A DNA stretch of 64,000 nt from contig JABIFY010000020.1 of assembly GCA_018650465.1 (NCBI GenBank), positions 62,001 to 126,000 of the forward strand, in the 5' to 3' direction. Below are positions 1-64,000 of the stretch, one piece after another. This DNA is from Alphaproteobacteria bacterium. GTDB taxonomy: Bacteria; Pseudomonadota; Alphaproteobacteria; UBA2966. Each line of letters opens with the position of its first letter. The first letter of the stretch is position 1. Below the pieces are notes generated by a model. That model saw nothing but the letters and a program-made list of their open reading frames with translations. It had not been told where the DNA came from and ran no database searches. The position numbers and the translations under genes were made by a program.

Positions 1-2
1 CG

Positions 3-29
3 AAAAAGACGATCCTTACCGCTAGATCG
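3..29 (-). terminator. Weak candidate terminator after dctM
   Basis: Read on the minus strand, a 5-bp stem (CGATC/GATCG) is followed by a run of five T. It lies about 80 bases past the dctM stop. The stem is short, so this is only a possible terminator. The rest of positions 1-106 shows nothing recognisable. Confidence 0.25.
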
Positions 30-106
30 GACCCGGCTATACAGGCATCACTTCTGCGTTAATTCTTGGCGCAGATTTTAAGCCTGCGACACTATTTTAC
101 TGCCGA

Positions 107-1408
107 TCAATGATAAAGCAGGTTGGGCAGCAGCAAAGAAATGCCTGGCACAAAGACCAGCAGGGCCAGGCGCAGGATGTCGGCACACCAGAAGGGGGTA
201 ACGCCCTTGAAGACGGTTGATGTGCTGACATCACGCAATACGCCTGACAGCACAAATACGTTCAAACCCACTGGTGGTGTGATCAGACTGATTTCGGTCA
301 CGACGACGACGACGATGCCGAACCAGACAGGATGAAAGCCAAAAGTTTCAACCAGCGGAAAGAAGACCGGGATGGTCAACAGCAACATGGACAGGCTTTC
401 AAAAACACAGCCCAGGACAATGTAGACTGCCAGGATCAGCACGATGACCACCATGGGCGCGACGTCAAAGCTGTTGACGAGTTCAAGTAGTCCGTCGGGC
501 AATCCGGCACGATTGACGAAGCTGGAAAAAATCAGGGCACCGATCAAAACTGTGAACAGCGTTGCCGATGTCCGCGCGGTTTCGGCCAGGGTGTCGAACA
601 GGGTACGCCAGGTCAGGGCTCGACGGCTGAGGGCGATTAACAAGGCACCACCGGCGCCAATGCCCGCGGCCTCGGTTGGGGTGAAAACACCACCATAGAT
701 ACCACCCATGACAACCCCAAACAGGATCAAGGTGCCCCAAACACCGCGCAGGGCAATCATGCGTTCGGGCCAGTTCAGCCGATCCCCTCTGGGACCCGCC
801 GCCGGGTTTCGCCAGACCACAAATTGCACAGCACCAAGGTAAAACAGAATACCGATCATGCCTGGAATAAAGCCAGCGGCAAAAAGTTCGCGGATGCTGG
901 TTTCGGTCATCAAGCCATAGATCACCAGAATGACACTGGGTGGAATCAGGATGCCAAGTGTACCACCCGCCGCAATTGAGGCCGTCGACAGGCTGTCTGC
1001 ATAGCCATATTTGCGCATGGGTGGCATGGCGACTTTGGACATGGTGGCTGCAGTCGCCAGGCTGGATCCGCAGATCGCCGAAAAGCCGCCGCAGGCCACA
1101 ATGGTTGCCATGGAGAGACCGCCCCGGCGATGTCCCAGGAATGCATTGGAGGCGGCATAAAGTTCACTTGATAAACCGGCCCGGCTGACCAGATTGCCCA
1201 TCAAGATGAACAGCGGCACGACCGACAAGCCATAATTTTGCGCTGTGGTGATAACGCGCTGTCCGGCCATGGACGTTGCCGCCAGCCAGTTCCAGTCGCC
1301 AAGCCAGGCAAACCCCACAAAGCCGACGACACCCATGGCAAAGGCGATGGGCATGCGCAAAAAGACAAAGGAGAGAAGAACGGCAAAGCCGATGAGGGCT
1401 TCAGTCAA
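107..1408 (-). CDS. dctM: TRAP transporter large permease (DctM family)
   Basis: 433 residues, almost entirely hydrophobic helices, the usual size for the 12-helix DctM subunit that carries the sodium-coupled transport step. The family's glycine-rich stretch GGTLGILIPPS is at about residues 148-158, and the N-terminal LRMPIAFAMG pattern is typical. The start codon overlaps the end of the small permease gene by 4 bp, so the two are translationally coupled. It closes a minus-strand unit of FAH hydrolase, dctP, dctQ and dctM. Substrate is unknown; the neighbouring transhydroxylase-like enzyme suggests an aromatic or other organic acid (inference). A second, similar DctM is encoded at about 48.4 kb. 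Confidence 0.93.
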   Translation of the reverse strand: MTEALIGFAVLLSFVFLRMPIAFAMGVVGFVGFAWLGDWNWLAATSMAGQRVITTAQNYGLSVVPLFILMGNLVSRAGLSSELYAASNAFLGHRRGGLSMATIVACGGFSAICGSSLATAATMSKVAMPPMRKYGYADSLSTASIAAGGTLGILIPPSVILVIYGLMTETSIRELFAAGFIPGMIGILFYLGAVQFVVWRNPAAGPRGDRLNWPERMIALRGVWGTLILFGVVMGGIYGGVFTPTEAAGIGAGGALLIALSRRALTWRTLFDTLAETARTSATLFTVLIGALIFSSFVNRAGLPDGLLELVNSFDVAPMVVIVLILAVYIVLGCVFESLSMLLLTIPVFFPLVETFGFHPVWFGIVVVVVTEISLITPPVGLNVFVLSGVLRDVSTSTVFKGVTPFWCADILRLALLVFVPGISLLLPNLLYH

Positions 1409-1932
1409 AGGTTTGTTTCCTTGATGCTGGTGTCCTGGGGGCCTGGTGATAATGGCCCTCGGCCGAACAGATATCGGACACCATTGTAGAATAAGGCCAG
1501 GGACGTAATGGCGCTCATAGCGCTAATGAAAAATGTGACGTAATGAACGGGCAGGCGAAGGAATTCCGTCGTATCGCCATATTCCATGGCCCGGAAGGCC
1601 AGCGCTTGCACCCGCCAGGCGATGCCAACCATGGCGACCGCTGCGATAAGGTTCATGACGGCCTGACGGATATTGATCACGGCCTTAGGTGAAAAACTGT
1701 CCAGCAGATCAACGGTGATATGCTCTTCCCGCACGCAGGCCACCGGCAATCCGCAAAAGACGACAATGGCCATCAGGATGCGGGTCAGTTCGGTTGCGCT
1801 GTGAAGGGGTGAATTGAAAAAATAACGTAACGCTACGTCCGCACATGTAATGCTCATGAGCGAAAAGAGAGAGAGAGCGGCAACTATTTCGAGGAACCTG
1901 ACGGTCCAGTCTATCTCACGCCTGTTGGCCAA
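1405..1932 (-). CDS. dctQ: TRAP transporter small permease (DctQ family)
   Basis: 175 residues with four predicted membrane helices, as expected for the DctQ subunit that packs against DctM. The first helix (about residues 13-33) and the segment ending in a Pro/Gly-rich hydrophilic tail fit the family. It lies between dctP (70 bp upstream) and dctM (4-bp overlap). Sequence in this family is poorly conserved, so the call rests on size, topology and position between the two other TRAP genes. Confidence 0.88.
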   Translation of the reverse strand: MANRREIDWTVRFLEIVAALSLFSLMSITCADVALRYFFNSPLHSATELTRILMAIVVFCGLPVACVREEHITVDLLDSFSPKAVINIRQAVMNLIAAVAMVGIAWRVQALAFRAMEYGDTTEFLRLPVHYVTFFISAMSAITSLALFYNGVRYLFGRGPLSPGPQDTSIKETNL

Positions 1933-2002
1933 GTCGCCGCTCCCAATCTGCTTATCAATGTCAGAATACAGTTTGTATTCTTATGCTTCGGGTTTCTACT
2001 TA

Positions 2003-3019
2003 TTAAAAGCTACGGGCAATATCACGCAATTCAGCCAGGGCAGCTTTGGAGTTGATGCCCTTTTTAGCGGCGTCCTTGATCCAGTCCGTTTCGATATGAG
2101 CAACCATGCTATAGAACTCTTTGGTCATGGCATCGCTGGCTGTGACAATGGTGTTGCCGAAAGCCTTGGCATCAATAAGGCCTGCTGCGTCAACCGTATC
2201 CCACATTTTTCCAGCTGTCCGGGCGAGGGTTTCGCCGGAACAGGCGTCAACAGCGGCCTGTTCGCTTGAAGACAGGCTGTTGAACTTGGCCGGGTTCATG
2301 ACCAGACCGAAACTGCCGTAATAGACGCCACCTGGCATGATGATGGAAAAGGGGGCCACTTCTTTCAACTTGAAGCTTTTCTTGGTTTCCATTGGCATGA
2401 AGACGCCGTCTGCAACGCCGCTGGCAACAGTTTCATATACCTTCGGGGCAGGGACCCGGACACCGACCAGACCAAGGGCTTTGCCCACGGCACCAGATAC
2501 ACCACCGCCTAGCCTGATCTTCATACCTTTAAAGTCAGCCAGAGTGTTGATCTGTTTTTTGGTATGCATGATACCTGCGCCGTGTGACGTCAAAGCCAGA
2601 ACTTTCAGGCCTTTATGTTCGTTTTTCTCGGCCAGATATTTCTGGTGTATCCGCCAATAAGCGACACTTGCTGCTTCTGCTGATGTACCAAGACCTGGCA
2701 GTTCAACAACTTTGGTCAGGACGTAGCGTCCTGGGTTGTAGCCATGAAACATCCATGTCGCATCAGCAACACCATCACGAACAACGTCGGGCTGCTGTGG
2801 AGGCGGTGCAAGACCATATTCGACTTTCACTTTCACAGACCCGCCTGTGGCGTCGGCAATACATTTGCCCCAACTTGGCCAGACAATTGAGTTCATGCCG
2901 TGCTTGGGCGGGGCCCAGCTGCTGACACGGATTGTAGAAGCAGCTTCAGCGACGCCTGCTGTTGTTGCCAGGATGGCACCCGTCAGGGCGATAAATCCAA
3001 GTTTGCGCATTTTCTTCAT
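2003..3019 (-). CDS. dctP: TRAP transporter substrate-binding protein (DctP family)
   Basis: 338 residues from the chosen ATG, which is followed by a clear Sec signal peptide (MKKMRKLG, a hydrophobic stretch, then AEAAS at about residues 20-25). A GGGAG ribosome site lies just upstream; a longer in-frame reading would put a non-signal extension in front. The motifs LADFKGMKIRLGGG, PAPKVYETVASGVADGVFMP and the Gly-rich C-terminal half are typical DctP features for binding a carboxylate through a conserved Arg. It would deliver substrate to the DctQM permease. A paralogue with the same overall layout lies at about 50.2 kb. Confidence 0.9.
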   Translation of the reverse strand: MKKMRKLGFIALTGAILATTAGVAEAASTIRVSSWAPPKHGMNSIVWPSWGKCIADATGGSVKVKVEYGLAPPPQQPDVVRDGVADATWMFHGYNPGRYVLTKVVELPGLGTSAEAASVAYWRIHQKYLAEKNEHKGLKVLALTSHGAGIMHTKKQINTLADFKGMKIRLGGGVSGAVGKALGLVGVRVPAPKVYETVASGVADGVFMPMETKKSFKLKEVAPFSIIMPGGVYYGSFGLVMNPAKFNSLSSSEQAAVDACSGETLARTAGKMWDTVDAAGLIDAKAFGNTIVTASDAMTKEFYSMVAHIETDWIKDAAKKGINSKAALAELRDIARSF

Positions 3020-3184
3020 TCTCCCGGTTAGTGTCGTTCCGGAGTATTCTCCTTGAAACGACGAAAGCCTCATTGCTCTTGTTGTACTTATCTTTTGGAG
3101 ACAACATTCCCACAAAAACTTTGCTGATACCATTGTGTTCTGCAAAAACCGATTTACGTCGTGCAGATACCAAAAACATTGCAG

Positions 3185-4036
3185 CTATAGCGTTTCGTCC
3201 GCAATCGAATTTACCAAGATGCCAATCTCTGAAACCTCGACTTCTACCGTGTCACCGGGTTTCATGAACACCGGAGGGGTGCGTTTGAAGCCGACGCCTC
3301 CCGGAGTGCCTGTCACCAATACGTCACCCGGTAGCCACGGCAACGCTTTGGAGACATAGGAAATCACGGTCGGGATGTCGAAAGCCAGGTCGGCCAGGGA
3401 AGCACTTTGCATGACTTCGCCGTTCAGGCGTGTTTGCAGATTTAGCTGTCGATAGTCAGGAATTTCATCCGCTGTCACCATCCATGGACCAAAGGCCCCG
3501 GTTTTTTGAAAGTTTTTGCCCATACCAAATTGGCGCGTGTGGCTTTGCCAGTCACGGATGGTGGCTTCATTATAACAGGCATAGCCGGCGATATGATCCA
3601 TGGCGTTTTCGGGGTCAATGTGGGCACCACCTTTGCCAAAGATAACCGCCATCTCGCCTTCATAGTCCAGATTGTCGGACACGATGGGCCGTTGAATCGC
3701 CTGACCATGTCCGGTTTGGGTTTCCGGGTAACGATGAAATATAACCGGATTGTCTTTCAGTTCCCGCCCGGTTTCTTTCACGTGATCGATATAGTTCAGA
3801 CCAACGCAGACAATCTTGTGCGGGTTTGGGATCACCGGTAAACGGGAGCAATCGTCAAGGGGAAATCGATTTGTCACAGCGTTCGCAGCCGCCGCGACCT
3901 CTCCCATGGCATCAATTTCCAGCAATGCCTGAATGCTGGTTGCACCCTGGATTTGTCCTGTCAGGTCGACAACCTCGTCGCCGATGACAGCGCCGAAGCC
4001 TTGTTGATTGTTGCGTTCGAAGGAAACCAGTTTCAT
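3185..4036 (-). CDS. Fumarylacetoacetate hydrolase (FAH) family protein
   Basis: About 283 residues from the ATG giving MKLVSFERNN, the usual start of the family; another ATG lies 12 bp upstream. FAH-fold enzymes use a divalent metal to hydrolyse, decarboxylate, hydrate or isomerise ring-cleavage products. Visible family motifs are IVCVGLNYIDHVKE, a DYEGEMAVIFGKG metal-ligand stretch, YNEATIRDWQ and the C-terminal GDVLVTGTPGGVG. It is the first gene of the minus-strand unit leading to the TRAP transporter, divergent from the regulator and transhydroxylase-like genes. With the VOC protein downstream of those genes it suggests handling of a meta-cleavage product. Exact reaction unknown. Confidence 0.88.
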   Translation of the reverse strand: MKLVSFERNNQQGFGAVIGDEVVDLTGQIQGATSIQALLEIDAMGEVAAAANAVTNRFPLDDCSRLPVIPNPHKIVCVGLNYIDHVKETGRELKDNPVIFHRYPETQTGHGQAIQRPIVSDNLDYEGEMAVIFGKGGAHIDPENAMDHIAGYACYNEATIRDWQSHTRQFGMGKNFQKTGAFGPWMVTADEIPDYRQLNLQTRLNGEVMQSASLADLAFDIPTVISYVSKALPWLPGDVLVTGTPGGVGFKRTPPVFMKPGDTVEVEVSEIGILVNSIADETL

Positions 4037-4097
4037 TAAATTCACCATATCTGTCTGATGTCAAAAACCATAAAGGCGAAAAAATCGAAAATCAATT

Positions 4098-4113
4098 AAA
4101 TTTTCGAAAATTT
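4098..4113. promoter_or_regulatory. Perfect 16-bp palindrome, candidate GntR operator
   Basis: AAATTTTCGAAAATTT is a perfect inverted repeat in the AT-rich gap between the FAH gene and the GntR gene, which diverge. Further CGAAAAT half-site-like copies flank it on both sides. It would be well placed for the adjacent GntR/FCD protein to control both directions. Assignment to that regulator is inference. Confidence 0.45.
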
Positions 4114-4179
4114 TGACATTAGCGAAAATTGAACATAGACTGAATCGTATATTCACTCGTGTTAACCAGGGTCGGAAAC

Positions 4180-4911
4180 ATGACAAGTCTTGATTTTTCA
4201 GGCATCAGCACGGCGGTAGACCAGCCGGAAACAAAGTTGACGGTGGCAGACGATGCTTACCGGAAGCTGCGTGTGCTGATCTTGCAGGGCACATTGCAAC
4301 CTGGGCAAAAGCTTAAGTTTGAAGTTCTGCAACAGGAGCTGGGGTTAAGCGCCAGTTCGCTGCGTGAAGCCTTTATGAAGTTGGTGAATGAAGGCCTGGT
4401 GCAGTTAGCTCAGCGGCGCGGTTTTTCTGTCGCGCCCATATCCATAGAGGAACTCAAGGACATCACGCGCCTGCGCAAAATCCTCGAACCCCTGGCCCTG
4501 CGGGATGCCATTGAACATGGTGACGATGCCTGGGAAGCACAAATACTGGCGACCTGGCACCGGTTTTCGAAAATCGATACGGCCCAAAGTGATGCGCCTG
4601 GAATTCTGGATGATCAGTGGTCCTACTGGCATCGGGCCTTTCACGAATCCCTTGTTGCGGCCTGTCCTTCCAAAAAGACAATGCAGTTCCGTGCTGTCCT
4701 GTTTGAACAGTCGGAACGTTATCGTGCCCTGTCTGCGGCGCGGAGGACCAAGCCACGCAAGAAGAGTGATGAGCACCGCAAGCTGATGGAAGCCGTTCTG
4801 GCGCGCGATTCTGACAAGGCTGAAGCCTTGATGATCAAGCACATGGCCCTGACTTCGAATTTTCTGGCGAATGTTCTGGATGCCACACAAGACAGCGGAA
4901 AAGATAACTGA
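4180..4911 (+). CDS. GntR family transcriptional regulator (FCD subfamily)
   Basis: 243 residues from the ATG reading MTSLDFSG; an in-frame upstream start is possible. The N-terminal winged helix (about residues 24-90) has the typical [20 protein letters not shown] and [21 protein letters not shown] segments, followed by a helical FCD ligand-binding domain. Asp and His residues that bind metal in FCD proteins are visible in [16 protein letters not shown] and KHMALTS. The stop is 1 bp from the start of the molybdopterin enzyme gene, so they form one transcript. It probably senses the catabolic substrate or an intermediate and controls the divergent unit as well; the palindrome upstream is a candidate site. 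Confidence 0.9.
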
Positions 4912-4912
4912 C

Positions 4913-7870
4913 ATGCAATTGCAAATTCTTCTTCAGGGCGTTTCCTGGGCGCTGAACTATACAGCGCTTCGCCATCCTTCTTTCCGGCAGCGCCTGAAAG
5001 AAAAGGAATTTGTCGCTCAGGTAAAAATCAAAGATGGATCCGTTGGCCGTTACTATCGTTTCGGCAAGGGGCGCGTGATGTCGACCTCAGGTCTGCATGT
5101 AAGCCCGGACATGACGATCACTTTCAAGAACGCCGCCTTGGGGGTCACGCTTCTCAGGCCACCCATCGACCACACAGACTTCATCAACGCCATGAAAAAC
5201 TTCGCCTTGCAGATGGAAGGCGAAGACGAAATTACGCAGTGGTTTACCGACACCATCAGCATTATGAATACCATCCGTTGGGACTATGGAACGGATGTTG
5301 GCGATGGCGAGATGCGCTACACCAATTTCACCAATGGCGGCCCGCTGTTTGTTTATGTGAAGGATGGCAAGATCGTTCGCATGACGCCAATTGATCTGAC
5401 GGATGACGATGCTGACAGTTGGACGATCACAGCGCGCGGCAAGACGTTTACGCCGCCGCGCAAGACAACAATCAATCCACACGGCCTCGCCTCCAAATCC
5501 GTTGTCTATTCCTCAAAACGGCTGTTGAAGCCACTGAAACGTGTCGATTTCGATCCAAATGGTGAGCGCAATACCCAGAACCGTGGCAAATCCGGTTATG
5601 AGGAAATCAGCTGGGACGAGGCCCTGGATATCACTGCCAACGAAATCAAGCGTGTCAAACGCGAGCATGGCCATGGTGCCATCATGAACAGTCATGGCTC
5701 ACACCATACCTGGGGTAATATTGGTCACTATCTCAGTGGTCAGATGCGCTTCATGAATGCCATTGGCCATACGAAAATGCACTTGAACCCGGACAGTTGG
5801 GAAGGCTGGTACTGGGGCGGTATGCATCACTATGGTAACTCCATGCGCAACGGGGCGATGGAGCCTTATGGTCAGTTACAAGACTGCCTCGACGAAGCTG
5901 AAATGATCGTCTTCTGGGCCAGTGATCCAGAATCTTCAAGTGGTTCTTATGCTTCTTTTGAAGGTACGCCACGTCGCCACTGGGCCCGTGAGCTGGGCAT
6001 CAAGATGGTGCATATAGACCCCTATTGTAATCACACAGCCAATCATATCGGTGGCAAGTGGATCCCGGTTGTGCCTGGCACCAGTCCAGCCATGGCTCAT
6101 GCCCTGGCCCATGTCTGGATGACCGAAGGCCTCTACGATCAGGACTATGTTGAGACCCGGACGACAGGTTTTGACAAATACCGGGCCTATGTCATGGGTG
6201 ACGAAGACGGTGTGCCCAAATCGCCTGAGTGGCAAGAATCCGAAACTGGTGTGGCACCTCATACGGTGCGGGCCCTGGCGCGGGAATGGGGTAACAAAAA
6301 AACCTACCTGGCGGCGGGTGGGAAAGGCACAACATTTGGCGGTGCAAACCGTTCGGCAACAGGCGCGCAGTGGGCGCGGGCGATGATTTGCCTGATGGCC
6401 ATGCAGGGTCTTGGCAAACCCGGCATCAATTTTGGCAACCTGCAATGTGGTGCCCCTATTGATTATGAGTTCTATTTTCCGGGCTATGCCGAAGGTGGAT
6501 TTTCCGGCGATTTGACAGGTACAGCATCGCCTATTCAGCTTTATCAGCGCCAACCGCATTTGCTCAGCATGAATTCAGTGACCCAGCAGATCCCCAGGTT
6601 GCGGATCCCTGAAGCCTTGATGGACGGAGAGACCAGTGGCTATCCCACGGACGCCCGGTCTCTGGAAGGGCAGTTCATGGGCTTCAAGTATCCCTCCCCG
6701 GGGCATTCCAGGGTCCGCATGATGTACAAATATGGCGGCAGTCATTTTGGCACGACCATGGAATCGAACCGTCTCGCCCAGGCCTATCAAACCGAAGGGC
6801 TTGAGTTTGTCGTCAACCAGTCGATCTGGAATGAAGGCGAAGTGCCCTTCGCGGATATTGTGCTGCCGGCCTGCACAAACTTCGAACGCTGGGACATTGG
6901 TGAATGGGGCGCGGCTGGCGGTTATTCGCAACATAACCAGACCATGCTCAATCATCGGCTGATCGGCATCCAACACAAATGCATCGAACCCCTGGGCGAA
7001 AGCCGCTCCGATTATCAAATCTTTACCGATCTTTTGAAGCGCCTGGGTCTCAGCGCCTATTTCACAGAGGGGGCGACAGAACTGGATTGGTGCAAGGCGC
7101 AATTCGAGGCATCGGACCTGCCCAAACAAATTTCCTGGAAAAAATTCCTGCGCAAGGGTTACTACGTCGTGCCTGCGGAAAAAGAAGAAAACCGTCCGCC
7201 ACCCGGTTTTCGCTGGTACGCAGAGGGACGCAAGAAAGACGTGCCGGAACCCGCCCCTTTGCCATCGGAATATGGTGAAAAATATCTTGAAGGCCTGCAA
7301 ACCCAATCGGGGAAAATCGAATTCGAAGCGCAAAGTCTCAAGCGCTTTGGCCAGGATCCTGAACGGCCCCCCGTCAATAAGTATATTCCCTCCTGGGAAG
7401 GGCGCCAGACTTCGGAGCTGTATGAAAAATACCCCCTGCAATTGCTGACGCCGCATCCGCGCTACAGCTTTCACACGCAATCCGATGGCAAGGATGGCAT
7501 CCTGAATGATATCGAGGATCACCGTGTTCTGGTGGATGGATATTATTATTGGGTTGCACGGATAAATCCGGCGGACGCCGCTGCCCGCGGCATTCAGCAT
7601 CACGATCTGATCCGCATGCATAATGATCGTGGCTCGGTCATTTGCGCGGCGCAAGTCACGGCCCGCATCATGCAAGGCGTTGTGCATTCGGCAGAAAGTT
7701 CCGCCGAATATGATCCCATCGGTGAGCCCGGCAAATCCCCGGACCGGGGCGGCTGCGTTAATGTGCTGACACCCAAACGTCACATGACCGAAAAGACCAC
7801 TGGTTCGGCACCAAACTCCTGTTTGATCAATATTGAACTATGGACGGGACAGTTGGAGGCTGCATCATGA
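4913..7870 (+). CDS. Transhydroxylase-like molybdopterin oxidoreductase, large subunit, with N-terminal SCP2-like extension
   Basis: 985 residues; the ATG just after the regulator stop is chosen over an in-frame start inside that gene. From about residue 120 the protein resembles the large subunit of pyrogallol-phloroglucinol transhydroxylase and resorcinol hydroxylase (DMSO reductase family, no Fe-S cluster in this subunit). Known active-site residues His144, Asp174 and Ser175 (Mo ligand) of the Pelobacter enzyme match His264, Asp294 and Ser295 here with identical spacing, in GSHHTWGN and NPDSWEGW. A Tyr near residue 525 in [10 protein letters not shown] fits its Tyr404. Residues 1-120 are extra and look like an SCP2-type lipid-binding fold ([20 protein letters not shown]). 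No twin-arginine signal, so it is probably cytoplasmic. Substrate not determined; a hydroxylated benzene ring is likely. Confidence 0.85.
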
Positions 7871-8709
7871 GCAAGTGGCATCTGATCATTGACGTCGCAC
7901 TTTGCCACAATTGCAGCAACTGCTTCATTGCCTGCAAGGACGAACATGTTGGCAACGACTATCCAGGGTACGCTGCGTCCCAGCCCCTGCACGGCCATTC
8001 ATGGATCGAAATTGGTCAACGTGAACGCGGCCAGGCACCCATGGTGGATACGGCCTATTTGCCAAAGACCTGTAATCAGTGTGCCGACGCACCTTGCACC
8101 AAGATTGGTGAGGGTGCGGTCCATCAGCGCGACGATGGCATTGTCATCATTGACCCCGTAAAGGCGAAGGGTAAAAAAGAGATTGTCGCCAGCTGTCCTT
8201 ATGGGGCAATCTGGTGGAATGAAGAAGAACAACTTCCGCAAAAGTGGATCTTTGATGCCCACCTGCTGGACCGGGGATGGAAAGAGCCACGCTGCGCCCA
8301 GGTTTGTCCCACCGGTGCGATCAAGGCCGAGAAGATTTCGGACGCTGATATGCAAAAGCGGGCCGAGGCTGAAAACCTGAAGGTGCTGTCACCGGAATTT
8401 GGTACAGCTCCGCGCATTCACTATCGCAACCTGCATCGGTTCACTCATAATTTTCTTGGCGGCACGGTCATCGGTGATGTCGATGGGCGTAACGAATGTC
8501 TTGAAGGCGTGACTGCTGAAGTTCGCCAAAAAGGCAGTGTTGTCGGAGAGGCTCGGACGGACGCCTTCGGTGAATTCAAGGTTGAAAAGTTGCCCTCCGA
8601 AGAAGGCGAGTACCAGGTTTCGTTGGCCCTGGAAGGATATGTGACCTCTGAAATATCTGTGACGCTTGACCAAAGTCGCTATCTGGGCGAGTTGAAACTG
8701 GCCAGGTAA
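7867..8709 (+). CDS. Transhydroxylase-like iron-sulfur small subunit
   Basis: 280 residues; ATGA overlap with the large subunit gene indicates coupling. The first two thirds have the 4Fe-4S pattern of DMSO-reductase-family beta subunits: [11 protein letters not shown] (about 13-23), [17 protein letters not shown] and CAQVCPTGA, enough for three cubane clusters. The last 80 residues (from about 200, [15 protein letters not shown] to the end) form a carboxypeptidase-regulatory or CnaB-like beta domain, with the pattern of G-E-A-x-T-D-A-x-G-E-F-K. The Pelobacter transhydroxylase beta subunit, of nearly the same length, has the same two-part layout. This supports transhydroxylase rather than a generic oxidoreductase. 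Confidence 0.87.
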
Positions 8710-8780
8710 ATCGCCTTAAAGCAGATCACCTTAAACAAGTCGCTGATAAATTTTGTTTTTGCAATTAAAGGAATAATGAT

Positions 8781-9323
8781 ATGGAACGCCCCCCTGTTGC
8801 TAAAGCTTTTCACCATATGGCGCTGGAAGTTTCTGACCCGGAAGTTTCTATCGCCTTTTACCGCGATGTTTTTGGCCTGAAGCTGACCGAGAGACATCAG
8901 GCTGGCGAAGTCGAAGCCATCCCCGTGGAACTAACTTTCTTGCGGCTGGGCGACAACCACCATGATCTGGTTCTGGCCCATAACCCTGCGAAGACCTATC
9001 GCAAGCTTTCTGACATGGACCCGCTGGATGGACCTCCTGGTTTCCATCATTTTGCTTTTGAATACCATAACCGCGAAGACTGGCTGGCCCAATTGGACCG
9101 CATCGAAAAGGCAGGTATGGAGATTGTGCGTGGCCCGGTCGTCCACAGTCCCTGGCACCCTCGCGGTGAAGGCTCGTGGGGTGAAAATGAATCCTTTTAT
9201 CTTCTCGACCCGGACGGTCATCGTATTGAACTGTTTTGTGATATGGCCAGCATCGATGAAGACGGTGGATACACTGATGCCTACGGCAAAAAAATTGATG
9301 GTCCGGTTGCAGATGAGCTCTGA
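8781..9323 (+). CDS. VOC (glyoxalase/type I extradiol dioxygenase) superfamily protein
   Basis: 180 residues made of paired beta-alpha-beta-beta-beta modules. Likely metal ligands are His in AFHHMALEVSD near the start, His in GFHHFAFEYHN in the second half and Glu in GHRIELFCDM near the end, the two-His-one-Glu pattern of the superfamily. It lies 71 bp after the small subunit gene on the same strand. Extradiol ring cleavage of a trihydroxybenzene, followed by the FAH-family enzyme, would make a sensible pathway, but other VOC activities such as isomerase or lyase are equally allowed by the sequence. Confidence 0.82.
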   Translation: MERPPVAKAFHHMALEVSDPEVSIAFYRDVFGLKLTERHQAGEVEAIPVELTFLRLGDNHHDLVLAHNPAKTYRKLSDMDPLDGPPGFHHFAFEYHNREDWLAQLDRIEKAGMEIVRGPVVHSPWHPRGEGSWGENESFYLLDPDGHRIELFCDMASIDEDGGYTDAYGKKIDGPVADEL

Positions 9324-9544
9324 GTTTTCGGCCGAATGACGTTTGCCGCCAGCTGAACTATTTCGATAGTGCCCTGCGACACTGTTACACATTCCCTTGG
9401 ATAGCGCTGTGCGTAATAATCAACCACTAATTTAGTCGTTGGTTTTGATTTGTGTTGCGAACAATCCCATTGCAGGTTCGGCGTTTCCATAAAACAGTAC
9501 TTGCCTTTGTGGTGCCCGACCGCAGAAAAAATGAGGGCAGTACG

Positions 9545-10282
9545 ATGAAAATAATTTCCAAAACTTCACGAATTTGTCTGACCATTTTCGGTCTGGCATT
9601 TGCCGCTGGTGCCTTGATGGTACATGCTCCTTCCGTCCAGGCGGGAGAACAACTGACGCTTGCAAGCGGCGCCAAACTTTATGACAAATGGTACAAAGTC
9701 ATCAAAGCGGCAGCGCCAAAGGTCTCTCATCCGGCCTATCCCGCCGACAAGAAATATGCCAGCAAACCAGGTGCGAACTGGCGTTGCAAGGAATGTCACG
9801 GCTGGGATGGCATGGGTAAAGATGGTGCCTACGCCGGCGGGAAACACTTCTCTGGAATCAAGGGCATTAACGGCATGAAAGGGGCTGACCCGGCCAAGGT
9901 AGTCGCGGTCCTCAAAGATGCCAACCATCTCTATGGTGACAAAATGAGCGGCGGCGACCTTGCCAAGGTCGCCCTGTTTGTCAGCCGCGGTCAAATCGAT
10001 TATAGCCGTTATATTGATAGCGCCACCAAGAAAGTCAAAGGTGGCAACGCCGCCAGAGGCGAAGAATACTACAATACAATATGCTCAAACTGCCACGGTC
10101 TCGATGGAATGCAACCCAAAGACATGGGCAAGCCGCTTGCCAAACAAATGGGCAACCCGTGGGAGGTCATGCACAAGATTCTCAATGGCCAACCGGGCGA
10201 ACAGATGCCGGCACTTCGGGCCTTGGATCGTCAAATCGTTGTCGACATCATGGCGCACATCTCGACGCTTCCGACGAATTAG
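9545..10282 (+). CDS. Periplasmic diheme c-type cytochrome
   Basis: 245 residues from the ATG preceding a good signal peptide (MKIISKTSR, hydrophobic core, VQAGE at about 31-35). Two CXXCH heme c sites are visible: CKECH at 81-85 and CSNCH at 180-184, each heading a small cytochrome c fold; GEQMPALR (about 218-225) could give an axial Met for the second heme. It is probably an electron carrier in the periplasm. No NNR box was seen upstream, so its membership of the denitrification set is uncertain even though it sits at its edge. Confidence 0.85.
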   Translation: MKIISKTSRICLTIFGLAFAAGALMVHAPSVQAGEQLTLASGAKLYDKWYKVIKAAAPKVSHPAYPADKKYASKPGANWRCKECHGWDGMGKDGAYAGGKHFSGIKGINGMKGADPAKVVAVLKDANHLYGDKMSGGDLAKVALFVSRGQIDYSRYIDSATKKVKGGNAARGEEYYNTICSNCHGLDGMQPKDMGKPLAKQMGNPWEVMHKILNGQPGEQMPALRALDRQIVVDIMAHISTLPTN

Positions 10283-10294
10283 TATTGTGTAAAA

Positions 10295-10347
10295 GCCACC
10301 GCTTGCCTGTCCTGCTTGTTTCAGCCTGGGGACTGGCAGGCGGTGGC
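10295..10347 (+). terminator. Strong hairpin after the diheme cytochrome gene
   Basis: Two 18-base arms (GCCACCGCTTGCCTGTCC and its near complement, two mismatches) begin 12 bases after the stop codon. Only a weak T-rich stretch (ATTTGT) follows. Probable terminator or 3' end stabiliser. Confidence 0.6.
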
Positions 10348-10465
10348 CATTTGTCACATTGAGTCCAGGCAAGTTCGTGTGATATCAATTGTTTAAGCTG
10401 ACTGATAAATCTGAACATTGTTTGCAATTTTGGAGGTAAAATCAGGACGCAAGGAGGTAAAGACA

Positions 10466-10906
10466 ATGTTGATCCATCACGTCACACGAACCAATGATAT
10501 TAGTGATAACGACGGCAAACCTGTAACGGCTTCGATTGATGCGCAAATCCTGACGACTATCGCGGATTTACATGAACACGGAATCGGCATTCTTCCCGTT
10601 TGTCTGGACGACGGTACTTTGTGCGGCATTATTTCGGAGCGGGATATCATGCGCGGACTTGCTCAGCATGGCCCGGCTGCCTTGAAAATGACGACCGGTG
10701 ATCTGATGACCAAAGATGTCGTGACGTGTACAAACGCCTGCAGCGTCAAGGATATTGTCGATCAGATGGCGGCAAACGGGTTTCGGCATATGCCTGTGGT
10801 CGACGGTGACAAGCCTGTCGGCGTTGTCAGCAGCAAGGACGTCATCGCCTACCTCGCTGAACGGTTATCGAAAAAAGAATTTACTTCCATGTCTTTCTGG
10901 ATCTAG
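10466..10906 (+). CDS. Tandem CBS-domain protein
   Basis: 146 residues. A strong AAGGAGG ribosome site lies seven bases before the chosen ATG. Two CBS motifs are visible, around GIGILPVCLDDGTLCGIISERDIMRGLAQHG in the first half and FRHMPVVDGDKPVGVVSSKDVI in the second, forming the Bateman module that binds adenine nucleotides. Stand-alone CBS proteins of this kind usually act as energy-status sensors of unknown partner. The stop is 8 bp from the start of the next gene, so the pair is likely co-transcribed. Confidence 0.85.
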   Translation: MLIHHVTRTNDISDNDGKPVTASIDAQILTTIADLHEHGIGILPVCLDDGTLCGIISERDIMRGLAQHGPAALKMTTGDLMTKDVVTCTNACSVKDIVDQMAANGFRHMPVVDGDKPVGVVSSKDVIAYLAERLSKKEFTSMSFWI

Positions 10907-10914
10907 CCCCGGAC

Positions 10915-12462
10915 ATGATTGTTGACGACCAGTCCGAGGTTATCGCTTTTCTCGACCAACCCGGAAGTTTTGGTCCGGACACCTCCGAAGTACAGCGTCT
11001 GGATACGCATGGCGCGGCGATTTTTCTGGCGGGCGATTATGCCTACAAGATGAAGCGCGCGGTCTATTTCGAATATATGGATTTTTCGACGCTGGACCGC
11101 CGACAAGATTGTTGTCAGGCAGAAGTTCGCCTGAACGCCCGGACGGCGCCGGATATCTATTTGGACGTCGTGGCAGTGACACGGCAGGCCGACGGTAATC
11201 TGGCCCTCGCCGGCACTGGTGAAAGCGTTGAATGGTTGGTGCGTATGCGCCGCTTCGCACAAAGCGATATTCTGGACAAGGTTGCCCTGCGCGGTGAATT
11301 CGACGAAACCCTTGCGCTGAAGGTGGCCGACATGGCTTGTGATTTTTTCGCTACGTCGAAAATCTATCTGGACGCAGACGCCAGTGACAGCATTCCCGAT
11401 ATTGTCGCTGAAACGGCCCGCCTGCTGCCGGATGGGATCGGCAGCATCTACACGCAGGCCGAAGTCAACGAGCTTTGTGATCGGCAACATGCAACAACGC
11501 AAGCATTGCTGGCTCCGTTAAAGCAACGGCGGCGCGAGGGGTTTGTGCGCCATTGCCACGGTGATTTTCATCTACGTAATATTTGCCTGTATAAGGGCGA
11601 GCCAACCCTGTTCGATGCCATCGAATTTAATGATCGACTGGCGATCAGCGACGTACTGTACGATCTTTCTTTCCTGCTAATGGATTTGCTCCATCGTGAT
11701 CTCAGGGAACCGACCAATCTGATCCTCAACCGATATCTTGAGCACACCGGTGATTACGACGGCATTCTTCTTTTGCGACTTTATCTTAGTGTGCGGGGCG
11801 GAATTCGTGCCTTCACTGCGATCCCGGCCGCCCTCAATCAGTCTGACGCGGAAGTTGCCGACCGCATCTCCAGGGATGCCAAAAACTATTTGGCGCTGGC
11901 CTGTGATTTCCTCAAATCGGCAGCACCGCAGCTGGTTGCAATCGGCGGCCTTTCGGGCAGCGGAAAATCAACCCAGGCGAAAAAGCTGGCGCCGAAACTA
12001 GGCGCGGCACCGGGGGCGATCATCCTGAGAAGTGACGTCGTTCGCAAATCCCTGATGGGCGTTGCCACGTCTTCAACCCTTGATGCCGGGGGGTACAGCG
12101 CGGAAGTTACGGCACAAGTTTATCAATTCCTGCGAACCAAGGCGGCGATGCTGTTGACTGCCGGTCACTCGGTGATCGTAGATGCCGTTCACGCCAGGGC
12201 CGAGGAACGCCAGATGATTGAAGCCGTTGCAGCTCGATCAGGTGTGCCGTTCAAAGGACTGTGGCTTGCACCTCCCGGTGATGTCATGGAAGCCCGGCTT
12301 GAAACACGTCACAACGATGCTTCGGACGCAACCGTCGAAATTCTTCACCAACAGCAATCCTACGATCTTGGTGAGATGACGTGGACGGAATTGCCATCGG
12401 CCGAAGACCGGGACGAAACCGCTGGCGCAATTTCAAAGGTAATTGATCAAGTTTTTGATTAG
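10915..12462 (+). CDS. Bifunctional aminoglycoside phosphotransferase-like / AAA-family kinase
   Basis: 515 residues in two parts. The first 330 residues have an APH-like phosphotransferase fold, with the catalytic-loop pattern HCHGDFHLRNICLY and the metal-binding FDAIEFND. The second part starts with a P-loop, GGLSGSGKSTQAKKLA at about residue 343, followed by an LRSDVVRKS segment and a small kinase domain of the AAA_33/zeta-like type. Proteins of this two-domain kind are widespread in proteobacteria and have no firm function. It follows the CBS-domain gene by 8 bp and does not obviously belong to the nitrite cluster around it. Confidence 0.82.
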   Translation: MIVDDQSEVIAFLDQPGSFGPDTSEVQRLDTHGAAIFLAGDYAYKMKRAVYFEYMDFSTLDRRQDCCQAEVRLNARTAPDIYLDVVAVTRQADGNLALAGTGESVEWLVRMRRFAQSDILDKVALRGEFDETLALKVADMACDFFATSKIYLDADASDSIPDIVAETARLLPDGIGSIYTQAEVNELCDRQHATTQALLAPLKQRRREGFVRHCHGDFHLRNICLYKGEPTLFDAIEFNDRLAISDVLYDLSFLLMDLLHRDLREPTNLILNRYLEHTGDYDGILLLRLYLSVRGGIRAFTAIPAALNQSDAEVADRISRDAKNYLALACDFLKSAAPQLVAIGGLSGSGKSTQAKKLAPKLGAAPGAIILRSDVVRKSLMGVATSSTLDAGGYSAEVTAQVYQFLRTKAAMLLTAGHSVIVDAVHARAEERQMIEAVAARSGVPFKGLWLAPPGDVMEARLETRHNDASDATVEILHQQQSYDLGEMTWTELPSAEDRDETAGAISKVIDQVFD

Positions 12463-12544
12463 GTCAGCGTCATGGGGGAGTATCGGGATGAACGATCAGC
12501 AAAAACACCGCAGGGCATATCAAGCCATGTCCAAAGCGGACCTC

Positions 12545-12979
12545 TTAGTCAACGACCCTGACGAAGCCACGCATATCCTCCTGATCCCAGTGGGGGCCGC
12601 ATAAATAGGGGTATTCGCCCGGTGTGATGAAGGGAAATTCCCACTGCTCTTCCGGGAAAAAACGCTCTGATTCAGCCTCGCCTGCCTGCTTTAACCAAAC
12701 ACTGTGGCTGGTGCGCTTGTCGACATTGACCCAGCGTACCGTTGTCCCTGGTTTGACGGTCACGTTTCGCGGACAGAAGGTGTATTTGTAAAGTTTAACG
12801 ATAACGACGCCGTCGTCTTTGGCATCCGGGTAAAGTTCCTGATAGCGCGCGTCGGCCTTGGCACAAATCTTTTTCTGTTGGGCTGATACCGTCTGGTCGC
12901 CCGCCTGCGCACCGCTCGCAGCTGTCAAAACAGCCGCGAGCGCTACGCAAATGATCTTCGACTTATTGTTTGACCACAT
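12545..12979 (-). CDS. Secreted cupredoxin (plastocyanin-like) copper protein
   Basis: 144 residues with a signal peptide (SGAQAGD at about 22-28). The type 1 copper ligands are clear: His92 in TSHSVW, Cys127 and His130 in LCGPHW, and Met136 in EDMRG. It overlaps the end of the multiheme cytochrome gene by 17 bp, so the two are made together. A small blue copper protein of this type could carry electrons from the multiheme cytochrome to a cytochrome cd1 nitrite reductase, as azurin and pseudoazurin do. The N-terminal 40 residues before the copper fold contain an extra Cys-containing segment (KKICAKADARY) of unknown role. Confidence 0.86.
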   Translation of the reverse strand: MWSNNKSKIICVALAAVLTAASGAQAGDQTVSAQQKKICAKADARYQELYPDAKDDGVVIVKLYKYTFCPRNVTVKPGTTVRWVNVDKRTSHSVWLKQAGEAESERFFPEEQWEFPFITPGEYPYLCGPHWDQEDMRGFVRVVD

Positions 12980-14741
12980 TGATCTCCGCTTCCGGATTGT
13001 CCAGTTCCAGCTTGTATTCAAGGGATACATGGTGGAACCGGGCAGAGGTGTAATCATCATGGATGGCAAAGCCCATGGTGTAGGTTTTGCCAGCTTCGAT
13101 GCTGACGCCACCGGGTTTGTCAGCCTTTAGAGGACGGGTAATGATCACTGTCCATTTTCCGTCTTTCAGGCTGCCAGAGGCGCTGATGTTGTCCGCATAT
13201 TTTAGCAATCTTTGAGCCAGAATTGAACCGCTTTCGGCTTTTTCTGATCCGCTTTTGTAACGCATCAGGTCCATGAAAGCACCTTGCTCACGCAGGGCGT
13301 CCATGTCGGCCTTGTCGATCAACTTGTCCCAGGCACCACGTGGCTTACCGTTTTTGCCTTTGTATTCAAACTCGCTGCGGCTGTCTGGCAAGTATTTGGT
13401 GACTCCGTCTTTTAAGTTGATTACCTCGCCCAAGGCACCGGCAGCTGCAAGCGCATCTGCTTTTGGTGCATCCGGCATGTAACGTGAATCGTGGTGACAG
13501 GTTGCCCAGCATCCTGTGAACCCGGCCATCTCGACGGCTTCATCATCAAACATTACGGCCAGTTTGATCTGGTTTTCCGGATCCATCTTGCCGCCATCTG
13601 CAAAAGGTACAGGTGTGTGTCCAACATCGGGCCATTCAAAGCGCAGGGTCAGGTTTTCACCGTCATGCTTTGCCTTGACGTCGACCGGGATGCTACCGCG
13701 TTTGCCGGGGATCGGCGTGGCTTCGGCTTTTTCACCAGAGACAATCTTGGCACCCATGTCGGCTTCTTCACCCTTGTGACATTCCTGACAGCGATCATTG
13801 ATCCGGCGAACGGCGCGTCCGCCACCATGATCCCGGCCATTGAAAACCCACTCGATGGAGGCCTGTCCTGGATAGAACAGTGTGATTTCTGTGCTCTTGA
13901 TTGCAGACCAATCACCACTGGATCCCGTGCCGGCACTGGCACCTCCTGAGGCAGCAGTTGCTGCGGCAGCTTGTTGCTTGGCGGCTTCTTCAGCTGCTTT
14001 CTTAGCTGCTTCAACGGCTTCAGCTTCGGCCTTTGCCTTTGCTTCGGCAGCAGCTTTTTCTGCGGCAGCCGCTGCCGCCGCTTTCGCAGCTTCTCTTTCA
14101 GCCTTGATGCGGGTTTCTTCAGCCTTGGACATCAGGCGGCGTTTGTCAGCCTTGCCATCATAGGGGTCATCATCTTCGTCCAGCAGTTTGTGCACTGGCC
14201 GGTGGGCGATGCCCTTGTGACAATCAATACAGGTCAGGTTCTCGGCGCGCGCAGCGATATGACGCTTTTGGGCGCGGCGCTTTTGCAGTGTGCTCGACAT
14301 CGCTTCCCAGGAGTGGCAGTTGCGGCACTCGCGACTATCAGATTCCTTCATGGCCTTCCAGACATTCTTTGCCAGGGTCAGGCGTTTGTCTTCAAATTTC
14401 TCGGGCGTGTCGATGGTGCCCAGGGCTTTGTGTAGCAATTCGTTTGAGGCCTGGATCTTGCGTGTGACCTTATGGACCCAAGGGTCGGGCACGTGGCAGT
14501 CAGAACAGGTGGCACGCACGCCGGTGCGGTTTTCGTAGTGGATGGTTTCCTTGTACTCGGCGTAGACGTTTTCTTCCATCTCGTGACAGGAAACACAGAA
14601 TTCCATTGTGTTGGTGGCTTCCATGGCGGTGTTGAAGCCACCCCAGAAGATGATACCGGCGAGACCGCCAACGATGAAGATTGCACCCCATGTGTAGCGT
14701 GCGGTTGGCTGCCAGAACCATTTGAGCAAACGTAAAATCAT
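12963..14741 (-). CDS. NapC/NirT-type tetraheme cytochrome fused to a second heme-binding domain
   Basis: 592 residues. A single N-terminal membrane helix (about 17-35) is followed by four CXXCH sites (49-53, 79-83, 139-143, 171-175), the NapC/NirT pattern for taking electrons from quinol and passing them to periplasmic reductases. Then comes a long Ala/Glu/Lys-rich segment (about 205-265), probably a helical spacer, and a C-terminal domain of about 310 residues. That domain has CQECH (318-322) and CWATCH (411-416), the last an unusual CX3CH site, and resembles ethylbenzene-dehydrogenase gamma-type heme folds. The cd1 gene precedes it on the same strand, with a terminator-like hairpin between. 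It probably feeds that nitrite reductase, directly or via the cupredoxin. Confidence 0.85.
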   Translation of the reverse strand: MILRLLKWFWQPTARYTWGAIFIVGGLAGIIFWGGFNTAMEATNTMEFCVSCHEMEENVYAEYKETIHYENRTGVRATCSDCHVPDPWVHKVTRKIQASNELLHKALGTIDTPEKFEDKRLTLAKNVWKAMKESDSRECRNCHSWEAMSSTLQKRRAQKRHIAARAENLTCIDCHKGIAHRPVHKLLDEDDDPYDGKADKRRLMSKAEETRIKAEREAAKAAAAAAAEKAAAEAKAKAEAEAVEAAKKAAEEAAKQQAAAATAASGGASAGTGSSGDWSAIKSTEITLFYPGQASIEWVFNGRDHGGGRAVRRINDRCQECHKGEEADMGAKIVSGEKAEATPIPGKRGSIPVDVKAKHDGENLTLRFEWPDVGHTPVPFADGGKMDPENQIKLAVMFDDEAVEMAGFTGCWATCHHDSRYMPDAPKADALAAAGALGEVINLKDGVTKYLPDSRSEFEYKGKNGKPRGAWDKLIDKADMDALREQGAFMDLMRYKSGSEKAESGSILAQRLLKYADNISASGSLKDGKWTVIITRPLKADKPGGVSIEAGKTYTMGFAIHDDYTSARFHHVSLEYKLELDNPEAEINVVKQ

Positions 14742-14820
14742 GTGTCCCTCTTTTCACCCCTGCAGGATGAAGTCTCCGGAAGTGTTGAAACGTAAAAATT
14801 CTAAACAAGTATTCACCTGG

Positions 14821-14851
14821 AAAAAGAGGTGGAAGCCATTGCCCCCACCTC
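14821..14851 (-). terminator. Rho-independent terminator after the first cd1 gene
   Basis: On the minus strand GAGGTGG, a short loop and CCACCTC are followed by TTTTT. It lies 24 bases after the stop codon of the cd1 gene and before the multiheme cytochrome gene, so transcription of the latter may depend on read-through or its own promoter. Confidence 0.7.
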
Positions 14852-14874
14852 TCAATTTCAGGTCAGTTCGACAT

Positions 14875-16485
14875 TTATGTCCGGTGATGTCCCCGGTTTG
14901 AAACATTGAACTTGCCGGTTGGTGTTTCCAGACCTTTGACCCGTGTCTTTTCTTTCAGGGTCTTTGTGTCATAGACAACCAGCTCGCCTTTCAGCCAGTT
15001 TTTCTTGCCACCACGAACCCAGACAGAGATCCAGAATTCTGAACCGTCTGCATTGAACTCGGTGTGGGTCGCAAGTGCCTTGTCAATTTCCGTCACCCGG
15101 ATCGTCTTGACGATCTTGCGTGTCTTCTTGTCCAGCACCTTGATAGATTGTTGAACTTCAGGATCAGGATGTTTGGTCTGATCGAAGATCACATAAGGTG
15201 AGTTCGGATGTGTCCGGATGAACAGGCCAGGGCCGTCAGATTCAACCGAATAACAAGTCTTCCAGGCTTGGTCAGGATGACCTTTGGGATCGTTGCCCCA
15301 CATGGTGACTTTGCCTTCACCCAAGTGGGTGGTACCGGCAACAGGGCCACATTTCGGATCAACCCAGTTGGCACCAGGACCCGGATGCGGTTTCTTGCCT
15401 GTGACAAGTGAACCAACAGCCTTACGGGTTTCGGTGTCGATGAATTCCATCCGGTTCGAGGCATTGGCCGCGATCTGGAAGTAACGCTGGGACGGATCAA
15501 AGAAGCCGTCATGCAGGAATTTGTGGGTGTTCTGCTGCTCGATGCGCAGATTGTCCAGATCGGAATAATCGCCCTGCCACATTTGACCCAGTTCCTTAAC
15601 AGCAACCATCCATGTCGGTGCGTTCGGTGTGTTGTAAATGGCGGCCACGCGGGCTTCGTTTACATAATCACCGTCGACATTGACGCCACGTGTGGAAACC
15701 ACCTTCAGGGGCTCCATGGTTTCGGCATCAAGGATGACGAAGTGAGGCGGCCAGTAACCACCACCGATGACGTATTTGTCTTTCCATTTCCCGTAGTGGG
15801 AAACAGCAACGTCACGGGCATCAGATGCGATCTGGGCTTCGGCCACCATTGCAGGCGGGTTCATCCACAAATCGATTTTGGTCATCTTGCCGTCGCGGCC
15901 CTGGGTAAACCAGAAGCGACCATCAGAAGATTCCTTCATCACGTGAACAGCATAACCGGAGTCAATCTTGACGACGATTTCTTTGGTGTCGCCATCGATA
16001 ACACCAATTTTGCCGGCATCACGCAGGATGACCATGAAGAAGTTTTTCCAATTGCGCTTGTGCATTGGCTTCGTGGGATAGTCTGCTGGCTTGATGTAGG
16101 TTTTCCAGCGCTTTTTCATTTCGGCAAGGCCGAGTTCTGCGGGCGGTGGTACGTCCATCTGGATGTAGGTGGCGAGGTTCTTGATCTGCTTTTTGCTAAA
16201 CAGATCATCGAAGTTGTTCATACCGCCTTCAGTACCGATCGTAATGATCTTCTCAAGGCGCTTCTGGCCAAGCTTTTTGGTCAGCTTGGGCTCCAGGCTT
16301 TTACCTGTCGCACCTTTCCGCAGTGCACCGTGACAACCGGCACAGCGCTGGAAATACAGCTGTTTGGACTCTTCAAAGTCCTTTTCTGATAGTGTCGGTT
16401 CGGCGGCCCTTGCGGTTCCAGCCGAGCCAACGAAGGTAAGTCCGGCCAAGGCCAGAGCAGTTACCATCAACGGGGTTTTCATCAT
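14875..16485 (-). CDS. nirS: Cytochrome cd1 nitrite reductase (second, divergent NirS)
   Basis: 536 residues with a signal peptide (TARAAEP at about 24-30). An N-terminal cytochrome c domain carries CAGCH (48-52), followed by the eight-bladed d1 propeller. The proximal d1 ligand His181 (GYAVHVM) and the two distal catalytic histidines His367 (KPHPGPGAN) and His387 (TTHLGE) are all present, so it should reduce nitrite to NO. It differs clearly from the other cd1 protein in this window: WVDPKCGPVAGTTH against [14 protein letters not shown], a longer propeller C-terminal part and a different tail. Downstream lie the NirT-type cytochrome and cupredoxin. An NNR box is about 320 bp upstream. Alternatively it is a specialised paralogue. 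Confidence 0.9.
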   Translation of the reverse strand: MMKTPLMVTALALAGLTFVGSAGTARAAEPTLSEKDFEESKQLYFQRCAGCHGALRKGATGKSLEPKLTKKLGQKRLEKIITIGTEGGMNNFDDLFSKKQIKNLATYIQMDVPPPAELGLAEMKKRWKTYIKPADYPTKPMHKRNWKNFFMVILRDAGKIGVIDGDTKEIVVKIDSGYAVHVMKESSDGRFWFTQGRDGKMTKIDLWMNPPAMVAEAQIASDARDVAVSHYGKWKDKYVIGGGYWPPHFVILDAETMEPLKVVSTRGVNVDGDYVNEARVAAIYNTPNAPTWMVAVKELGQMWQGDYSDLDNLRIEQQNTHKFLHDGFFDPSQRYFQIAANASNRMEFIDTETRKAVGSLVTGKKPHPGPGANWVDPKCGPVAGTTHLGEGKVTMWGNDPKGHPDQAWKTCYSVESDGPGLFIRTHPNSPYVIFDQTKHPDPEVQQSIKVLDKKTRKIVKTIRVTEIDKALATHTEFNADGSEFWISVWVRGGKKNWLKGELVVYDTKTLKEKTRVKGLETPTGKFNVSNRGHHRT

Positions 16486-16797
16486 GTGTTATCGCCTCCA
16501 AATGGCAGATATTTTGGTAACAGATTCGCCCAGAATTTTTCGCCAACCTCTGTGACACTTGTATGTCGACGGAATCGATGGTTTTGAGAATTCATTCTGA
16601 ACGTCGTGTGGTTGGGGCGTGGCAGTGCCGTCGGGCCACAGGACCGCAAAACCGAAAAACACTTCTGGTTTGTGGGTCGACTAGACGACATTCTTACCTC
16701 CATAGCCCCTCGCCAAACTGAATACCGGATCACGTTGAACCGGCTGTCGTTTGTACGGTTAATGAACGATGCGTAGCACGGCCTTTGAGGGCTAAAT

Positions 16798-16811
16798 TTG
16801 ACTATGGTCAA
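16798..16811. promoter_or_regulatory. NNR/Dnr box
   Basis: TTGACTATGGTCAA, a perfect TTGAC-N4-GTCAA site. It lies about 313 bases upstream of the divergent cd1 gene start and 283 upstream of the NirN-like gene. Confidence 0.7.
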
Positions 16812-16933
16812 GCGTCGATCTGCCGGTCGATATTGCCCTGACGAGGTGACGGGCCCGGGTCCAGATCGGGTACAAAAAACAGATGCTTGAAGTGAACTTT
16901 GTCCTTGAATATCATAAGGTTAATTACTTGACT

Positions 16934-16947
16934 TGATATAAGTCAAT
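16934..16947. promoter_or_regulatory. NNR/Dnr box
   Basis: TTGATATAAGTCAA, a perfect TTGAT-N4-GTCAA site about 146 bases before the start of the NirN-like gene, in an AT-rich promoter region. Confidence 0.72.
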
Positions 16948-17093
16948 TGTAAAAAACCTATATATTACGGATACTAGCGACCCATTGACGCAGTGCAGCA
17001 TTCAAGCTCGTATTAAGCTGTCCAGGCGTGATACCCAGAGAGAGAAATTACATCAATCCGGTCTCACTCAGACAATTGAACTGGCATCTGGAT

Positions 17094-18284
17094 ATGAAAT
17101 TGCGCGCATTCAAGGCCCTTATTCCTGTTTTGACGACCGCTTGGGTGCTGGCGGCGGTTGTGCCAGTGCAGGCTTTCGATACGATGGCCGAAATAGCCGG
17201 TTCCAGGGTCGAATACCAGCTTTCAAGCGAACCTCTGAACGAGCTTTCCGGTAATTTGGCGTTCGTTGCGCCGGATGGCCGTCACATTACGACGCGAAAC
17301 GCGGGTTCCCGGAAAACCGGCGTGATCAGGACGGCACACAAAATCAAGGGCAAGGTGATCACCTCTTTGGGCGGGCGCTATTTATTTGCGCTCTCGGATG
17401 ACGGCTGGATCAGCAAGTTTGACCTGGCATTTGCGCAGCTTGTTGCAAAGATCCGTGTCGGTCAAAAATCCAGCAATATTGCGATCTCTGCCGAAGGCAA
17501 ATGGTTGCTGGCAGGCAATCTAAAGCCGCACACACTTGTGGTTCTGGACACCAGGAACTTGCGGCCCTTCAAGATCATCGCTACCAGCGATGGCAAGGGC
17601 AAAAGTTCTGCTGTCCGCGCCGTCTATGCGTCACCTGCCCGTCAGGCTTTCATCGTGGCCCTGAAGGATCTTCCACAAATATGGGAGCTTTCATGGGACC
17701 CGGAAGCGGCCCCGGTTTATGGCAGTTTTGTCCACAGTTTCAGGGTAGGTCATGTTGAGGGTGTTGTGGTTGAAGACCAGCCCTTCGCCCGTCGCCGCCT
17801 CGATCTGAAGATAAACCTGCACGACCTGATCCTGGACCCAGCCGGGGCCGAGGTCATTGGAAGAGTGAGTGGAAGTGCCGCGAGTGTTGTCTATAATCTG
17901 GACGCCCGCCGCAAGGTCGCTGATCTGAATTTCAAGGATACCCCGCATTTTGGTGCCGGGCGGATATGGCAAATTGATGAACGCGTTTTATTGGCTGTGC
18001 CGCACCTTGACCAGCCCATGGTCACTATCATTGACTCGGAAAACTGGAAAACTGTCCGGCAAATAAAGACGGCCGGACCCGGCTATTTTCTGCCCCAGGG
18101 CATAAGCGACAAAGATCTCCGGTTCAGAATTTTGTCTGGCCCGGCAAAAAGCACAATCCAGATGATTGGTAAACGGTCCCTGGAAATTACCGGGACAAAC
18201 AACCCCTCAGCAGTAAACTCACTGGCAAGTGGAATTCCCGCGGCCGTGCCACTGGTCGATGGCCTGATCATCCATGCGGACTGA
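17094..18284 (+). CDS. NirN-like heme d1 propeller protein lacking the cytochrome c domain
   Basis: 396 residues from the ATG that begins a signal peptide (MKLRAFKAL, hydrophobic core, VPVQAF). There is no CXXCH. The body aligns by eye with the d1 propeller of NirN: DGWISKFDL against DGWVSKYDL, GNLKPHTLVVLDTRNLRPFKII against GNTLPHTLVALSAETLRPIKVI, and a pair of histidines in TPHFGAGRIW and AVPHLDQPM like the distal pair in NirN. The last blade looks truncated, since the conserved PSGKYNVWN ending is missing. It probably binds heme d1 or a precursor in the periplasm, acting as a carrier or assembly factor. It may instead be a decaying duplicate. NNR box upstream. Confidence 0.75.
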   Translation: MKLRAFKALIPVLTTAWVLAAVVPVQAFDTMAEIAGSRVEYQLSSEPLNELSGNLAFVAPDGRHITTRNAGSRKTGVIRTAHKIKGKVITSLGGRYLFALSDDGWISKFDLAFAQLVAKIRVGQKSSNIAISAEGKWLLAGNLKPHTLVVLDTRNLRPFKIIATSDGKGKSSAVRAVYASPARQAFIVALKDLPQIWELSWDPEAAPVYGSFVHSFRVGHVEGVVVEDQPFARRRLDLKINLHDLILDPAGAEVIGRVSGSAASVVYNLDARRKVADLNFKDTPHFGAGRIWQIDERVLLAVPHLDQPMVTIIDSENWKTVRQIKTAGPGYFLPQGISDKDLRFRILSGPAKSTIQMIGKRSLEITGTNNPSAVNSLASGIPAAVPLVDGLIIHAD

Positions 18285-18469
18285 ACGACCCTGAAAAACT
18301 GAACGAACCTGAATAGATGAGAGGTTACAAAGGCAACGGTCATCTACTGCGGCATCCTGCTTGGCTTTCATCCCTTTAACGCCCGGTCCTTCAGGAAGTT
18401 GATGAAGAGCATTGATCCCGATCACGTAAAGTTTGAAACTGCCGCATCGCCTGGGAGGGTCGCCGCAGA

Positions 18470-19657
18470 ATGAACACATCAATCCACGGTTATTGTGATC
18501 CGGCCTTTCAGGCTGTCGCAGACGCTTTTGAATTAAATTTTTCCGAACGCGGTGAGGTTGGCGCCAGCGTTAGTGTCAGCAAAGATGGCGAGATCGTTGT
18601 TGATCTGTGGGGTGGTACGGCCGATGTGGCGACAGGCACACCCTGGCAGGAAGACACGGTGTCCATCGTCTATTCCTGTACCAAGGCGGCGACAGCCTTG
18701 TGTGCACAAATCCTGATTGATCGTGGCGAGCTGGATCTGGACGGATTGATTTGTGATGTATGGCCTGAATTCACCGGCGGCGGCAAGGAGAGGGCAACCG
18801 TCAGAATGGCGCTGAACCATTCCCTGGGGCTGCCGGCCTGGCGGGCACCCTTGCGGGAAGGTGCCTGTTATAACTGGGATCACATGGTCACCCTTCTGGA
18901 GAACGAAGAGCCCTGGTGGACGCCCGGCGAGAAGAACGGCTATCACATGATCTCCTTTGGCTGGACCGTAGGAGAACTTGTACGGCGCGTTTCCGGCAAG
19001 TCACTTGGCCAGTTTTTTCAGGATGAAATAGCCGGACCTCTGGATCTCGATTTCTGGATCGGCTTGCCGGAAGGGATCGAAGACCGTGTGGCGCCGGTCA
19101 TTCCCTTTGTGCCCGGCCCGGATTTTCAGCCGACGGCTTTTGTGCTGGAAGTCATGAGCAATCCGGCTTCCATTTCTCACCTCGCATTGTTGAACAATGG
19201 CAGGTTCAATGCCAACACCCGCGAAGCCCATGCCGCTGAAATCGGCGGTGCCGGTGGGATTGCCAATGCCCGAAGCCTGGCAAAAATGTTTGTGCCCTTG
19301 GCTTACCAGGGAGCAAACGGGAAAGCAAATGGGAGTCACGCCATATTATCGCCGTCGCGGATTGATGACATGCGCCGGGTTTCCATGGAAACCAGCGAAG
19401 ACCAAACCCTCCTGATACCGACACGCTTTGGCCAGGGCTTTATGTTGCGGATGGATAACAATCACCTGCCAGACGGCAATTCTCTCGTTATCAACGACGG
19501 CGCATTTGGACATGTTGGCATGGGCGGCAGCGTTGGATTTGCAGACCCGGACTGCAATATGTCCATGGGCTACACCATGAACAAACTAGGCGGCGGCATA
19601 TTGCTCAACGAACGCGGTCAATCCCTGATCAACGCCGCATATGGTTGCCTGGTTTAG
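18470..19657 (+). CDS. Serine hydrolase of the beta-lactamase/EstB family
   Basis: 395 residues, no signal peptide. The class C beta-lactamase-like fold is indicated by the nucleophile motif SCTK (S-x-x-K) in VYSCTKAATAL at about residue 67, a Tyr motif near YHMISFGW and a C-terminal FGHVGMGGS segment in place of the KTG box. Members act as esterases, transesterases or peptidases. It is separated from the NirN-like gene by 185 bp with no obvious shared signal, and has no evident link to nitrite respiration. Confidence 0.85.
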   Translation: MNTSIHGYCDPAFQAVADAFELNFSERGEVGASVSVSKDGEIVVDLWGGTADVATGTPWQEDTVSIVYSCTKAATALCAQILIDRGELDLDGLICDVWPEFTGGGKERATVRMALNHSLGLPAWRAPLREGACYNWDHMVTLLENEEPWWTPGEKNGYHMISFGWTVGELVRRVSGKSLGQFFQDEIAGPLDLDFWIGLPEGIEDRVAPVIPFVPGPDFQPTAFVLEVMSNPASISHLALLNNGRFNANTREAHAAEIGGAGGIANARSLAKMFVPLAYQGANGKANGSHAILSPSRIDDMRRVSMETSEDQTLLIPTRFGQGFMLRMDNNHLPDGNSLVINDGAFGHVGMGGSVGFADPDCNMSMGYTMNKLGGGILLNERGQSLINAAYGCLV

Positions 19658-19699
19658 TAAATAAGGTCGCCAGTTGTAAATAATGGCCAGGCGGCCTCT

Positions 19700-20140
19700 T
19701 TAGCGCGTTTCGGGATCTGCCAGTTGGTGTAACCGGTTTGCCGCTGTGCGGGCAAAGTTCAGGGTCAGGGATTTTTTGCGGGTAGCGTTCACCTTGCGCG
19801 CTTCGGCTTCGACAACTATTTCCGCGCCATAGCCGTCGGCGATAATCAAACCTTGATCTGCGGGCAGGATGTCCCGGGGGAAATCTTCGGCCACGGCAAA
19901 ATAGTATTGTTCACAAAATTCCAGATAGTCCGGCCACTTGTTATCACTGCGAAAATCTGCCGCGGATGATTTGACTTCCACAATGATGATTTTGCCGTGC
20001 CGGTCGAGGCCGATAACATCGACCCGGCGGTTGTTTTTCAAGGTGAACTCAGCCAGCGACCGATAGCCCATATCGGCCAGCATACGCATGACGCCTCGGG
20101 AAATTGATTTGCCGGTCGGCCCGGTCATATCGCCTGCCAC
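19700..20140 (-). CDS. mmcB: MmcB family DNA repair protein
   Basis: 146 residues; an ATG 12 bases inside (MTGPTGKSISRG) is an equally good start. The protein has a PD-(D/E)XK-like core with DVIGLDRHGKIIIVEVKSS, followed by DFRSDNKWPDYLEFCEQYYFAV, characteristic of the alphaproteobacterial family (DUF1052) linked to mitomycin C resistance. It is convergent with the serine hydrolase gene. Its presence supports an alphaproteobacterial host. An NNR box touches its 5' end but more likely serves the gene on the opposite strand. Confidence 0.85.
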   Translation of the reverse strand: MAGDMTGPTGKSISRGVMRMLADMGYRSLAEFTLKNNRRVDVIGLDRHGKIIIVEVKSSAADFRSDNKWPDYLEFCEQYYFAVAEDFPRDILPADQGLIIADGYGAEIVVEAEARKVNATRKKSLTLNFARTAANRLHQLADPETR

Positions 20141-20154
20141 TTGACCTGCGTCAA
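20141..20154. promoter_or_regulatory. NNR/Dnr box
   Basis: TTGACCTGCGTCAA, identical to the box at 32411. It sits 92 bases before the ATG of the small membrane protein gene and immediately upstream of mmcB on the other strand. Confidence 0.7.
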
Positions 20155-20246
20155 CATGTCACCTTTTAAAAAGTCCGTACATTCGTAATTATTGCAACCA
20201 ATTCGAACCTTGTAAATTGATCGGGAAACTGATCAGGAAACTGTTT

Positions 20247-20426
20247 ATGCAATATATCGCTTTTTTTGTTGTCGCCATTGGCGCTTATTTTGTGTCCGAC
20301 TGGATTATGAACCAGTTGGAGCGGCGTCGTGGCGAGCGGTTCGAATATCGCCAGATCTATTTCATGTTTTTGTTGCTGGGCATTGCCATGGCAGCATTTG
20401 AAGTTGTCGGTCGGTTGGCGGGCTGA
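20247..20426 (+). CDS. Small two-helix membrane protein, unknown
   Basis: 59 residues from the ATG reading MQYIAFFVVAIGAYFV, with CAGGAAAC upstream as a plausible ribosome site; an in-frame TTG 30 bases earlier is less likely. Two hydrophobic helices (about 2-17 and 36-55) flank a basic and acidic loop, NQLERRRGERFEYRQIY. I do not recognise the family. It lies between two perfect NNR boxes and precedes the heme-copper enzyme operon, so it may be co-regulated with it and act as a small accessory or assembly protein. Confidence 0.55.
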   Translation: MQYIAFFVVAIGAYFVSDWIMNQLERRRGERFEYRQIYFMFLLLGIAMAAFEVVGRLAG

Positions 20427-20513
20427 TCAATGGGCAACTTTTACACGTTATTACCAAAGCACCGTAAACAAGTGCGACACGATGTCACATTGGCGTGGTC
20501 AAACCCTGGTGGA

Positions 20514-20527
20514 TTGATCAACGTCAA
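20514..20527. promoter_or_regulatory. NNR/Dnr box of the heme-copper enzyme operon
   Basis: TTGATCAACGTCAA, a perfect TTGAT-N4-GTCAA site 179 bases upstream of the first gene of the operon. It places the heme-copper enzyme in the same NO-responsive set as nirS. Confidence 0.72.
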
Positions 20528-20706
20528 GGCTGATCTGGTGCCGGACGTGTCGACTGTGCGTTCATCGGCCAGGTTTGAGGGAATTAAGCCTGACCAGACA
20601 GCAAGTTGGCTCGGAAACACGTTGTTCCCCGGGCCTGTTTCGTTTCCCGAATCTGCGTCAAAAGCCGTTTCGGTTAACACCTGATTTCAACCCTGGAGGA
20701 TACCCA

Positions 20707-20880
20707 ATGACGAGCCAGGACAACAATACGCCTGACGGCGAACATGAGCACATTCCGTTTTTTCAACGGATGATGGATAACCCGTTTTTGCTCCTTTTCA
20801 TCGGCGTCGTAATGCCAACTGTTTTTTACATTCTTTGGGGCGTGATGGAAATCGCGACAATCCCCATCGCAACATATTAG
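20707..20880 (+). CDS. Small single-helix subunit of the heme-copper enzyme
   Basis: 57 residues, ATG preceded by CTGGAGGA. An acidic N-terminus (TSQDNNTPDGEHEH) is followed by one membrane helix (about residues 29-51). The gene ends 13 bp before the CuA subunit gene in a tight operon. Small one-helix subunits are common in heme-copper oxidases and in the CuA-containing NO reductases; I read it as that kind of accessory subunit. No motif beyond topology supports this. Confidence 0.65.
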   Translation: MTSQDNNTPDGEHEHIPFFQRMMDNPFLLLFIGVVMPTVFYILWGVMEIATIPIATY

Positions 20881-20893
20881 GAGGAACATATAA

Positions 20894-21436
20894 ATGGCTA
20901 TTCATCCTCCTGAGACCAAAATCTGGTGGAAAGAACCCATTCATTCCATCGAGATTTGGTGGGTTTTGATCGCGTTAGTCTGGTCACTCATCATGTTTGT
21001 GATGATGCCCTACTGGCACATCTATGGTAACCAGAACCTGTCGAACGAAGCCTATCGAGTCGACCCGGAATATTTCGGCGAAAAAGTCGAAGACATGGTC
21101 AAGAAGTACACGATCCGCGAAGAAGGCGACACCGGCATTCCGGTCGTGGCCCCACCCGTTGGATCCGATGTCTTTTTGCTGGCCCGTTTGTGGGAGTGGT
21201 ACCCCATTCTTGAACTCAAAAAAGGCAAGGAATATCGCCTGCACCTGAGTTCCATGGACTGGATGCACGGTTTTTCCCTGCAGCCAACAAACATCAACCT
21301 GCAAGTCCATCCCGGGTATGACTTTGTTGTGACCGTCACGCCGACGGAATCAGGCAAATTCGCCATCATCTGCAATGAATACTGCGGCATTGGTCACCAT
21401 ACCATGGCTGGTCGCATGTATGTCACAGACAAGTAA
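20894..21436 (+). CDS. Heme-copper enzyme subunit II with CuA centre
   Basis: 180 residues with a single N-terminal membrane anchor (about 21-40) and a periplasmic cupredoxin domain. The CuA ligands are complete: His125 (WMHGFS), Cys160, Glu162, Cys164 (CNEYC), His168 and Met171 (GHHTM). The short one-helix form resembles B-type oxidases and CuA-containing NO reductases more than the two-helix A-type. It would accept electrons from a cytochrome c or cupredoxin and pass them to subunit I, encoded 12 bp downstream. Confidence 0.9.
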   Translation: MAIHPPETKIWWKEPIHSIEIWWVLIALVWSLIMFVMMPYWHIYGNQNLSNEAYRVDPEYFGEKVEDMVKKYTIREEGDTGIPVVAPPVGSDVFLLARLWEWYPILELKKGKEYRLHLSSMDWMHGFSLQPTNINLQVHPGYDFVVTVTPTESGKFAIICNEYCGIGHHTMAGRMYVTDK

Positions 21437-21448
21437 GGGGAAGACCTG

Positions 21449-23137
21449 ATGTCGATCCTTTCGAAATCCCGTATCTGTCCTGAAACTGGTCTCTTTTTTG
21501 ACGATCAGGCAGAAAAACTCATCAAATGGAATGCCGTCACAGGTGTTGTGTTCTTGCTTGTCGGTGGCCTCTTTGGCGTGCTGATGGCGCTGACACGTTG
21601 GACAGAAGTTCATATTCTGCCCGCTGACTGGTTCTATCTTCTGTTAACAGCTCACGGTCTGGACGCGCTTATTGTCTGGATCATCTTCTTCGAGATGGCG
21701 GTGCTATATTTGGCTTCGTCGACCTTGTTGAAAGTAAGACTGGCGGCACCCAAATGGGCGTGGCTGGGCTATTGGCTAATGCTTATTGGCGCTGTCATCA
21801 CCAACGTTATGGTGCTGGAAGGCGATTCAAGCGTGATGTTCACGTCTTATCCGCCCATGAAGGCCCATCCGTTATTTTACCTCGGCATTATCGTATTCGC
21901 CGTAGGTGCACTGATCGGAACATTCTGTTTCTTCGGAACGCTTGTTCTCGCCAAGGAGCAAAAGACCTATGAAGGGTCCTTGCCACTTGTCACCTTCGGT
22001 GCTTTGACGGCTGCGATTATTGCCGTGTTCACCATTGCTTCAGGTGCCATCATTCTGGTGCCGACGTTGCTCTGGTCGCTTGGTTATATCGCTCATATTG
22101 ATCCGCTGATGTACAAGACCATCTGGTGGGCCATGGGTCACTCTTCGCAGCAAATCAACGTCTCGGCCCACGTCTCGGTCTGGTACCTGATTGCAGCGAT
22201 TGTCTTTGGTGCCAAGCCACTGAGTGAAAAAGTCAGCCGCATGGCTTTCCTTTTCTACATTTTCTTCCTGCAGCTTGCTTCTGCTCACCACTTGCTTGTG
22301 GAGCCTGGCCTGTCTTCAGAATGGAAAATCTTCAACACGTCTTATGCCATGTATCTGGCGGTCCTGGGTTCAATGATCCACGGTCTGACAGTACCCGGCA
22401 GTATTGAAGCGGCCCAACGCAAGAAGGGCTTTAACAAGGGACTGTTTGAATGGCTACGTCGAGCGCCATGGGGTAACCCGGTGTTCTCTGGCATGTTCAT
22501 GTCGTTGGTTATGTTCGGCTTCCTGGGTGGCATCACTGGTGTCATCATGGGGACAGAGCAGATCAACATCATCATGCACAACACCCTGTATGTGCCAGGT
22601 CACTTCCATGCCACCGTTGTGGCCGGAACAACCCTGACCTTTATGGCGGTGAGTTACTTCCTCGTACCAGTCTTGTTCCGTCGTGAACTGTGGTTGCCGG
22701 GTCTGGCCAAGTGGCAGACCTACATCTACGCCATCGGTGTTGCAGGTATATCCGTCTTCATGATGGCTGCCGGTACCCTGGGTGTTTCACGTCGTCACTG
22801 GGATAACAACTTTGCCGATGCCACGCTTGGCTTCGACTATCCCGCAGCGGCGCATATGTTCCTGGCTTTGAACGGCATCAGTGGTTTGATGGCGGGTCTT
22901 GGTGGTGCAAGTTTCTGTATCATTATGGTCGGCACCATCCTCTGGGGCAAAAAGAAGTCTGACGTACCGGCAAGCGCACCGGCACCGGCTCCGGAACCAG
23001 CTGTCCACCAAGCGGGCAGTGCGGGCACCATCGCCGTACCTGGGACATTTGTTCTTGCTCTGATTTTCCTCGGAACTTTCATTCTCTACTACTATGTGAA
23101 CTGGAAGTATCTGGCGGAAGTCTGGCATCTCTCCTGA
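21449..23137 (+). CDS. Heme-copper superfamily catalytic subunit I, probable NO reductase (eNOR-like)
   Basis: 562 residues, about 14 membrane helices. Visible ligands: His69 (TAHG) and His387 for low-spin heme, His385 (GHFH) for high-spin heme, and His231, His280, His281 for CuB. In oxidases the residue four after the first CuB His is the cross-linked Tyr (HPEVY); here it is Gln235 (H-S-S-Q-Q). cNOR has Glu there. Loss of Tyr argues against O2 reduction as main activity. From memory, Gln here fits the CuA-containing eNOR class. The gene is in a nitrite reductase island with an NNR box. No cNOR or qNOR gene is present in the window. An unusual oxidase remains possible. Confidence 0.78.
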   Translation: MSILSKSRICPETGLFFDDQAEKLIKWNAVTGVVFLLVGGLFGVLMALTRWTEVHILPADWFYLLLTAHGLDALIVWIIFFEMAVLYLASSTLLKVRLAAPKWAWLGYWLMLIGAVITNVMVLEGDSSVMFTSYPPMKAHPLFYLGIIVFAVGALIGTFCFFGTLVLAKEQKTYEGSLPLVTFGALTAAIIAVFTIASGAIILVPTLLWSLGYIAHIDPLMYKTIWWAMGHSSQQINVSAHVSVWYLIAAIVFGAKPLSEKVSRMAFLFYIFFLQLASAHHLLVEPGLSSEWKIFNTSYAMYLAVLGSMIHGLTVPGSIEAAQRKKGFNKGLFEWLRRAPWGNPVFSGMFMSLVMFGFLGGITGVIMGTEQINIIMHNTLYVPGHFHATVVAGTTLTFMAVSYFLVPVLFRRELWLPGLAKWQTYIYAIGVAGISVFMMAAGTLGVSRRHWDNNFADATLGFDYPAAAHMFLALNGISGLMAGLGGASFCIIMVGTILWGKKKSDVPASAPAPAPEPAVHQAGSAGTIAVPGTFVLALIFLGTFILYYYVNWKYLAEVWHLS

Positions 23138-23180
23138 GTGTCGTCGAAGTTAGTAACAAGACAGGGATAAGGATTGGATT

Positions 23181-24047
23181 ATGGTTGCCGTCGCCGGACA
23201 GATACTCTCGGTATTCAAACTACGCATTGGTGTGGTGATAATGCTGAGTGCCCTGGCCGGTCTGGCGGTAACCCCCGGTCCTATGCCCGAAGCTTACCAA
23301 GTCTGGGTTCTGGCAGTGGCGGTCTTGATTTCCGCTGCCAGTGCCGGGGCTTTCAATCAATATATTGAGCGTGACATTGACGGTCGTATGTCACGTACCG
23401 CCAATCGTCCCTTTGTCACCGGTCGCTTTACGGCCGGGCCGGTCTGGCCTTTGGTGATCTGGGGATTGATGGCACTGGCTGTCGGGGCAGCGGCATATGC
23501 CGTCAATGCCTGGGCGGCTCTCTATACCTTCCTCGGCGCTTTTACTTATGCGGTTGTTTATACCGTCTGGTTGAAGCGTCGAACCTGGCTCAACATTGTT
23601 TTCGGTGGTCTGGCTGGCAGTTTTGCTGTCCTTGCCGGCGCGGCCGCCGTGGACCCCGGTATTGGCGCATCAGCGTTTCTCTTTTCCCTCACCCTCTTCC
23701 TGTGGACCCCCCCCCATTTCTGGAGTTTGGCGTTGGCATTGAAAGACGATTATGCGGCAGCCGGGGTCCCCATGTTGCCCGTGGTCGTGGGTTCAAAAGC
23801 GACAGCACGTATTATTCTGGCCAGCACCCTGGCCCTGGTATTTGTCTCCCTGACACCTGCTTTTGTCGGCATGGGTACAACCTATCTTGTGGGCGCTCTT
23901 TTGGGCGGTGCCATCTTCATCTGGTTCAGCGTCAAGCTGGTGGGAAATCCGACAAGACGAAACGCCATGCTGGCTTTTTTCTCTTCCCTCATCCAGTTAA
24001 CAATCCTTTTGGCCGCCGCCATGGCGGACCGTTGGCTGATAAGTTAG
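23181..24047 (+). CDS. ctaB: Protoheme IX farnesyltransferase (heme O synthase)
   Basis: 288 residues, nine hydrophobic helices. The UbiA-family prenyl diphosphate motif NQYIERDIDGRM (N-x3-D-x3) is at about residues 54-65, followed by T-x-N-R-P, and a second motif WTPPHFWSLALALKDDY is near 174-190. The enzyme adds a farnesyl group to heme B to make heme O. Its position within the operon implies that the catalytic subunit uses heme O or A rather than only heme B. No CtaA (heme A synthase) gene is present in the window. Confidence 0.9.
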   Translation: MVAVAGQILSVFKLRIGVVIMLSALAGLAVTPGPMPEAYQVWVLAVAVLISAASAGAFNQYIERDIDGRMSRTANRPFVTGRFTAGPVWPLVIWGLMALAVGAAAYAVNAWAALYTFLGAFTYAVVYTVWLKRRTWLNIVFGGLAGSFAVLAGAAAVDPGIGASAFLFSLTLFLWTPPHFWSLALALKDDYAAAGVPMLPVVVGSKATARIILASTLALVFVSLTPAFVGMGTTYLVGALLGGAIFIWFSVKLVGNPTRRNAMLAFFSSLIQLTILLAAAMADRWLIS

Positions 24048-24055
24048 TCCATTTG

Positions 24056-24985
24056 ATGTCTGATCTGGCAAAACGGTTTCAGCTAAATGGAGCCGCCGCA
24101 CTGGCGTGTTTGACCCTGATTTTCTCATGGGTATTATTTGATTTCCAGACTGCCGCCCTGGCCGGCGCTACCAAGGACCCGGGCGTCAAGTTTGTGGCAA
24201 AAACTGCCTTGGAACTAAGCCAGGCCGCCATTGGCCAAAAGCTTCGCGATCACCGGTTTGTAAATTCGGACGGCAAGTCCGTGCGGCTGTCTGACTTTGC
24301 AGGCAAGCCCCTGATCATCAGCCTGATCTACACCAGTTGCTACAATACCTGCCCCCAGATTACCCAGTCCCTTGCCCGCGGGGTTGAGGTGGCCGGGGAT
24401 GCCCTGGGTCCGGATAACTTCAATATCGTGACCATCGGTTTCGATACGGATTTTGATAAACCATCCGCCATGAAATCCTTTCAGCGTCAACAGGATATTG
24501 AGTTTAAAAACTGGCAGTTCCTGTCGACGGATGTGGCGACGGTGTGGCGCTTGTCCGATGATATCGGGTTCAGCTTTTCGCCTTCAAGCCAGGGCTTTGA
24601 CCACCTTACCCAAACCACCATTCTGGATGGTCATGGCAAAGTCTATGCCCATGTCTATGGCGATGACTTTACCGTGCCGCAATTGATCGAACCGTTGAAA
24701 AGCCTGGTGCTGGGCGACGGCAGCTGGAAAGGGGTGCGCGGCACCCTGGCCAGTATTCTTGACCGTGTGAAGCTGGCCTGTACGGTTTACGATCCGCAAC
24801 GCGAAGCCTACCGGTTTGACTATTCCCTTTTCATTGGCATGTTGATCGGATTTGTCTGTCTGGCCAGTTTTTTTGCCTTTGTTTTTCGCGAGGTCTGGCA
24901 GGCGTACAAGCGCAAACAACAAGTCCAGATCAATTCATCAAATACGACGTCACCTCATGGCCCTGCCATGACTGGTGAAAGTTAA
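24056..24985 (+). CDS. SCO1/SenC family copper chaperone with C-terminal membrane helix
   Basis: 309 residues from the ATG 8 bp after ctaB. A hydrophobic N-terminal segment (about 12-32) leads to a thioredoxin-like domain with the copper site CYNTCP and a later His (FDHLTQT). Sco proteins load CuA in subunit II. A second membrane helix, LFIGMLIGFVCLASFFAFVF, lies near the C-terminus, followed by a basic and Ser/Thr-rich tail; most Sco proteins lack it. The gene stands between heme O synthase and the cytochrome b fusion in one operon. Confidence 0.88.
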   Translation: MSDLAKRFQLNGAAALACLTLIFSWVLFDFQTAALAGATKDPGVKFVAKTALELSQAAIGQKLRDHRFVNSDGKSVRLSDFAGKPLIISLIYTSCYNTCPQITQSLARGVEVAGDALGPDNFNIVTIGFDTDFDKPSAMKSFQRQQDIEFKNWQFLSTDVATVWRLSDDIGFSFSPSSQGFDHLTQTTILDGHGKVYAHVYGDDFTVPQLIEPLKSLVLGDGSWKGVRGTLASILDRVKLACTVYDPQREAYRFDYSLFIGMLIGFVCLASFFAFVFREVWQAYKRKQQVQINSSNTTSPHGPAMTGES

Positions 24986-25004
24986 CCGAACTTCAGGAGT
25001 GTAA

Positions 25005-26573
25005 GTGGTGTTGGGGTATATTCAGCGGCCCATGGAGTGGGCTTTCGAAAAAGCGGAACTGGGTTTCGACGTTCTGTTCGGTCGGGCCTGGAACCCGTTA
25101 TTTTATCTGGGCGCACTTTGTTATTTCAATTTCTGGATTGTCGCTGCGAGCGGAATCTATCTCTATATCGTGTTCGAAACCAGTGTGCTGGGGGCCTACA
25201 ATTCCATTGAGGTCATCACCCAGGAGCAATGGTATTTTGGCGGCATAATGCGCAGCCTGCATCGCTATGCATCCGATGCCCTGCTGTTGTTCACCATGAT
25301 CCACTTGCTGCGTGAATTCGCCCTCGACCGCTATCGTGGCGTGCGCTGGTTCAGCTGGATCGTGGGCGTGCCCATGCTGTGGCTGTTGATCATCTGTGGC
25401 ATCAATGGCTATTGGCTGGTCTGGGATGAACTGGCCCAGATGATTGCTGTATGGACGGCAGAATTTCTTGATTGGTTCCCGATATTCGGTGAACCCGTTG
25501 CCCGTAACTTCTTGACCAAGGGTAGTCTCAGCGACCGCTTCTTCAGTCTGCTGATTTTCCTTCATATCGCCTTGCCCCTGATCCTGTTGTTGTTGATGTG
25601 GATCCACCTGCAACGCATGAACCGGGCGAAGATCAATCCACCTTTGGGCCTGGCCATTGGCACCTTCTTGATGTTGTTGGTACTTAGCCTTGTCTATCCA
25701 GCGGTTAGCCATCCACAAGCCGATCTTAGCCATGTGCCGGAAGTTATTCACCTTGATTGGTTCTACCTGTTTGTATATCCCATGATTGACCTGTGGTCAG
25801 CGGGACCGGTCTGGGGTTTGCTGTATGGTGTCACCGGCCTGTTGATCATCATGCCTTGGTTGCCCCGAGAAAAATATGACGCCCCTGCTGTGGTCAACCC
25901 GGACCAGTGTAATGGCTGCGAACGCTGCTTTGATGATTGCCCTTATGGTGCGGTGATCATGCACAAGCGGGAAGATGACAGCCCCTATGAGAAGATTGCA
26001 GTAGTTAATCCCGATGCCTGTGCTGCTTGCGGTATCTGTGTCGGTTCCTGTCCGACCCATACGCCACTGAGGCGTGATGACCATATTACGACGGGCATTG
26101 ATTTGCCGGACTACACCTTGCACCAGTTACGTGGCCAATGCGTGGCTGCCGTCGCTGGTTTGCCCGATGACAAGCCCAAGGTTATCCTCTTTGGCTGCGC
26201 CCGCGCGGTTCATGTCGATGCCATGGGTGTTGCCGGTGTGGCGACAATTGAATTGCCTTGCACGGGCATGGTGCCACCTTCGTTGCTTGATTTCATGTTG
26301 CGACGTGGTGGGGCCGACGGCGTCTTCCTGACGGGCTGCGGTGATGGGGAATGTTTCCATCGCCTTGGCGGTCGCTGGGTCGAAGAACGCCTCGATGGTA
26401 CGCGTGAAACCTACCTCAGAACCAAGTTCTCGAAAAAACGGGTTCGTTTGGGTTGGGCCTCTGCCGCCGACGCTGATCGCCTGAAAGAAGACGTTGTTGG
26501 CTTCAGGGATGGATTGCCGGACTTGCCGGACGAATCACACCTGGTGGAAGCCGTCGGGGGTGAAGAACAATGA
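25005..26573 (+). CDS. Cytochrome b - two [4Fe-4S] ferredoxin - MvhD fusion protein
   Basis: 522 residues; a GTG start is chosen because CAGGAG precedes it, with a second GTG one codon later. Residues 1-210 are a cytochrome b N-terminal domain with both bis-His heme pairs, His86/His100 and His187/His201. More helices follow to about 285. Then come two CXXCXXCXXXCP clusters (302-312 and 339-349), and a C-terminal MvhD/FlpD-like domain with Cys398, Cys419, Cys445 and Cys450. MvhD normally links hydrogenase to heterodisulfide reductase. The fusion could move electrons between quinone and a soluble or membrane partner. It sits in the heme-copper operon and overlaps the next gene by 4 bp. Partner unknown. 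Confidence 0.82.
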   Translation: MVLGYIQRPMEWAFEKAELGFDVLFGRAWNPLFYLGALCYFNFWIVAASGIYLYIVFETSVLGAYNSIEVITQEQWYFGGIMRSLHRYASDALLLFTMIHLLREFALDRYRGVRWFSWIVGVPMLWLLIICGINGYWLVWDELAQMIAVWTAEFLDWFPIFGEPVARNFLTKGSLSDRFFSLLIFLHIALPLILLLLMWIHLQRMNRAKINPPLGLAIGTFLMLLVLSLVYPAVSHPQADLSHVPEVIHLDWFYLFVYPMIDLWSAGPVWGLLYGVTGLLIIMPWLPREKYDAPAVVNPDQCNGCERCFDDCPYGAVIMHKREDDSPYEKIAVVNPDACAACGICVGSCPTHTPLRRDDHITTGIDLPDYTLHQLRGQCVAAVAGLPDDKPKVILFGCARAVHVDAMGVAGVATIELPCTGMVPPSLLDFMLRRGGADGVFLTGCGDGECFHRLGGRWVEERLDGTRETYLRTKFSKKRVRLGWASAADADRLKEDVVGFRDGLPDLPDESHLVEAVGGEEQ

Positions 26574-27100
26574 GCAACGTAAATCGCACTACCCCCGCTG
26601 GAATCGGTCGTTATGTCGGACAGTTTGTAGGCTACACTCTGTTCGCCCTGTTGCTTGGATACTTTTCGGCAAGTCCGGACTGGCGCTACTTCCCTGCTGA
26701 CAAGGCCTTGGTCAAACTCAGTTTCAGTCATGCGGGACAACGCAAGGAAGCCTGTCGGGATCGCACAGCCGCAGAGCTCGAAAATATACCAGGCTCGGCA
26801 AAGGTACCACAGGCCTGCCCACGGGAACGCCACCCCGTTCAGGTGAAACTATGGCTGAATGACGCAGAAGTTTTTTCCGGCAGTGCCCAGCCGGGCGGTT
26901 TGTCCAATGACGGGCCGTCGACCTTTTATGAAACATTCGAGGTGCCCCCGGGCCATCACAGTTTGAAACTGGAAGTTCGGGACAATGGGCCGGACCAGCC
27001 AGGATTCTCACATTCGGCACAAGTTGATTTGCGGCCCCGGGATATCCTCGCCATTGATATGGATCGGCGCGCCCTTGTGCTGCGCTTGCCCAGCAGGTGA
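26570..27100 (+). CDS. Membrane-anchored protein with beta-sandwich-like ectodomain, unknown
   Basis: 176 residues, starting in the last codons of the cytochrome b fusion gene (ATGA overlap). One N-terminal helix (about 17-33) precedes a soluble region with two Cys (EACRD, QACPR) and beta-rich segments such as VQVKLWLNDAEVFSG, TFYETFEVPPGHHSLKLEVRD and FSHSAQVDLRPRDILAID. I do not recognise the family. The tight coupling suggests it is a partner of the cytochrome b fusion, perhaps its periplasmic part. The two Cys are not in a redox CXXC motif. Confidence 0.7.
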   Translation: MSNVNRTTPAGIGRYVGQFVGYTLFALLLGYFSASPDWRYFPADKALVKLSFSHAGQRKEACRDRTAAELENIPGSAKVPQACPRERHPVQVKLWLNDAEVFSGSAQPGGLSNDGPSTFYETFEVPPGHHSLKLEVRDNGPDQPGFSHSAQVDLRPRDILAIDMDRRALVLRLPSR

Positions 27101-27122
27101 GGGCGGGTTGGTAATGTCGCAC

Positions 27123-27136
27123 TTGATCAAAGTCAT
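27123..27136. promoter_or_regulatory. Near-perfect NNR/Dnr box before the first regulator gene
   Basis: TTGATCAAAGTCAT differs from TTGAT-N4-GTCAA only at the last base. It lies 62 bases before the start of the Crp/Fnr gene, consistent with autoregulation or control by its neighbour. Confidence 0.5.
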
Positions 27137-27198
27137 GCCTGACGGCAGGGCTTATGGTAGCCTGTCCTGTGGACGATGGCTTTGACGGGATATGACAG

Positions 27199-27927
27199 AT
27201 GAGTGAAATGGGGCAAATCCTGAAACTGGGCCAGGTCAATCCGGATATCCTGCGCCAGGTTGCAACGATTCCGCTGTTTGCAGGCCTGCCTGCAGAGTCT
27301 GTTGCTGAACTTTTATCAAAGGCGGAAGTGATCAGGGCTGAAGCCGGGACCCGGATATTTTCTCAAGGCGAGGCCGCGACACGTTTTTATGTGCAGTTGG
27401 ATGGTCAGGTTGAATTATTTGTCCTGACCCAGGACGGTCGCGAGAGCGTGATTGATATCCTGGCTGGCGGTGAAACATTTGCCGAAGAAGCCATTTTTGA
27501 TACAGGGATCTATCCTGTTGGCGCCAAGGTTGTCAGTGACGCGCGCCTGATCGCGGTCGAAGCGCAACCTTTTATGGATCGTCTGTCTGAAGAATTTCAT
27601 CTGGTCGTTGCCATGATGGGGGGAATGTCGCGCCATCTGCGTGTATTGCTCTATCAAATCAGCGAATTGAAGCTTAAGTCCACAGCCCAGCGTTTGGGCG
27701 GGTTTTTGCTCAGCCTGACGGAAGAAACCGGCGGTAAAGTTCGTGTCTCATTGCCCTATGACAAGCGATTGCTGGCCAATCGCTTGGGTATGAAGCCTGA
27801 AAGCCTGTCGCGGGCCCTGGCCAAGTTGCGTGATACCGGCGTCACCGACAAGGACGGCCAGGTGACAATCCAGAACGTCTCGGAATTGCGGGACTATTGC
27901 CTTGAGGGCGCGCCGCTCGATACCTGA
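27199..27927 (+). CDS. Crp/Fnr family regulator, Dnr/NnrR type
   Basis: 242 residues. The N-terminal cyclic-nucleotide-type beta roll (about 20-130) lacks the Cys cluster of Fnr. The C-terminal helix-turn-helix has LPYDKRLLANRLGMKPESLSRALAKL, close to the recognition helix of Dnr-type NO sensors. These regulators bind TTGAC/T-N4-GTCAA-like boxes, and six perfect copies are in the window. It probably senses NO through heme and activates nir and NO reductase genes. A close paralogue is encoded 124 bp downstream. Confidence 0.86.
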   Translation: MSEMGQILKLGQVNPDILRQVATIPLFAGLPAESVAELLSKAEVIRAEAGTRIFSQGEAATRFYVQLDGQVELFVLTQDGRESVIDILAGGETFAEEAIFDTGIYPVGAKVVSDARLIAVEAQPFMDRLSEEFHLVVAMMGGMSRHLRVLLYQISELKLKSTAQRLGGFLLSLTEETGGKVRVSLPYDKRLLANRLGMKPESLSRALAKLRDTGVTDKDGQVTIQNVSELRDYCLEGAPLDT

Positions 27928-28051
27928 TCAACACCTTTCCAGCGCGATTCCGGTTTAAACGGAACCGCTCCCATATTTGTTGCGTTGTTGGCCTTGACCC
28001 TCCCCGGAGGCTCGGCTTGACTGCTCAGGCATTTTTTCCAGGAGTTAACCT

Positions 28052-28777
28052 GTGCCGTCTTCTATTCTCAAGCCAGATGATATCGATCAAATCGCGGCCA
28101 TCGGACCTTTTGCCGATTTGCCACGCGAAGATGTCGAAGTCCTGATTGGCGCGGCTCAGCCACGGCACTTTGCCCGCCATTCCCTGTTATTCAGCCAGGG
28201 TGATCCGGCGGACAGTTTTTTTGTTATCCTCGAAGGCCGGGTGAAACTTTTCACGGCCACAGAAGACGGTGATGAAAATGTCGTCAATGTGTTTGGCGAA
28301 GGCCGGTCCTTTGGCGAGGCAGCGATGTTTGCCTCAGGCCGGTTCCCGGTCAATGCCGAAGTGGTCGAAGACGCCAGGCTGGTGCGCATCATGGCCGACC
28401 ATTTGTTTTCCCATTTGGCAGAAAATAAAGACCTGGCCTTTCGCATGCTGGCTGTCATGGCGCGACGCCATCGCCAATTTCAAAAAGACATCACAGATAT
28501 CAAATCCAAAACACCGGGCCAACGCTTAGGCGGATTTATCCTGGCGCAAACCCTGGCGCAAACAGATGTTCTCAGTGGCTCCGTCTCCACCAGTTTGCCA
28601 TTTGACAAAGCCCTGATTGCCGCCCGCATCGGCATCAAGCCTGAAAGCCTCTCGCGGGCCTTGGCACGCTTGCGCGATATTGGTGTCGATTGCCAGGGCC
28701 GTGACGTCCACATCGAAGACATCCAGCGCCTGCGCGAATTTTGCGAAGAAACCGAACCACACCCCTCGCACCGCTAG
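28052..28777 (+). CDS. Second Crp/Fnr family regulator, Dnr/NnrR type
   Basis: 241 residues, GTG start after CAGGAGTTAACCT. Same architecture as the preceding gene: sensor beta roll with FSQGDPADSFFVILEGRVKLF (about 50-70) and a recognition region LPFDKALIAARIGIKPESLSRALARL. No Fe-S Cys motif. The two proteins share the same binding helix core (KPESLSRALA), so they likely bind the same DNA sites but may respond to different signals, for example NO and low oxygen. The pair may be an old tandem duplication. Confidence 0.86.
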   Translation: MPSSILKPDDIDQIAAIGPFADLPREDVEVLIGAAQPRHFARHSLLFSQGDPADSFFVILEGRVKLFTATEDGDENVVNVFGEGRSFGEAAMFASGRFPVNAEVVEDARLVRIMADHLFSHLAENKDLAFRMLAVMARRHRQFQKDITDIKSKTPGQRLGGFILAQTLAQTDVLSGSVSTSLPFDKALIAARIGIKPESLSRALARLRDIGVDCQGRDVHIEDIQRLREFCEETEPHPSHR

Positions 28778-28784
28778 AAACTAC

Positions 28785-29945
28785 CTACCCCGCCATGCCA
28801 TCCGGTCGTGGGCTGGTCAGGACGGGCAAGTAGACCACGACAAAAGTTGCAAAGGCGAAGGTCCAGAGGCCACCGGCAATGGCATTGGCCATCAGGTTCA
28901 TCTCAGGGACCAGGACAGGCACTATAATACGCACCAGGGCGGCGGCGCTGATGGCGAAATAGGTCCAGGGAATAATCGGTTTGATATTCAGCGCACGGCC
29001 GGTGTGGCCCAGGGCCACCCGTGTCATCATGCCCAGGGTCAGGGAACCAACAGCACCCAGGGTCAAGGCATGCAATGCGGTGGCCTGGGGCAGCAGATCA
29101 TACAACAAGGCACCGCCGCGCAGACCAAAGCCAATGATCAGCCAGACCTGTGCCAGATGTAGAATCCAGATCAGCGGTACGGTGCGTGTTTTCCAGCTTT
29201 GCCAGGCGGCAATACGCACAGCCGTCGCCACGGCGGCCACAAGGCAAACGATCCCGACAATCAGCTCCGACAGGGCCAGCAAATCAACGGCAGCCAGTAG
29301 GGTGACGCCAAGGACAGCGGCTTGATCCCGCCTTGGCTGAGGGGCAACCTGGATACCGGTTGCGTTGCGGGTGAAGGCCGTGGTGATCCGCCCGCCGACC
29401 ATGACCATGATCAGCAATACCAGATCAAGCCCGCCATACAGGCCTGCCTGCGTAGTGTTTTCGATGATCCCAAGGGCTTCCAGGTGGATCATCAGGTTGG
29501 CCACGGCCATCAGCATAAACAATCCGACAAAAGCCGTATTGGCCCACTTTCTGGCCTTCCACAAAGGTGGCAGTACGATCAGACCGGCCAGGGGTAAAAA
29601 TACCAGATCAACCAGGGCGACCAGGGGACCTGGCAGGCTGTCAGCGGCCAACAAGACAATGCGCCCGGCCAACCAGAACCCGGCCAACAAAACCAGTGAC
29701 AGTCCTTTGGTGTTCGGCGTACCGGTCCAGTTATAGGCAGCGGTCAACAGGAACCCGGTGATTACAGCCGGGGCATAACCAAAGATGAGTTCGTGTCCGT
29801 GCCAGGCAGCACCGCCCAGATAACCCGGTGTGGGCAAATGTCCTGCCAACATCAGCAACCAGACCGGCACCAGCAGTGCAGCACCAAGCCCGCCCATCAA
29901 GAAGAAGATGCGGAAGGCGTAGGAAAACAGAATTGCAAATGACAT
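28785..29945 (-). CDS. nnrS: NnrS family membrane protein
   Basis: 386 residues with about 12 hydrophobic helices. The family hallmarks include an N-terminal FRIFFLMGGLGAALLVPVWL, GAAWHGHELIFGYAPAVITGFLLTA with conserved His, and LHALTLGAVGSLTLGMMTRVALGHTGR. NnrS proteins contain heme and copper, occur with denitrification genes, and protect against nitrosative stress. Convergent with the second regulator gene, ending only 7 bp from it. No NNR box was found in the 166 bases upstream. Confidence 0.9.
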   Translation of the reverse strand: MSFAILFSYAFRIFFLMGGLGAALLVPVWLLMLAGHLPTPGYLGGAAWHGHELIFGYAPAVITGFLLTAAYNWTGTPNTKGLSLVLLAGFWLAGRIVLLAADSLPGPLVALVDLVFLPLAGLIVLPPLWKARKWANTAFVGLFMLMAVANLMIHLEALGIIENTTQAGLYGGLDLVLLIMVMVGGRITTAFTRNATGIQVAPQPRRDQAAVLGVTLLAAVDLLALSELIVGIVCLVAAVATAVRIAAWQSWKTRTVPLIWILHLAQVWLIIGFGLRGGALLYDLLPQATALHALTLGAVGSLTLGMMTRVALGHTGRALNIKPIIPWTYFAISAAALVRIIVPVLVPEMNLMANAIAGGLWTFAFATFVVVYLPVLTSPRPDGMAG

Positions 29946-30111
29946 TACAGATAGCTCCGGTCCAGGTCAGGGTGTTTCAATTTTGTTCTGAAACACAGGT
30001 AGGCAGTAAGGTATTGAAAGGCAATGCAGGTATGAAACGAGGTGTTTCGGATTAACCCGAATATGCATAGCTCTGGATTGTTAAAGTGTCAGGATTTGTT
30101 TTATGCCGTGA

Positions 30112-32331
30112 CTAGATTTGTGTTTGGTCAGCCAGGCGGGCGTCGGCACGTTGTTGTTTGCGCTCCGCGCGGTCCTCACGACGTTTGCGTCGGGCGATCA
30201 TGGGTGGGCAGATGTGGTCGTCGTAATAGATCATCTGGCAATCCAAACAATAGATGCATTCGTGGGCATCAATGCGGCCGCTGGGATGGATGGCCTGAAC
30301 GGGGCAGCGCGTGGCGCAGATATGACATTCCGTGCCGCATTGCTGGCGCCGTCGCAGCCATTCGAACATGCGGTTCTTGCCGGGAATGGCCAGCGCCGCA
30401 CCCAGCGGGCAGAGATAGCGACAGAACACCCGCTCGACAAACATGGCGGCCGTCAGCAGGCCCAGGGCATAAACCACAAAGGGCCAGGCGCGTACGAACT
30501 TCAGGGCGATGGCCGTCTTGAAGGGCTCAACCTCGGCGCCGTATTCAGCCAGGCCTATGGAATGCAGGGAAAGGGCCAGCAGGCCCAGAAAGATAATATA
30601 TTTGATCGGCCAGACCCGTTCTGACAACCCGAAGGGGATCGCTAATTGTGGCACATGAAAAAACTTCGCCAACTTTGACGCCAGTTCCTGCAGGGCGCCA
30701 AAGGGGCAAAGCCAGCCGCAAAAAACACCACGCCCCCAGAATAAAAGACCGATGGCCACCCAGGACCACAGGATAAAGACCAGGGGATCCAGCAGGAAAA
30801 AGTCCCAGTGAAATTCCGTGAGCAGGGATTGGATGAAGGTCAGAACATTCACGACGGATAACTGGGCATTCATGATCAGACCCAGACCCAACAGGGTGGT
30901 GATCAGAAAGCCGACCCTGAATCGGCGCAACAATTTGGGGCGCCGGGCGGCAAAATCATGCAGTACCATCACAATATACAGGACAAACAACATGGTTAGC
31001 AGAGCGGCAATTTCCCACGCCCGGCTTTCCCATACCCGTAGCCAGATGCCGCCACCCGCTGTGGTCGCTTCGGCGATCAGGTCAGAAATGCCGGTGCCGG
31101 ATGTTGCAGGTTCGGGCTGTAGGATGAATTGTGCAGGCAGGGTGTAATTCAGGGCGAAAAAAGTGCGCAGGTTCTCGCCACTGCTGACTTCACGATCAAC
31201 GATTAAATCAAGCCGCCAGGGCTTCAGGGCATCGAACTGGTCCGCGGCGGGAATGACAAACAGGGCGATCTCCCGCAGGTCGGGGCTGCCTTTGATGTCC
31301 AGCTTTTCGACCAGCTGATGCTGGGCTTTTTTAAAGCGCCAGGTCTTGTCACCCTGGATCAACTGCACGCGATTAAAGACGCCATTGCGTTTTCGCCATG
31401 TATAGCCCTTGAAGGAATAGACCCCATGACCGGCCACCATCAGAACCTGGTCGCCGGGCGACAAGCTGGCGCGCAGCTGACTGAAACCGGCAAAGCCCAA
31501 CAGGTTCTGGCCGATACCAGCTGGTGTGACCAGGGTCGCATACAGGGACATGAACGTTTGTTCAGGCTCTCCGCCACCCGGGGCCGGAACCGCGCGTTCA
31601 TATTGTCGGACATAGGCGTCATCGACATCCCTGTTGGACAGGGTAAGGTTTTGTATCGCACCAGATTTTTCCAGACCCGCCCAGTCCTGTGCTGTGAAGC
31701 TATCCAGATCCAGTCTGGGTTTGTCTTGTGACACGTCTTCTATGATGCCCCGGCTGCGGGCCACCATGCGGGCGGCGCGAAATATGGAATCGTTGAATAC
31801 AATACTGGTGATGCTGGCCCCGGTGAGGCCGTCAATAACCTGCAAACCCTCGCCGTTGATGCGTCCGCCACTGATACCATCCAGCACGACGTCCTGGCGA
31901 ATATCCAGGCCCTTGTAGCTTTGAATGAAGGTCGTCAGATTTTCTTCTTTAATGCCAAGGATCAGAATCGGCTCATGATGTTCGATGATTGCAGCGCCCG
32001 TAAGGAAGCCCTTCAGATCAAGGCCGACAGCGGTCGTAATTGGCTTGCCTGAATAGCCGGCTGCCTTGACGATATCCGAAGTTAAAAAGACATAGCCGAT
32101 GACCGAATTGTTGTTATCGAATACAGCCGCTGCCCGCGGATCACCCTCGAACGCGCCCAGATAACTGGCGCCGGCAAAAACAGTTTGCAAGGGAATGGCA
32201 TTACTTTTGGCAACAGTACTGCCAACAGCCAAAGTGGCAAAAAAAGTCAGTAAAACAACCATACAAAAAGTGCGACAAAGCGTCGCAAGAATTAATACCG
32301 GAGCCACGCCGCGCCTTTCCATATCTTCCAT
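30112..32331 (-). CDS. nirI: NosR/NirI family membrane flavo-iron-sulfur protein
   Basis: 739 residues. A signal/anchor helix (about 14-36) precedes a periplasmic FMN-binding domain, then about five membrane helices (from 435 on), with CP-rich motifs CGWLCPFGA and CRYLCPLGA. The cytoplasmic tail has a ferredoxin site CHICATRCP and the incomplete second one ECIYCLDC typical of this family. NosR supports nitrous oxide reductase; NirI is the paralogue required for nirS expression. No nosZ is present and the gene diverges from nirS across two NNR boxes, so NirI is the better name. It may pass quinol-derived electrons to a nitrite-regulon component. Confidence 0.87.
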   Translation of the reverse strand: MEDMERRGVAPVLILATLCRTFCMVVLLTFFATLAVGSTVAKSNAIPLQTVFAGASYLGAFEGDPRAAAVFDNNNSVIGYVFLTSDIVKAAGYSGKPITTAVGLDLKGFLTGAAIIEHHEPILILGIKEENLTTFIQSYKGLDIRQDVVLDGISGGRINGEGLQVIDGLTGASITSIVFNDSIFRAARMVARSRGIIEDVSQDKPRLDLDSFTAQDWAGLEKSGAIQNLTLSNRDVDDAYVRQYERAVPAPGGGEPEQTFMSLYATLVTPAGIGQNLLGFAGFSQLRASLSPGDQVLMVAGHGVYSFKGYTWRKRNGVFNRVQLIQGDKTWRFKKAQHQLVEKLDIKGSPDLREIALFVIPAADQFDALKPWRLDLIVDREVSSGENLRTFFALNYTLPAQFILQPEPATSGTGISDLIAEATTAGGGIWLRVWESRAWEIAALLTMLFVLYIVMVLHDFAARRPKLLRRFRVGFLITTLLGLGLIMNAQLSVVNVLTFIQSLLTEFHWDFFLLDPLVFILWSWVAIGLLFWGRGVFCGWLCPFGALQELASKLAKFFHVPQLAIPFGLSERVWPIKYIIFLGLLALSLHSIGLAEYGAEVEPFKTAIALKFVRAWPFVVYALGLLTAAMFVERVFCRYLCPLGAALAIPGKNRMFEWLRRRQQCGTECHICATRCPVQAIHPSGRIDAHECIYCLDCQMIYYDDHICPPMIARRKRREDRAERKQQRADARLADQTQI

Positions 32332-32410
32332 TAATCTGATAACCTATTGTTTATCAACATATTTTCTTGATCTATCAAGAGCACAATACTCTATCACATA
32401 TTTCACAACA

Positions 32411-32424
32411 TTGACCTGCGTCAA
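32411..32424. promoter_or_regulatory. NNR/Dnr box, nirI-nirS promoter region
   Basis: TTGACCTGCGTCAA, perfect consensus, 80 bases before nirI and 142 before nirS. Its centre is 41 bp from that of the second box. Confidence 0.75.
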
Positions 32425-32451
32425 GTTGTCCAATGGCGCATGGGGCCTTCT

Positions 32452-32465
32452 TTGACGTAAGTCAA
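32452..32465. promoter_or_regulatory. NNR/Dnr box, nirS-proximal
   Basis: TTGACGTAAGTCAA, perfect consensus, 101 bases before the nirS ATG. It is probably the activator site for nirS, with the 32411 box serving nirI. Confidence 0.78.
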
Positions 32466-32487
32466 GTATGGCCCCCAGGCCACGTGA

Positions 32488-34314
<1,827 letters not shown>

Positions 34315-34325
34315 GCCATTTGTTT

Positions 34326-34355
34326 CATCGGGCGGAACTTCGGTTCCGCCCGATG
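34326..34355 (+). terminator. Perfect UUCG-loop hairpin between nirS and nirE
   Basis: CATCGGGCGGAAC, loop TTCG, GTTCCGCCCGATG: a 13-bp perfect stem 11 bases after nirS. It has no T run after it, so it may be a partial terminator or a 3' stabiliser that keeps nirS transcript more abundant than the biosynthesis genes. Confidence 0.65.
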
Positions 34356-34412
34356 GTTCAAACACTCTTGACCAAACCGTAATTTTTGAAACCGTTCTCG
34401 TGGGGGGAACTA

Positions 34413-35252
34413 ATGGACAGCAATCCAGAGACCCATACGACACCGCCAGGCCAAACGACACCAACAGTCTTTCTTGTTGGCGCTGGTCCGGGGGACGCCG
34501 AGCTACTGACAGTCAAGGCCCTGCGCCTGATTCAATCTGCTGAAGTTGTGGTTTATGACCGACTTGTGTCGGAAGAAATTCTCGACCTTGTGCCCGTGGG
34601 CGCCAGCCGAATTTTTGTCGGCAAAAAAAGCGGCCAGCACCACATGCCACAAGATGAAATTAACGAATTGCTGGTCAAGCTTGGCCAGAGCGGCCGCCGA
34701 ACCGTGCGCCTGAAGGGCGGTGACCCACTGGTTTTTGGTCGCGGCAGTGAAGAGGCCCAGCGCCTTGATGAAGCCGGTGTGGCTTTCGAAATTGTTCCAG
34801 GTATCAGTGCAGCCATTGGCGCCGGTGCCTATGCCGGTATTCCCCTGACCCATCGGGGTCTGGCCAGCAGTGTGCGTTTTGTCACCGGCCATTGCCGGGA
34901 AGACCAGCCGTTGAATCTGGATTGGCGTAGCCTGTCAGATCCGGATACCACTTTGGTGGTCTATATGGGTCTCGCCAACATCAAGCAGATCGCTGAAAAA
35001 CTAATCACGGCAGGCCTGCCTGCCACGACCCCGGCGGCGGCTGTGGAACAAGGCACTACCAAGGTCCAGCGTCGCCATGTGACAACTCTGGAAAACCTGC
35101 CGCACGATGTCGTCACCCACAATTTTGTGGCCCCCACTCTTTTGATCATTGGCCGGGTTGTGGACGTTGCCGGAAGCATGGACTGGTTCAATACAGCACC
35201 TGCCGAGGTTCTGCCAGAAATGCTGAATGATGTCCTGGTCGCAGCCCAGTAA
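34413..35252 (+). CDS. nirE: Uroporphyrinogen-III C-methyltransferase for heme d1
   Basis: 279 residues; the ATG after TGGGGGGAAC is preferred over an in-frame TTG. Standard SUMT features: VGAGPGDAELLTVKAL near the start, VVYDRLVSEEI, the SAM-binding loop GGDPLVFGRGSEE, PGISAAIGAGAYAGIPLTHRG and a C-terminal FVAPTLLIIGRVV. It adds two methyl groups to uroporphyrinogen III to give precorrin-2, the first committed step toward siroheme and heme d1. Its end overlaps nirC by 26 bp. Confidence 0.92.
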   Translation: MDSNPETHTTPPGQTTPTVFLVGAGPGDAELLTVKALRLIQSAEVVVYDRLVSEEILDLVPVGASRIFVGKKSGQHHMPQDEINELLVKLGQSGRRTVRLKGGDPLVFGRGSEEAQRLDEAGVAFEIVPGISAAIGAGAYAGIPLTHRGLASSVRFVTGHCREDQPLNLDWRSLSDPDTTLVVYMGLANIKQIAEKLITAGLPATTPAAAVEQGTTKVQRRHVTTLENLPHDVVTHNFVAPTLLIIGRVVDVAGSMDWFNTAPAEVLPEMLNDVLVAAQ

Positions 35253-35574
35253 ACGCGTTGCCCTCGCTTCGTTTCTGGCCGTCTTTATCGCGACGGCTGG
35301 TGGAGTTGCTGCTACGGCCCCGCTGGATACCAAACGGCAAACGGAACTGGCTGTATTGCTGGAACAGGATTGTGGTTCCTGCCATGGCCTGACCCGCAGG
35401 GGCGGCCTGGGCTCAGCTTTGCTGCCTGACAACATTGCCCATTTCACCGACGACGCCCTTGTGGATATCATCCTGGACGGCGTGCCGGGCACACCCATGC
35501 CGCCCTGGCGGCGGTTTTTAAACCGGGCCGAAGCTTCCTGGATTGTTGAGCGTCTACGCCGCGGAGCCGACTGA
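35227..35574 (+). CDS. nirC: NirC-type monoheme cytochrome c
   Basis: 115 residues with a signal peptide (ending about AAT-AP at 30), CGSCH at 49-53 and a possible axial Met in GTPMPPW. Small soluble NirC cytochromes are encoded in many nir operons and can donate electrons to NirS and are needed for its activation or maturation. Starts inside nirE and overlaps nirF by one base, so translation is coupled through these three genes. Confidence 0.88.
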   Translation: MMSWSQPSKRVALASFLAVFIATAGGVAATAPLDTKRQTELAVLLEQDCGSCHGLTRRGGLGSALLPDNIAHFTDDALVDIILDGVPGTPMPPWRRFLNRAEASWIVERLRRGAD

Positions 35575-36740
35575 TGACATGGAACAAATTGATTGTCGCG
35601 ATTGCTCTGCTGACCCTGTCTGCCTGTGCTCAAATTCGGGCCACGGGTGACTTGGGCCTGATTATCGAACGCGGCACTGGCAGCCTGCAAATCATTGAAA
35701 CGACAACCCGAACATCGCTGGCCAGAGTGACCGGGCTTGGCGATCTCTCGCATGCTTCGGCGGTCTATTCCCGTGATGAAAGATATGCTTACATCTTTGG
35801 TCGCGACGGGGGCCTGACCAAGGTTGATATGCTGGGTCAAAAAATCGTCGCTCGTACCTTGCAGGCCGGAAATTCCATCGGCGGAGCCATTTCGCAGGAC
35901 GGCAAACTGGTCGCCGTCTCCAATTACAAGCCGGGCGGTGTGCGGATATTTGATGCCGATACCCTTGAGCCCGTTGCAGATATTCCGGCCATTGGTGCCG
36001 ATGGGGAGCGATCCAAAACAGTGGGCCTTGTGGATGCGCCGGGTCAACGCTTTGTGTTCTCGCTGTATGATGCCGGAGAAACCTGGATCGTGGATATGAG
36101 TAACCGCGACAAGCCTGCCATTACCAAATTACGCGATGTGGGCAAGCTGCCCTATGACGGCCTGATCACGCCGGACGGGCGCTGGTATATTGCCGGTTTG
36201 TTTGGCGAAGATGGTATGGCCATGGTTGATCTGTGGCAGTCAGATTATGCTGTACGCCGAATTCTGGATGGCTACGGCCGTGGTGAAAAAGCCATGCCGG
36301 TTTACAAGATGCCACATCTGGAAGGTTGGGCCATGGCCGATGGTCATGCCTTTATGCCAGCCATTGGACACCACGAAGTTCTGGTGGCCAAAGAAGGTTC
36401 CTGGAAAGAAGTCGACCGCATCGCCGTGCACGGCCAGCCTGTGTTTGTTATGGCCCGCCCGGATGGTCGCCAGATTTGGGTAAACTTTGCCTTCCCCGAT
36501 AATGACACCATTCAGGTTATTGACGTGCCGACGCGCCAGATTATCAAAACCCTGAAACCAGGCCCTGCCGTATTGCACATGGAATTCACCCCGCGCGGTG
36601 AAGAGGTCTGGCTGTCGGTGCGCGATGATAACCGGGTGATCATTTATGACACCGCGACCTTCCAGGAAAAAGGCCGACTGCCTGTGCAAAAACCGTCGGG
36701 TATTTTCTTCACAGCCCGTGCCCACCGCATTGGATTGTGA
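35574..36740 (+). CDS. nirF: NirF, heme d1 biosynthesis propeller lipoprotein
   Basis: 388 residues. The signal ends in LTLSACAQ, a lipobox, so it is a periplasmic lipoprotein. The rest is a propeller like the d1 domain of NirS but without heme c; DLSHASAVYSRDERYAYIFGRDGGLTKVD and MEFTPRGEEVWLSVRDDNRVIIYD are typical. NirF acts late in d1 synthesis, converting the didecarboxysiroheme-derived precursor to dihydro-heme d1. Its stop lies 7 bp before the nirDL start. Confidence 0.92.
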   Translation: MTWNKLIVAIALLTLSACAQIRATGDLGLIIERGTGSLQIIETTTRTSLARVTGLGDLSHASAVYSRDERYAYIFGRDGGLTKVDMLGQKIVARTLQAGNSIGGAISQDGKLVAVSNYKPGGVRIFDADTLEPVADIPAIGADGERSKTVGLVDAPGQRFVFSLYDAGETWIVDMSNRDKPAITKLRDVGKLPYDGLITPDGRWYIAGLFGEDGMAMVDLWQSDYAVRRILDGYGRGEKAMPVYKMPHLEGWAMADGHAFMPAIGHHEVLVAKEGSWKEVDRIAVHGQPVFVMARPDGRQIWVNFAFPDNDTIQVIDVPTRQIIKTLKPGPAVLHMEFTPRGEEVWLSVRDDNRVIIYDTATFQEKGRLPVQKPSGIFFTARAHRIGL

Positions 36741-36747
36741 GGGCGGC

Positions 36748-37743
36748 ATGAGTACAGAAATTCAGCAACGGCTCTTGAATGACTACCAGCGTGACTTTCC
36801 GCTGGTCACCATGCCATACGCCAAACTGGCCGCTGATCTTGGCCTTGCGGAAAATGAGGTTCTCGAACACCTGGCTGCGTTGAAAGAAGCTGGCAGCGTC
36901 AGCCGTGTAGGTGCGGTCTTGCGTCCTGGCAGTGTCGGGGCTGGAACTCTTGCTTCTCTGCAGGTACCGGAAAGCCAACTGCAAAAAGTCGCACAAATCG
37001 TCAACGATCAACAATATGTCAATCACAACTATCAACGCGAACATGATCTGAATATGTGGTTTGTGGTGACAGCCCCGGACCGGGCGACTGTCACGGCAGT
37101 GTTGCAGGATATCGAACGCCAATCCGGCTTGAAGGTCCTCGACCTGCCTATGGTGCGCGACTATTTCATTGACCTCGGGTTCGATTTGACTGGACGGGAT
37201 AATCGCACAACGACCTGTCGTGCGAACTTTAATCAAGCCATGCTGGAAAGCCGGGATCATGACTTGCTGCAGGAACTTGAAAAGGGTTTGGCCCTGACAT
37301 CCCGACCTTGGGCCTTGTTGGCCGATGCTGCCCAAATGACCGAAACCGCCGTTCTGGCGCGTCTGAAATATTTACAGGACCAGGACATCATTCGTCGTCT
37401 TGGTGTGATCGTGCGCCATCATGAATTGGGCTACAACGCCAATGCCATGACTGTCTGGCAAGTGGCCCCCGGCGATGTTGATGTGATGGGCCGCAAGCTG
37501 GGCGCGTTGCCTTATGTGCGTCTGTGTTACCAACGCCGGGCCCATGCCAACTGGCCCTATACACTGTATGCCATGATCCATGGCAAGGACCGCGATGTTG
37601 TGCTACGTCAAATCGAGGATGCGCGCGAGGCTTGCGGATTGCAGGATACGCCCACCGAGACTTTATTCAGCGTCAAACGCTTCAAACAAACTGGCGGTCG
37701 TTACCTGAAGACGGACCAAAAGTCTGATGTGGCGGCCGCCTGA
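36748..37743 (+). CDS. nirDL: NirD-NirL fused siroheme decarboxylase subunit
   Basis: 331 residues from the ATG after GAGGGCGGC. It contains two Lrp/AsnC-like winged-helix plus RAM units: the first has QYVNHNYQREHDLNMWFVV, the second PYVRLCYQRRAHANWPYTLYAMIHG. These are the motifs of the siroheme decarboxylases (NirDLGH, and AhbA/AhbB) that turn siroheme into 12,18-didecarboxysiroheme. In Paracoccus and Pseudomonas the halves are separate genes; here they are one polypeptide. The stop codon overlaps the start of nirG by one base. Confidence 0.88.
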   Translation: MSTEIQQRLLNDYQRDFPLVTMPYAKLAADLGLAENEVLEHLAALKEAGSVSRVGAVLRPGSVGAGTLASLQVPESQLQKVAQIVNDQQYVNHNYQREHDLNMWFVVTAPDRATVTAVLQDIERQSGLKVLDLPMVRDYFIDLGFDLTGRDNRTTTCRANFNQAMLESRDHDLLQELEKGLALTSRPWALLADAAQMTETAVLARLKYLQDQDIIRRLGVIVRHHELGYNANAMTVWQVAPGDVDVMGRKLGALPYVRLCYQRRAHANWPYTLYAMIHGKDRDVVLRQIEDAREACGLQDTPTETLFSVKRFKQTGGRYLKTDQKSDVAAA

Positions 37744-38255
37744 TGGCCAAGACATTTTCCTATACAGCACAATCATCCAAATCTGCCTTGAAGGCCGCAG
37801 GAGGTATTGATCTGGATGAGGCTGATCGCGCCATCATTAATGCCCTGCAAGGTGATTTCCCTGTATGCGAACATCCCTACGCCCAGGTCGCGTCTGATCT
37901 GGGGCTTGAAGAACGGCAAGTTATCGGGCGCATCGAAAAGCTGTTGGCAGACGGTGTGCTCAGCCGGTTTGGCCCGCTGTATCATGCTGAAAAAATGGGT
38001 GGAGAGTTGACCCTGGCGGCGATTGCTGTGCCGGAAGATCGTTTCGACGATGTCACCGATCTGGTCAATGCCCATGAAGAAGTTGCCCATAATTATGAGC
38101 GCGACGACGACCTGAATATGTGGTTCGTCGTGGCCACGGATCAGCCCGGTCGCATCGCCGAGATCATCAGCGACATCGAAAATGAAACCGGCCTCGCCGT
38201 TCACAACATGCCCAAGCTGGAAGAGTTTTTTGTCGGCCTGAGGTTTGAGGTTTGA
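37743..38255 (+). CDS. nirG: NirG-type siroheme decarboxylase subunit
   Basis: 170 residues; a flexible N-terminus of about 22 residues precedes an Lrp/AsnC winged helix (LDEADRAIINALQGDFPV) and a RAM-like domain with VAHNYERDDDLNMWFVVAT. The HNYER and LNMWFV motifs match the first half of the fused NirDL protein, so it supplies the second copy of the first-type subunit. It partners NirH encoded 2 bp downstream. Confidence 0.83.
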   Translation: MAKTFSYTAQSSKSALKAAGGIDLDEADRAIINALQGDFPVCEHPYAQVASDLGLEERQVIGRIEKLLADGVLSRFGPLYHAEKMGGELTLAAIAVPEDRFDDVTDLVNAHEEVAHNYERDDDLNMWFVVATDQPGRIAEIISDIENETGLAVHNMPKLEEFFVGLRFEV

Positions 38256-38257
38256 AT

Positions 38258-38803
38258 ATGCCCGAGCTTGATACAACAAAAGAACTTGATGCCACAGATA
38301 GGTTGATTATCGAGGCAACGCAAGCTGGGCTACCCCTGACCCCGCAGCCTTATCATGAGATTGCCAAGCGTTTGGAACTGGACGCCAAAGATGTGATGGA
38401 TCGCATCAAGGCCATGCAGGACAGTGGCGTGATCCGTCGAATCGGCGTTGTGCCCAATCATTACAAACTTGGCTATCGCGGCAACGGCATGAGTGTCTGG
38501 GATATTGCTGACGCGGATATCAGCTCTGTTGGCAAGATCGTCGGCGCGCTTGATTGCGTCAGCCATTGTTATCATCGCCCGCGTCAGGGGGTGGACTGGC
38601 CTTACAATCTTTTTGCCATGGTGCACGGCCATGACCGGACCGAGGTTGCAGACAAGGTCGCGGCCATTGCGGACCAGCTTGGTGAACTGCAAAAAGGCCA
38701 CAAGATTTTATTCAGTACACGCATTTTGAAAAAAACAGGTTTGCGCCTGAAGGGCAGTAATACGACAGGACGTGATCCGTCAGCCACGCGCAGCGCAGCC
38801 TGA
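38258..38803 (+). CDS. nirH: NirH-type siroheme decarboxylase subunit
   Basis: 181 residues; ATG two bases after nirG is chosen over an in-frame TTG. The winged helix LDATDRLIIEATQAGLPLTPQPYHEIAKRL is followed by VSHCYHRPRQGVDWPYNLFAMVHG, matching the second half of NirDL. The C-terminus ends in a hydrophilic tail (TTGRDPSATRSAA). Forms part of the heteromeric siroheme decarboxylase. Confidence 0.85.
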   Translation: MPELDTTKELDATDRLIIEATQAGLPLTPQPYHEIAKRLELDAKDVMDRIKAMQDSGVIRRIGVVPNHYKLGYRGNGMSVWDIADADISSVGKIVGALDCVSHCYHRPRQGVDWPYNLFAMVHGHDRTEVADKVAAIADQLGELQKGHKILFSTRILKKTGLRLKGSNTTGRDPSATRSAA

Positions 38804-38814
38804 GGAGAAAGTTT

Positions 38815-40038
38815 ATGTTCAGAGTATCCCAATATATGCAGACTTTGGCGGCTGGCCCCCAGGCCACGCCAGGCCATGCACGCGGTACAGGGAAGGGCCT
38901 GCCCGGTCCGGTCGTGATCTGGAACCTGATCCGGCGTTGTAATTTGACCTGCAAACATTGTTATGCCATTTCCGCCGACAAGGATTTCAAGGGAGAGCTT
39001 TCCACCGGGGAAGTCTTCACCACCATGCAGGACTTGCGGAACTTCAAGGTGCCTGTGTTGATCCTGTCGGGTGGCGAGCCTTTGTTGCGGCCGGATATTT
39101 TTGAAGTTTCTGCGCGGGCAAAAGAACTGGGATTTTATGTCGGGCTGTCCACCAACGGTACCTTGATCAATGAACACAACATTGATGAAATCGCCGCGGC
39201 TGACTACAATTATGTTGGTGTCTCCATTGATGGCTTGCGTGACACACATGACAAATTTCGTCGTCTGGACGGCGCCTTTGATTTATCCATGCGCGGGATC
39301 GAGCTTTGCCAGGAACGGGACCTGCGCGTGGGCTTGCGCTTTACCATGACCCAGGATAATGCCCACGAACTGGAACCCATGCTGGACGATATGGAAGGCC
39401 GTGGCCTTGACCGGTTTTATCTTTCACACCTGAATTACGCTGGTCGCGGCAATCACAACCGCGGCTCGGATGCCATTTTCCAGGCCACACGGGATGCCCT
39501 GGATTTGTTGTTTGACCGGGCCTGGGCGGACGCACAAAAAGGTGGCATACGAGATTATGTCACCGGCAACAATGATGCCGATGGGGTTTATTTCCTGATG
39601 TGGGTGGAAAAGAATTTGCCCGACCGCGTCGATGATGTACGCCAGATGCTGGCCCGATGGGGTGGCAATTCATCCGGTGTGAACATCGCCAACATTGATA
39701 ATCTCGGCAATGTGCACCCCGACACCATGTGGTGGCACCATAATCTTGGCAATGTACGCGAGCGTGCCTTTTCTGACATCTGGCCTGATACCTCTGATCC
39801 TCTGATGGCGGGTCTGAAGCAAAAGCCTCGCGCCGTCAAAGGCCGTTGTGCCAGTTGCTCATGGTTTGATGTTTGCGGCGGCAACACGCGCGTGCGCGCC
39901 TGGCAACTGACCGGTGACGCCTGGGCCGAAGATCCTGGCTGCTATCTGACAGACGAAGAGATCGGCAATGAACAAGGTGGTGATCGCCTCAAGGTTATTT
40001 CCTTCGCCGAAGCCCGCCGTTTGAAGCAAGCGGGCTAG
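38815..40038 (+). CDS. nirJ: Radical SAM enzyme NirJ of heme d1 synthesis
   Basis: 407 residues. The radical SAM cluster CNLTCKHC is at 42-49, with GGEPLLRPDIFE for SAM binding, and a C-terminal SPASM-like auxiliary cluster region with CASCSWFDVCGGNTR and DPGCY. NirJ replaces the propionate side chains at C3 and C8 with oxo groups on the d1 macrocycle. Strong GAGGAGA ribosome site before the ATG. It follows nirH by 11 bp. Confidence 0.93.
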   Translation: MFRVSQYMQTLAAGPQATPGHARGTGKGLPGPVVIWNLIRRCNLTCKHCYAISADKDFKGELSTGEVFTTMQDLRNFKVPVLILSGGEPLLRPDIFEVSARAKELGFYVGLSTNGTLINEHNIDEIAAADYNYVGVSIDGLRDTHDKFRRLDGAFDLSMRGIELCQERDLRVGLRFTMTQDNAHELEPMLDDMEGRGLDRFYLSHLNYAGRGNHNRGSDAIFQATRDALDLLFDRAWADAQKGGIRDYVTGNNDADGVYFLMWVEKNLPDRVDDVRQMLARWGGNSSGVNIANIDNLGNVHPDTMWWHHNLGNVRERAFSDIWPDTSDPLMAGLKQKPRAVKGRCASCSWFDVCGGNTRVRAWQLTGDAWAEDPGCYLTDEEIGNEQGGDRLKVISFAEARRLKQAG

Positions 40039-40042
40039 GAAT

Positions 40043-41599
40043 ATGTTGAAAGTCCTCACTTTTGCCTTGCTGGTCACAACGGGTTTGTTCGCGGCTGAAT
40101 CTGCCGCCTTGGCCAGTGACAACGTAATCTACCAAAAACATTGCGCCAGTTGCCATGGTGCGGACCGCCTCGGTGGAAGTGGCCCGGCCTTGTTGCCAGA
40201 AAACCTGCGTCGACTGCGCAAGAACAAGGCGGACGGCGTCATCGCTGATGGCAGGCCTGCCTCGCAAATGCCGGCTTTTGGCAAGACACTGACATCGGCA
40301 GAAATCGCTGATTTGGTGAAACTGATCTACACACCCCTGAAGGCCGTACCGGTCTGGGGCATGGCCGAGGTATCCGCCAGCCACATTGAACATGTGGCCA
40401 TGGCTGCGCTGCCCGCCAAGCCGCCTTTCAGCGCAGATCCTTTAAATCTGTTCACAGTTGTCGAAACAGGGGACCATCATGTGACGATCCTTGATGGCGA
40501 CAAGTTCGAACCTCTCGCCCGCTTCGCCACCCGCTTTGCGGTGCATGGCGGAGCCAAATATTCTCCGGACGGTCGTTTCATGTATCTGGCCTCGCGCGAT
40601 GGCTGGGTCTCCAAATATGATCTCTATAGTTTGCAGGTCGTTTCTGAAATTCGCGCCGGAATCAACACGCGTAATGTAGCCGTGTCCAGTGACGGCAAAT
40701 TCCTGATGGTGGGCAATACCCTGCCCCATACCCTGGTGGCCTTGTCAGCGGAAACGCTGCGGCCTATCAAAGTCATTGATGTCAAGGACAAGCACGGCGT
40801 GTCGTCGCGTGTCAGTGCGGTCTACAATGCGCCGCCGCGCAACAGCTTTGTGGCTGCTTTACGCGATATACCGGAAATATGGGAAATCTCCTACGACCCG
40901 AAAGTGAAAATCTATAAGGGTCTGGTTCATACCTACAATGAAGATAATCCGGAAGGTATTGCTGAAAAAGGCCCCTTCCCTGTACGTCAGATTGTGTTGG
41001 ATGATTACCTCGACGATTTCTTTTTTGATCTCGATTACCGCAACCTGATCGGGGCAGCCCGCAACGCCAAAAATGGCCAGGTCGTGAATATGAATGTGGG
41101 CCGCAAAATTGCCGATATTGACCTCGCCGGTATGCCCCATCTGGGGTCTGGCATCACCTGGAATTACCAGGGCAAACCTGTGTTGGCCACGCCGCACCTG
41201 AAGGGTGGGCAGGTCAGTGTGATCGACATGCAAAACTGGTCGACGGTGAAAATCATTGAAACCAAGGGGCCAGGCTTTTTCATGCGTAGCCACAAAAACA
41301 CACCCTATGCATGGGTCGATGTGTTCTTTGGCCCTAACAAGGACCTGATGCATATCATCAACAAACGCACTCTGGAAATCGTCAAAACCATCCGCCCCGT
41401 GCCCGGCAAAACGGCCGCTCACATCGAATTTGACCGCGATGGCAGCCACGCCATTCTCAGTATCTGGGACCAGGACGGTGCCATCATTGTCTATGACGCC
41501 AAGACTTTGGAAGAAGTCAAACGCCTGCCCATGAAAAAACCGTCGGGCAAATATAATGTCTGGAACAAGATCAACTACGCCGCCGGGACCAGTCATTAG
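40043..41599 (+). CDS. nirN: NirN, d1 dehydrogenase with heme c and d1 propeller domains
   Basis: 518 residues with a signal peptide and heme c site CASCH (34-38), then a cd1-like propeller. A proximal-type His is in RFAVHGGAKYSPDGR and a pair of His in GMPHLGSGITW and ATPHLKGG. NirN catalyses the last step of heme d1 synthesis (dehydrogenation of dihydro-heme d1) and passes it to NirS. It is the last gene in the nir operon, 4 bp after nirJ. A shorter heme-c-less relative is at 17-18.3 kb. Confidence 0.92.
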   Translation: MLKVLTFALLVTTGLFAAESAALASDNVIYQKHCASCHGADRLGGSGPALLPENLRRLRKNKADGVIADGRPASQMPAFGKTLTSAEIADLVKLIYTPLKAVPVWGMAEVSASHIEHVAMAALPAKPPFSADPLNLFTVVETGDHHVTILDGDKFEPLARFATRFAVHGGAKYSPDGRFMYLASRDGWVSKYDLYSLQVVSEIRAGINTRNVAVSSDGKFLMVGNTLPHTLVALSAETLRPIKVIDVKDKHGVSSRVSAVYNAPPRNSFVAALRDIPEIWEISYDPKVKIYKGLVHTYNEDNPEGIAEKGPFPVRQIVLDDYLDDFFFDLDYRNLIGAARNAKNGQVVNMNVGRKIADIDLAGMPHLGSGITWNYQGKPVLATPHLKGGQVSVIDMQNWSTVKIIETKGPGFFMRSHKNTPYAWVDVFFGPNKDLMHIINKRTLEIVKTIRPVPGKTAAHIEFDRDGSHAILSIWDQDGAIIVYDAKTLEEVKRLPMKKPSGKYNVWNKINYAAGTSH

Positions 41600-41618
41600 G
41601 GATAACTAAAACACTCTC

Positions 41619-41715
41619 CGTCACTCCGGGCTTGATCCGGAGTCTCTGCTGCATCGCCGAAAGGCATTGCTGATTTCAACGCTACAGAGATTCCGGATCG
41701 GAGTCCGGAATGACG
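41619..41715. repeat. Palindromic repeat element (REP-like)
   Basis: Two arms of about 30 bases, CGTCACTCCGGGCTTGATCC... and its near complement ...GGATCGGAGTCCGGAATGACG, flank a 36-base loop. This type of CGTCATTCCGG palindrome is a familiar dispersed repeat in alphaproteobacterial genomes. It lies 20 bases after the nirN stop and may also act as a transcript 3' end. Confidence 0.75.
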
Positions 41716-41796
41716 TTGTCCCTAATTCCATTGACCGTCGCACTTTGAACCCCTAATCATTGAGGCTGTCTTCTTACCAATCAGGTTCTGAACTTC

Positions 41797-42705
41797 GTGA
41801 CAACTGGCAACAAATTACGTCCTGCGACCATGCGGGATATGGCGCTGATGACTTTGCTGGGCACCATTTGGGGCTCGTCTTTTTTCTTCATCAAAGTCGC
41901 TGTGGCAGATATCCCGCCCCTGACCATTGCCACCGGGCGCGTTGGGCTGGCGGCCTTGTTGCTGTATCTGTTTATCCGTTTACGCGGGCGCAGCTTGCCA
42001 CGGGACCCAGCAATCTGGCGCTGGTTGGTGCCCATTGGCATCATGAACTCGGCACTGCCGTTTTTCCTGATCGGTCTTGCGGAACAAACCATCGATAGTA
42101 ACCTGGCCGCTTTGTTGATGTCCGCCGGTCCCATCTGGGCCTTGATCATCGCCCACTTTCTCACAACTGATGACCGCTTTACGCTGTATAAAACACTGGG
42201 CATCGCCATTGGCTTTGGCGGTGTCGTCATCATTCTGGGCCCCATGGTTATGGCGGGCGCCAGCGGCACCTTGTTCGGAGCAGCGGTGCTGGTGCTGGCG
42301 AATATTTGTTATGTTACTTCCGGTGTCCTGGTGCGAAGGGTTCAGGGTGTGTCGTCAGACGTTTTTGGCGCTGCAGTTTCTATAGCCGGATTTTCTGTCA
42401 TCCTGCCATTTTCTATTGTGATCGATCAGCCCTGGACCCTGACACCTGATTGGGGGCCCATTGGCAGTGTCCTCTATCTCGGTATCGTGGCGACGGCCTT
42501 TGCAGCCATCATACGGTTCAAATTGTTGATGGAAGTGGGTGCGACCTTCTTTAGTCAGATCGGCTATATCATTACCATCTCCGGAGTGCTGATCGGGGCT
42601 GCCTTGTTGAGCGAGCCGATAACGGCCAATATGATAGCTGGCATGATCCTGATTTTCTTTGGTATTTATGTCAGTCAGCGAAAAAGCAAAAATTCTTCAA
42701 AGTAG
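41797..42705 (+). CDS. EamA/DMT family transporter
   Basis: 302 residues in ten hydrophobic helices forming two EamA repeats. The start is uncertain: GTG here, or an ATG (MRDMALMTLLG) 33 bases later. The pattern LGTIWGSSFFFIKVAVADIPPLTIATGRV is typical of the first repeat. It likely exports a small metabolite; substrate unknown. The following aldo/keto reductase gene starts 11 bp after its stop. Confidence 0.87.
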   Translation: MTTGNKLRPATMRDMALMTLLGTIWGSSFFFIKVAVADIPPLTIATGRVGLAALLLYLFIRLRGRSLPRDPAIWRWLVPIGIMNSALPFFLIGLAEQTIDSNLAALLMSAGPIWALIIAHFLTTDDRFTLYKTLGIAIGFGGVVIILGPMVMAGASGTLFGAAVLVLANICYVTSGVLVRRVQGVSSDVFGAAVSIAGFSVILPFSIVIDQPWTLTPDWGPIGSVLYLGIVATAFAAIIRFKLLMEVGATFFSQIGYIITISGVLIGAALLSEPITANMIAGMILIFFGIYVSQRKSKNSSK

Positions 42706-42716
42706 GGAACAGATAA

Positions 42717-43733
42717 ATGGAATATCGTCGCCTCGGCCACAGCGGCCTGCATGTCTCACCGATTTGTCTTGGCACCATGATGTTCGGGGCCCAGACCGAT
42801 GAGGCGACTTCGAAACGTATTGTCGACAAGGCCGCTGACCAGGGGGTGAATTTCATCGATACGGCAGACGTCTATGGCAATGGCGCTTCCGAAGAAGTGG
42901 TTGGTCGCGCTCTGGGCGATCAGCGCGACGCCTGGGTTCTGGCCACCAAGCTTGCCAATGCCATGGGCAGCGATCCCAATCGCGGAGGCCTTGGCGGCAA
43001 ATGGGTGATGCGGGCCTGCGAAGAAAGCCTCGCACGCCTTGGCACCGACTACATCGATATCTATTACCTGCATAAAGAAGATATCGCCACGCCCCTGGAA
43101 GAAACCATCAGCGCTATTGGCGATCTGATGCGGGCGGGCAAGATCAGATATTTTGGTCTTTCCAACTATCGAGCCTGGCGCGTCGCCGAAGTGGTGCGTA
43201 CCTGCGAAGCCCTTGGTGTTAGCCGACCCGTCGTCAGCCAGCCTTATTATAATGCCCTGAACCGCATGCCGGAAATTGAACATCTGCCAGCCTGCGATCA
43301 CTATGGTTTGGGGGTTGTGCCCTACAGCCCGCTGGCACGCGGCGTGTTGACCGGGAAATACGGCCCGCAAGACCTGGCCGCCCCTGGCGATGATACCCGG
43401 GCCGGCAGGTCTGACCCGCGCATGATGCAGACCGAATGGCGTCTGGAATCACTGGAAATTGCCCAGAAACTGAACCAGCATTGTCAGGCAAAGGGCGCGA
43501 AGCTGACCCATTATGCCCTTGGCTGGGTACTGAATAATGCGCTGGTGACGGCCCCCATAGCCGGTCCCCGCACGGAAGAACAGTGGGACGATTACATGGC
43601 CGGTCTGGATTATGAATTCACCGCAGAAGACGAAGCCTTGCTTAACGATCTTGTCACCATCGGGCATCCCTCAACGCCGGGCTACAACGATCCGGCTTAT
43701 GCTATCGAGGGCCGGGTTGCACTGACGGATTAA
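42717..43733 (+). CDS. Aldo/keto reductase
   Basis: 338 residues, a TIM-barrel NADPH-dependent reductase. Catalytic residues are seen in FIDTADVYGNGASEE (Asp and Tyr), LATKLAN (Lys) and YYLHKED (His). The family's GLSNYRAWRVAEVV and PLARGVLTGKY segments are present. Substrate unknown, probably a small aldehyde or sugar-type carbonyl. Co-transcribed with the EamA transporter gene. Convergent with tetR 150 bp away. Confidence 0.88.
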   Translation: MEYRRLGHSGLHVSPICLGTMMFGAQTDEATSKRIVDKAADQGVNFIDTADVYGNGASEEVVGRALGDQRDAWVLATKLANAMGSDPNRGGLGGKWVMRACEESLARLGTDYIDIYYLHKEDIATPLEETISAIGDLMRAGKIRYFGLSNYRAWRVAEVVRTCEALGVSRPVVSQPYYNALNRMPEIEHLPACDHYGLGVVPYSPLARGVLTGKYGPQDLAAPGDDTRAGRSDPRMMQTEWRLESLEIAQKLNQHCQAKGAKLTHYALGWVLNNALVTAPIAGPRTEEQWDDYMAGLDYEFTAEDEALLNDLVTIGHPSTPGYNDPAYAIEGRVALTD

Positions 43734-43763
43734 GTTACTGTGCTGTGGGGTAATTTTATATAA

Positions 43764-43778
43764 ATGAGCAATGTTCAG
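43764..43778. promoter_or_regulatory. Degenerate copy of the TetR-associated palindrome
   Basis: ATGAGCAATGTTCAG resembles ATGAAC-N3-GTTCAT with two changes. It lies 53 bases before a perfect copy in the gap between the aldo/keto reductase and tetR genes. Confidence 0.3.
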
Positions 43779-43816
43779 TATGATTGCAGGGCTTTACAGT
43801 AATAGTCAAATATAAA

Positions 43817-43831
43817 ATGAACAGCGTTCAT
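43817..43831. promoter_or_regulatory. Candidate TetR operator, copy downstream of tetR
   Basis: ATGAACAGCGTTCAT, a perfect 6-3-6 inverted repeat. The same arms occur upstream of the tetR gene at 44536. It lies in a convergent gap with no recognised gene start, so its function is unclear. Confidence 0.5.
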
Positions 43832-43844
43832 ATATATTTGCCGG

Positions 43845-43861
43845 AGGGCTTCGAAAGCCCT
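43845..43861. terminator. Short hairpin in the convergent gap
   Basis: AGGGCTT, loop CGA, AAGCCCT: a 7-bp perfect stem near the tetR stop. No T run on either strand, so it is a weak bidirectional terminator candidate. Confidence 0.35.
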
Positions 43862-43883
43862 GTACCATAGGGAATGCGGTGAC

Positions 43884-44480
43884 TTATCGTGTTGCCTTGA
43901 TGCCGGCGATATAGGTGTAGACCATATCCTCCGCCAGCGTTTCGATGTTGTCACCGGAAACAAGATCCAGTTTGTCAGACAGGACGAGCGAACACAGCCC
44001 ATGCATGTTGGACCATAGAATGCGGGCAGCCCGCTTCAGTTCTTCGCTGCTGCGGTCTTTGAATAAGGGCCCGATGGCGGCTTCAACTTCTGTAAACAGA
44101 CCGCCAAGTTTGACCAGATACCAGTCCGGCAGGTTACGCCCTTCAGGCAGATGATGCTGCATCAGTGCGGTCCAAAGCTGCTGCTCTTTCAAAATGAAAT
44201 CGATGTAGGCGAAGGCCAATGATATCACCTGGTCTTCAGGTGCCGCTTCATGATTACGTGCGGCAACCAACACCGTCACCAGTCGAGAGAGGGTGCGTCC
44301 ATTGATCTCGACCACCAGATCATGCAGATCACCAAATACATTATAAGTCGTGCCCACGGCACACTTGGCTTCAGCCGCCAGCATGCGCGCGGTCAGCGCT
44401 GGAAAACCATGATCGCGGACTATTCTTTCCCCCGCAGCAATCAGGTCATCTTGCAGTCCTTCGCGTGGTTTGCGAGGCAT
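43884..44480 (-). CDS. TetR family transcriptional regulator
   Basis: 198 residues. The N-terminal helix-turn-helix (about 8-55) reads IAAGERIVRDHGFPALTARMLAAEAKCAVGTTYNVFGDLHDLV, matching the TetR DNA-binding pattern in which GTTYNVFGDLHDLV replaces the usual G-x-x-Y-x-H-F. A C-terminal ligand-binding helical domain follows. The gene is flanked by near-identical palindromes on both sides, ATGAAC-N3-GTTCAT, the best candidates for its operator. It is likely self-regulated. Target genes not obvious; the aldo/keto reductase and EamA genes are close but on the opposite strand. Confidence 0.85.
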   Translation of the reverse strand: MPRKPREGLQDDLIAAGERIVRDHGFPALTARMLAAEAKCAVGTTYNVFGDLHDLVVEINGRTLSRLVTVLVAARNHEAAPEDQVISLAFAYIDFILKEQQLWTALMQHHLPEGRNLPDWYLVKLGGLFTEVEAAIGPLFKDRSSEELKRAARILWSNMHGLCSLVLSDKLDLVSGDNIETLAEDMVYTYIAGIKATR

Positions 44481-44535
44481 AAGAGTTCGTTCCCGGTAAT
44501 TGTCACGTCAAAATTCAGAAAATTGAATCGGTAAA

Positions 44536-44550
44536 ATGAACATAGTTCAT
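44536..44550. promoter_or_regulatory. Candidate TetR operator, upstream copy
   Basis: ATGAACATAGTTCAT is a 6-3-6 inverted repeat with the same arms as the copy at 43817. It sits 56 bases upstream of the tetR start codon, the classical position for autoregulation. Confidence 0.6.
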
Positions 44551-44709
44551 TAATGTCCACCATTCAAATTGAACGACACCAATTTACAATCAATTTTTAA
44601 CTGAAGCAGAAAAAATGATGATCGCGCCTGAAAAAAAACTGTTTGCTCGCGAGCAATCAATTGCTACTGTTTTTCGCGCAAGGATCGTTGGGTTCAGAGG
44701 TGAAATATG

Positions 44710-45894
44710 TTATTCCGTCTTGTCGCTGATGCCGACAAACCTGTTTTTGCCAGCCGTTTTGGCTTCATACATGCGGCTGTCGGCAATCGCTACCAGGTCT
44801 TCCCAGGTTTGGCTGTTGTCGGCCTGGCGTTCCGCAACGCCTATACTGACGGTAAGGAAAGATCCGTCTGGACGCAGGCCCAGGCCATTTTCATATAGCC
44901 GCCCGATCACGTGAGCGGCACCAACATGATCTGTATTTGGCATTATCAGCAAAAACTCCTCGCCGCCCCATCGCACCAAAAGGTCAGATTTTCGCAGGTT
45001 TTCCTGAATGTGCTCCGTCGTCTGGCACAAAACCTTGTCGCCAACGTCGTGGCCGAATTGATCATTGACGGACTTAAAATCATCAATATCGGCGAAGGCA
45101 ATGGAAAAGGGGCCTGCCTGGCGCTCTGACACATTAAACTGGGCGTCCAGCAATTCCTGACCTACGCGACGCACAAAGGCCTTTGTCAAAGGATCCGCTG
45201 AGGCTTGTTTGGCAAGCTCGATTATTAACTGAAGCTGGCTCATGCCGGCGAAGGTGGCGGCAAGTGACATCAAGAGCAGCAACCAACCAACACCCAGTAG
45301 TGAATAAAAATCCAGTGTCGGCGCCAGAAAGACCTGAACTCCGTAATTGGCGAGTAAAAGCGGTACGACGCAGAACAATCCTTCTGCAAGCGTAATGGGC
45401 AGAAACCCAAGGCCTCCGGCAATTACGAAGGGCAAAAGCATGTAACCGGTAAAGACAGATTGTGACCAACCGCTGGTTTCTACCCCGGCCAAAAGGGGGT
45501 AGGTGATCGCATAAAAACTCATTGGTATGACAAACATCAGGCCGACCGCGATCCGCGCCTGCATGATGCTTTTGATACCCCGGGTGAAAATGGCGAGGGC
45601 AAAAAACCCGGTACTGGCAGCAATTCTACTCAAGGCAATAGGCTGCCAGACCATTTCATCGAAGGTAAAGGCGTCTACGACAATCCAAAGAAACGTCAGC
45701 AGTCCAAAGGCCAGTGAAATCAAATGTACCCTGGCCAAAATCATTGTGCTTCGTTGGCGCTCGACATCGGGGGAATGCTGTTTGCTGCCCATCAGCATGC
45801 TCAGCATATCCAGCAAGGGCCAGTCAGCCAGGCCACCAAGTGATCGTCTAAAGGTATTTTCTATTTGTTCCACGCGTGTCGTCCCGTTGATCAA
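44710..45894 (-). CDS. Membrane-bound GGDEF diguanylate cyclase
   Basis: 394 residues. Six hydrophobic helices (about 50-220) form a membrane sensor module of unknown ligand, followed by a GGDEF domain (about 232-390) whose active-site loop is WGGEEFLLIMP, the intact GGEEF form. Other domain features are DPLTKAFVRRVG and FADIDDFKSVNDQFGHDVGDKVL. It should make cyclic di-GMP. It stands alone between tetR and the ABC transporter genes. No receptor or phosphodiesterase gene is nearby. Confidence 0.87.
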   Translation of the reverse strand: MINGTTRVEQIENTFRRSLGGLADWPLLDMLSMLMGSKQHSPDVERQRSTMILARVHLISLAFGLLTFLWIVVDAFTFDEMVWQPIALSRIAASTGFFALAIFTRGIKSIMQARIAVGLMFVIPMSFYAITYPLLAGVETSGWSQSVFTGYMLLPFVIAGGLGFLPITLAEGLFCVVPLLLANYGVQVFLAPTLDFYSLLGVGWLLLLMSLAATFAGMSQLQLIIELAKQASADPLTKAFVRRVGQELLDAQFNVSERQAGPFSIAFADIDDFKSVNDQFGHDVGDKVLCQTTEHIQENLRKSDLLVRWGGEEFLLIMPNTDHVGAAHVIGRLYENGLGLRPDGSFLTVSIGVAERQADNSQTWEDLVAIADSRMYEAKTAGKNRFVGISDKTE

Positions 45895-46070
45895 TAGGTG
45901 TCGACCAAAGTCCTGGAAAAGATTTTAACAATTCCAATTATATACATAATCCCTAAATGCCGAAATTGCGTTAGGTCAAACTGTCGCACTGGTTTGTTTG
46001 ACGGACGTGTCCCGACTTAAAACGCCGGACCAGATGGGTTATGGTTTGCACGAATGAACCTGGAGAACTC

Positions 46071-46778
46071 ATGAACGACATTTGGCAAGCAATGGCGACG
46101 GCAGTAAATCTGCTTGCGGGGCTGGATGCGTCTCTTGTCGAGATTGTTGCAAGGTCCCTGGGCGTCAGCTTGACTGCGGTTGTTTTGGCGACCCTGATCG
46201 GCCTGCCTCTCGGGGCTGTGCTGGCCTTGTCCCGTTTTCCCGGACGCCGGGTCATTCTGGTAATCATGAATGCCTTGATGGGACTGCCACCGGTTGTTGT
46301 GGGCCTCATTGTGTTGCTGATGTTGTCACGGTCTGGCCCCATGGGTGCGCTGGGTTTGTTATTCACCCCTGCTGCCATGATCATTGCGCAAACGATACTG
46401 GTTCTGCCGATCATTGTGGCACTCAGCAGTACAGTCATAGAAAGCCTGTGGCAGGAATATGAAGAACAGATGATGTCACTGGGGGCGGGCCCCTGGGCCA
46501 GGGTTCTGGCCTTGTTGTGGGATGGTCGTTTTGCCTTGATGACGACGGTGCTGGCCGGGTTTGGCCGGGCAAATGCGGAAGTCGGTGCTGTCATGATTGT
46601 TGGCGGCAACATTGATCATGTCACACGCGTGATGACAACAGCTATTGCCCTGGAAGCCAGTCGCGGGGATCTTGCCCTGGCGCTTGGCCTGGGCATCGTC
46701 CTGCTGCTGCTGTCTTTGGCGATTAATGCGGCTTCATATAGTGTGCGTGAGTTTGCTCGTCACAGGTATCAGGCATGA
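46071..46778 (+). CDS. tupB: Tungstate/molybdate-type ABC transporter permease (TupB-like)
   Basis: 235 residues with about six membrane helices. The ATG after CTGGAGAACTC is chosen. The pattern LIGLPLGAVLALSRFPGRRVILVIMNALMGLPPVVVGL, and GRANAEVGAVMIVGGNIDHVTRVMTTAIALE near the end, are characteristic of the tungstate permease TupB. The ATPase follows with a 4-bp overlap. No TupA binding protein is encoded within the window. Tungstate or molybdate supply would serve the molybdopterin enzyme at 4.9-8.7 kb (inference). Confidence 0.83.
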   Translation: MNDIWQAMATAVNLLAGLDASLVEIVARSLGVSLTAVVLATLIGLPLGAVLALSRFPGRRVILVIMNALMGLPPVVVGLIVLLMLSRSGPMGALGLLFTPAAMIIAQTILVLPIIVALSSTVIESLWQEYEEQMMSLGAGPWARVLALLWDGRFALMTTVLAGFGRANAEVGAVMIVGGNIDHVTRVMTTAIALEASRGDLALALGLGIVLLLLSLAINAASYSVREFARHRYQA

Positions 46779-47560
46779 CCGGCAAGCCAGCACCATATCC
46801 TGTAAAGCTAGAAAATGTCTGGTTCAATGCCCGGACAAAACCCTTGATCAAAGATATCAGTGCGACCTTTGCCGACGAAGAAGGTTTGACGGTTATACTC
46901 GGGCCCAACGGTGCCGGGAAGTCTTTGTTACTGCGGCTCTGCCACGGTATTTTACCGGCCCATGAAGGTCTTGTGACCTGGGGTGGGGGCGATGACCCTG
47001 GATTACACGACCACAGGCAGGCGATGGTTTTTCAGCGCCCCGTACATTTGCGCCGGACCGCCGGGGGGAATATCGATTTTGCCCTGAAGCTGCACAAAAT
47101 GCCGCGGCTACAACGGGCACAGAGGATCGATGAGGCTCTTGAATTAACGGGCCTCAGCCGGTACCGGGCAATCCCGGCGAGATTGTTATCTTTTGGCGAA
47201 CAGCAGCGCCTCGCCCTGGCACGGGCCTGGGCCCTTGCTCCTGATCTATTGCTGCTGGATGAGCCAACGGCCAATCTGGACCCGGCGGCCCAGCGTTTGA
47301 TTGAAGAAGTTTTACTGAAAATGATTGCTGGCGGCACGCGCGTTTTGATGTCTTCACATGATCTCAACCAGGCCCGGCGACTTGCCAGTCATGTGGTTTT
47401 TCTCTATCGCGGACGCATCAAGGAACAATCATCTGCGGAACAGTTTTTTGCCGGACCAAAGAATGATCTGGCCCAGTCCTTTTTGCGGGGTGATCTACTG
47501 TGGTGGCGCAGGCGTGCGGTGTTTGCGCCCGATCCTGATAAAGAAGACGACAAGTTCTGA
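46775..47560 (+). CDS. tupC: ABC transporter ATP-binding protein (TupC-like)
   Basis: 261 residues. Walker A GPNGAGKSLLLRLC (about 46-54), the ABC signature LSFGEQQRLALARAWAL (about 133-149) and Walker B LLLLDEPTANLD are clear. The Q-loop is in AMVFQRPVHLRR. The last 35 residues are a hydrophilic tail. The gene is coupled to tupB. Substrate inferred from the permease only. Confidence 0.86.
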   Translation: MTGKPAPYPVKLENVWFNARTKPLIKDISATFADEEGLTVILGPNGAGKSLLLRLCHGILPAHEGLVTWGGGDDPGLHDHRQAMVFQRPVHLRRTAGGNIDFALKLHKMPRLQRAQRIDEALELTGLSRYRAIPARLLSFGEQQRLALARAWALAPDLLLLDEPTANLDPAAQRLIEEVLLKMIAGGTRVLMSSHDLNQARRLASHVVFLYRGRIKEQSSAEQFFAGPKNDLAQSFLRGDLLWWRRRAVFAPDPDKEDDKF

Positions 47561-47583
47561 TCGGGACTTAAGCTTGAAAGCGC

Positions 47584-48195
47584 CTATTTGGCGCGAACAA
47601 AGACCCGGTTCTTGATGTTTTTGACGCCGTCAATGCCTTTAACAACGCCGATGGCCTTTTTTAACTCCGCATTGGACAAGGCGCGGCCAAACAGAAAGAC
47701 GCGTCCACCGACTGATCGATAACGGTAATTGGTTACGCTGACCCCACCGGCATCCAGAAGCTGCGCGTTGATTTTCGTTTCGATAACGGAATCATCGACA
47801 TAGTTTTCAACGGATCCCTTTTCCTTGTCGATGGCCTTGATGACGAGGATCTCGTTGTAAACCTTTTTGACATTTTCAACGGCTGATGCGAGACGTCCGG
47901 CTTGGGTTTTCTGCTTGCCGGTCTCAACCGTTCCCGTCAGCATCACGACTTGTTCGTAGACATCGGCACCAATGGAAATGACGTCGCTGCCCATCTTGTC
48001 GATAACGTTCGCCGTCAGCTTGCCCTTGATGGCAAGGTCAGAGCCGATGTCATCGGCAGTGCGATCTTCAACCGCAGCTTCGACCACACTCTTGATGGCT
48101 GTCAGGGGGTTGAGATCGAGGGCCTGGGCCGGAAGGGCACTCAAGTTCAGCAGAAAGGCTGTTGCAGCGGCAAAAAGAGAAAAGCGGGTAACCAT
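47584..48195 (-). CDS. Periplasmic BON-domain protein
   Basis: 203 residues with a signal peptide (ending about QALDLN at 25). Two BON-type repeats follow, seen in DIGSDLAIKGKLTANVIDKMGSDVISIGADVYEQVVMLTGTVETGKQ and the second with DDSVIETKINAQLLDAGGVSVTNYRYRSVGGRVFLFGRALSNAELKKA. BON proteins bind membranes or protect the envelope under stress. Convergent with the ABC operon, 23 bp apart. No other link seen. Confidence 0.85.
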   Translation of the reverse strand: MVTRFSLFAAATAFLLNLSALPAQALDLNPLTAIKSVVEAAVEDRTADDIGSDLAIKGKLTANVIDKMGSDVISIGADVYEQVVMLTGTVETGKQKTQAGRLASAVENVKKVYNEILVIKAIDKEKGSVENYVDDSVIETKINAQLLDAGGVSVTNYRYRSVGGRVFLFGRALSNAELKKAIGVVKGIDGVKNIKNRVFVRAK

Positions 48196-48226
48196 AATAG
48201 AACTCCAGACCTACAAATGACTAGAA

Positions 48227-48249
48227 CGTTTCCGGGTTTCTCGGAAACG
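48227..48249. repeat. Small hairpin upstream of the BON gene
   Basis: CGTTTCC, 9-base loop, GGAAACG: perfect 7-bp inverted repeat 31 bases upstream of the BON gene start. No T run on either strand; role unclear. Confidence 0.35.
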
Positions 48250-48320
48250 CAGCGTTGCTTCAAACCCAAAGTGGGCGTCAACAAATCGGAGCATTTTCTA
48301 CGAAATTGCTCCAGGCAGAA

Positions 48321-48345
48321 GCGAAACCGCTTAAAGCGGTATCGC
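48321..48345. terminator. Inverted repeat between the second dctM and the BON gene
   Basis: Two 12-base arms GCGAAACCGCTT and AAGCGGTATCGC pair with one mismatch around a single base, flanked by CCAGG and CCTGG. It lies 20 bases after the dctM stop. No T run, so it is a probable 3' end structure rather than a certain terminator. Confidence 0.45.
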
Positions 48346-48364
48346 CCTGGTCCGTCTCGATGCC

Positions 48365-49657
48365 TTATCTGACGAAGGACGGCAACCATAAGGATAAGGC
48401 CGGTACAGCCACAATCAAGGTCAGCCGGAACAGGTCGGCAATCCAGAAGGGCGTCACGCCACGGAAAATTGTCGATGTCGTGACGTCAGGCAAAACGCCG
48501 CGCAAGACAAATACGTTTAAGCCCACCGGCGGGGTGATCAGGCTGATTTCTGTGATTACGACCACGACGATACCAAACCAGATCGGGTCATAGCCTAGTT
48601 CCAGCACCAGTGGAAAGAAGATCGGCACGGTCAGCAGAATCATCGACAGGCTTTCAAATACACAGCCCAGGGCCACGTAGATGACCAGGATCGCGGCAAT
48701 GACCAGCCAGGGTGTGTCACTGAACTGACCAGCCAATTCCAGTAAAGCCTGGGGGAAGTCTGTGACGTTGATGAAGTTTGCAAACAACAAAGCGCCGATC
48801 AAGACTGCGAACAGCATGGCAGTGGTGGCGGCGCTTTCCAGCAGGACTTCATAAAATGTGTACCAGTTCAGGGCTTTGCGAAACAGGGCGAAGAGGAAAC
48901 CACCAAAGGCACCAATGCCAGCTGCTTCTGTGGGGCTGAAGACGCCGCCATATATGCCGCCCATGACAATGCCAAACAATAACAACACACCCCATACGCG
49001 CGAAAGGGCTTGCATACGTTGTGACCAGTTTTGGCGCTCGCCAGCGGGACCGGCGGACGGCTTGATTATGATCACGGCTTTGACAGCAGCCAGATAAAAC
49101 AGAATGCCCACCAGCCCTGGCATGATGCCGGCGGCAAACAGTTTGCCGATGCTGGTTTGGGTCAGGATGCCATAGATGACGAGCAAGACGCTGGGCGGGA
49201 TCAAGATACCAAGGGTACCGCCTGCCGCAATGGACCCGGCGGCAAGGCTGTCGTCATAACCAAAGCGGCGCATGGACGGCATGGCAACCTTGGCCATGGT
49301 CGCTGCCGTCGCCAGGGACGATCCGCAAATGGCACTGAAACCACCACAGGCAACAATCGTTGCCATGGCAAGTCCACCCCGACGGTGTCCAAGGAAGGCA
49401 TTTGAAGCTGTGTATAATTCTGACGACAGCCGTGCCCGGGTTACAAAATTACCCATCAGGACAAACAGCGGGACCACGGATAATTCATAGTTGATTGCCG
49501 CGTCAAAGGCTGTCTGCCCAACATTGGCCATGGCGCCCTGTGGGCCGAGCACCCAGGCCATACCGCCAAATCCGACAGCGACCATCGAAAAGGCTATGGG
49601 GATACGGAGAAAAGAGAGGCTAAGCAGCAGGACAAGGCCTGTCAGGGCTTCGGTCAC
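48365..49657 (-). CDS. dctM: TRAP transporter large permease (DctM family), second copy
   Basis: 430 residues of hydrophobic helices. GGTLGILIPPSVLLVIYGILTQTSIG repeats the motif of the copy at the left edge, and the start, MTEALTGLVLLLSLSFLRIPIAF, is also alike, so the two are paralogues. It overlaps dctQ by 4 bp. The unit dctP-dctQ-dctM is last in a minus-strand series that starts with a P450 and includes IlvD-like and dehydrogenase genes. Substrate inferred only in general terms as an organic acid. Confidence 0.92.
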   Translation of the reverse strand: MTEALTGLVLLLSLSFLRIPIAFSMVAVGFGGMAWVLGPQGAMANVGQTAFDAAINYELSVVPLFVLMGNFVTRARLSSELYTASNAFLGHRRGGLAMATIVACGGFSAICGSSLATAATMAKVAMPSMRRFGYDDSLAAGSIAAGGTLGILIPPSVLLVIYGILTQTSIGKLFAAGIMPGLVGILFYLAAVKAVIIIKPSAGPAGERQNWSQRMQALSRVWGVLLLFGIVMGGIYGGVFSPTEAAGIGAFGGFLFALFRKALNWYTFYEVLLESAATTAMLFAVLIGALLFANFINVTDFPQALLELAGQFSDTPWLVIAAILVIYVALGCVFESLSMILLTVPIFFPLVLELGYDPIWFGIVVVVITEISLITPPVGLNVFVLRGVLPDVTTSTIFRGVTPFWIADLFRLTLIVAVPALSLWLPSFVR

Positions 49658-50199
49658 GTCGAGGTTACTCCGTCATCTTTTTTGGGGCGCTTTGTATTTG
49701 TTGCGTACCCGTAGGCATTTACAAAAAAAGCGATTGTGGCGATAGCGCACAGGACCGACATGATCGTGCTGAAAATCCACAATTCCAGATAAAGCTCGTC
49801 TGTGACTTCCCCGAATCTGAGGTGGTCACGGGACCGCGCCCATAATCGCCAGGAAATAAAGGCGACGGCAGCGGCCGAAAATAGATTAACAAGAACGCTT
49901 TGCCATCTCTTGACGCTCGTCGGAATAAAACCGTCCAACAGATCAATGGTGACGTGGCTCTCGTTCAAATTAACGTGGGGCAGGGCGCAAAAAATAATGC
50001 CCGGCATCACGAATGCAATCATCTCGTAGGCAGCGGGTAGCGGGGCGGCAAAGACATAGCGCCCGGCAACATCTACGAATGTCAGCATCATCATTGAAAA
50101 AAGCATGGCGCAGGAAACAATTCCCAGAACCTGGCTCGGCAACGTGCCGAGCCAGTATGATGCTCCGGAATTTACCTGACCGTTTGTTGAAACAGTCAT
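49654..50199 (-). CDS. dctQ: TRAP transporter small permease (DctQ family), second copy
   Basis: 181 residues, four predicted helices, the first near FSMMMLTFVDVAGRYVFAAPL and the motif LNESHVTIDLLDGFIP typical of DctQ. It lies 13 bp after dctP and overlaps dctM by 4 bp. Weak sequence conservation; position and topology carry the call. Confidence 0.87.
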   Translation of the reverse strand: MTVSTNGQVNSGASYWLGTLPSQVLGIVSCAMLFSMMMLTFVDVAGRYVFAAPLPAAYEMIAFVMPGIIFCALPHVNLNESHVTIDLLDGFIPTSVKRWQSVLVNLFSAAAVAFISWRLWARSRDHLRFGEVTDELYLELWIFSTIMSVLCAIATIAFFVNAYGYATNTKRPKKDDGVTST

Positions 50200-50212
50200 T
50201 TAAAGGATCCTG

Positions 50213-51235
50213 CTATTTTGCCAGTTTGGCAACTTCAGCGTTGAAATACTTGAGGATTGCTGCCCCATCAACGCCTGCGGCTTTTGCACCCGCAATGTAG
50301 TCAGCCTGGAACTGAACATTGAGTTCATTCAAGGCATCAACAATTGCTGCCGGTGCATCCTGAAGTTTGTTGCCGTTTTTGATCGCGGCTTCTTTGCCAC
50401 GCCTGTTGATCAGGTCCCAGGCTTTGCCTGCCCGAAGGGCAAAGGCTTCGCCGGAATGTTTGTCGACAGCGGCCCGTTCAGCTGCAGTCATCTTGTCGTA
50501 TTTTCCCTGGTTCAAGACCAGATAGTGACTAGAAGAATACATGCCGCCCGGTACGTAAGTCGAAAAAGGCACCAGGTTCACGATCTTGAAACTTGTCAGG
50601 GATTCGTACGGGAAAGTAATACCGTCAGCCACACCGGTCGACAGGATTTCGTAGGACTTGGGTGCTGGTTGACGAATGGGAACACCGCCCCAGGCTTCGA
50701 CGATCTTCTTCGGAATTGGACCACCGGTTCTCATCTTCTGGCCCTTGAAGTCAGCAGGTGAATTAAAAAGCTTCTTGCTGTGGTGGATAAGCCCCGGACC
50801 GTGTGTGTTCATGCCGATAAGCACAACACCTTCATAATAGTTCTTGTCTGCAAGGAACTTGTCGTGGGTCCGCTGTAAGGCAATTGACGTGCCCGTACCG
50901 GTATCGCCCAACATGGGAAGTTCAGCAAACATATAGGCGGCGAAGCGCTTGGGCGAATAGCCATGCACACTCATGCCAGCATCTGCCTGTCCGGTACGTA
51001 CGGCGTCAAGATGGGCGCGCGGGTGAGCCACGCCCTTGGGCAAACGCTTGAATTGAATACTGCCGCCAGAATCCTTCTCGATGGCTTCCATCCATGGAAT
51101 GTATAATTCGACATTGATCGGATGGGTCCATGGCAGCCAGGATGAATAGGTTAGAACGGTCTTGGCCTGGGCTGCGACTGAACCAAGGCCCAGTGCCACC
51201 GTTGCCGCAAACGCAGCTGTTAATAATCGTTTCAT
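50213..51235 (-). CDS. dctP: TRAP transporter substrate-binding protein (DctP family), second copy
   Basis: 340 residues. The signal peptide (MKRLLTAAFAATVALGLGSVAAQA) is clear. Binding-protein features: SPADFKGQKMRTGGPIPKKIVEAWGGVPIRQPAPKSYEILSTGVADGITFPYE. It binds substrate in the periplasm for the second DctQM. A 12-bp palindrome 96 bases upstream could be an operator. Confidence 0.9.
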   Translation of the reverse strand: MKRLLTAAFAATVALGLGSVAAQAKTVLTYSSWLPWTHPINVELYIPWMEAIEKDSGGSIQFKRLPKGVAHPRAHLDAVRTGQADAGMSVHGYSPKRFAAYMFAELPMLGDTGTGTSIALQRTHDKFLADKNYYEGVVLIGMNTHGPGLIHHSKKLFNSPADFKGQKMRTGGPIPKKIVEAWGGVPIRQPAPKSYEILSTGVADGITFPYESLTSFKIVNLVPFSTYVPGGMYSSSHYLVLNQGKYDKMTAAERAAVDKHSGEAFALRAGKAWDLINRRGKEAAIKNGNKLQDAPAAIVDALNELNVQFQADYIAGAKAAGVDGAAILKYFNAEVAKLAK

Positions 51236-51330
51236 ATGAAATCTCCCTGTTGGTGTGAATGACGCCGAATCTTGGAGTTCGGTTATTCCTGTTTCAATAA
51301 TGAACCGAATTTGCCAACAAAATCAATTCA

Positions 51331-51342
51331 GTATTCGAATAC
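51331..51342. promoter_or_regulatory. Palindrome upstream of the second dctP
   Basis: GTATTCGAATAC is a perfect 12-bp inverted repeat. The flanking CAGTATT and AATACTG arms about 30 bases apart add a larger imperfect repeat. Candidate operator for the TRAP unit; no matching regulator is encoded nearby. Confidence 0.35.
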
Positions 51343-51406
51343 CGATTTACGGTACGTCAAATACTGAGCGCAGAAAACGGCCATTTCACGGCAAAAGTGT
51401 GGTCTT

Positions 51407-52303
51407 TTAGTCTTCAAATCGCCTGATGATCGTCGAGATATCAGCTTCTCCATCCCCGTGGGCCGAGGCGTCGTTCATGATGCCCAGGGCCTGTTCGGTC
51501 ATGACCAGTCGGGCGCCGGATTTGACCGCCACTTCGGCCACGGTGTTCAGGTCCTTGATCATGGTGTTTGTGGCACCCATCGGGTTTTCGAAATCTCTGG
51601 CCGCCATGCGCGGGGCAAACAACTGGAAAGGAATGGAATCGGCAAAACCACCCTTCAGGGCTTCGGTTAAGGCGCTGGCATCAACGCCTGATTTTTGCGC
51701 AAAATTAACCGCTTCGGCCACCACTGTGATGGTGCAGCCGGAAATGATCTGGTTGCACAGCTTGGTTGCCTGGCCTGCCCCGATCTCACCCATGCGGGTA
51801 AAGCGGGCGCTCATATGATTGACCAGCGGCGTCACGGCTTCGACTACCGATGCATCGCCCCCGGCCATGATCGCCAGGGTGCCGTCCTCCGCGCCAGGCA
51901 CGCCACCAGAAACAGGCGCATCGACCCATGCCATGCCATTGGCAGATTTTAACCGGGCGGCGATGTCGCGTGTGGTGTCTGGCGGAATGGTCGAAAAATC
52001 GACAAGGGTCGTGGCGTGGTTACCTTGAGAAATTCCGCTGTCACCGAAAACCACTGCATCTACAGCGCGGGTATCGGTCAGGCACATGAAGACCACATCA
52101 CACGTGTCGGCAATTTCTTTTGGTGTCGCCGCAGCATGTGCTCCGGCAGCGACCAGGGCATCCATTTTGTCCCGTGACCGGTTCCACACCTGAACGTCAT
52201 ATCCGGCCTTGACCAAACGCCGTGCCATGGGTGCGCCCATCAGGCCTGTGCCCAGATAGCCGACCTTGACGCTGGCCTTACTCATATCTGCCATACCTGT
52301 CAT
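51407..52303 (-). CDS. 3-hydroxyisobutyrate dehydrogenase-like NAD(P)-dependent oxidoreductase
   Basis: 298 residues from the ATG that overlaps the IlvD stop as ATGA; CAGGAG precedes it, better than a start further upstream. The Rossmann motif [16 protein letters not shown] begins near residue 16, then [23 protein letters not shown], the substrate-binding segment, and KLCNQIISG with catalytic Lys. Family members oxidise beta-hydroxy acids or reduce tartronate semialdehyde. With the adjacent dehydratase and TRAP transporter it suggests catabolism of a sugar acid or branched hydroxy acid. Confidence 0.87.
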
Positions 52304-54042
52304 TCCTGCCACTCCTGGGCTTCTTCCATTTCCCAATATACATCGCCGCGATGGGTGACAGCACCCAAATGGGCTGAACCCACCTGATCGGCATATTTCT
52401 GCATCACGCCAGCCAGCGGGCGCTCAGGCCTGGCCGGTTTCCAGGCCGCTTTGCGTGCGGCCATTTCATCGTCACTGATCAGCAAGTCCATGCTTTTGGT
52501 CTTGGCATCGATGCGCACAGTGTCGCCTTCGCGCACCAGGGCAAGCGGGCCACCAGCGGCGGCTTCGGGCGAGACATAGCCGATACACATGCCGCGGGTG
52601 GCACCTGAAAAACGGCCGTCTGTAATGAGGGCGACTTTTTCGCCCATGCCCTGGCCATAGATCACAGCCGTCGGTCCGAGCATTTCGCGCATGCCGGGTC
52701 CGCCTTTGGGGCCTTCATTGCGCACGACGATCACATCGCCTTCCTTGTAGGATTGCGTGCGGATGGCGACCATGCAGTCTTCTTCGCTTTCGAACACCCG
52801 GGCCGGGCCCTCGTGGACCAGCTTTGCCAGACCAGCAACCTTTATCAGGGCACCATCCGGGGCGAGGTTTCCTTTCAGCACAACAAGCCCACCGGTCGGT
52901 GATATGGGGTCGCTTGCGGGGCGTATTATATCGCCATCGGGGGCTTGGGCGTCGGCGCTGGCTTCGGCCAAGGTACAGCCCATGATGGTCATCGTATCAC
53001 CATGTAAATAACCGCCATCAATCAGGGTTTTGACAAAGACCTTGATGCCGCCCAGTTGATGCACATCCTGGGCATAATATTGACCGCCGGGTTGCATGTT
53101 GCCGATGTGGGGCGTGCGTTCAAAAACCTCGGCCACATCTTCCAGGGTGAACTTGATGCCAGCTTCGTTGGCGATGGCCGGAATATGCAAACCGGCATTG
53201 GTCGAGCCCCCCGTGGCGGCGACCACGGCGCAGGCATTTTCCAGGCTTTTGCGAGTCACCAGATCGCGCGGCAAGGGACCGCCGTTTTTGATCAGTTCCA
53301 TCACGGTATGTCCGGCGGCCACGCCCAAGGCATTGCGTTCCACATAAACCGCCGGGGCCGTGGCGGAACCCGGCAGGGCCAGACCAAAAACCTCGGATAC
53401 CATGGCCATTGTATTGGCGGTGAACTGGCCGGGGCAGGCGCCAATGCTGGGCATGGCGGCCCGTTCCATCTGTTGCAATTCCGCCAATTCCATCTCGCCC
53501 GTTTGCACAGCACCAATCCCTTCATAGGTATTCAGCAGAGACATGGGCTTACCCTTCCAGCTTGAAACCAGAGTGCTGCCGCCGTGCGAGAAGACCGAGG
53601 GCACATTGCAGCGAACCATGGCCATCATGATACCCGGCAGATTCTTGTCACAACCGCCGTAACCAACCAGGCCGTCATAGGCGTGGCCGCGAACAACAAG
53701 TTCAACTGAATCCGCAATGACTTCGCGAGAGATCAGAGAACTTTTCATGCCCTGATGGTTCATGCTGATGCCGTCGGAAACCGAAATCGTGGTGAAGGAC
53801 CGGGGCGTGCCGCCCTTTTCCTTGATCCCGGCGACGGCATTTGCCGCCTGATCACCCAGGTTAATGTTGCAGGGTGAGGTCTCGTTGGCCGTGGTCACCA
53901 CGCCGACCATGGGCTGCGAAATGGCTTTGTCGTCCAGGCCCATACCACGCATAAAGGCCCGGTGCGGGGTCCGGTCCAGACCATTGGTTGTTATGCGTGA
54001 TCGCAGTCCCTTTTGGTTACTGCCGCTGCCGTCGTGGGTCAT
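52300..54042 (-). CDS. IlvD/Edd family dehydratase (dihydroxy-acid dehydratase-like)
   Basis: 580 residues. Fe-S ligands typical of the family are visible as Cys in [22 protein letters not shown] and [14 protein letters not shown]; the catalytic region has [18 protein letters not shown] and, later, [25 protein letters not shown]. It removes water from a 2,3-dihydroxy acid to give a 2-oxo acid. Because it sits with a catabolic dehydrogenase and TRAP genes, a sugar-acid dehydratase role is as likely as branched-chain amino acid synthesis. Confidence 0.88.
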
Positions 54043-54065
54043 TCAGATATTCCTTTATGCACAGG

Positions 54066-55247
54066 TCAATTTATTTTGAACGGCAGCGTCATGGGGCTGC
54101 GGAAATTGGAGGATGAAACCCAGTCGAATTCACGGGTTTGCATGCCGAAAGAGGGTATGCGCTCGAGAAAGCGATTCATTGCCGCTTCAGTCACCAGTCG
54201 GGAAAAATGATTGCCGATGCAAAAGTGTTTGCCCATGCCAAAGCCCAGGTGGCCTTGTGGATTGCGGGCAATATCATAAACGTCTGGATTTTCAAACTTC
54301 CGTTCATCGCGATTGGCGGCACCATAAGCCAGCACCACGCCATCTCCTTCCCGCATGGTTTTGCCATGCAAGTCCAGGTCACGGGTTAACACCCGCTTGA
54401 AGCGTTGGGCCGAGGTGTTATAGCGCAGCGATTCATCAATGGCGGGCATCATCCGGGCAGGGTCTATTTGCAAGGACTGCCGGGCTTCGGTGAAGTCATG
54501 CAGGTTCAGGGCAAGGATGCTCATGAAGCTTGAAAGTGATTCTACGCCAGCGACAACGAACATGGATGTGGTCAAAACCACTTCCCGTTCCGTCAACCGG
54601 TCGCCATCAATTTCCGCTTCCGCCAGTTTGGTGATCAGATCATCGCGTGGAGTTTGTCGGCGCACGGCGACTTCATCAGAGATCATTTGGCTCAGGTTCG
54701 CAAAAGCCGCATCCAGTTCGGCATTGCGCCCACGGGCTTTCTTGTCCGTGGAGATGGACAGCACGACTTTGTTGCGCATCTCAGCTGAATTCCTGGGTGG
54801 CAGGCCCAGCAGCTGAAAAATTATGCCAACGGTGATTTCACTGGAAAAATCGGCGACAAAATCAAAGCTGCCTTTTGCCTTTATGTTGTCGATGGCCTTG
54901 TCCGCCAGTTGCAACGTGGGTTCGACCACATGGTCCAGGTTCTTCTTCAGAAATGCAGCCTGGGCCAGGGCACGTAGCCGGTCGTGTCGGGGCGGATCTG
55001 TAGTGCCAAGTGTGCCGCCGGAGCGACCGGGGATTTCGTCTACCAGGTTTCCCTTCAAGGATGAAAAGGTTCGCCAATCCTGGGCTGCTGCCGCCACATC
55101 ATCATAGCGTGACAAGATCCAGATGTTGCCACTTTCGCACCAATAACAGGGGTGCTCGTCCCGCAATATTTGATACCAGGGGAAAGGGTCGGAATCAATC
55201 TTGTGATCATAAAGATCAAAGTCTTCGATCAGACTATTCGTCCTCAT
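54066..55247 (-). CDS. Cytochrome P450
   Basis: 393 residues, soluble class I size. The heme-Cys motif is FGMGKHFCIGNHFSRL near the C-terminus; the E-x-x-R motif is ESLRYN; the I-helix segment is VVAGVESLSSFMSIL, with Ser in the usual Thr position of the oxygen-activating pair. It starts the minus-strand series; its stop lies 23 bp from the IlvD start. No ferredoxin or reductase gene is adjacent. Probably hydroxylates a small organic molecule; substrate unknown. Confidence 0.88.
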   Translation of the reverse strand: MRTNSLIEDFDLYDHKIDSDPFPWYQILRDEHPCYWCESGNIWILSRYDDVAAAAQDWRTFSSLKGNLVDEIPGRSGGTLGTTDPPRHDRLRALAQAAFLKKNLDHVVEPTLQLADKAIDNIKAKGSFDFVADFSSEITVGIIFQLLGLPPRNSAEMRNKVVLSISTDKKARGRNAELDAAFANLSQMISDEVAVRRQTPRDDLITKLAEAEIDGDRLTEREVVLTTSMFVVAGVESLSSFMSILALNLHDFTEARQSLQIDPARMMPAIDESLRYNTSAQRFKRVLTRDLDLHGKTMREGDGVVLAYGAANRDERKFENPDVYDIARNPQGHLGFGMGKHFCIGNHFSRLVTEAAMNRFLERIPSFGMQTREFDWVSSSNFRSPMTLPFKIN

Positions 55248-55460
55248 TTTTGGCCTTTTCTTTTGCCCGGATCATCCCACATATCTTTTTGCAATAAAAA
55301 TTAGAGACGAGCCTAGAGTATTTTCGATAAACGTTGAATTACTTCTTGGGCAGATAACGTATCAAGATCACGGGATTGTGCGTTTTCCTTGAAGAAGGTT
55401 TCATGAATAACGCTTTATCATTCAGGCTGGACGAAAAACAATGTTCGGGGGACAGGGACG

Positions 55461-55925
55461 ATGGTTAGATGGCTGTTAAGTCTGGTGGTATCAGTAGGCG
55501 TTATTGCAGGTATAACGACGTTCGGGGGAAAAGCTGTTCAGGCCAAGGATGCCGTCTATACCAGTTTGCTCAGTAGCAAGGCGGTCAGCGGTTATGACCC
55601 TGTGGCCTATTTCCGGGTCGGGAAACCAGTTGAAGGGTCTGGTGAATTCAGTACCAAATGGAAAGGCGCCGAATGGCGCTTTGCCAATGCGCAAAATCTG
55701 GCAGACTTCAAAAAAATGCCGGAAAAATTTGCCCCGCAATATGGCGGCTATTGTGCCTGGGCCGTATCCCAGGGCTATACGGCGTCATCGGACCCGGAAG
55801 CCTGGCATATTCGTGACGGCAAACTTTATCTCAATTATTCGAAATCGGTCCAGCAAACCTGGTCACAGGATATTCCCGGCAATATTACCAAAGCCAATGC
55901 CAACTGGCCCAAGGTGGTCGAATAG
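55461..55925 (+). CDS. Secreted YHS-domain protein
   Basis: 154 residues with a signal peptide (about 1-28). The YHS core is SGYDPVAYFRVGKPVEGSGEFSTKWKGAEWRFANAQNLADFKKMPEKFAPQYGGYCAWAV, with a possible metal-binding Cys in GGYCAW. YHS domains occur in metal-handling proteins; the function of this periplasmic form is unknown. Its stop lies 2 bp from the end of the convergent Fe-S protein gene. Confidence 0.83.
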   Translation: MVRWLLSLVVSVGVIAGITTFGGKAVQAKDAVYTSLLSSKAVSGYDPVAYFRVGKPVEGSGEFSTKWKGAEWRFANAQNLADFKKMPEKFAPQYGGYCAWAVSQGYTASSDPEAWHIRDGKLYLNYSKSVQQTWSQDIPGNITKANANWPKVVE

Positions 55926-55927
55926 GT

Positions 55928-56956
55928 TTACTCGGCAGCTTGTGCCCGTCGTCGCGCCATTTTCGTCAACAGATTATCGGCGACACCTGGCCTGCTCCAG
56001 GGACAAACCACCAGGCAAATGCCGCAGGTTTGATTGTCGACGAAATAAGGAATGCATTTGTCGAAATCGACAAACCATTTTTCATTGCCACGCACCATTT
56101 GTTTTTCATTGAAGATCGCATCGGGTGGACAGGCATTCTTGCAAACCTGACAGCTGGCGCAAAAATCATCAGCCCCAAATGGCTTGGGCGTGTCCGGGGC
56201 CAGCGGCATATCCGTCGTCACCATGGACAAACGGAAGTTTGATCCCATCTTGTGATGGATCATGGAGCCATGTTTGCCAAGTTCGCCAATCCCGGCTTCG
56301 ATAGCCGCCGGGATCATGATTACATCTTCGCTCATGGGGCCGGTTTTTTCTTCGGCGCTATAGCCCTGTTCCCTGATCCAGTTGGCGACCTGGATGGCCA
56401 CTTTTCCGGCGCGGGCGTATTGGCGTACAACCTCAACATAACTGTCCAGATCGGGTGCTTTGTTCATTTCATCAAAGTCCTGGTCAATTGCCAGAACAAT
56501 TGTCCACGGGCCCAATGGCTGATCGCGATCTGAATAAGTCCACTCCTCACGCCAGGCCGTGATACCCACGTCATCGGCACTGAAACCCTGGGCCGCTTCC
56601 TTCAGGGCTGCAGACATGTCCTCGGGTGACATGTCCGCCTTTGTTTCAGCAACCTCGGAAATCGGGATCAGTTTGTTGGCTTCGCGAAACTTGCGGGCGT
56701 TGATGATGCGGGGGTCATTCTGGTCGACAGTGTAAAAATACATCAGCAGGTCATGATGGGCGATAGAACCATCCGTGCGCCAGAATACAGGCACGGGCTT
56801 GCTTTTTTCTTCAACGCCCAGGCCGTTGACGTCATTGCCGGAAACGTCAGGCCAGACTTCCTTGACCATATCGCTCGGCTGATAAACATCGCCGTTTTTG
56901 CCTCTGATATACGCCATATCGAAACCATCCCTGAAACCGCTTGCAATGATTTCCAA
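55928..56956 (-). CDS. Reductive dehalogenase-like [4Fe-4S] protein
   Basis: 342 residues, no signal peptide. An ATG 42 bases inside (MAYIRGKNGDVYQ) is an alternative start. The C-terminal part contains CASCQVCKNACPPDAIF and, further on, CGICLVVCPWSRPG with an upstream Cys in DKCIPYF, the double-cluster pattern shared by reductive dehalogenases and epoxyqueuosine reductase. The middle section (VIMIPAAIEAGIGELGKHGSMIHHKMGSNFRLSMVTTD) fits the reductive dehalogenase family. It is shorter than respiratory enzymes and lacks a Tat signal and a B-type anchor gene. Function uncertain. Confidence 0.75.
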   Translation of the reverse strand: MEIIASGFRDGFDMAYIRGKNGDVYQPSDMVKEVWPDVSGNDVNGLGVEEKSKPVPVFWRTDGSIAHHDLLMYFYTVDQNDPRIINARKFREANKLIPISEVAETKADMSPEDMSAALKEAAQGFSADDVGITAWREEWTYSDRDQPLGPWTIVLAIDQDFDEMNKAPDLDSYVEVVRQYARAGKVAIQVANWIREQGYSAEEKTGPMSEDVIMIPAAIEAGIGELGKHGSMIHHKMGSNFRLSMVTTDMPLAPDTPKPFGADDFCASCQVCKNACPPDAIFNEKQMVRGNEKWFVDFDKCIPYFVDNQTCGICLVVCPWSRPGVADNLLTKMARRRAQAAE

Positions 56957-57435
56957 GCTTAGCGGAGATCGGGCGAATTCGACAAGCCTTCGAAAAAACC
57001 AGCCAAGAGGTAAAAATACGCACTTTTCCCTACGAAAAATTGCATTATTTAACCCTGTTGGGGGATGTTAAAAAAATCCAGGGCTGTAGAATTTGCGTAC
57101 TCTCATCGAAAGACAATGCGAGTTGTCTGCGAAATCGGTGTCTGAAGGCGTGTTATCCGGGCTTCCATGATTTGTTTTGGGGCGGAATACCGGATCGACA
57201 AAATTTCTGAAACGGTTTGTTTTGGAAGTTGGATCAATGACAAGGCTTATGCGAGCTGTTTTGCTCGTTGATCCACAGCGCAAACGTGGCGAGGGGCTGC
57301 GTTATCAGAAATGTTATTTGATTTCTGCTCAGACACCGATCAGCGACACTTTTCCAAAAAATCAATTCGCTCACTTCTGGTCAGTTCTGGAAAATCAGCT
57401 AGGTTGTGGCTGTCTTTCATTCCGGGAACCTGCCC
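56957..57435. other. Divergent intergenic region without recognised feature
   Basis: 479 bases between the dehalogenase-like gene and the FAD oxidoreductase gene. Short ORFs here show no signal, motif or ribosome site. No strong palindrome or NNR box was noticed. It presumably holds the two promoters. Confidence 0.5.
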
Positions 57436-58797
57436 ATGAAACAAATCACCGAGCCTGCCCGGCAAATTGATGTCATCCATGAAACAGACGTCCTTGTGGT
57501 GGGCTCTGGCCCTGGCGGTCTGGCCGCGGCCCTTGGCGCTGCCCGCGCCGGTATTTCCGTGGCGTTAGTGGAACGGTATGGCTGTTTCGGTGGCAATATT
57601 ACGGCTGTCGGTGTTGAAGGCTTTGCCTGGTATCGCCATGAAAAAACCATCGATACAGAAGGTGTCGGGCGCGAGTTTGAAGACAGGGCAAAAGCCGCAG
57701 GTGCTGGCACAGCGGAGCCACAGTCTGACAGCTTCGCCCTGGATGGTGAGGCTTTCAAGGTTGTGGCCGATAATCTGGTCGTGGAAGCAGGCATAACACC
57801 CATGTTACATCGGTCTTTTGTGGCCCCCATTGTTGAAGATGGTGTGATCAAGGGCATCATCACGGAAAGCAAAGCGGGGCGGGAAGCGATTCTGGCCCAG
57901 CGGGTAATTGATGCCACGGGCGATGCAGACATTGCCTTTCGGGCTGGTGCCTTGACCAATAAAACGCCTCGGGAAGAGATGATGGCGGCGTCTGTGATGT
58001 TTTCCATGACCGGGGTCGACAAGCAGAAATTTATTGAAGCCGTCAAGGCAGATCCGCAAACCTACAAGGACTGGGAAAGCGGCGAATGGACGGTGGAGAC
58101 AACCGGTAAAGAAGACCGCATGTTCTCGCCGTTTTTGCGCAAACCCTTTGAGGCCGCCATGGAAGCCGGGTTTATCCCGAAAAACCTGGACACCATTTCA
58201 GGCACCTGGGGCGCGGTGTATGACACCGGCGATCTGACTTATCTGAATCTTGTGCATCTTGCCCATTGCGATGGCTCGGACCCGGACGATCTGACGACCT
58301 ATGAAATTGAAGGCCGCCGACAGACCATGTTGGCCGTCCAGGCCCTGCGCCAGTTTCAGCCAGGCTGTGACAACGCCAAACTTCGAAACTTCGGTATGAC
58401 TTTAGGCGTACGGGATACGCGCAAAATTGACGCGGTTTATAACATGACGGCGGCAGATGTACGGGAACAAGGTCGCTTTGACGATACAATCGGTATCTTT
58501 CCGGAATTTCTCGATGGCTATGGCATTCTGATTTTGCCAACGACCGGGCGCTATTTTCAGGTGCCCTATCGGTCCCTGCTGCCACGCAATATTTCCAATC
58601 TTCTTGTCGCTGGTCGATCAACCGGGGGCGATAAAACCAGCCATGCGGCCACACGAAACATGATGTGTTGCACTGTCAGCGGCCAGGGGGCCGGTGTGGC
58701 AGCTGCGGTGTCTTTGAAAGACAATCAAGCTTTCGATAAGCTGGATATTGGTTTGGTACAAAAGGAATTGCTACGGCAAGGCGTACGTCTATATTAA
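57436..58797 (+). CDS. FAD-dependent oxidoreductase
   Basis: 453 residues from the ATG reading MKQITEPARQ. The dinucleotide-binding motif VLVVGSGPGGLAAALGAARAGISVALVE is at about residues 20-47 and a second FAD segment, ATGDADIAFRAGAL, lies near 155. The C-terminal RSLLPRNISNLLVAGRSTGGDKTSHAATRNMMCCTVSGQGAGVAAAV is typical of the FAD_oxidored family. Precedes the sarcosine oxidase genes by 126 bp. Substrate unknown. Confidence 0.83.
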   Translation: MKQITEPARQIDVIHETDVLVVGSGPGGLAAALGAARAGISVALVERYGCFGGNITAVGVEGFAWYRHEKTIDTEGVGREFEDRAKAAGAGTAEPQSDSFALDGEAFKVVADNLVVEAGITPMLHRSFVAPIVEDGVIKGIITESKAGREAILAQRVIDATGDADIAFRAGALTNKTPREEMMAASVMFSMTGVDKQKFIEAVKADPQTYKDWESGEWTVETTGKEDRMFSPFLRKPFEAAMEAGFIPKNLDTISGTWGAVYDTGDLTYLNLVHLAHCDGSDPDDLTTYEIEGRRQTMLAVQALRQFQPGCDNAKLRNFGMTLGVRDTRKIDAVYNMTAADVREQGRFDDTIGIFPEFLDGYGILILPTTGRYFQVPYRSLLPRNISNLLVAGRSTGGDKTSHAATRNMMCCTVSGQGAGVAAAVSLKDNQAFDKLDIGLVQKELLRQGVRLY

Positions 58798-58923
58798 GAG
58801 GTCGTTTTTCCTGTCAGTAACGTCGTCTGCAGGATAGTATTGTTGGAGTCCACAAGGCCTTGTACGCCTTGATATTATTCCATTATCGGGGAGGCAGCTG
58901 CACTTCATTCGCTGCCCTGTAAT

Positions 58924-60174
58924 ATGAAACGCTATTCGATTTTCAGTCTGGTCCGCAACGCGGTCAGCCACCATAAAGACTGGCCCAAAGCCTGGCGCAG
59001 TCCTGACCCTAAAGCTGAATACGATGTGGTCATCGTGGGCGGCGGCGGACATGGTCTGGCGACGGCATATTACCTGGCCAAAAACCACGGCATCACCAAT
59101 GTGGCGGTGATCGAAAAAGGCTGGCTGGGGGGCGGTAATACGGGCCGCAATACCACGATCATCCGCTCGAACTACCTTTGGGATGAGAGCGCGCATCTAT
59201 ATGAGCACTCTCTGAAGCTTTATGAAGGCCTGAGCCAGGAACTGAATTACAACATTATGCTGAGCCAGCGTGGTGTTTTGAACCTGGCCCACAATCAACA
59301 TGATTTACGTGAATTGTCCCGGCGCATCTCAGCCAACCGTTTGAACGGCATTGATTCCGAATTTCTCACACCGGCCGACATCAAAAACATGGTGCCGCTG
59401 ATGGATGTCTCGCCCGAAGCGCGCTATCCGGTCATGGGGGCGTCCCTGCAAAAACGCGGTGGCGTGGCCCGCCATGATGCCGTCGCCTGGGGCTATGCCA
59501 GGGCTGCGGATGATCGCGGTGTCGACATCATCCAGCAATGTGAAGTCACAGGCATTTTACGTGAAGGTGGTGCGGTTACCGGGGTGGAAACCACACGCGG
59601 CACCATCAAAGCCAAAAAAGTGGCGCTTGCTGTGGCAGGTCATACCAGTATGTTGGCGCAAATGGCCGATGTGCGTTTGCCCATCACCAGTCATCCCTTG
59701 CAGGCAATGGTCTCGGAACCGGTCAAACCGGCGCTGGATTGTGTGGTCATGTCCAACGCTGTGCACGGCTATATCAGCCAGTCAGATCGCGGTGAGATGG
59801 TCATGGGGGCCGGCATCGATACCATGACCGGCTACACCCAGCGCGGGGCCTTGCCAGTTGTGGAAGAATTGCAACGCGCCATCGTATGTCTGTTCCCGTC
59901 CTTCAGTCGTCTGCGTCTGATGCGCCAATGGGGTGGCATTGTGGATACCTGTCCTGATGCCAGCCCCATCGTTTCGAAAACGCCTGTCGGTGGACTTTAT
60001 GTGAACGGCGGTTGGGGCACCGGTGGCTTCAAGGCCACACCAGGGTCGGGCTGGGTTTATGCTCACACCATTGCCCGGGACGAGGCACATGAATTGAACG
60101 CACCCTTTGCGCTGGAACGATTTACCACCGGCGCGCTGATTGACGAACATGGCGCTGCGGCCGTGGCGCATTAA
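58924..60174 (+). CDS. soxB: Sarcosine oxidase beta subunit
   Basis: 416 residues. FAD motif [22 protein letters not shown] (about 37-58), followed by [19 protein letters not shown], where the conserved RNTT segment is typical of SoxB. The C-terminal [30 protein letters not shown] also fits. The beta subunit holds FAD and the sarcosine oxidation site and covalent FMN at the alpha-beta interface. First gene of the operon. Confidence 0.93.
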
Positions 60175-60185
60175 GGGCAAATGAT

Positions 60186-60470
60186 ATGTTGATTATTGAC
60201 TGCCCATATTGTGGCAAGCGCGACGAAGCCGAATTTCATTATGGCGGCGAAGCCCATATTGTCCGCCCTGAAAACCCTTCGGAATTGTCCGATGAAGCCT
60301 GGGCTGAATATCTGTTTATGCGCTCGAATACCAAAGGCCGGTTTCTGGAACGCTGGGTGCATTCGGAAGGTTGCCGTCGCTGGTTTAACATGGCGCGCAA
60401 CACCGCCAATAACGAAGTGGAAGCGGTATACTTGATGGGCGAGACGCCACCAAAAGAGGTGAGCAAATGA
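60186..60470 (+). CDS. soxD: Sarcosine oxidase delta subunit
   Basis: 94 residues. Zinc ligands CPYCGKRDEAEFHYGGEAH and the second part WVHSEGCRRWFNMARNT are as in the known SoxD. Lies 11 bp after soxB and overlaps soxA by 4 bp. The small subunit stabilises the complex. Confidence 0.92.
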   Translation: MLIIDCPYCGKRDEAEFHYGGEAHIVRPENPSELSDEAWAEYLFMRSNTKGRFLERWVHSEGCRRWFNMARNTANNEVEAVYLMGETPPKEVSK

Positions 60471-63400
60471 CCCGTCAGGCAAACAGGCTGGGCACCGACC
60501 TTGTTGCAGGCGCGAGAATTGATCGATCGAAATCCATTTGGTTTACCTTTAATGGTCGGCGCTACGAAGGCCATGAAGGTGACACCCTGGCATCGGCTTT
60601 GGTGGCCAATGACGTACAACTTGTGGCCCGCAGTTTCAAATATCATCGTCCGCGTGGTTTTTTTGGTGCGGGCGCGGAAGACCCTTGCGTCATGGTGCAG
60701 GTGGGCGTGGGTGCGGAAACATTGCCAAACCTGCGGGCAACGCAGGTTGAGCTTTATGATGGTCTGGTTGCCGACAGCGTAAATGCCTGGCCTTCGGTTA
60801 ATCATGATGTGGGCATCGTCAATGATCTGATGAGCCGACTGTTGCCTGCCGGATTTTATTACAAAACCTTCATGTGGCCCGCCAGCTGGTGGACCACATA
60901 CGAACATGTCATACGCAACGCGGCTGGCATGGGCGTGGCCCCGAAACAGCCGGATCCCGATACCTATGATCACATGCATATCCATTGTGATGTGTTGATT
61001 GTGGGCGGCGGGCCGTCAGGCCTGGCGGCAGCTTTGGCAGCCGGGCGCACAGGTGCGCGGGTCATCATTGTTGATGAACAGTCGGAAATGGGTGGCTCTA
61101 TTTTGGCCAGTCGGTTGCTTGTTGATGACAAGCCTGGTGCGGAATGGCTAGCGTCTGCCTTGGCTGAACTGGGCGCTATGGAAGAGGTCCGGGTGATGCC
61201 CCGGACCACCGCCTTTGGCCATTACGACCATAATCATATGGGTTTGCTGGAGCGACGCACTGACCATCTGGGCCCCGGTCACGACATCGCCCGTCAACGC
61301 ATGTGGAAAGTCCGTGCGGGCCAGGTCATCCACGCAGGTGGTGCCATCGAACGTTCATTGGTCTTTGCCGGAAACGACCGACCGGGCGTGATGTTGGCCT
61401 CGGCGGCGGCAACCTATGTTAATCGCTGGGCGGCACGACCGGGCCAGAAGACTGTCATTTTCACCAACAACGATTCTGCCTATGGCGTGGCGGCTGACCT
61501 GGCCGATGCAGGCATTTCTGTGCAAGCCATTGTCGACTTGCGTGTGGAACCAGGGGCCGCAGCATTGGAAGAAGCAAGTGCCCGCAACATCGAGGTTCTG
61601 ACAGCAAGCTGTGTTGTCGAGACCCGCGGAAAACGCGCGGTTGAGGGCGTCACTGTGATGAAATTGAACGACGCTGGTGACGGTGTGGTTGTTGGCGAAC
61701 GTCGCTTCGACTGTGGCCTCGTGGCGGTATCTGGCGGTTGGTCGCCTGCCGTGCATCTGCATTGTCATGCAGGCGGCAAAGTTGACTATGACGAAATTCA
61801 AGGCTGCTTTGTGCCGGGCAAAACGTTGGAAGCAGCACGTTCCGTCGGTGCCGCAAATGGCCAACTTGATTTGGCTGATTGTCTGACGGCGGGTTGGCAG
61901 GCCGGGACCAATGCTGCGGCCGATACAGGCTTTCGCAAACCAGGCAAAGTACCGAAAGGTCCGACCGCAACCGCGGTCGAGGTGAGCCCGCCGCGTCATG
62001 TCTGGATCATCCCGGCCAAACCCGGTGAGGAAAACAAGGTCAAACGCTTTGTTGATTTGCAAAATGACGTCACCGACGCCGATGTTCGCCTGGCCGCGCG
62101 CGAAGGCTATCGATCTGTCGAGCATCTGAAACGCTATACCACCTTGGGCATGGGCACGGATCAGGGCAAGACATCCAACATCCCCGGCCTTGGCATTTTG
62201 GCGGCTGAACTGGAGAAATCCTTACCGGACGTGGGCACCACCACTTTCCGCCCGCCCTATACGGCCATCACCATGGGGGCCATCGCTGGGCGTTACACCG
62301 GCCAGATGCTGGAGCCTGTGCGGCGTTCGCCCATGCATCACTGGCATGAAAATCATGGTGCGGCCTTTGAAGATGTCGGTCAGTGGAAACGGCCCTGGTA
62401 TTATCCGCAAGATGGTGAAGACATGCACGCTGCCGTGGCGCGAGAATGCCTGGCCGCCCGCAACGCCATTGGTATTCTGGATGCCACGACCCTTGGCAAG
62501 ATCGACATTCAAGGGCCCGATGCCTCAGAATTCCTGAACAGGATTTACACCAACGCCTGGTCCAAGCTGGCCGTGGGGCGCTGTCGTTATGGTTTGATGC
62601 TGAGCGAAGACGGCATGGTCATGGACGATGGTGTGACCTCGTGCATTTCTGACAACCGTTATTTGATGACAACCACGTCCGGCAATGCGGCCTCGGTCAT
62701 GGGCTGGCTGGAAGAATGGTTGCAGACGGAATGGCCGGACCTGAAGGTCTGGTGCAACTCCATCTCTGAATATTGGGCGACGCTGACGATCAGTGGCCCC
62801 TTTGCCCGTGATTTGCTGGCAGAACTGTGCAGCGATATTGATGTCTCGAACGACGGTCTGCCGTTCATGTCGTGGCGCGAAGGCACGGTGGCAGGTGCGC
62901 CCGCCCGGGTTTTCCGCATCAGCTTCACCGGCGAAGTGAGCTTCGAGATTAATGTGCCAGCTTCCCACGGGTTGGGCCTCTGGCAAGCCTTGATGACCGC
63001 CGGTGAAAAATACGGCATCACACCTTACGGCACGGAAGCCATGCATGTGCTGCGGGCGGAGAAGGGCTACATCATTGTGGGCCAGGAAACCGATGGCACC
63101 ATGACGCCTTATGATCTGGATATGGACTGGATCGTGTCAAAGAAAAAACCGGACTTCATCGGCAAGCGCAGTCTTGGCCGTGCGGACTTCCTGCGTGATG
63201 ACCGCAAGCAACTGGTCGGCCTTTTCACAGAAGACCCATTGGAGGTTTTACCGGAGGGTGCGCAAATTGTTGACGACCCGAACGCCCCCATTCCCATGCC
63301 CATGATCGGGCACGTGACGTCCAGTTATCTGAGCGCAAATCTTGGTCGCTCCATTGCCCTTGCTGTGGTCAAGGGCGGCATTAATCGCAAGGGTGAAACC

Positions 63401-63493
63401 GTGCACTTGCCGTTGGAAAATGGCCGGACAGTGCGGGCGGAAATAACCGGCATGGTGTTTTATGATCCACAAGGAGAGCGCCTCAATGGCTGA
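60467..63493 (+). CDS. soxA: Sarcosine oxidase alpha subunit
   Basis: 1008 residues. The N-terminal domain carries a ferredoxin-like segment FNGRRYEGHEGDTLASALVANDV, then an NAD-binding fold DVLIVGGGPSGLAAALAAGRTGARVIIVDEQ (about 171-200), and a C-terminal folate-binding aminomethyltransferase half (from about 620). It takes the methyl group from sarcosine as formaldehyde or as 5,10-methylene-tetrahydrofolate. Overlaps soxG by 8 bp. Complete. Confidence 0.94.
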   Translation: MTRQANRLGTDLVAGARIDRSKSIWFTFNGRRYEGHEGDTLASALVANDVQLVARSFKYHRPRGFFGAGAEDPCVMVQVGVGAETLPNLRATQVELYDGLVADSVNAWPSVNHDVGIVNDLMSRLLPAGFYYKTFMWPASWWTTYEHVIRNAAGMGVAPKQPDPDTYDHMHIHCDVLIVGGGPSGLAAALAAGRTGARVIIVDEQSEMGGSILASRLLVDDKPGAEWLASALAELGAMEEVRVMPRTTAFGHYDHNHMGLLERRTDHLGPGHDIARQRMWKVRAGQVIHAGGAIERSLVFAGNDRPGVMLASAAATYVNRWAARPGQKTVIFTNNDSAYGVAADLADAGISVQAIVDLRVEPGAAALEEASARNIEVLTASCVVETRGKRAVEGVTVMKLNDAGDGVVVGERRFDCGLVAVSGGWSPAVHLHCHAGGKVDYDEIQGCFVPGKTLEAARSVGAANGQLDLADCLTAGWQAGTNAAADTGFRKPGKVPKGPTATAVEVSPPRHVWIIPAKPGEENKVKRFVDLQNDVTDADVRLAAREGYRSVEHLKRYTTLGMGTDQGKTSNIPGLGILAAELEKSLPDVGTTTFRPPYTAITMGAIAGRYTGQMLEPVRRSPMHHWHENHGAAFEDVGQWKRPWYYPQDGEDMHAAVARECLAARNAIGILDATTLGKIDIQGPDASEFLNRIYTNAWSKLAVGRCRYGLMLSEDGMVMDDGVTSCISDNRYLMTTTSGNAASVMGWLEEWLQTEWPDLKVWCNSISEYWATLTISGPFARDLLAELCSDIDVSNDGLPFMSWREGTVAGAPARVFRISFTGEVSFEINVPASHGLGLWQALMTAGEKYGITPYGTEAMHVLRAEKGYIIVGQETDGTMTPYDLDMDWIVSKKKPDFIGKRSLGRADFLRDDRKQLVGLFTEDPLEVLPEGAQIVDDPNAPIPMPMIGHVTSSYLSANLGRSIALAVVKGGINRKGETVHLPLENGRTVRAEITGMVFYDPQGERLNG

Positions 63494-64000
63494 TAGCTAT
63501 CTTCGCCAAAGCGCTTTGGCTTCCCTTCATCTGATTGCCCGCGCCAACCAGGCAGATAGCAATGCCGGATTGAGCATGGGGGAGCGCGGGTTTCTCTGTC
63601 AGTGGGTGGTTCGCGGTGACGCCGGGAACGCTGTTTTTGCCTCAGCTGTGAAGGATGTAACGGGTTGTGATCTGCCGATTGAACCCAATACAGTTCAGGG
63701 GTCTGGCTACATTAATGTATTGTGGCTGGGGCCAGACGAGTGGCTGATCGTGGCACCGGACGGATCAGATGCTGGACCACGCCTGGACGAGGCTTGCAAG
63801 GACATTCATGCGGCTGTGACCGATGTCAGTGAAAGCCGGACGGTTATTGTGCTGGCCGGAGAACACGCCCGCGATGTCCTGGCCAAGGGTTGTGCCCTTG
63901 ATTTTCATGCCCGAAGTTTTGTGGTCGATCAGTGCGCCCAGTCCACCCTGGCCCATATGCATGTGATTGTGCATCAGCGATCAGACGCGCCCGAATTTGA
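63486..64000 (+). CDS. soxG: Sarcosine oxidase gamma subunit (partial, cut by window end)
   Basis: 171 codons are visible before the right edge, no stop reached. The ATG overlaps the soxA stop. The signature LWLGPDEWLIVAP and DVSESRTVIVLAGEHARDVLAKGCALDFH identify the subunit. It completes the heterotetramer soxBDAG. Confidence 0.9.
   Translation, partial: MADSYLRQSALASLHLIARANQADSNAGLSMGERGFLCQWVVRGDAGNAVFASAVKDVTGCDLPIEPNTVQGSGYINVLWLGPDEWLIVAPDGSDAGPRLDEACKDIHAAVTDVSESRTVIVLAGEHARDVLAKGCALDFHARSFVVDQCAQSTLAHMHVIVHQRSDAPEF

Follow-up and report, generated by a model that had tools for sequence, protein, structure and literature searches.

The closest described systems are NirN, a dihydro-heme d1 dehydrogenase, the heme d1 biosynthesis propeller NirF, and NirS, the cytochrome cd1 nitrite reductase. 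In NirS, His182 is the fifth ligand of the iron, Arg156, Arg198 and Arg372 hold the side chains and His327 and His369 serve catalysis; in NirN and NirF the histidine corresponding to His182 coordinates the iron (PMC7278500). Dihydro-heme d1 is oxidised by NirN in the periplasm (PMC13168839), and maturation involves transient contacts among NirN, NirF and NirS (PMC3694632). The handover of heme d1 to cd1 nitrite reductases is still poorly understood. In the literature searched no description of a NirN without heme c was found, nor was any account of the maturation of two different cd1 enzymes in one cell.

The window, i.e. the whole stretch of 64,000 nucleotides that was analysed, contains a real gene on the forward strand which runs from an ATG at 17094 to a stop codon ending at 18284 and encodes a secreted NirN-type propeller of 396 residues, devoid of heme c and stripped of most residues of the d1 site. 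An in-frame GTG lies upstream at 17028; the signal peptide (MKLRAFKALIPVLTTAWVLAAVVPVQA, followed by F, recognised by eye) nonetheless starts from the ATG. Six matches to Pfam Cytochrom_D1 are present in the genome, in five genes, as the NirN gene holds two. The gene, its parts and the canonical genes are as follows.

17094-18284, + strand: NirN-derived heme-c-less d1 propeller, 396 aa (Pfam Cytochrom_D1, alignment, model)
17094-17174, + strand: signal peptide, 27 aa, ending VQA before F (AQA before F in the orthologue), read by eye
17346-17348, + strand: codon of Lys85, replacing the universal proximal heme d1 His (alignment)
17571-17951, + strand: hyperconserved core, aa 160-286, containing the NirN-specific insertion (aa 201-240) (comparison with orthologue)
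17820-17822, + strand: codon of His243, aligned with NirS His327 (alignment)
17946-17948, + strand: codon of His285, aligned with NirS His369 and the PHLGSG His of NirN (alignment)
18207-18281, + strand: shortened C-terminus, aa 372-396, lacking NirN blade 7 and the closing PSGKYN strand (alignment, model)
32530-34314: NirS (Cytochrom_D1 match)
35574-36740: NirF (Cytochrom_D1 match)
40043-41599: host NirN (Cytochrom_D1, two matches)

Membership in the Cytochrom_D1 propeller superfamily (PF02239) is evident from the profile score (143.7 bits, the gathering cut-off being 25.5; the match covers profile positions 28-312 of 368) and from the d1-type fold, while the NCBIfam profiles gave nothing above the reporting limit of E = 0.001. 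The initial annotation had described a NirN-like d1 propeller with its own signal peptide, without CXXCH and with a shortened end, and this description holds in each respect. NirN is the closest relative (35-47% identity); no CXXCH occurs in the reading frame and homology begins at the NirN linker, so the N-terminal heme c domain of the dehydrogenase is absent. At the other end both the PGKTAAHxEF segment and the PSGKYN motif are gone, and the missing C-terminus was looked for in another frame downstream and not found. The structural comparison with NirN and NirF suggested at that time has also been made. In an AlphaFold2 model built on 14 sequences, which leans on those of NirN (mean pLDDT 77.7, pTM 0.77, residues 372-396 below 50), the best PDB matches were the NirN structures 6RTE and 6RTD (TM 0.73-0.74, rmsd 2.9), followed by NirS and then NirF. 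By strand count the model has six four-stranded blades and a three-stranded N-terminal one, one blade and the closing strand fewer than an eight-bladed propeller, a count to be read with the same leaning towards NirN in mind; AlphaFold on the two orthologues alone, without NirN sequences, reached a pLDDT of 31. Since the host has a complete nirS-E-C-F-DL-G-H-J-N set at 32.5-41.6 kb, this protein is not needed for making heme d1.

The d1 site was followed in an alignment of 32 NirN sequences (from the same and other genomes) with NirS, the second cytochrome cd1 of the window (cd1b) and NirF. NirN has 104 positions with an invariance of 94% or more; the protein keeps 48 of them and has lost 56. 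The proximal ligand of the d1 iron, a histidine in all 32 NirN sequences as well as in NirS, cd1b and NirF, is Lys85 in both the protein and its orthologue. FFMRSH has lost both its Arg and its His, PGKTAAH its His, and the position of NirS Arg198 its Arg; the PGKTAAH His, together with the PSGKYN end, reportedly has a catalytic role described in the NirN structure paper. With Lys in place of the proximal ligand in each orthologue, and 56 near-invariant positions gone, normal binding or dehydrogenation of heme d1 is unlikely. A His pair had been noted before as kept from NirN: His243 and His285 are indeed present, but both are positions of the distal pocket, and since NirN has Asp (30 of 32) or Glu (2 of 32) at the former, His243 makes the site more like NirS and is not a motif kept from NirN. 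Frameshifts or loss of the d1 His ligands in orthologues had been named as arguing against the initial annotation; the two orthologues show no frameshift, and the key ligand is lost in both.

One alternative is altered binding of heme d1, dihydro-heme d1 or another tetrapyrrole, which the protein would carry to cd1b, with Lys85 or His82 as axial ligand and His243 and His285 on the distal side. The HKIKGK segment (aa 82-87) identical in both orthologues, the restored NirS distal pair, of which His243 is new relative to NirN, and the retained propeller fold speak for such binding, whereas the missing Arg (NirS R198), the loss of the Arg and His residues of FFMRSH and PGKTAAH, and the absence of one blade and the closing strand in a region modelled without confidence, make it unlikely. 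Loss of the proximal His, the carboxylate-binding Arg and the catalytic His weakens the earlier proposal of a heme d1 chaperone for the second cd1 enzyme, if chaperone is taken to mean a d1 carrier; the other half of that proposal, the link to cd1b, is supported by the common block and by similar modules elsewhere, both described below. Better suited to the data is a helper role for which canonical d1 binding is not required.

The gene is functional; constraint is tight in its core and looser towards the ends. Its sole close orthologue (record JABILA010000037.1 of the alphaproteobacterial MAG SI054_bin61, same genus, here G001) is 81% identical, and the dN/dS comparison of orthologues proposed earlier gave 0.17 over 391 codons (dN 0.109, dS 0.637). 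No stop or frameshift occurs in either copy; a neutral simulation expects about 8 stops per lineage, the probability of none being about 0.0005 per lineage. Purifying selection is strongest in the core, where dN/dS falls to 0.022 and 4 of 127 residues differ, against 71 of 264 elsewhere (Fisher p 1e-9); in host NirN the changes are not significantly skewed in this way (p 0.09). A pseudogene is rejected, as the frame is intact at dS 0.64 with a dN/dS of 0.17, and the earlier suggestion of a decaying copy is contradicted by this strong selection. That a NirN copy is nevertheless decaying while hitchhiking on the cd1b island is very unlikely: the long stem branch (2.04), the 56 lost positions, the variable ends (dN/dS 0.25 outside the core, 3-5 times that of cd1b) and the occurrence in two species only could be read so, but both frames have outlasted the expected stops, the core is almost unchanged and the last residues, PLVDGLIIHA, are conserved in the orthologue. 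Further orthologues were not found in viral contigs, genome_contigs gave G001 alone, a plasmid search returned ordinary NirN-like matches only (38.8% at best), and in about 780 sampled genomes the NirN matches have far longer frames.

Descent from NirN is evident from the tree, in which the pair nests with NirN of G073 and G015 (supports 94/98 and 88/74; in a second tree 100/98 and 99/73). With a stem of 2.04 and tips of 0.16 and 0.08, the branch lengths describe what reads as a burst of change followed by constraint. A duplicate of the host's own NirN was considered and is weakly rejected by the tree, by the AU test of a clade with host NirN (p 0.046) and by segment 201-240, which is identical to G073 NirN at 28 of 40 positions and to host NirN at 12 of 38. 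A NirF-like protein was likewise set aside: NirF would have the proximal His in DLSHAS and a place in the nirF family, whereas here Lys85 stands instead and sequence and alignment are far closer to NirN; grouping with NirF is not rejected by the AU test (p 0.133), probably owing to the long branches. The same segment bears on a possible role as competitor or regulator of canonical NirN, in which the protein might, for instance, sit where NirN docks on NirF or NirS and so divide d1 between the two cd1 enzymes. Retention of the NirN-specific insertion with loss of catalysis, in a genome that holds canonical NirN and NirS, would suit such competition; however, mimicry of host NirN is not obvious because the insertion resembles that of G073 NirN instead, and this explanation is decidedly unlikely. 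Outside the genus, the cd1b most similar to that of the window is also found in G073 and G015 (81% and 76%), and in both it lies divergent from nirC-nirF, a position that in the genus of the window is filled by the propeller gene alone. From this we infer that the island once carried nirCF...N and kept only the NirN propeller. A source of the signal peptide in nirC or nirN of G073 and G015 was sought by comparison and gave no signal.

The gene is fixed in one 5.7-kb block with cd1b, a cytochrome fusion (NapC/EB_dh) and a cupredoxin.

14875-16485, - strand: second cytochrome cd1 (cd1b), 536 aa, with the proximal His, LHD His, PHPG His and PTGKFNV all present (Pfam, alignment, dN/dS 0.053)
12963-14741, - strand: NapC/NirT multiheme cytochrome fused to an ethylbenzene-dehydrogenase-type heme b domain (Pfam, NCBIfam)
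12545-12979, - strand: cupredoxin, probable start 12979 (Pfam, NCBIfam)

All d1 ligands of cd1b are kept. Nucleotide homology to G001 covers exactly 12546-16510 and 16951-18278, from the cupredoxin through the propeller gene, and the flanks are unrelated. Synonymous divergence is 0.39-0.79 in the island and about 1.2-2.1 in the nir cluster and its neighbours, so exchange or movement of the island probably postdates the split of the genomes; low dS and unrelated flanks in two genomes mark 12546-18278 as a mobile or exchanged block. The NapC-EB_dh fusion after cd1b, whose NapC/NirT part is of the multiheme quinol dehydrogenase type, recurs, often with the cupredoxin, in at least 10 genomes (G015, G058, G073, G140, G346, G466, G604, G681, G683 and the own genus), and the pair looks like a dedicated electron chain for cd1. 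Might the propeller, then, take no part in d1 insertion and serve this chain as a structural or electron-transfer accessory, for instance as a scaffold linking cupredoxin to cd1b? Propellers of this type are always found with the module, on the same strand and close by in G058 and G140, but no redox centre of its own is predicted and most cd1/NapC-EB_dh modules are without such a propeller, which leaves an accessory of that kind rather unlikely.

In a profile search of 74 cd1-bearing genomes, heme-c-less NirN-like propellers were found in 4 in all, including the pair described here. The other two are:

G058, L026:7043-8182: heme-c-less NirN-like propeller, 379 aa (profile search)
G140, L078:3247-4437: heme-c-less NirN-like propeller, about 397 aa (profile search)

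Both genomes also carry a normal NirN. The order is cd1, NapC-EB_dh, cupredoxin, propeller on one strand in G058, and NirS, propeller, cd1, NapC-EB_dh, cupredoxin, nirE-C-F-DL in G140. Like the protein of the window, these propellers are without heme c, poor in ligands (the proximal His and most other d1-site residues are missing) and adjoin the same module; unlike it, they have a full-length C-terminus, and that of G058 is about 24-26% identical to it. Of the histidines weighed above for changed d1 binding both propellers keep only that of FFMRSH, a further point against such binding. The two are 37% identical to each other and group apart on very long branches, probably as a separate lineage, although the AU test does not reject a single clade with the window protein (p 0.086), so shared context need not mean one function. 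All four propellers keep R183, F186, W197-E198, V213-H214, R217, F231 and R234-R235, among them the NirN-specific element (WE, VH..R, F..RR) absent from NirS and NirF. It can tentatively be proposed, as a possibility we would not favour, that ligand-poor NirN derivatives without heme c evolved recurrently as an accessory class for second cd1 enzymes on NapC-EB_dh/cupredoxin chains, and that in the lineage of the window an eight-bladed propeller lost a blade, closes differently and turned from heme enzyme into docking or assembly factor. In G129 (C33:41662-42593) a NirN-like match falls into two frames of 351 and 169 aa and may be a frameshifted NirN.

Perfect FNR/NNR-type sites (TTGAY-N4-RTCAA) were searched in the window and compared with 100 shuffles: six were found, at 16798, 16933, 20141, 20514, 32411 and 32452, against 0.42 expected, and none of the 100 shuffles reached six. 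Two concern the propeller gene.

16933-16946, no strand assigned: perfect FNR/NNR-type box TTGATATAAGTCAA, not conserved in the G001 orthologue (site search)
16798-16811, no strand assigned: second perfect FNR/NNR-type box TTGACTATGGTCAA, conserved in the orthologue (L019:9710) (site search)

The former is the NNR box reported initially; it is perfect and, by eye, its spacing fits a class II FNR-type promoter for the gene, but it is absent in G001, where the 16798 site alone is kept. Expression under denitrifying conditions is plausible from these sites. The region 16950-17050 just before the gene is strongly conserved between the two species (ACCTATATATNACGGATACT onwards) and includes a possible -10 element. 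The boxes at 20141-20154 and 32411-32424 are identical letter by letter (TTGACCTGCGTCAA), yet precede different gene clusters.

Anatomy, descent and selection have been demonstrated above. The function we infer, with a probability of about one half, is that of a NirN pseudoenzyme, a non-catalytic helper in the assembly or regulation of cd1b which acts via its retained NirN-specific surface. Docking is the most economical function for a protein without redox centre, with most d1-site residues lost and the NirN-specific surface kept and frozen, and the transient NirN-NirF-NirS contacts speak for it. Against it count the existence of only two close orthologues, the higher dN/dS outside the core and the cd1b-type enzymes of other genomes, such as G346, G604 and G681, that have no helper of this type. 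The protein would derive from nirN of a nirCF...N set once divergent from cd1b, whose redundant genes may have been lost because the host already had a complete nir set, with the NirN propeller alone retained. In the periplasm it would dock on cd1b, or on an assembly of cd1b, NirF and NirN, and could keep semi-apo cd1b open and loadable without itself oxidising dihydro-heme d1; alternatively, it might steer heme d1 from canonical NirN to cd1b and away from NirS. A selected NirN derivative incapable of NirN chemistry, beside a second cd1, would show docking or insertion by NirN-type propellers apart from their dehydrogenase role, and as a natural loss-of-catalysis variant it makes the proposed NirN-NirS-NirF maturation complex directly testable. 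Selection on such a stripped relative suggests that a heme enzyme was reused as a helper protein.

Among known systems NirN (PDB 6RTD/6RTE) is the nearest in sequence and fold, sharing the NirN-specific insertion with WE, VH and RR and the His of PH(L/F)G(S/A)G; the protein differs from it in the missing heme c domain, the Lys in place of the proximal His, the loss of the last blade with PSGKYN and of the positions Arg127, Arg334, His336 and His384. NirF (PDB 6TV2) is similar in being a single periplasmic d1-type propeller without heme c, but host NirF matches at 39 bits only, NirF keeps the proximal His, and the protein of the window has a signal peptide that is not lipobox-like and an insertion that NirF lacks. 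With NirS it shares the propeller fold and the histidines at the His327 and His369 positions; unlike NirS, it has neither heme c nor an equivalent of His182 or Arg198, and identity in the structural match is about 19%.
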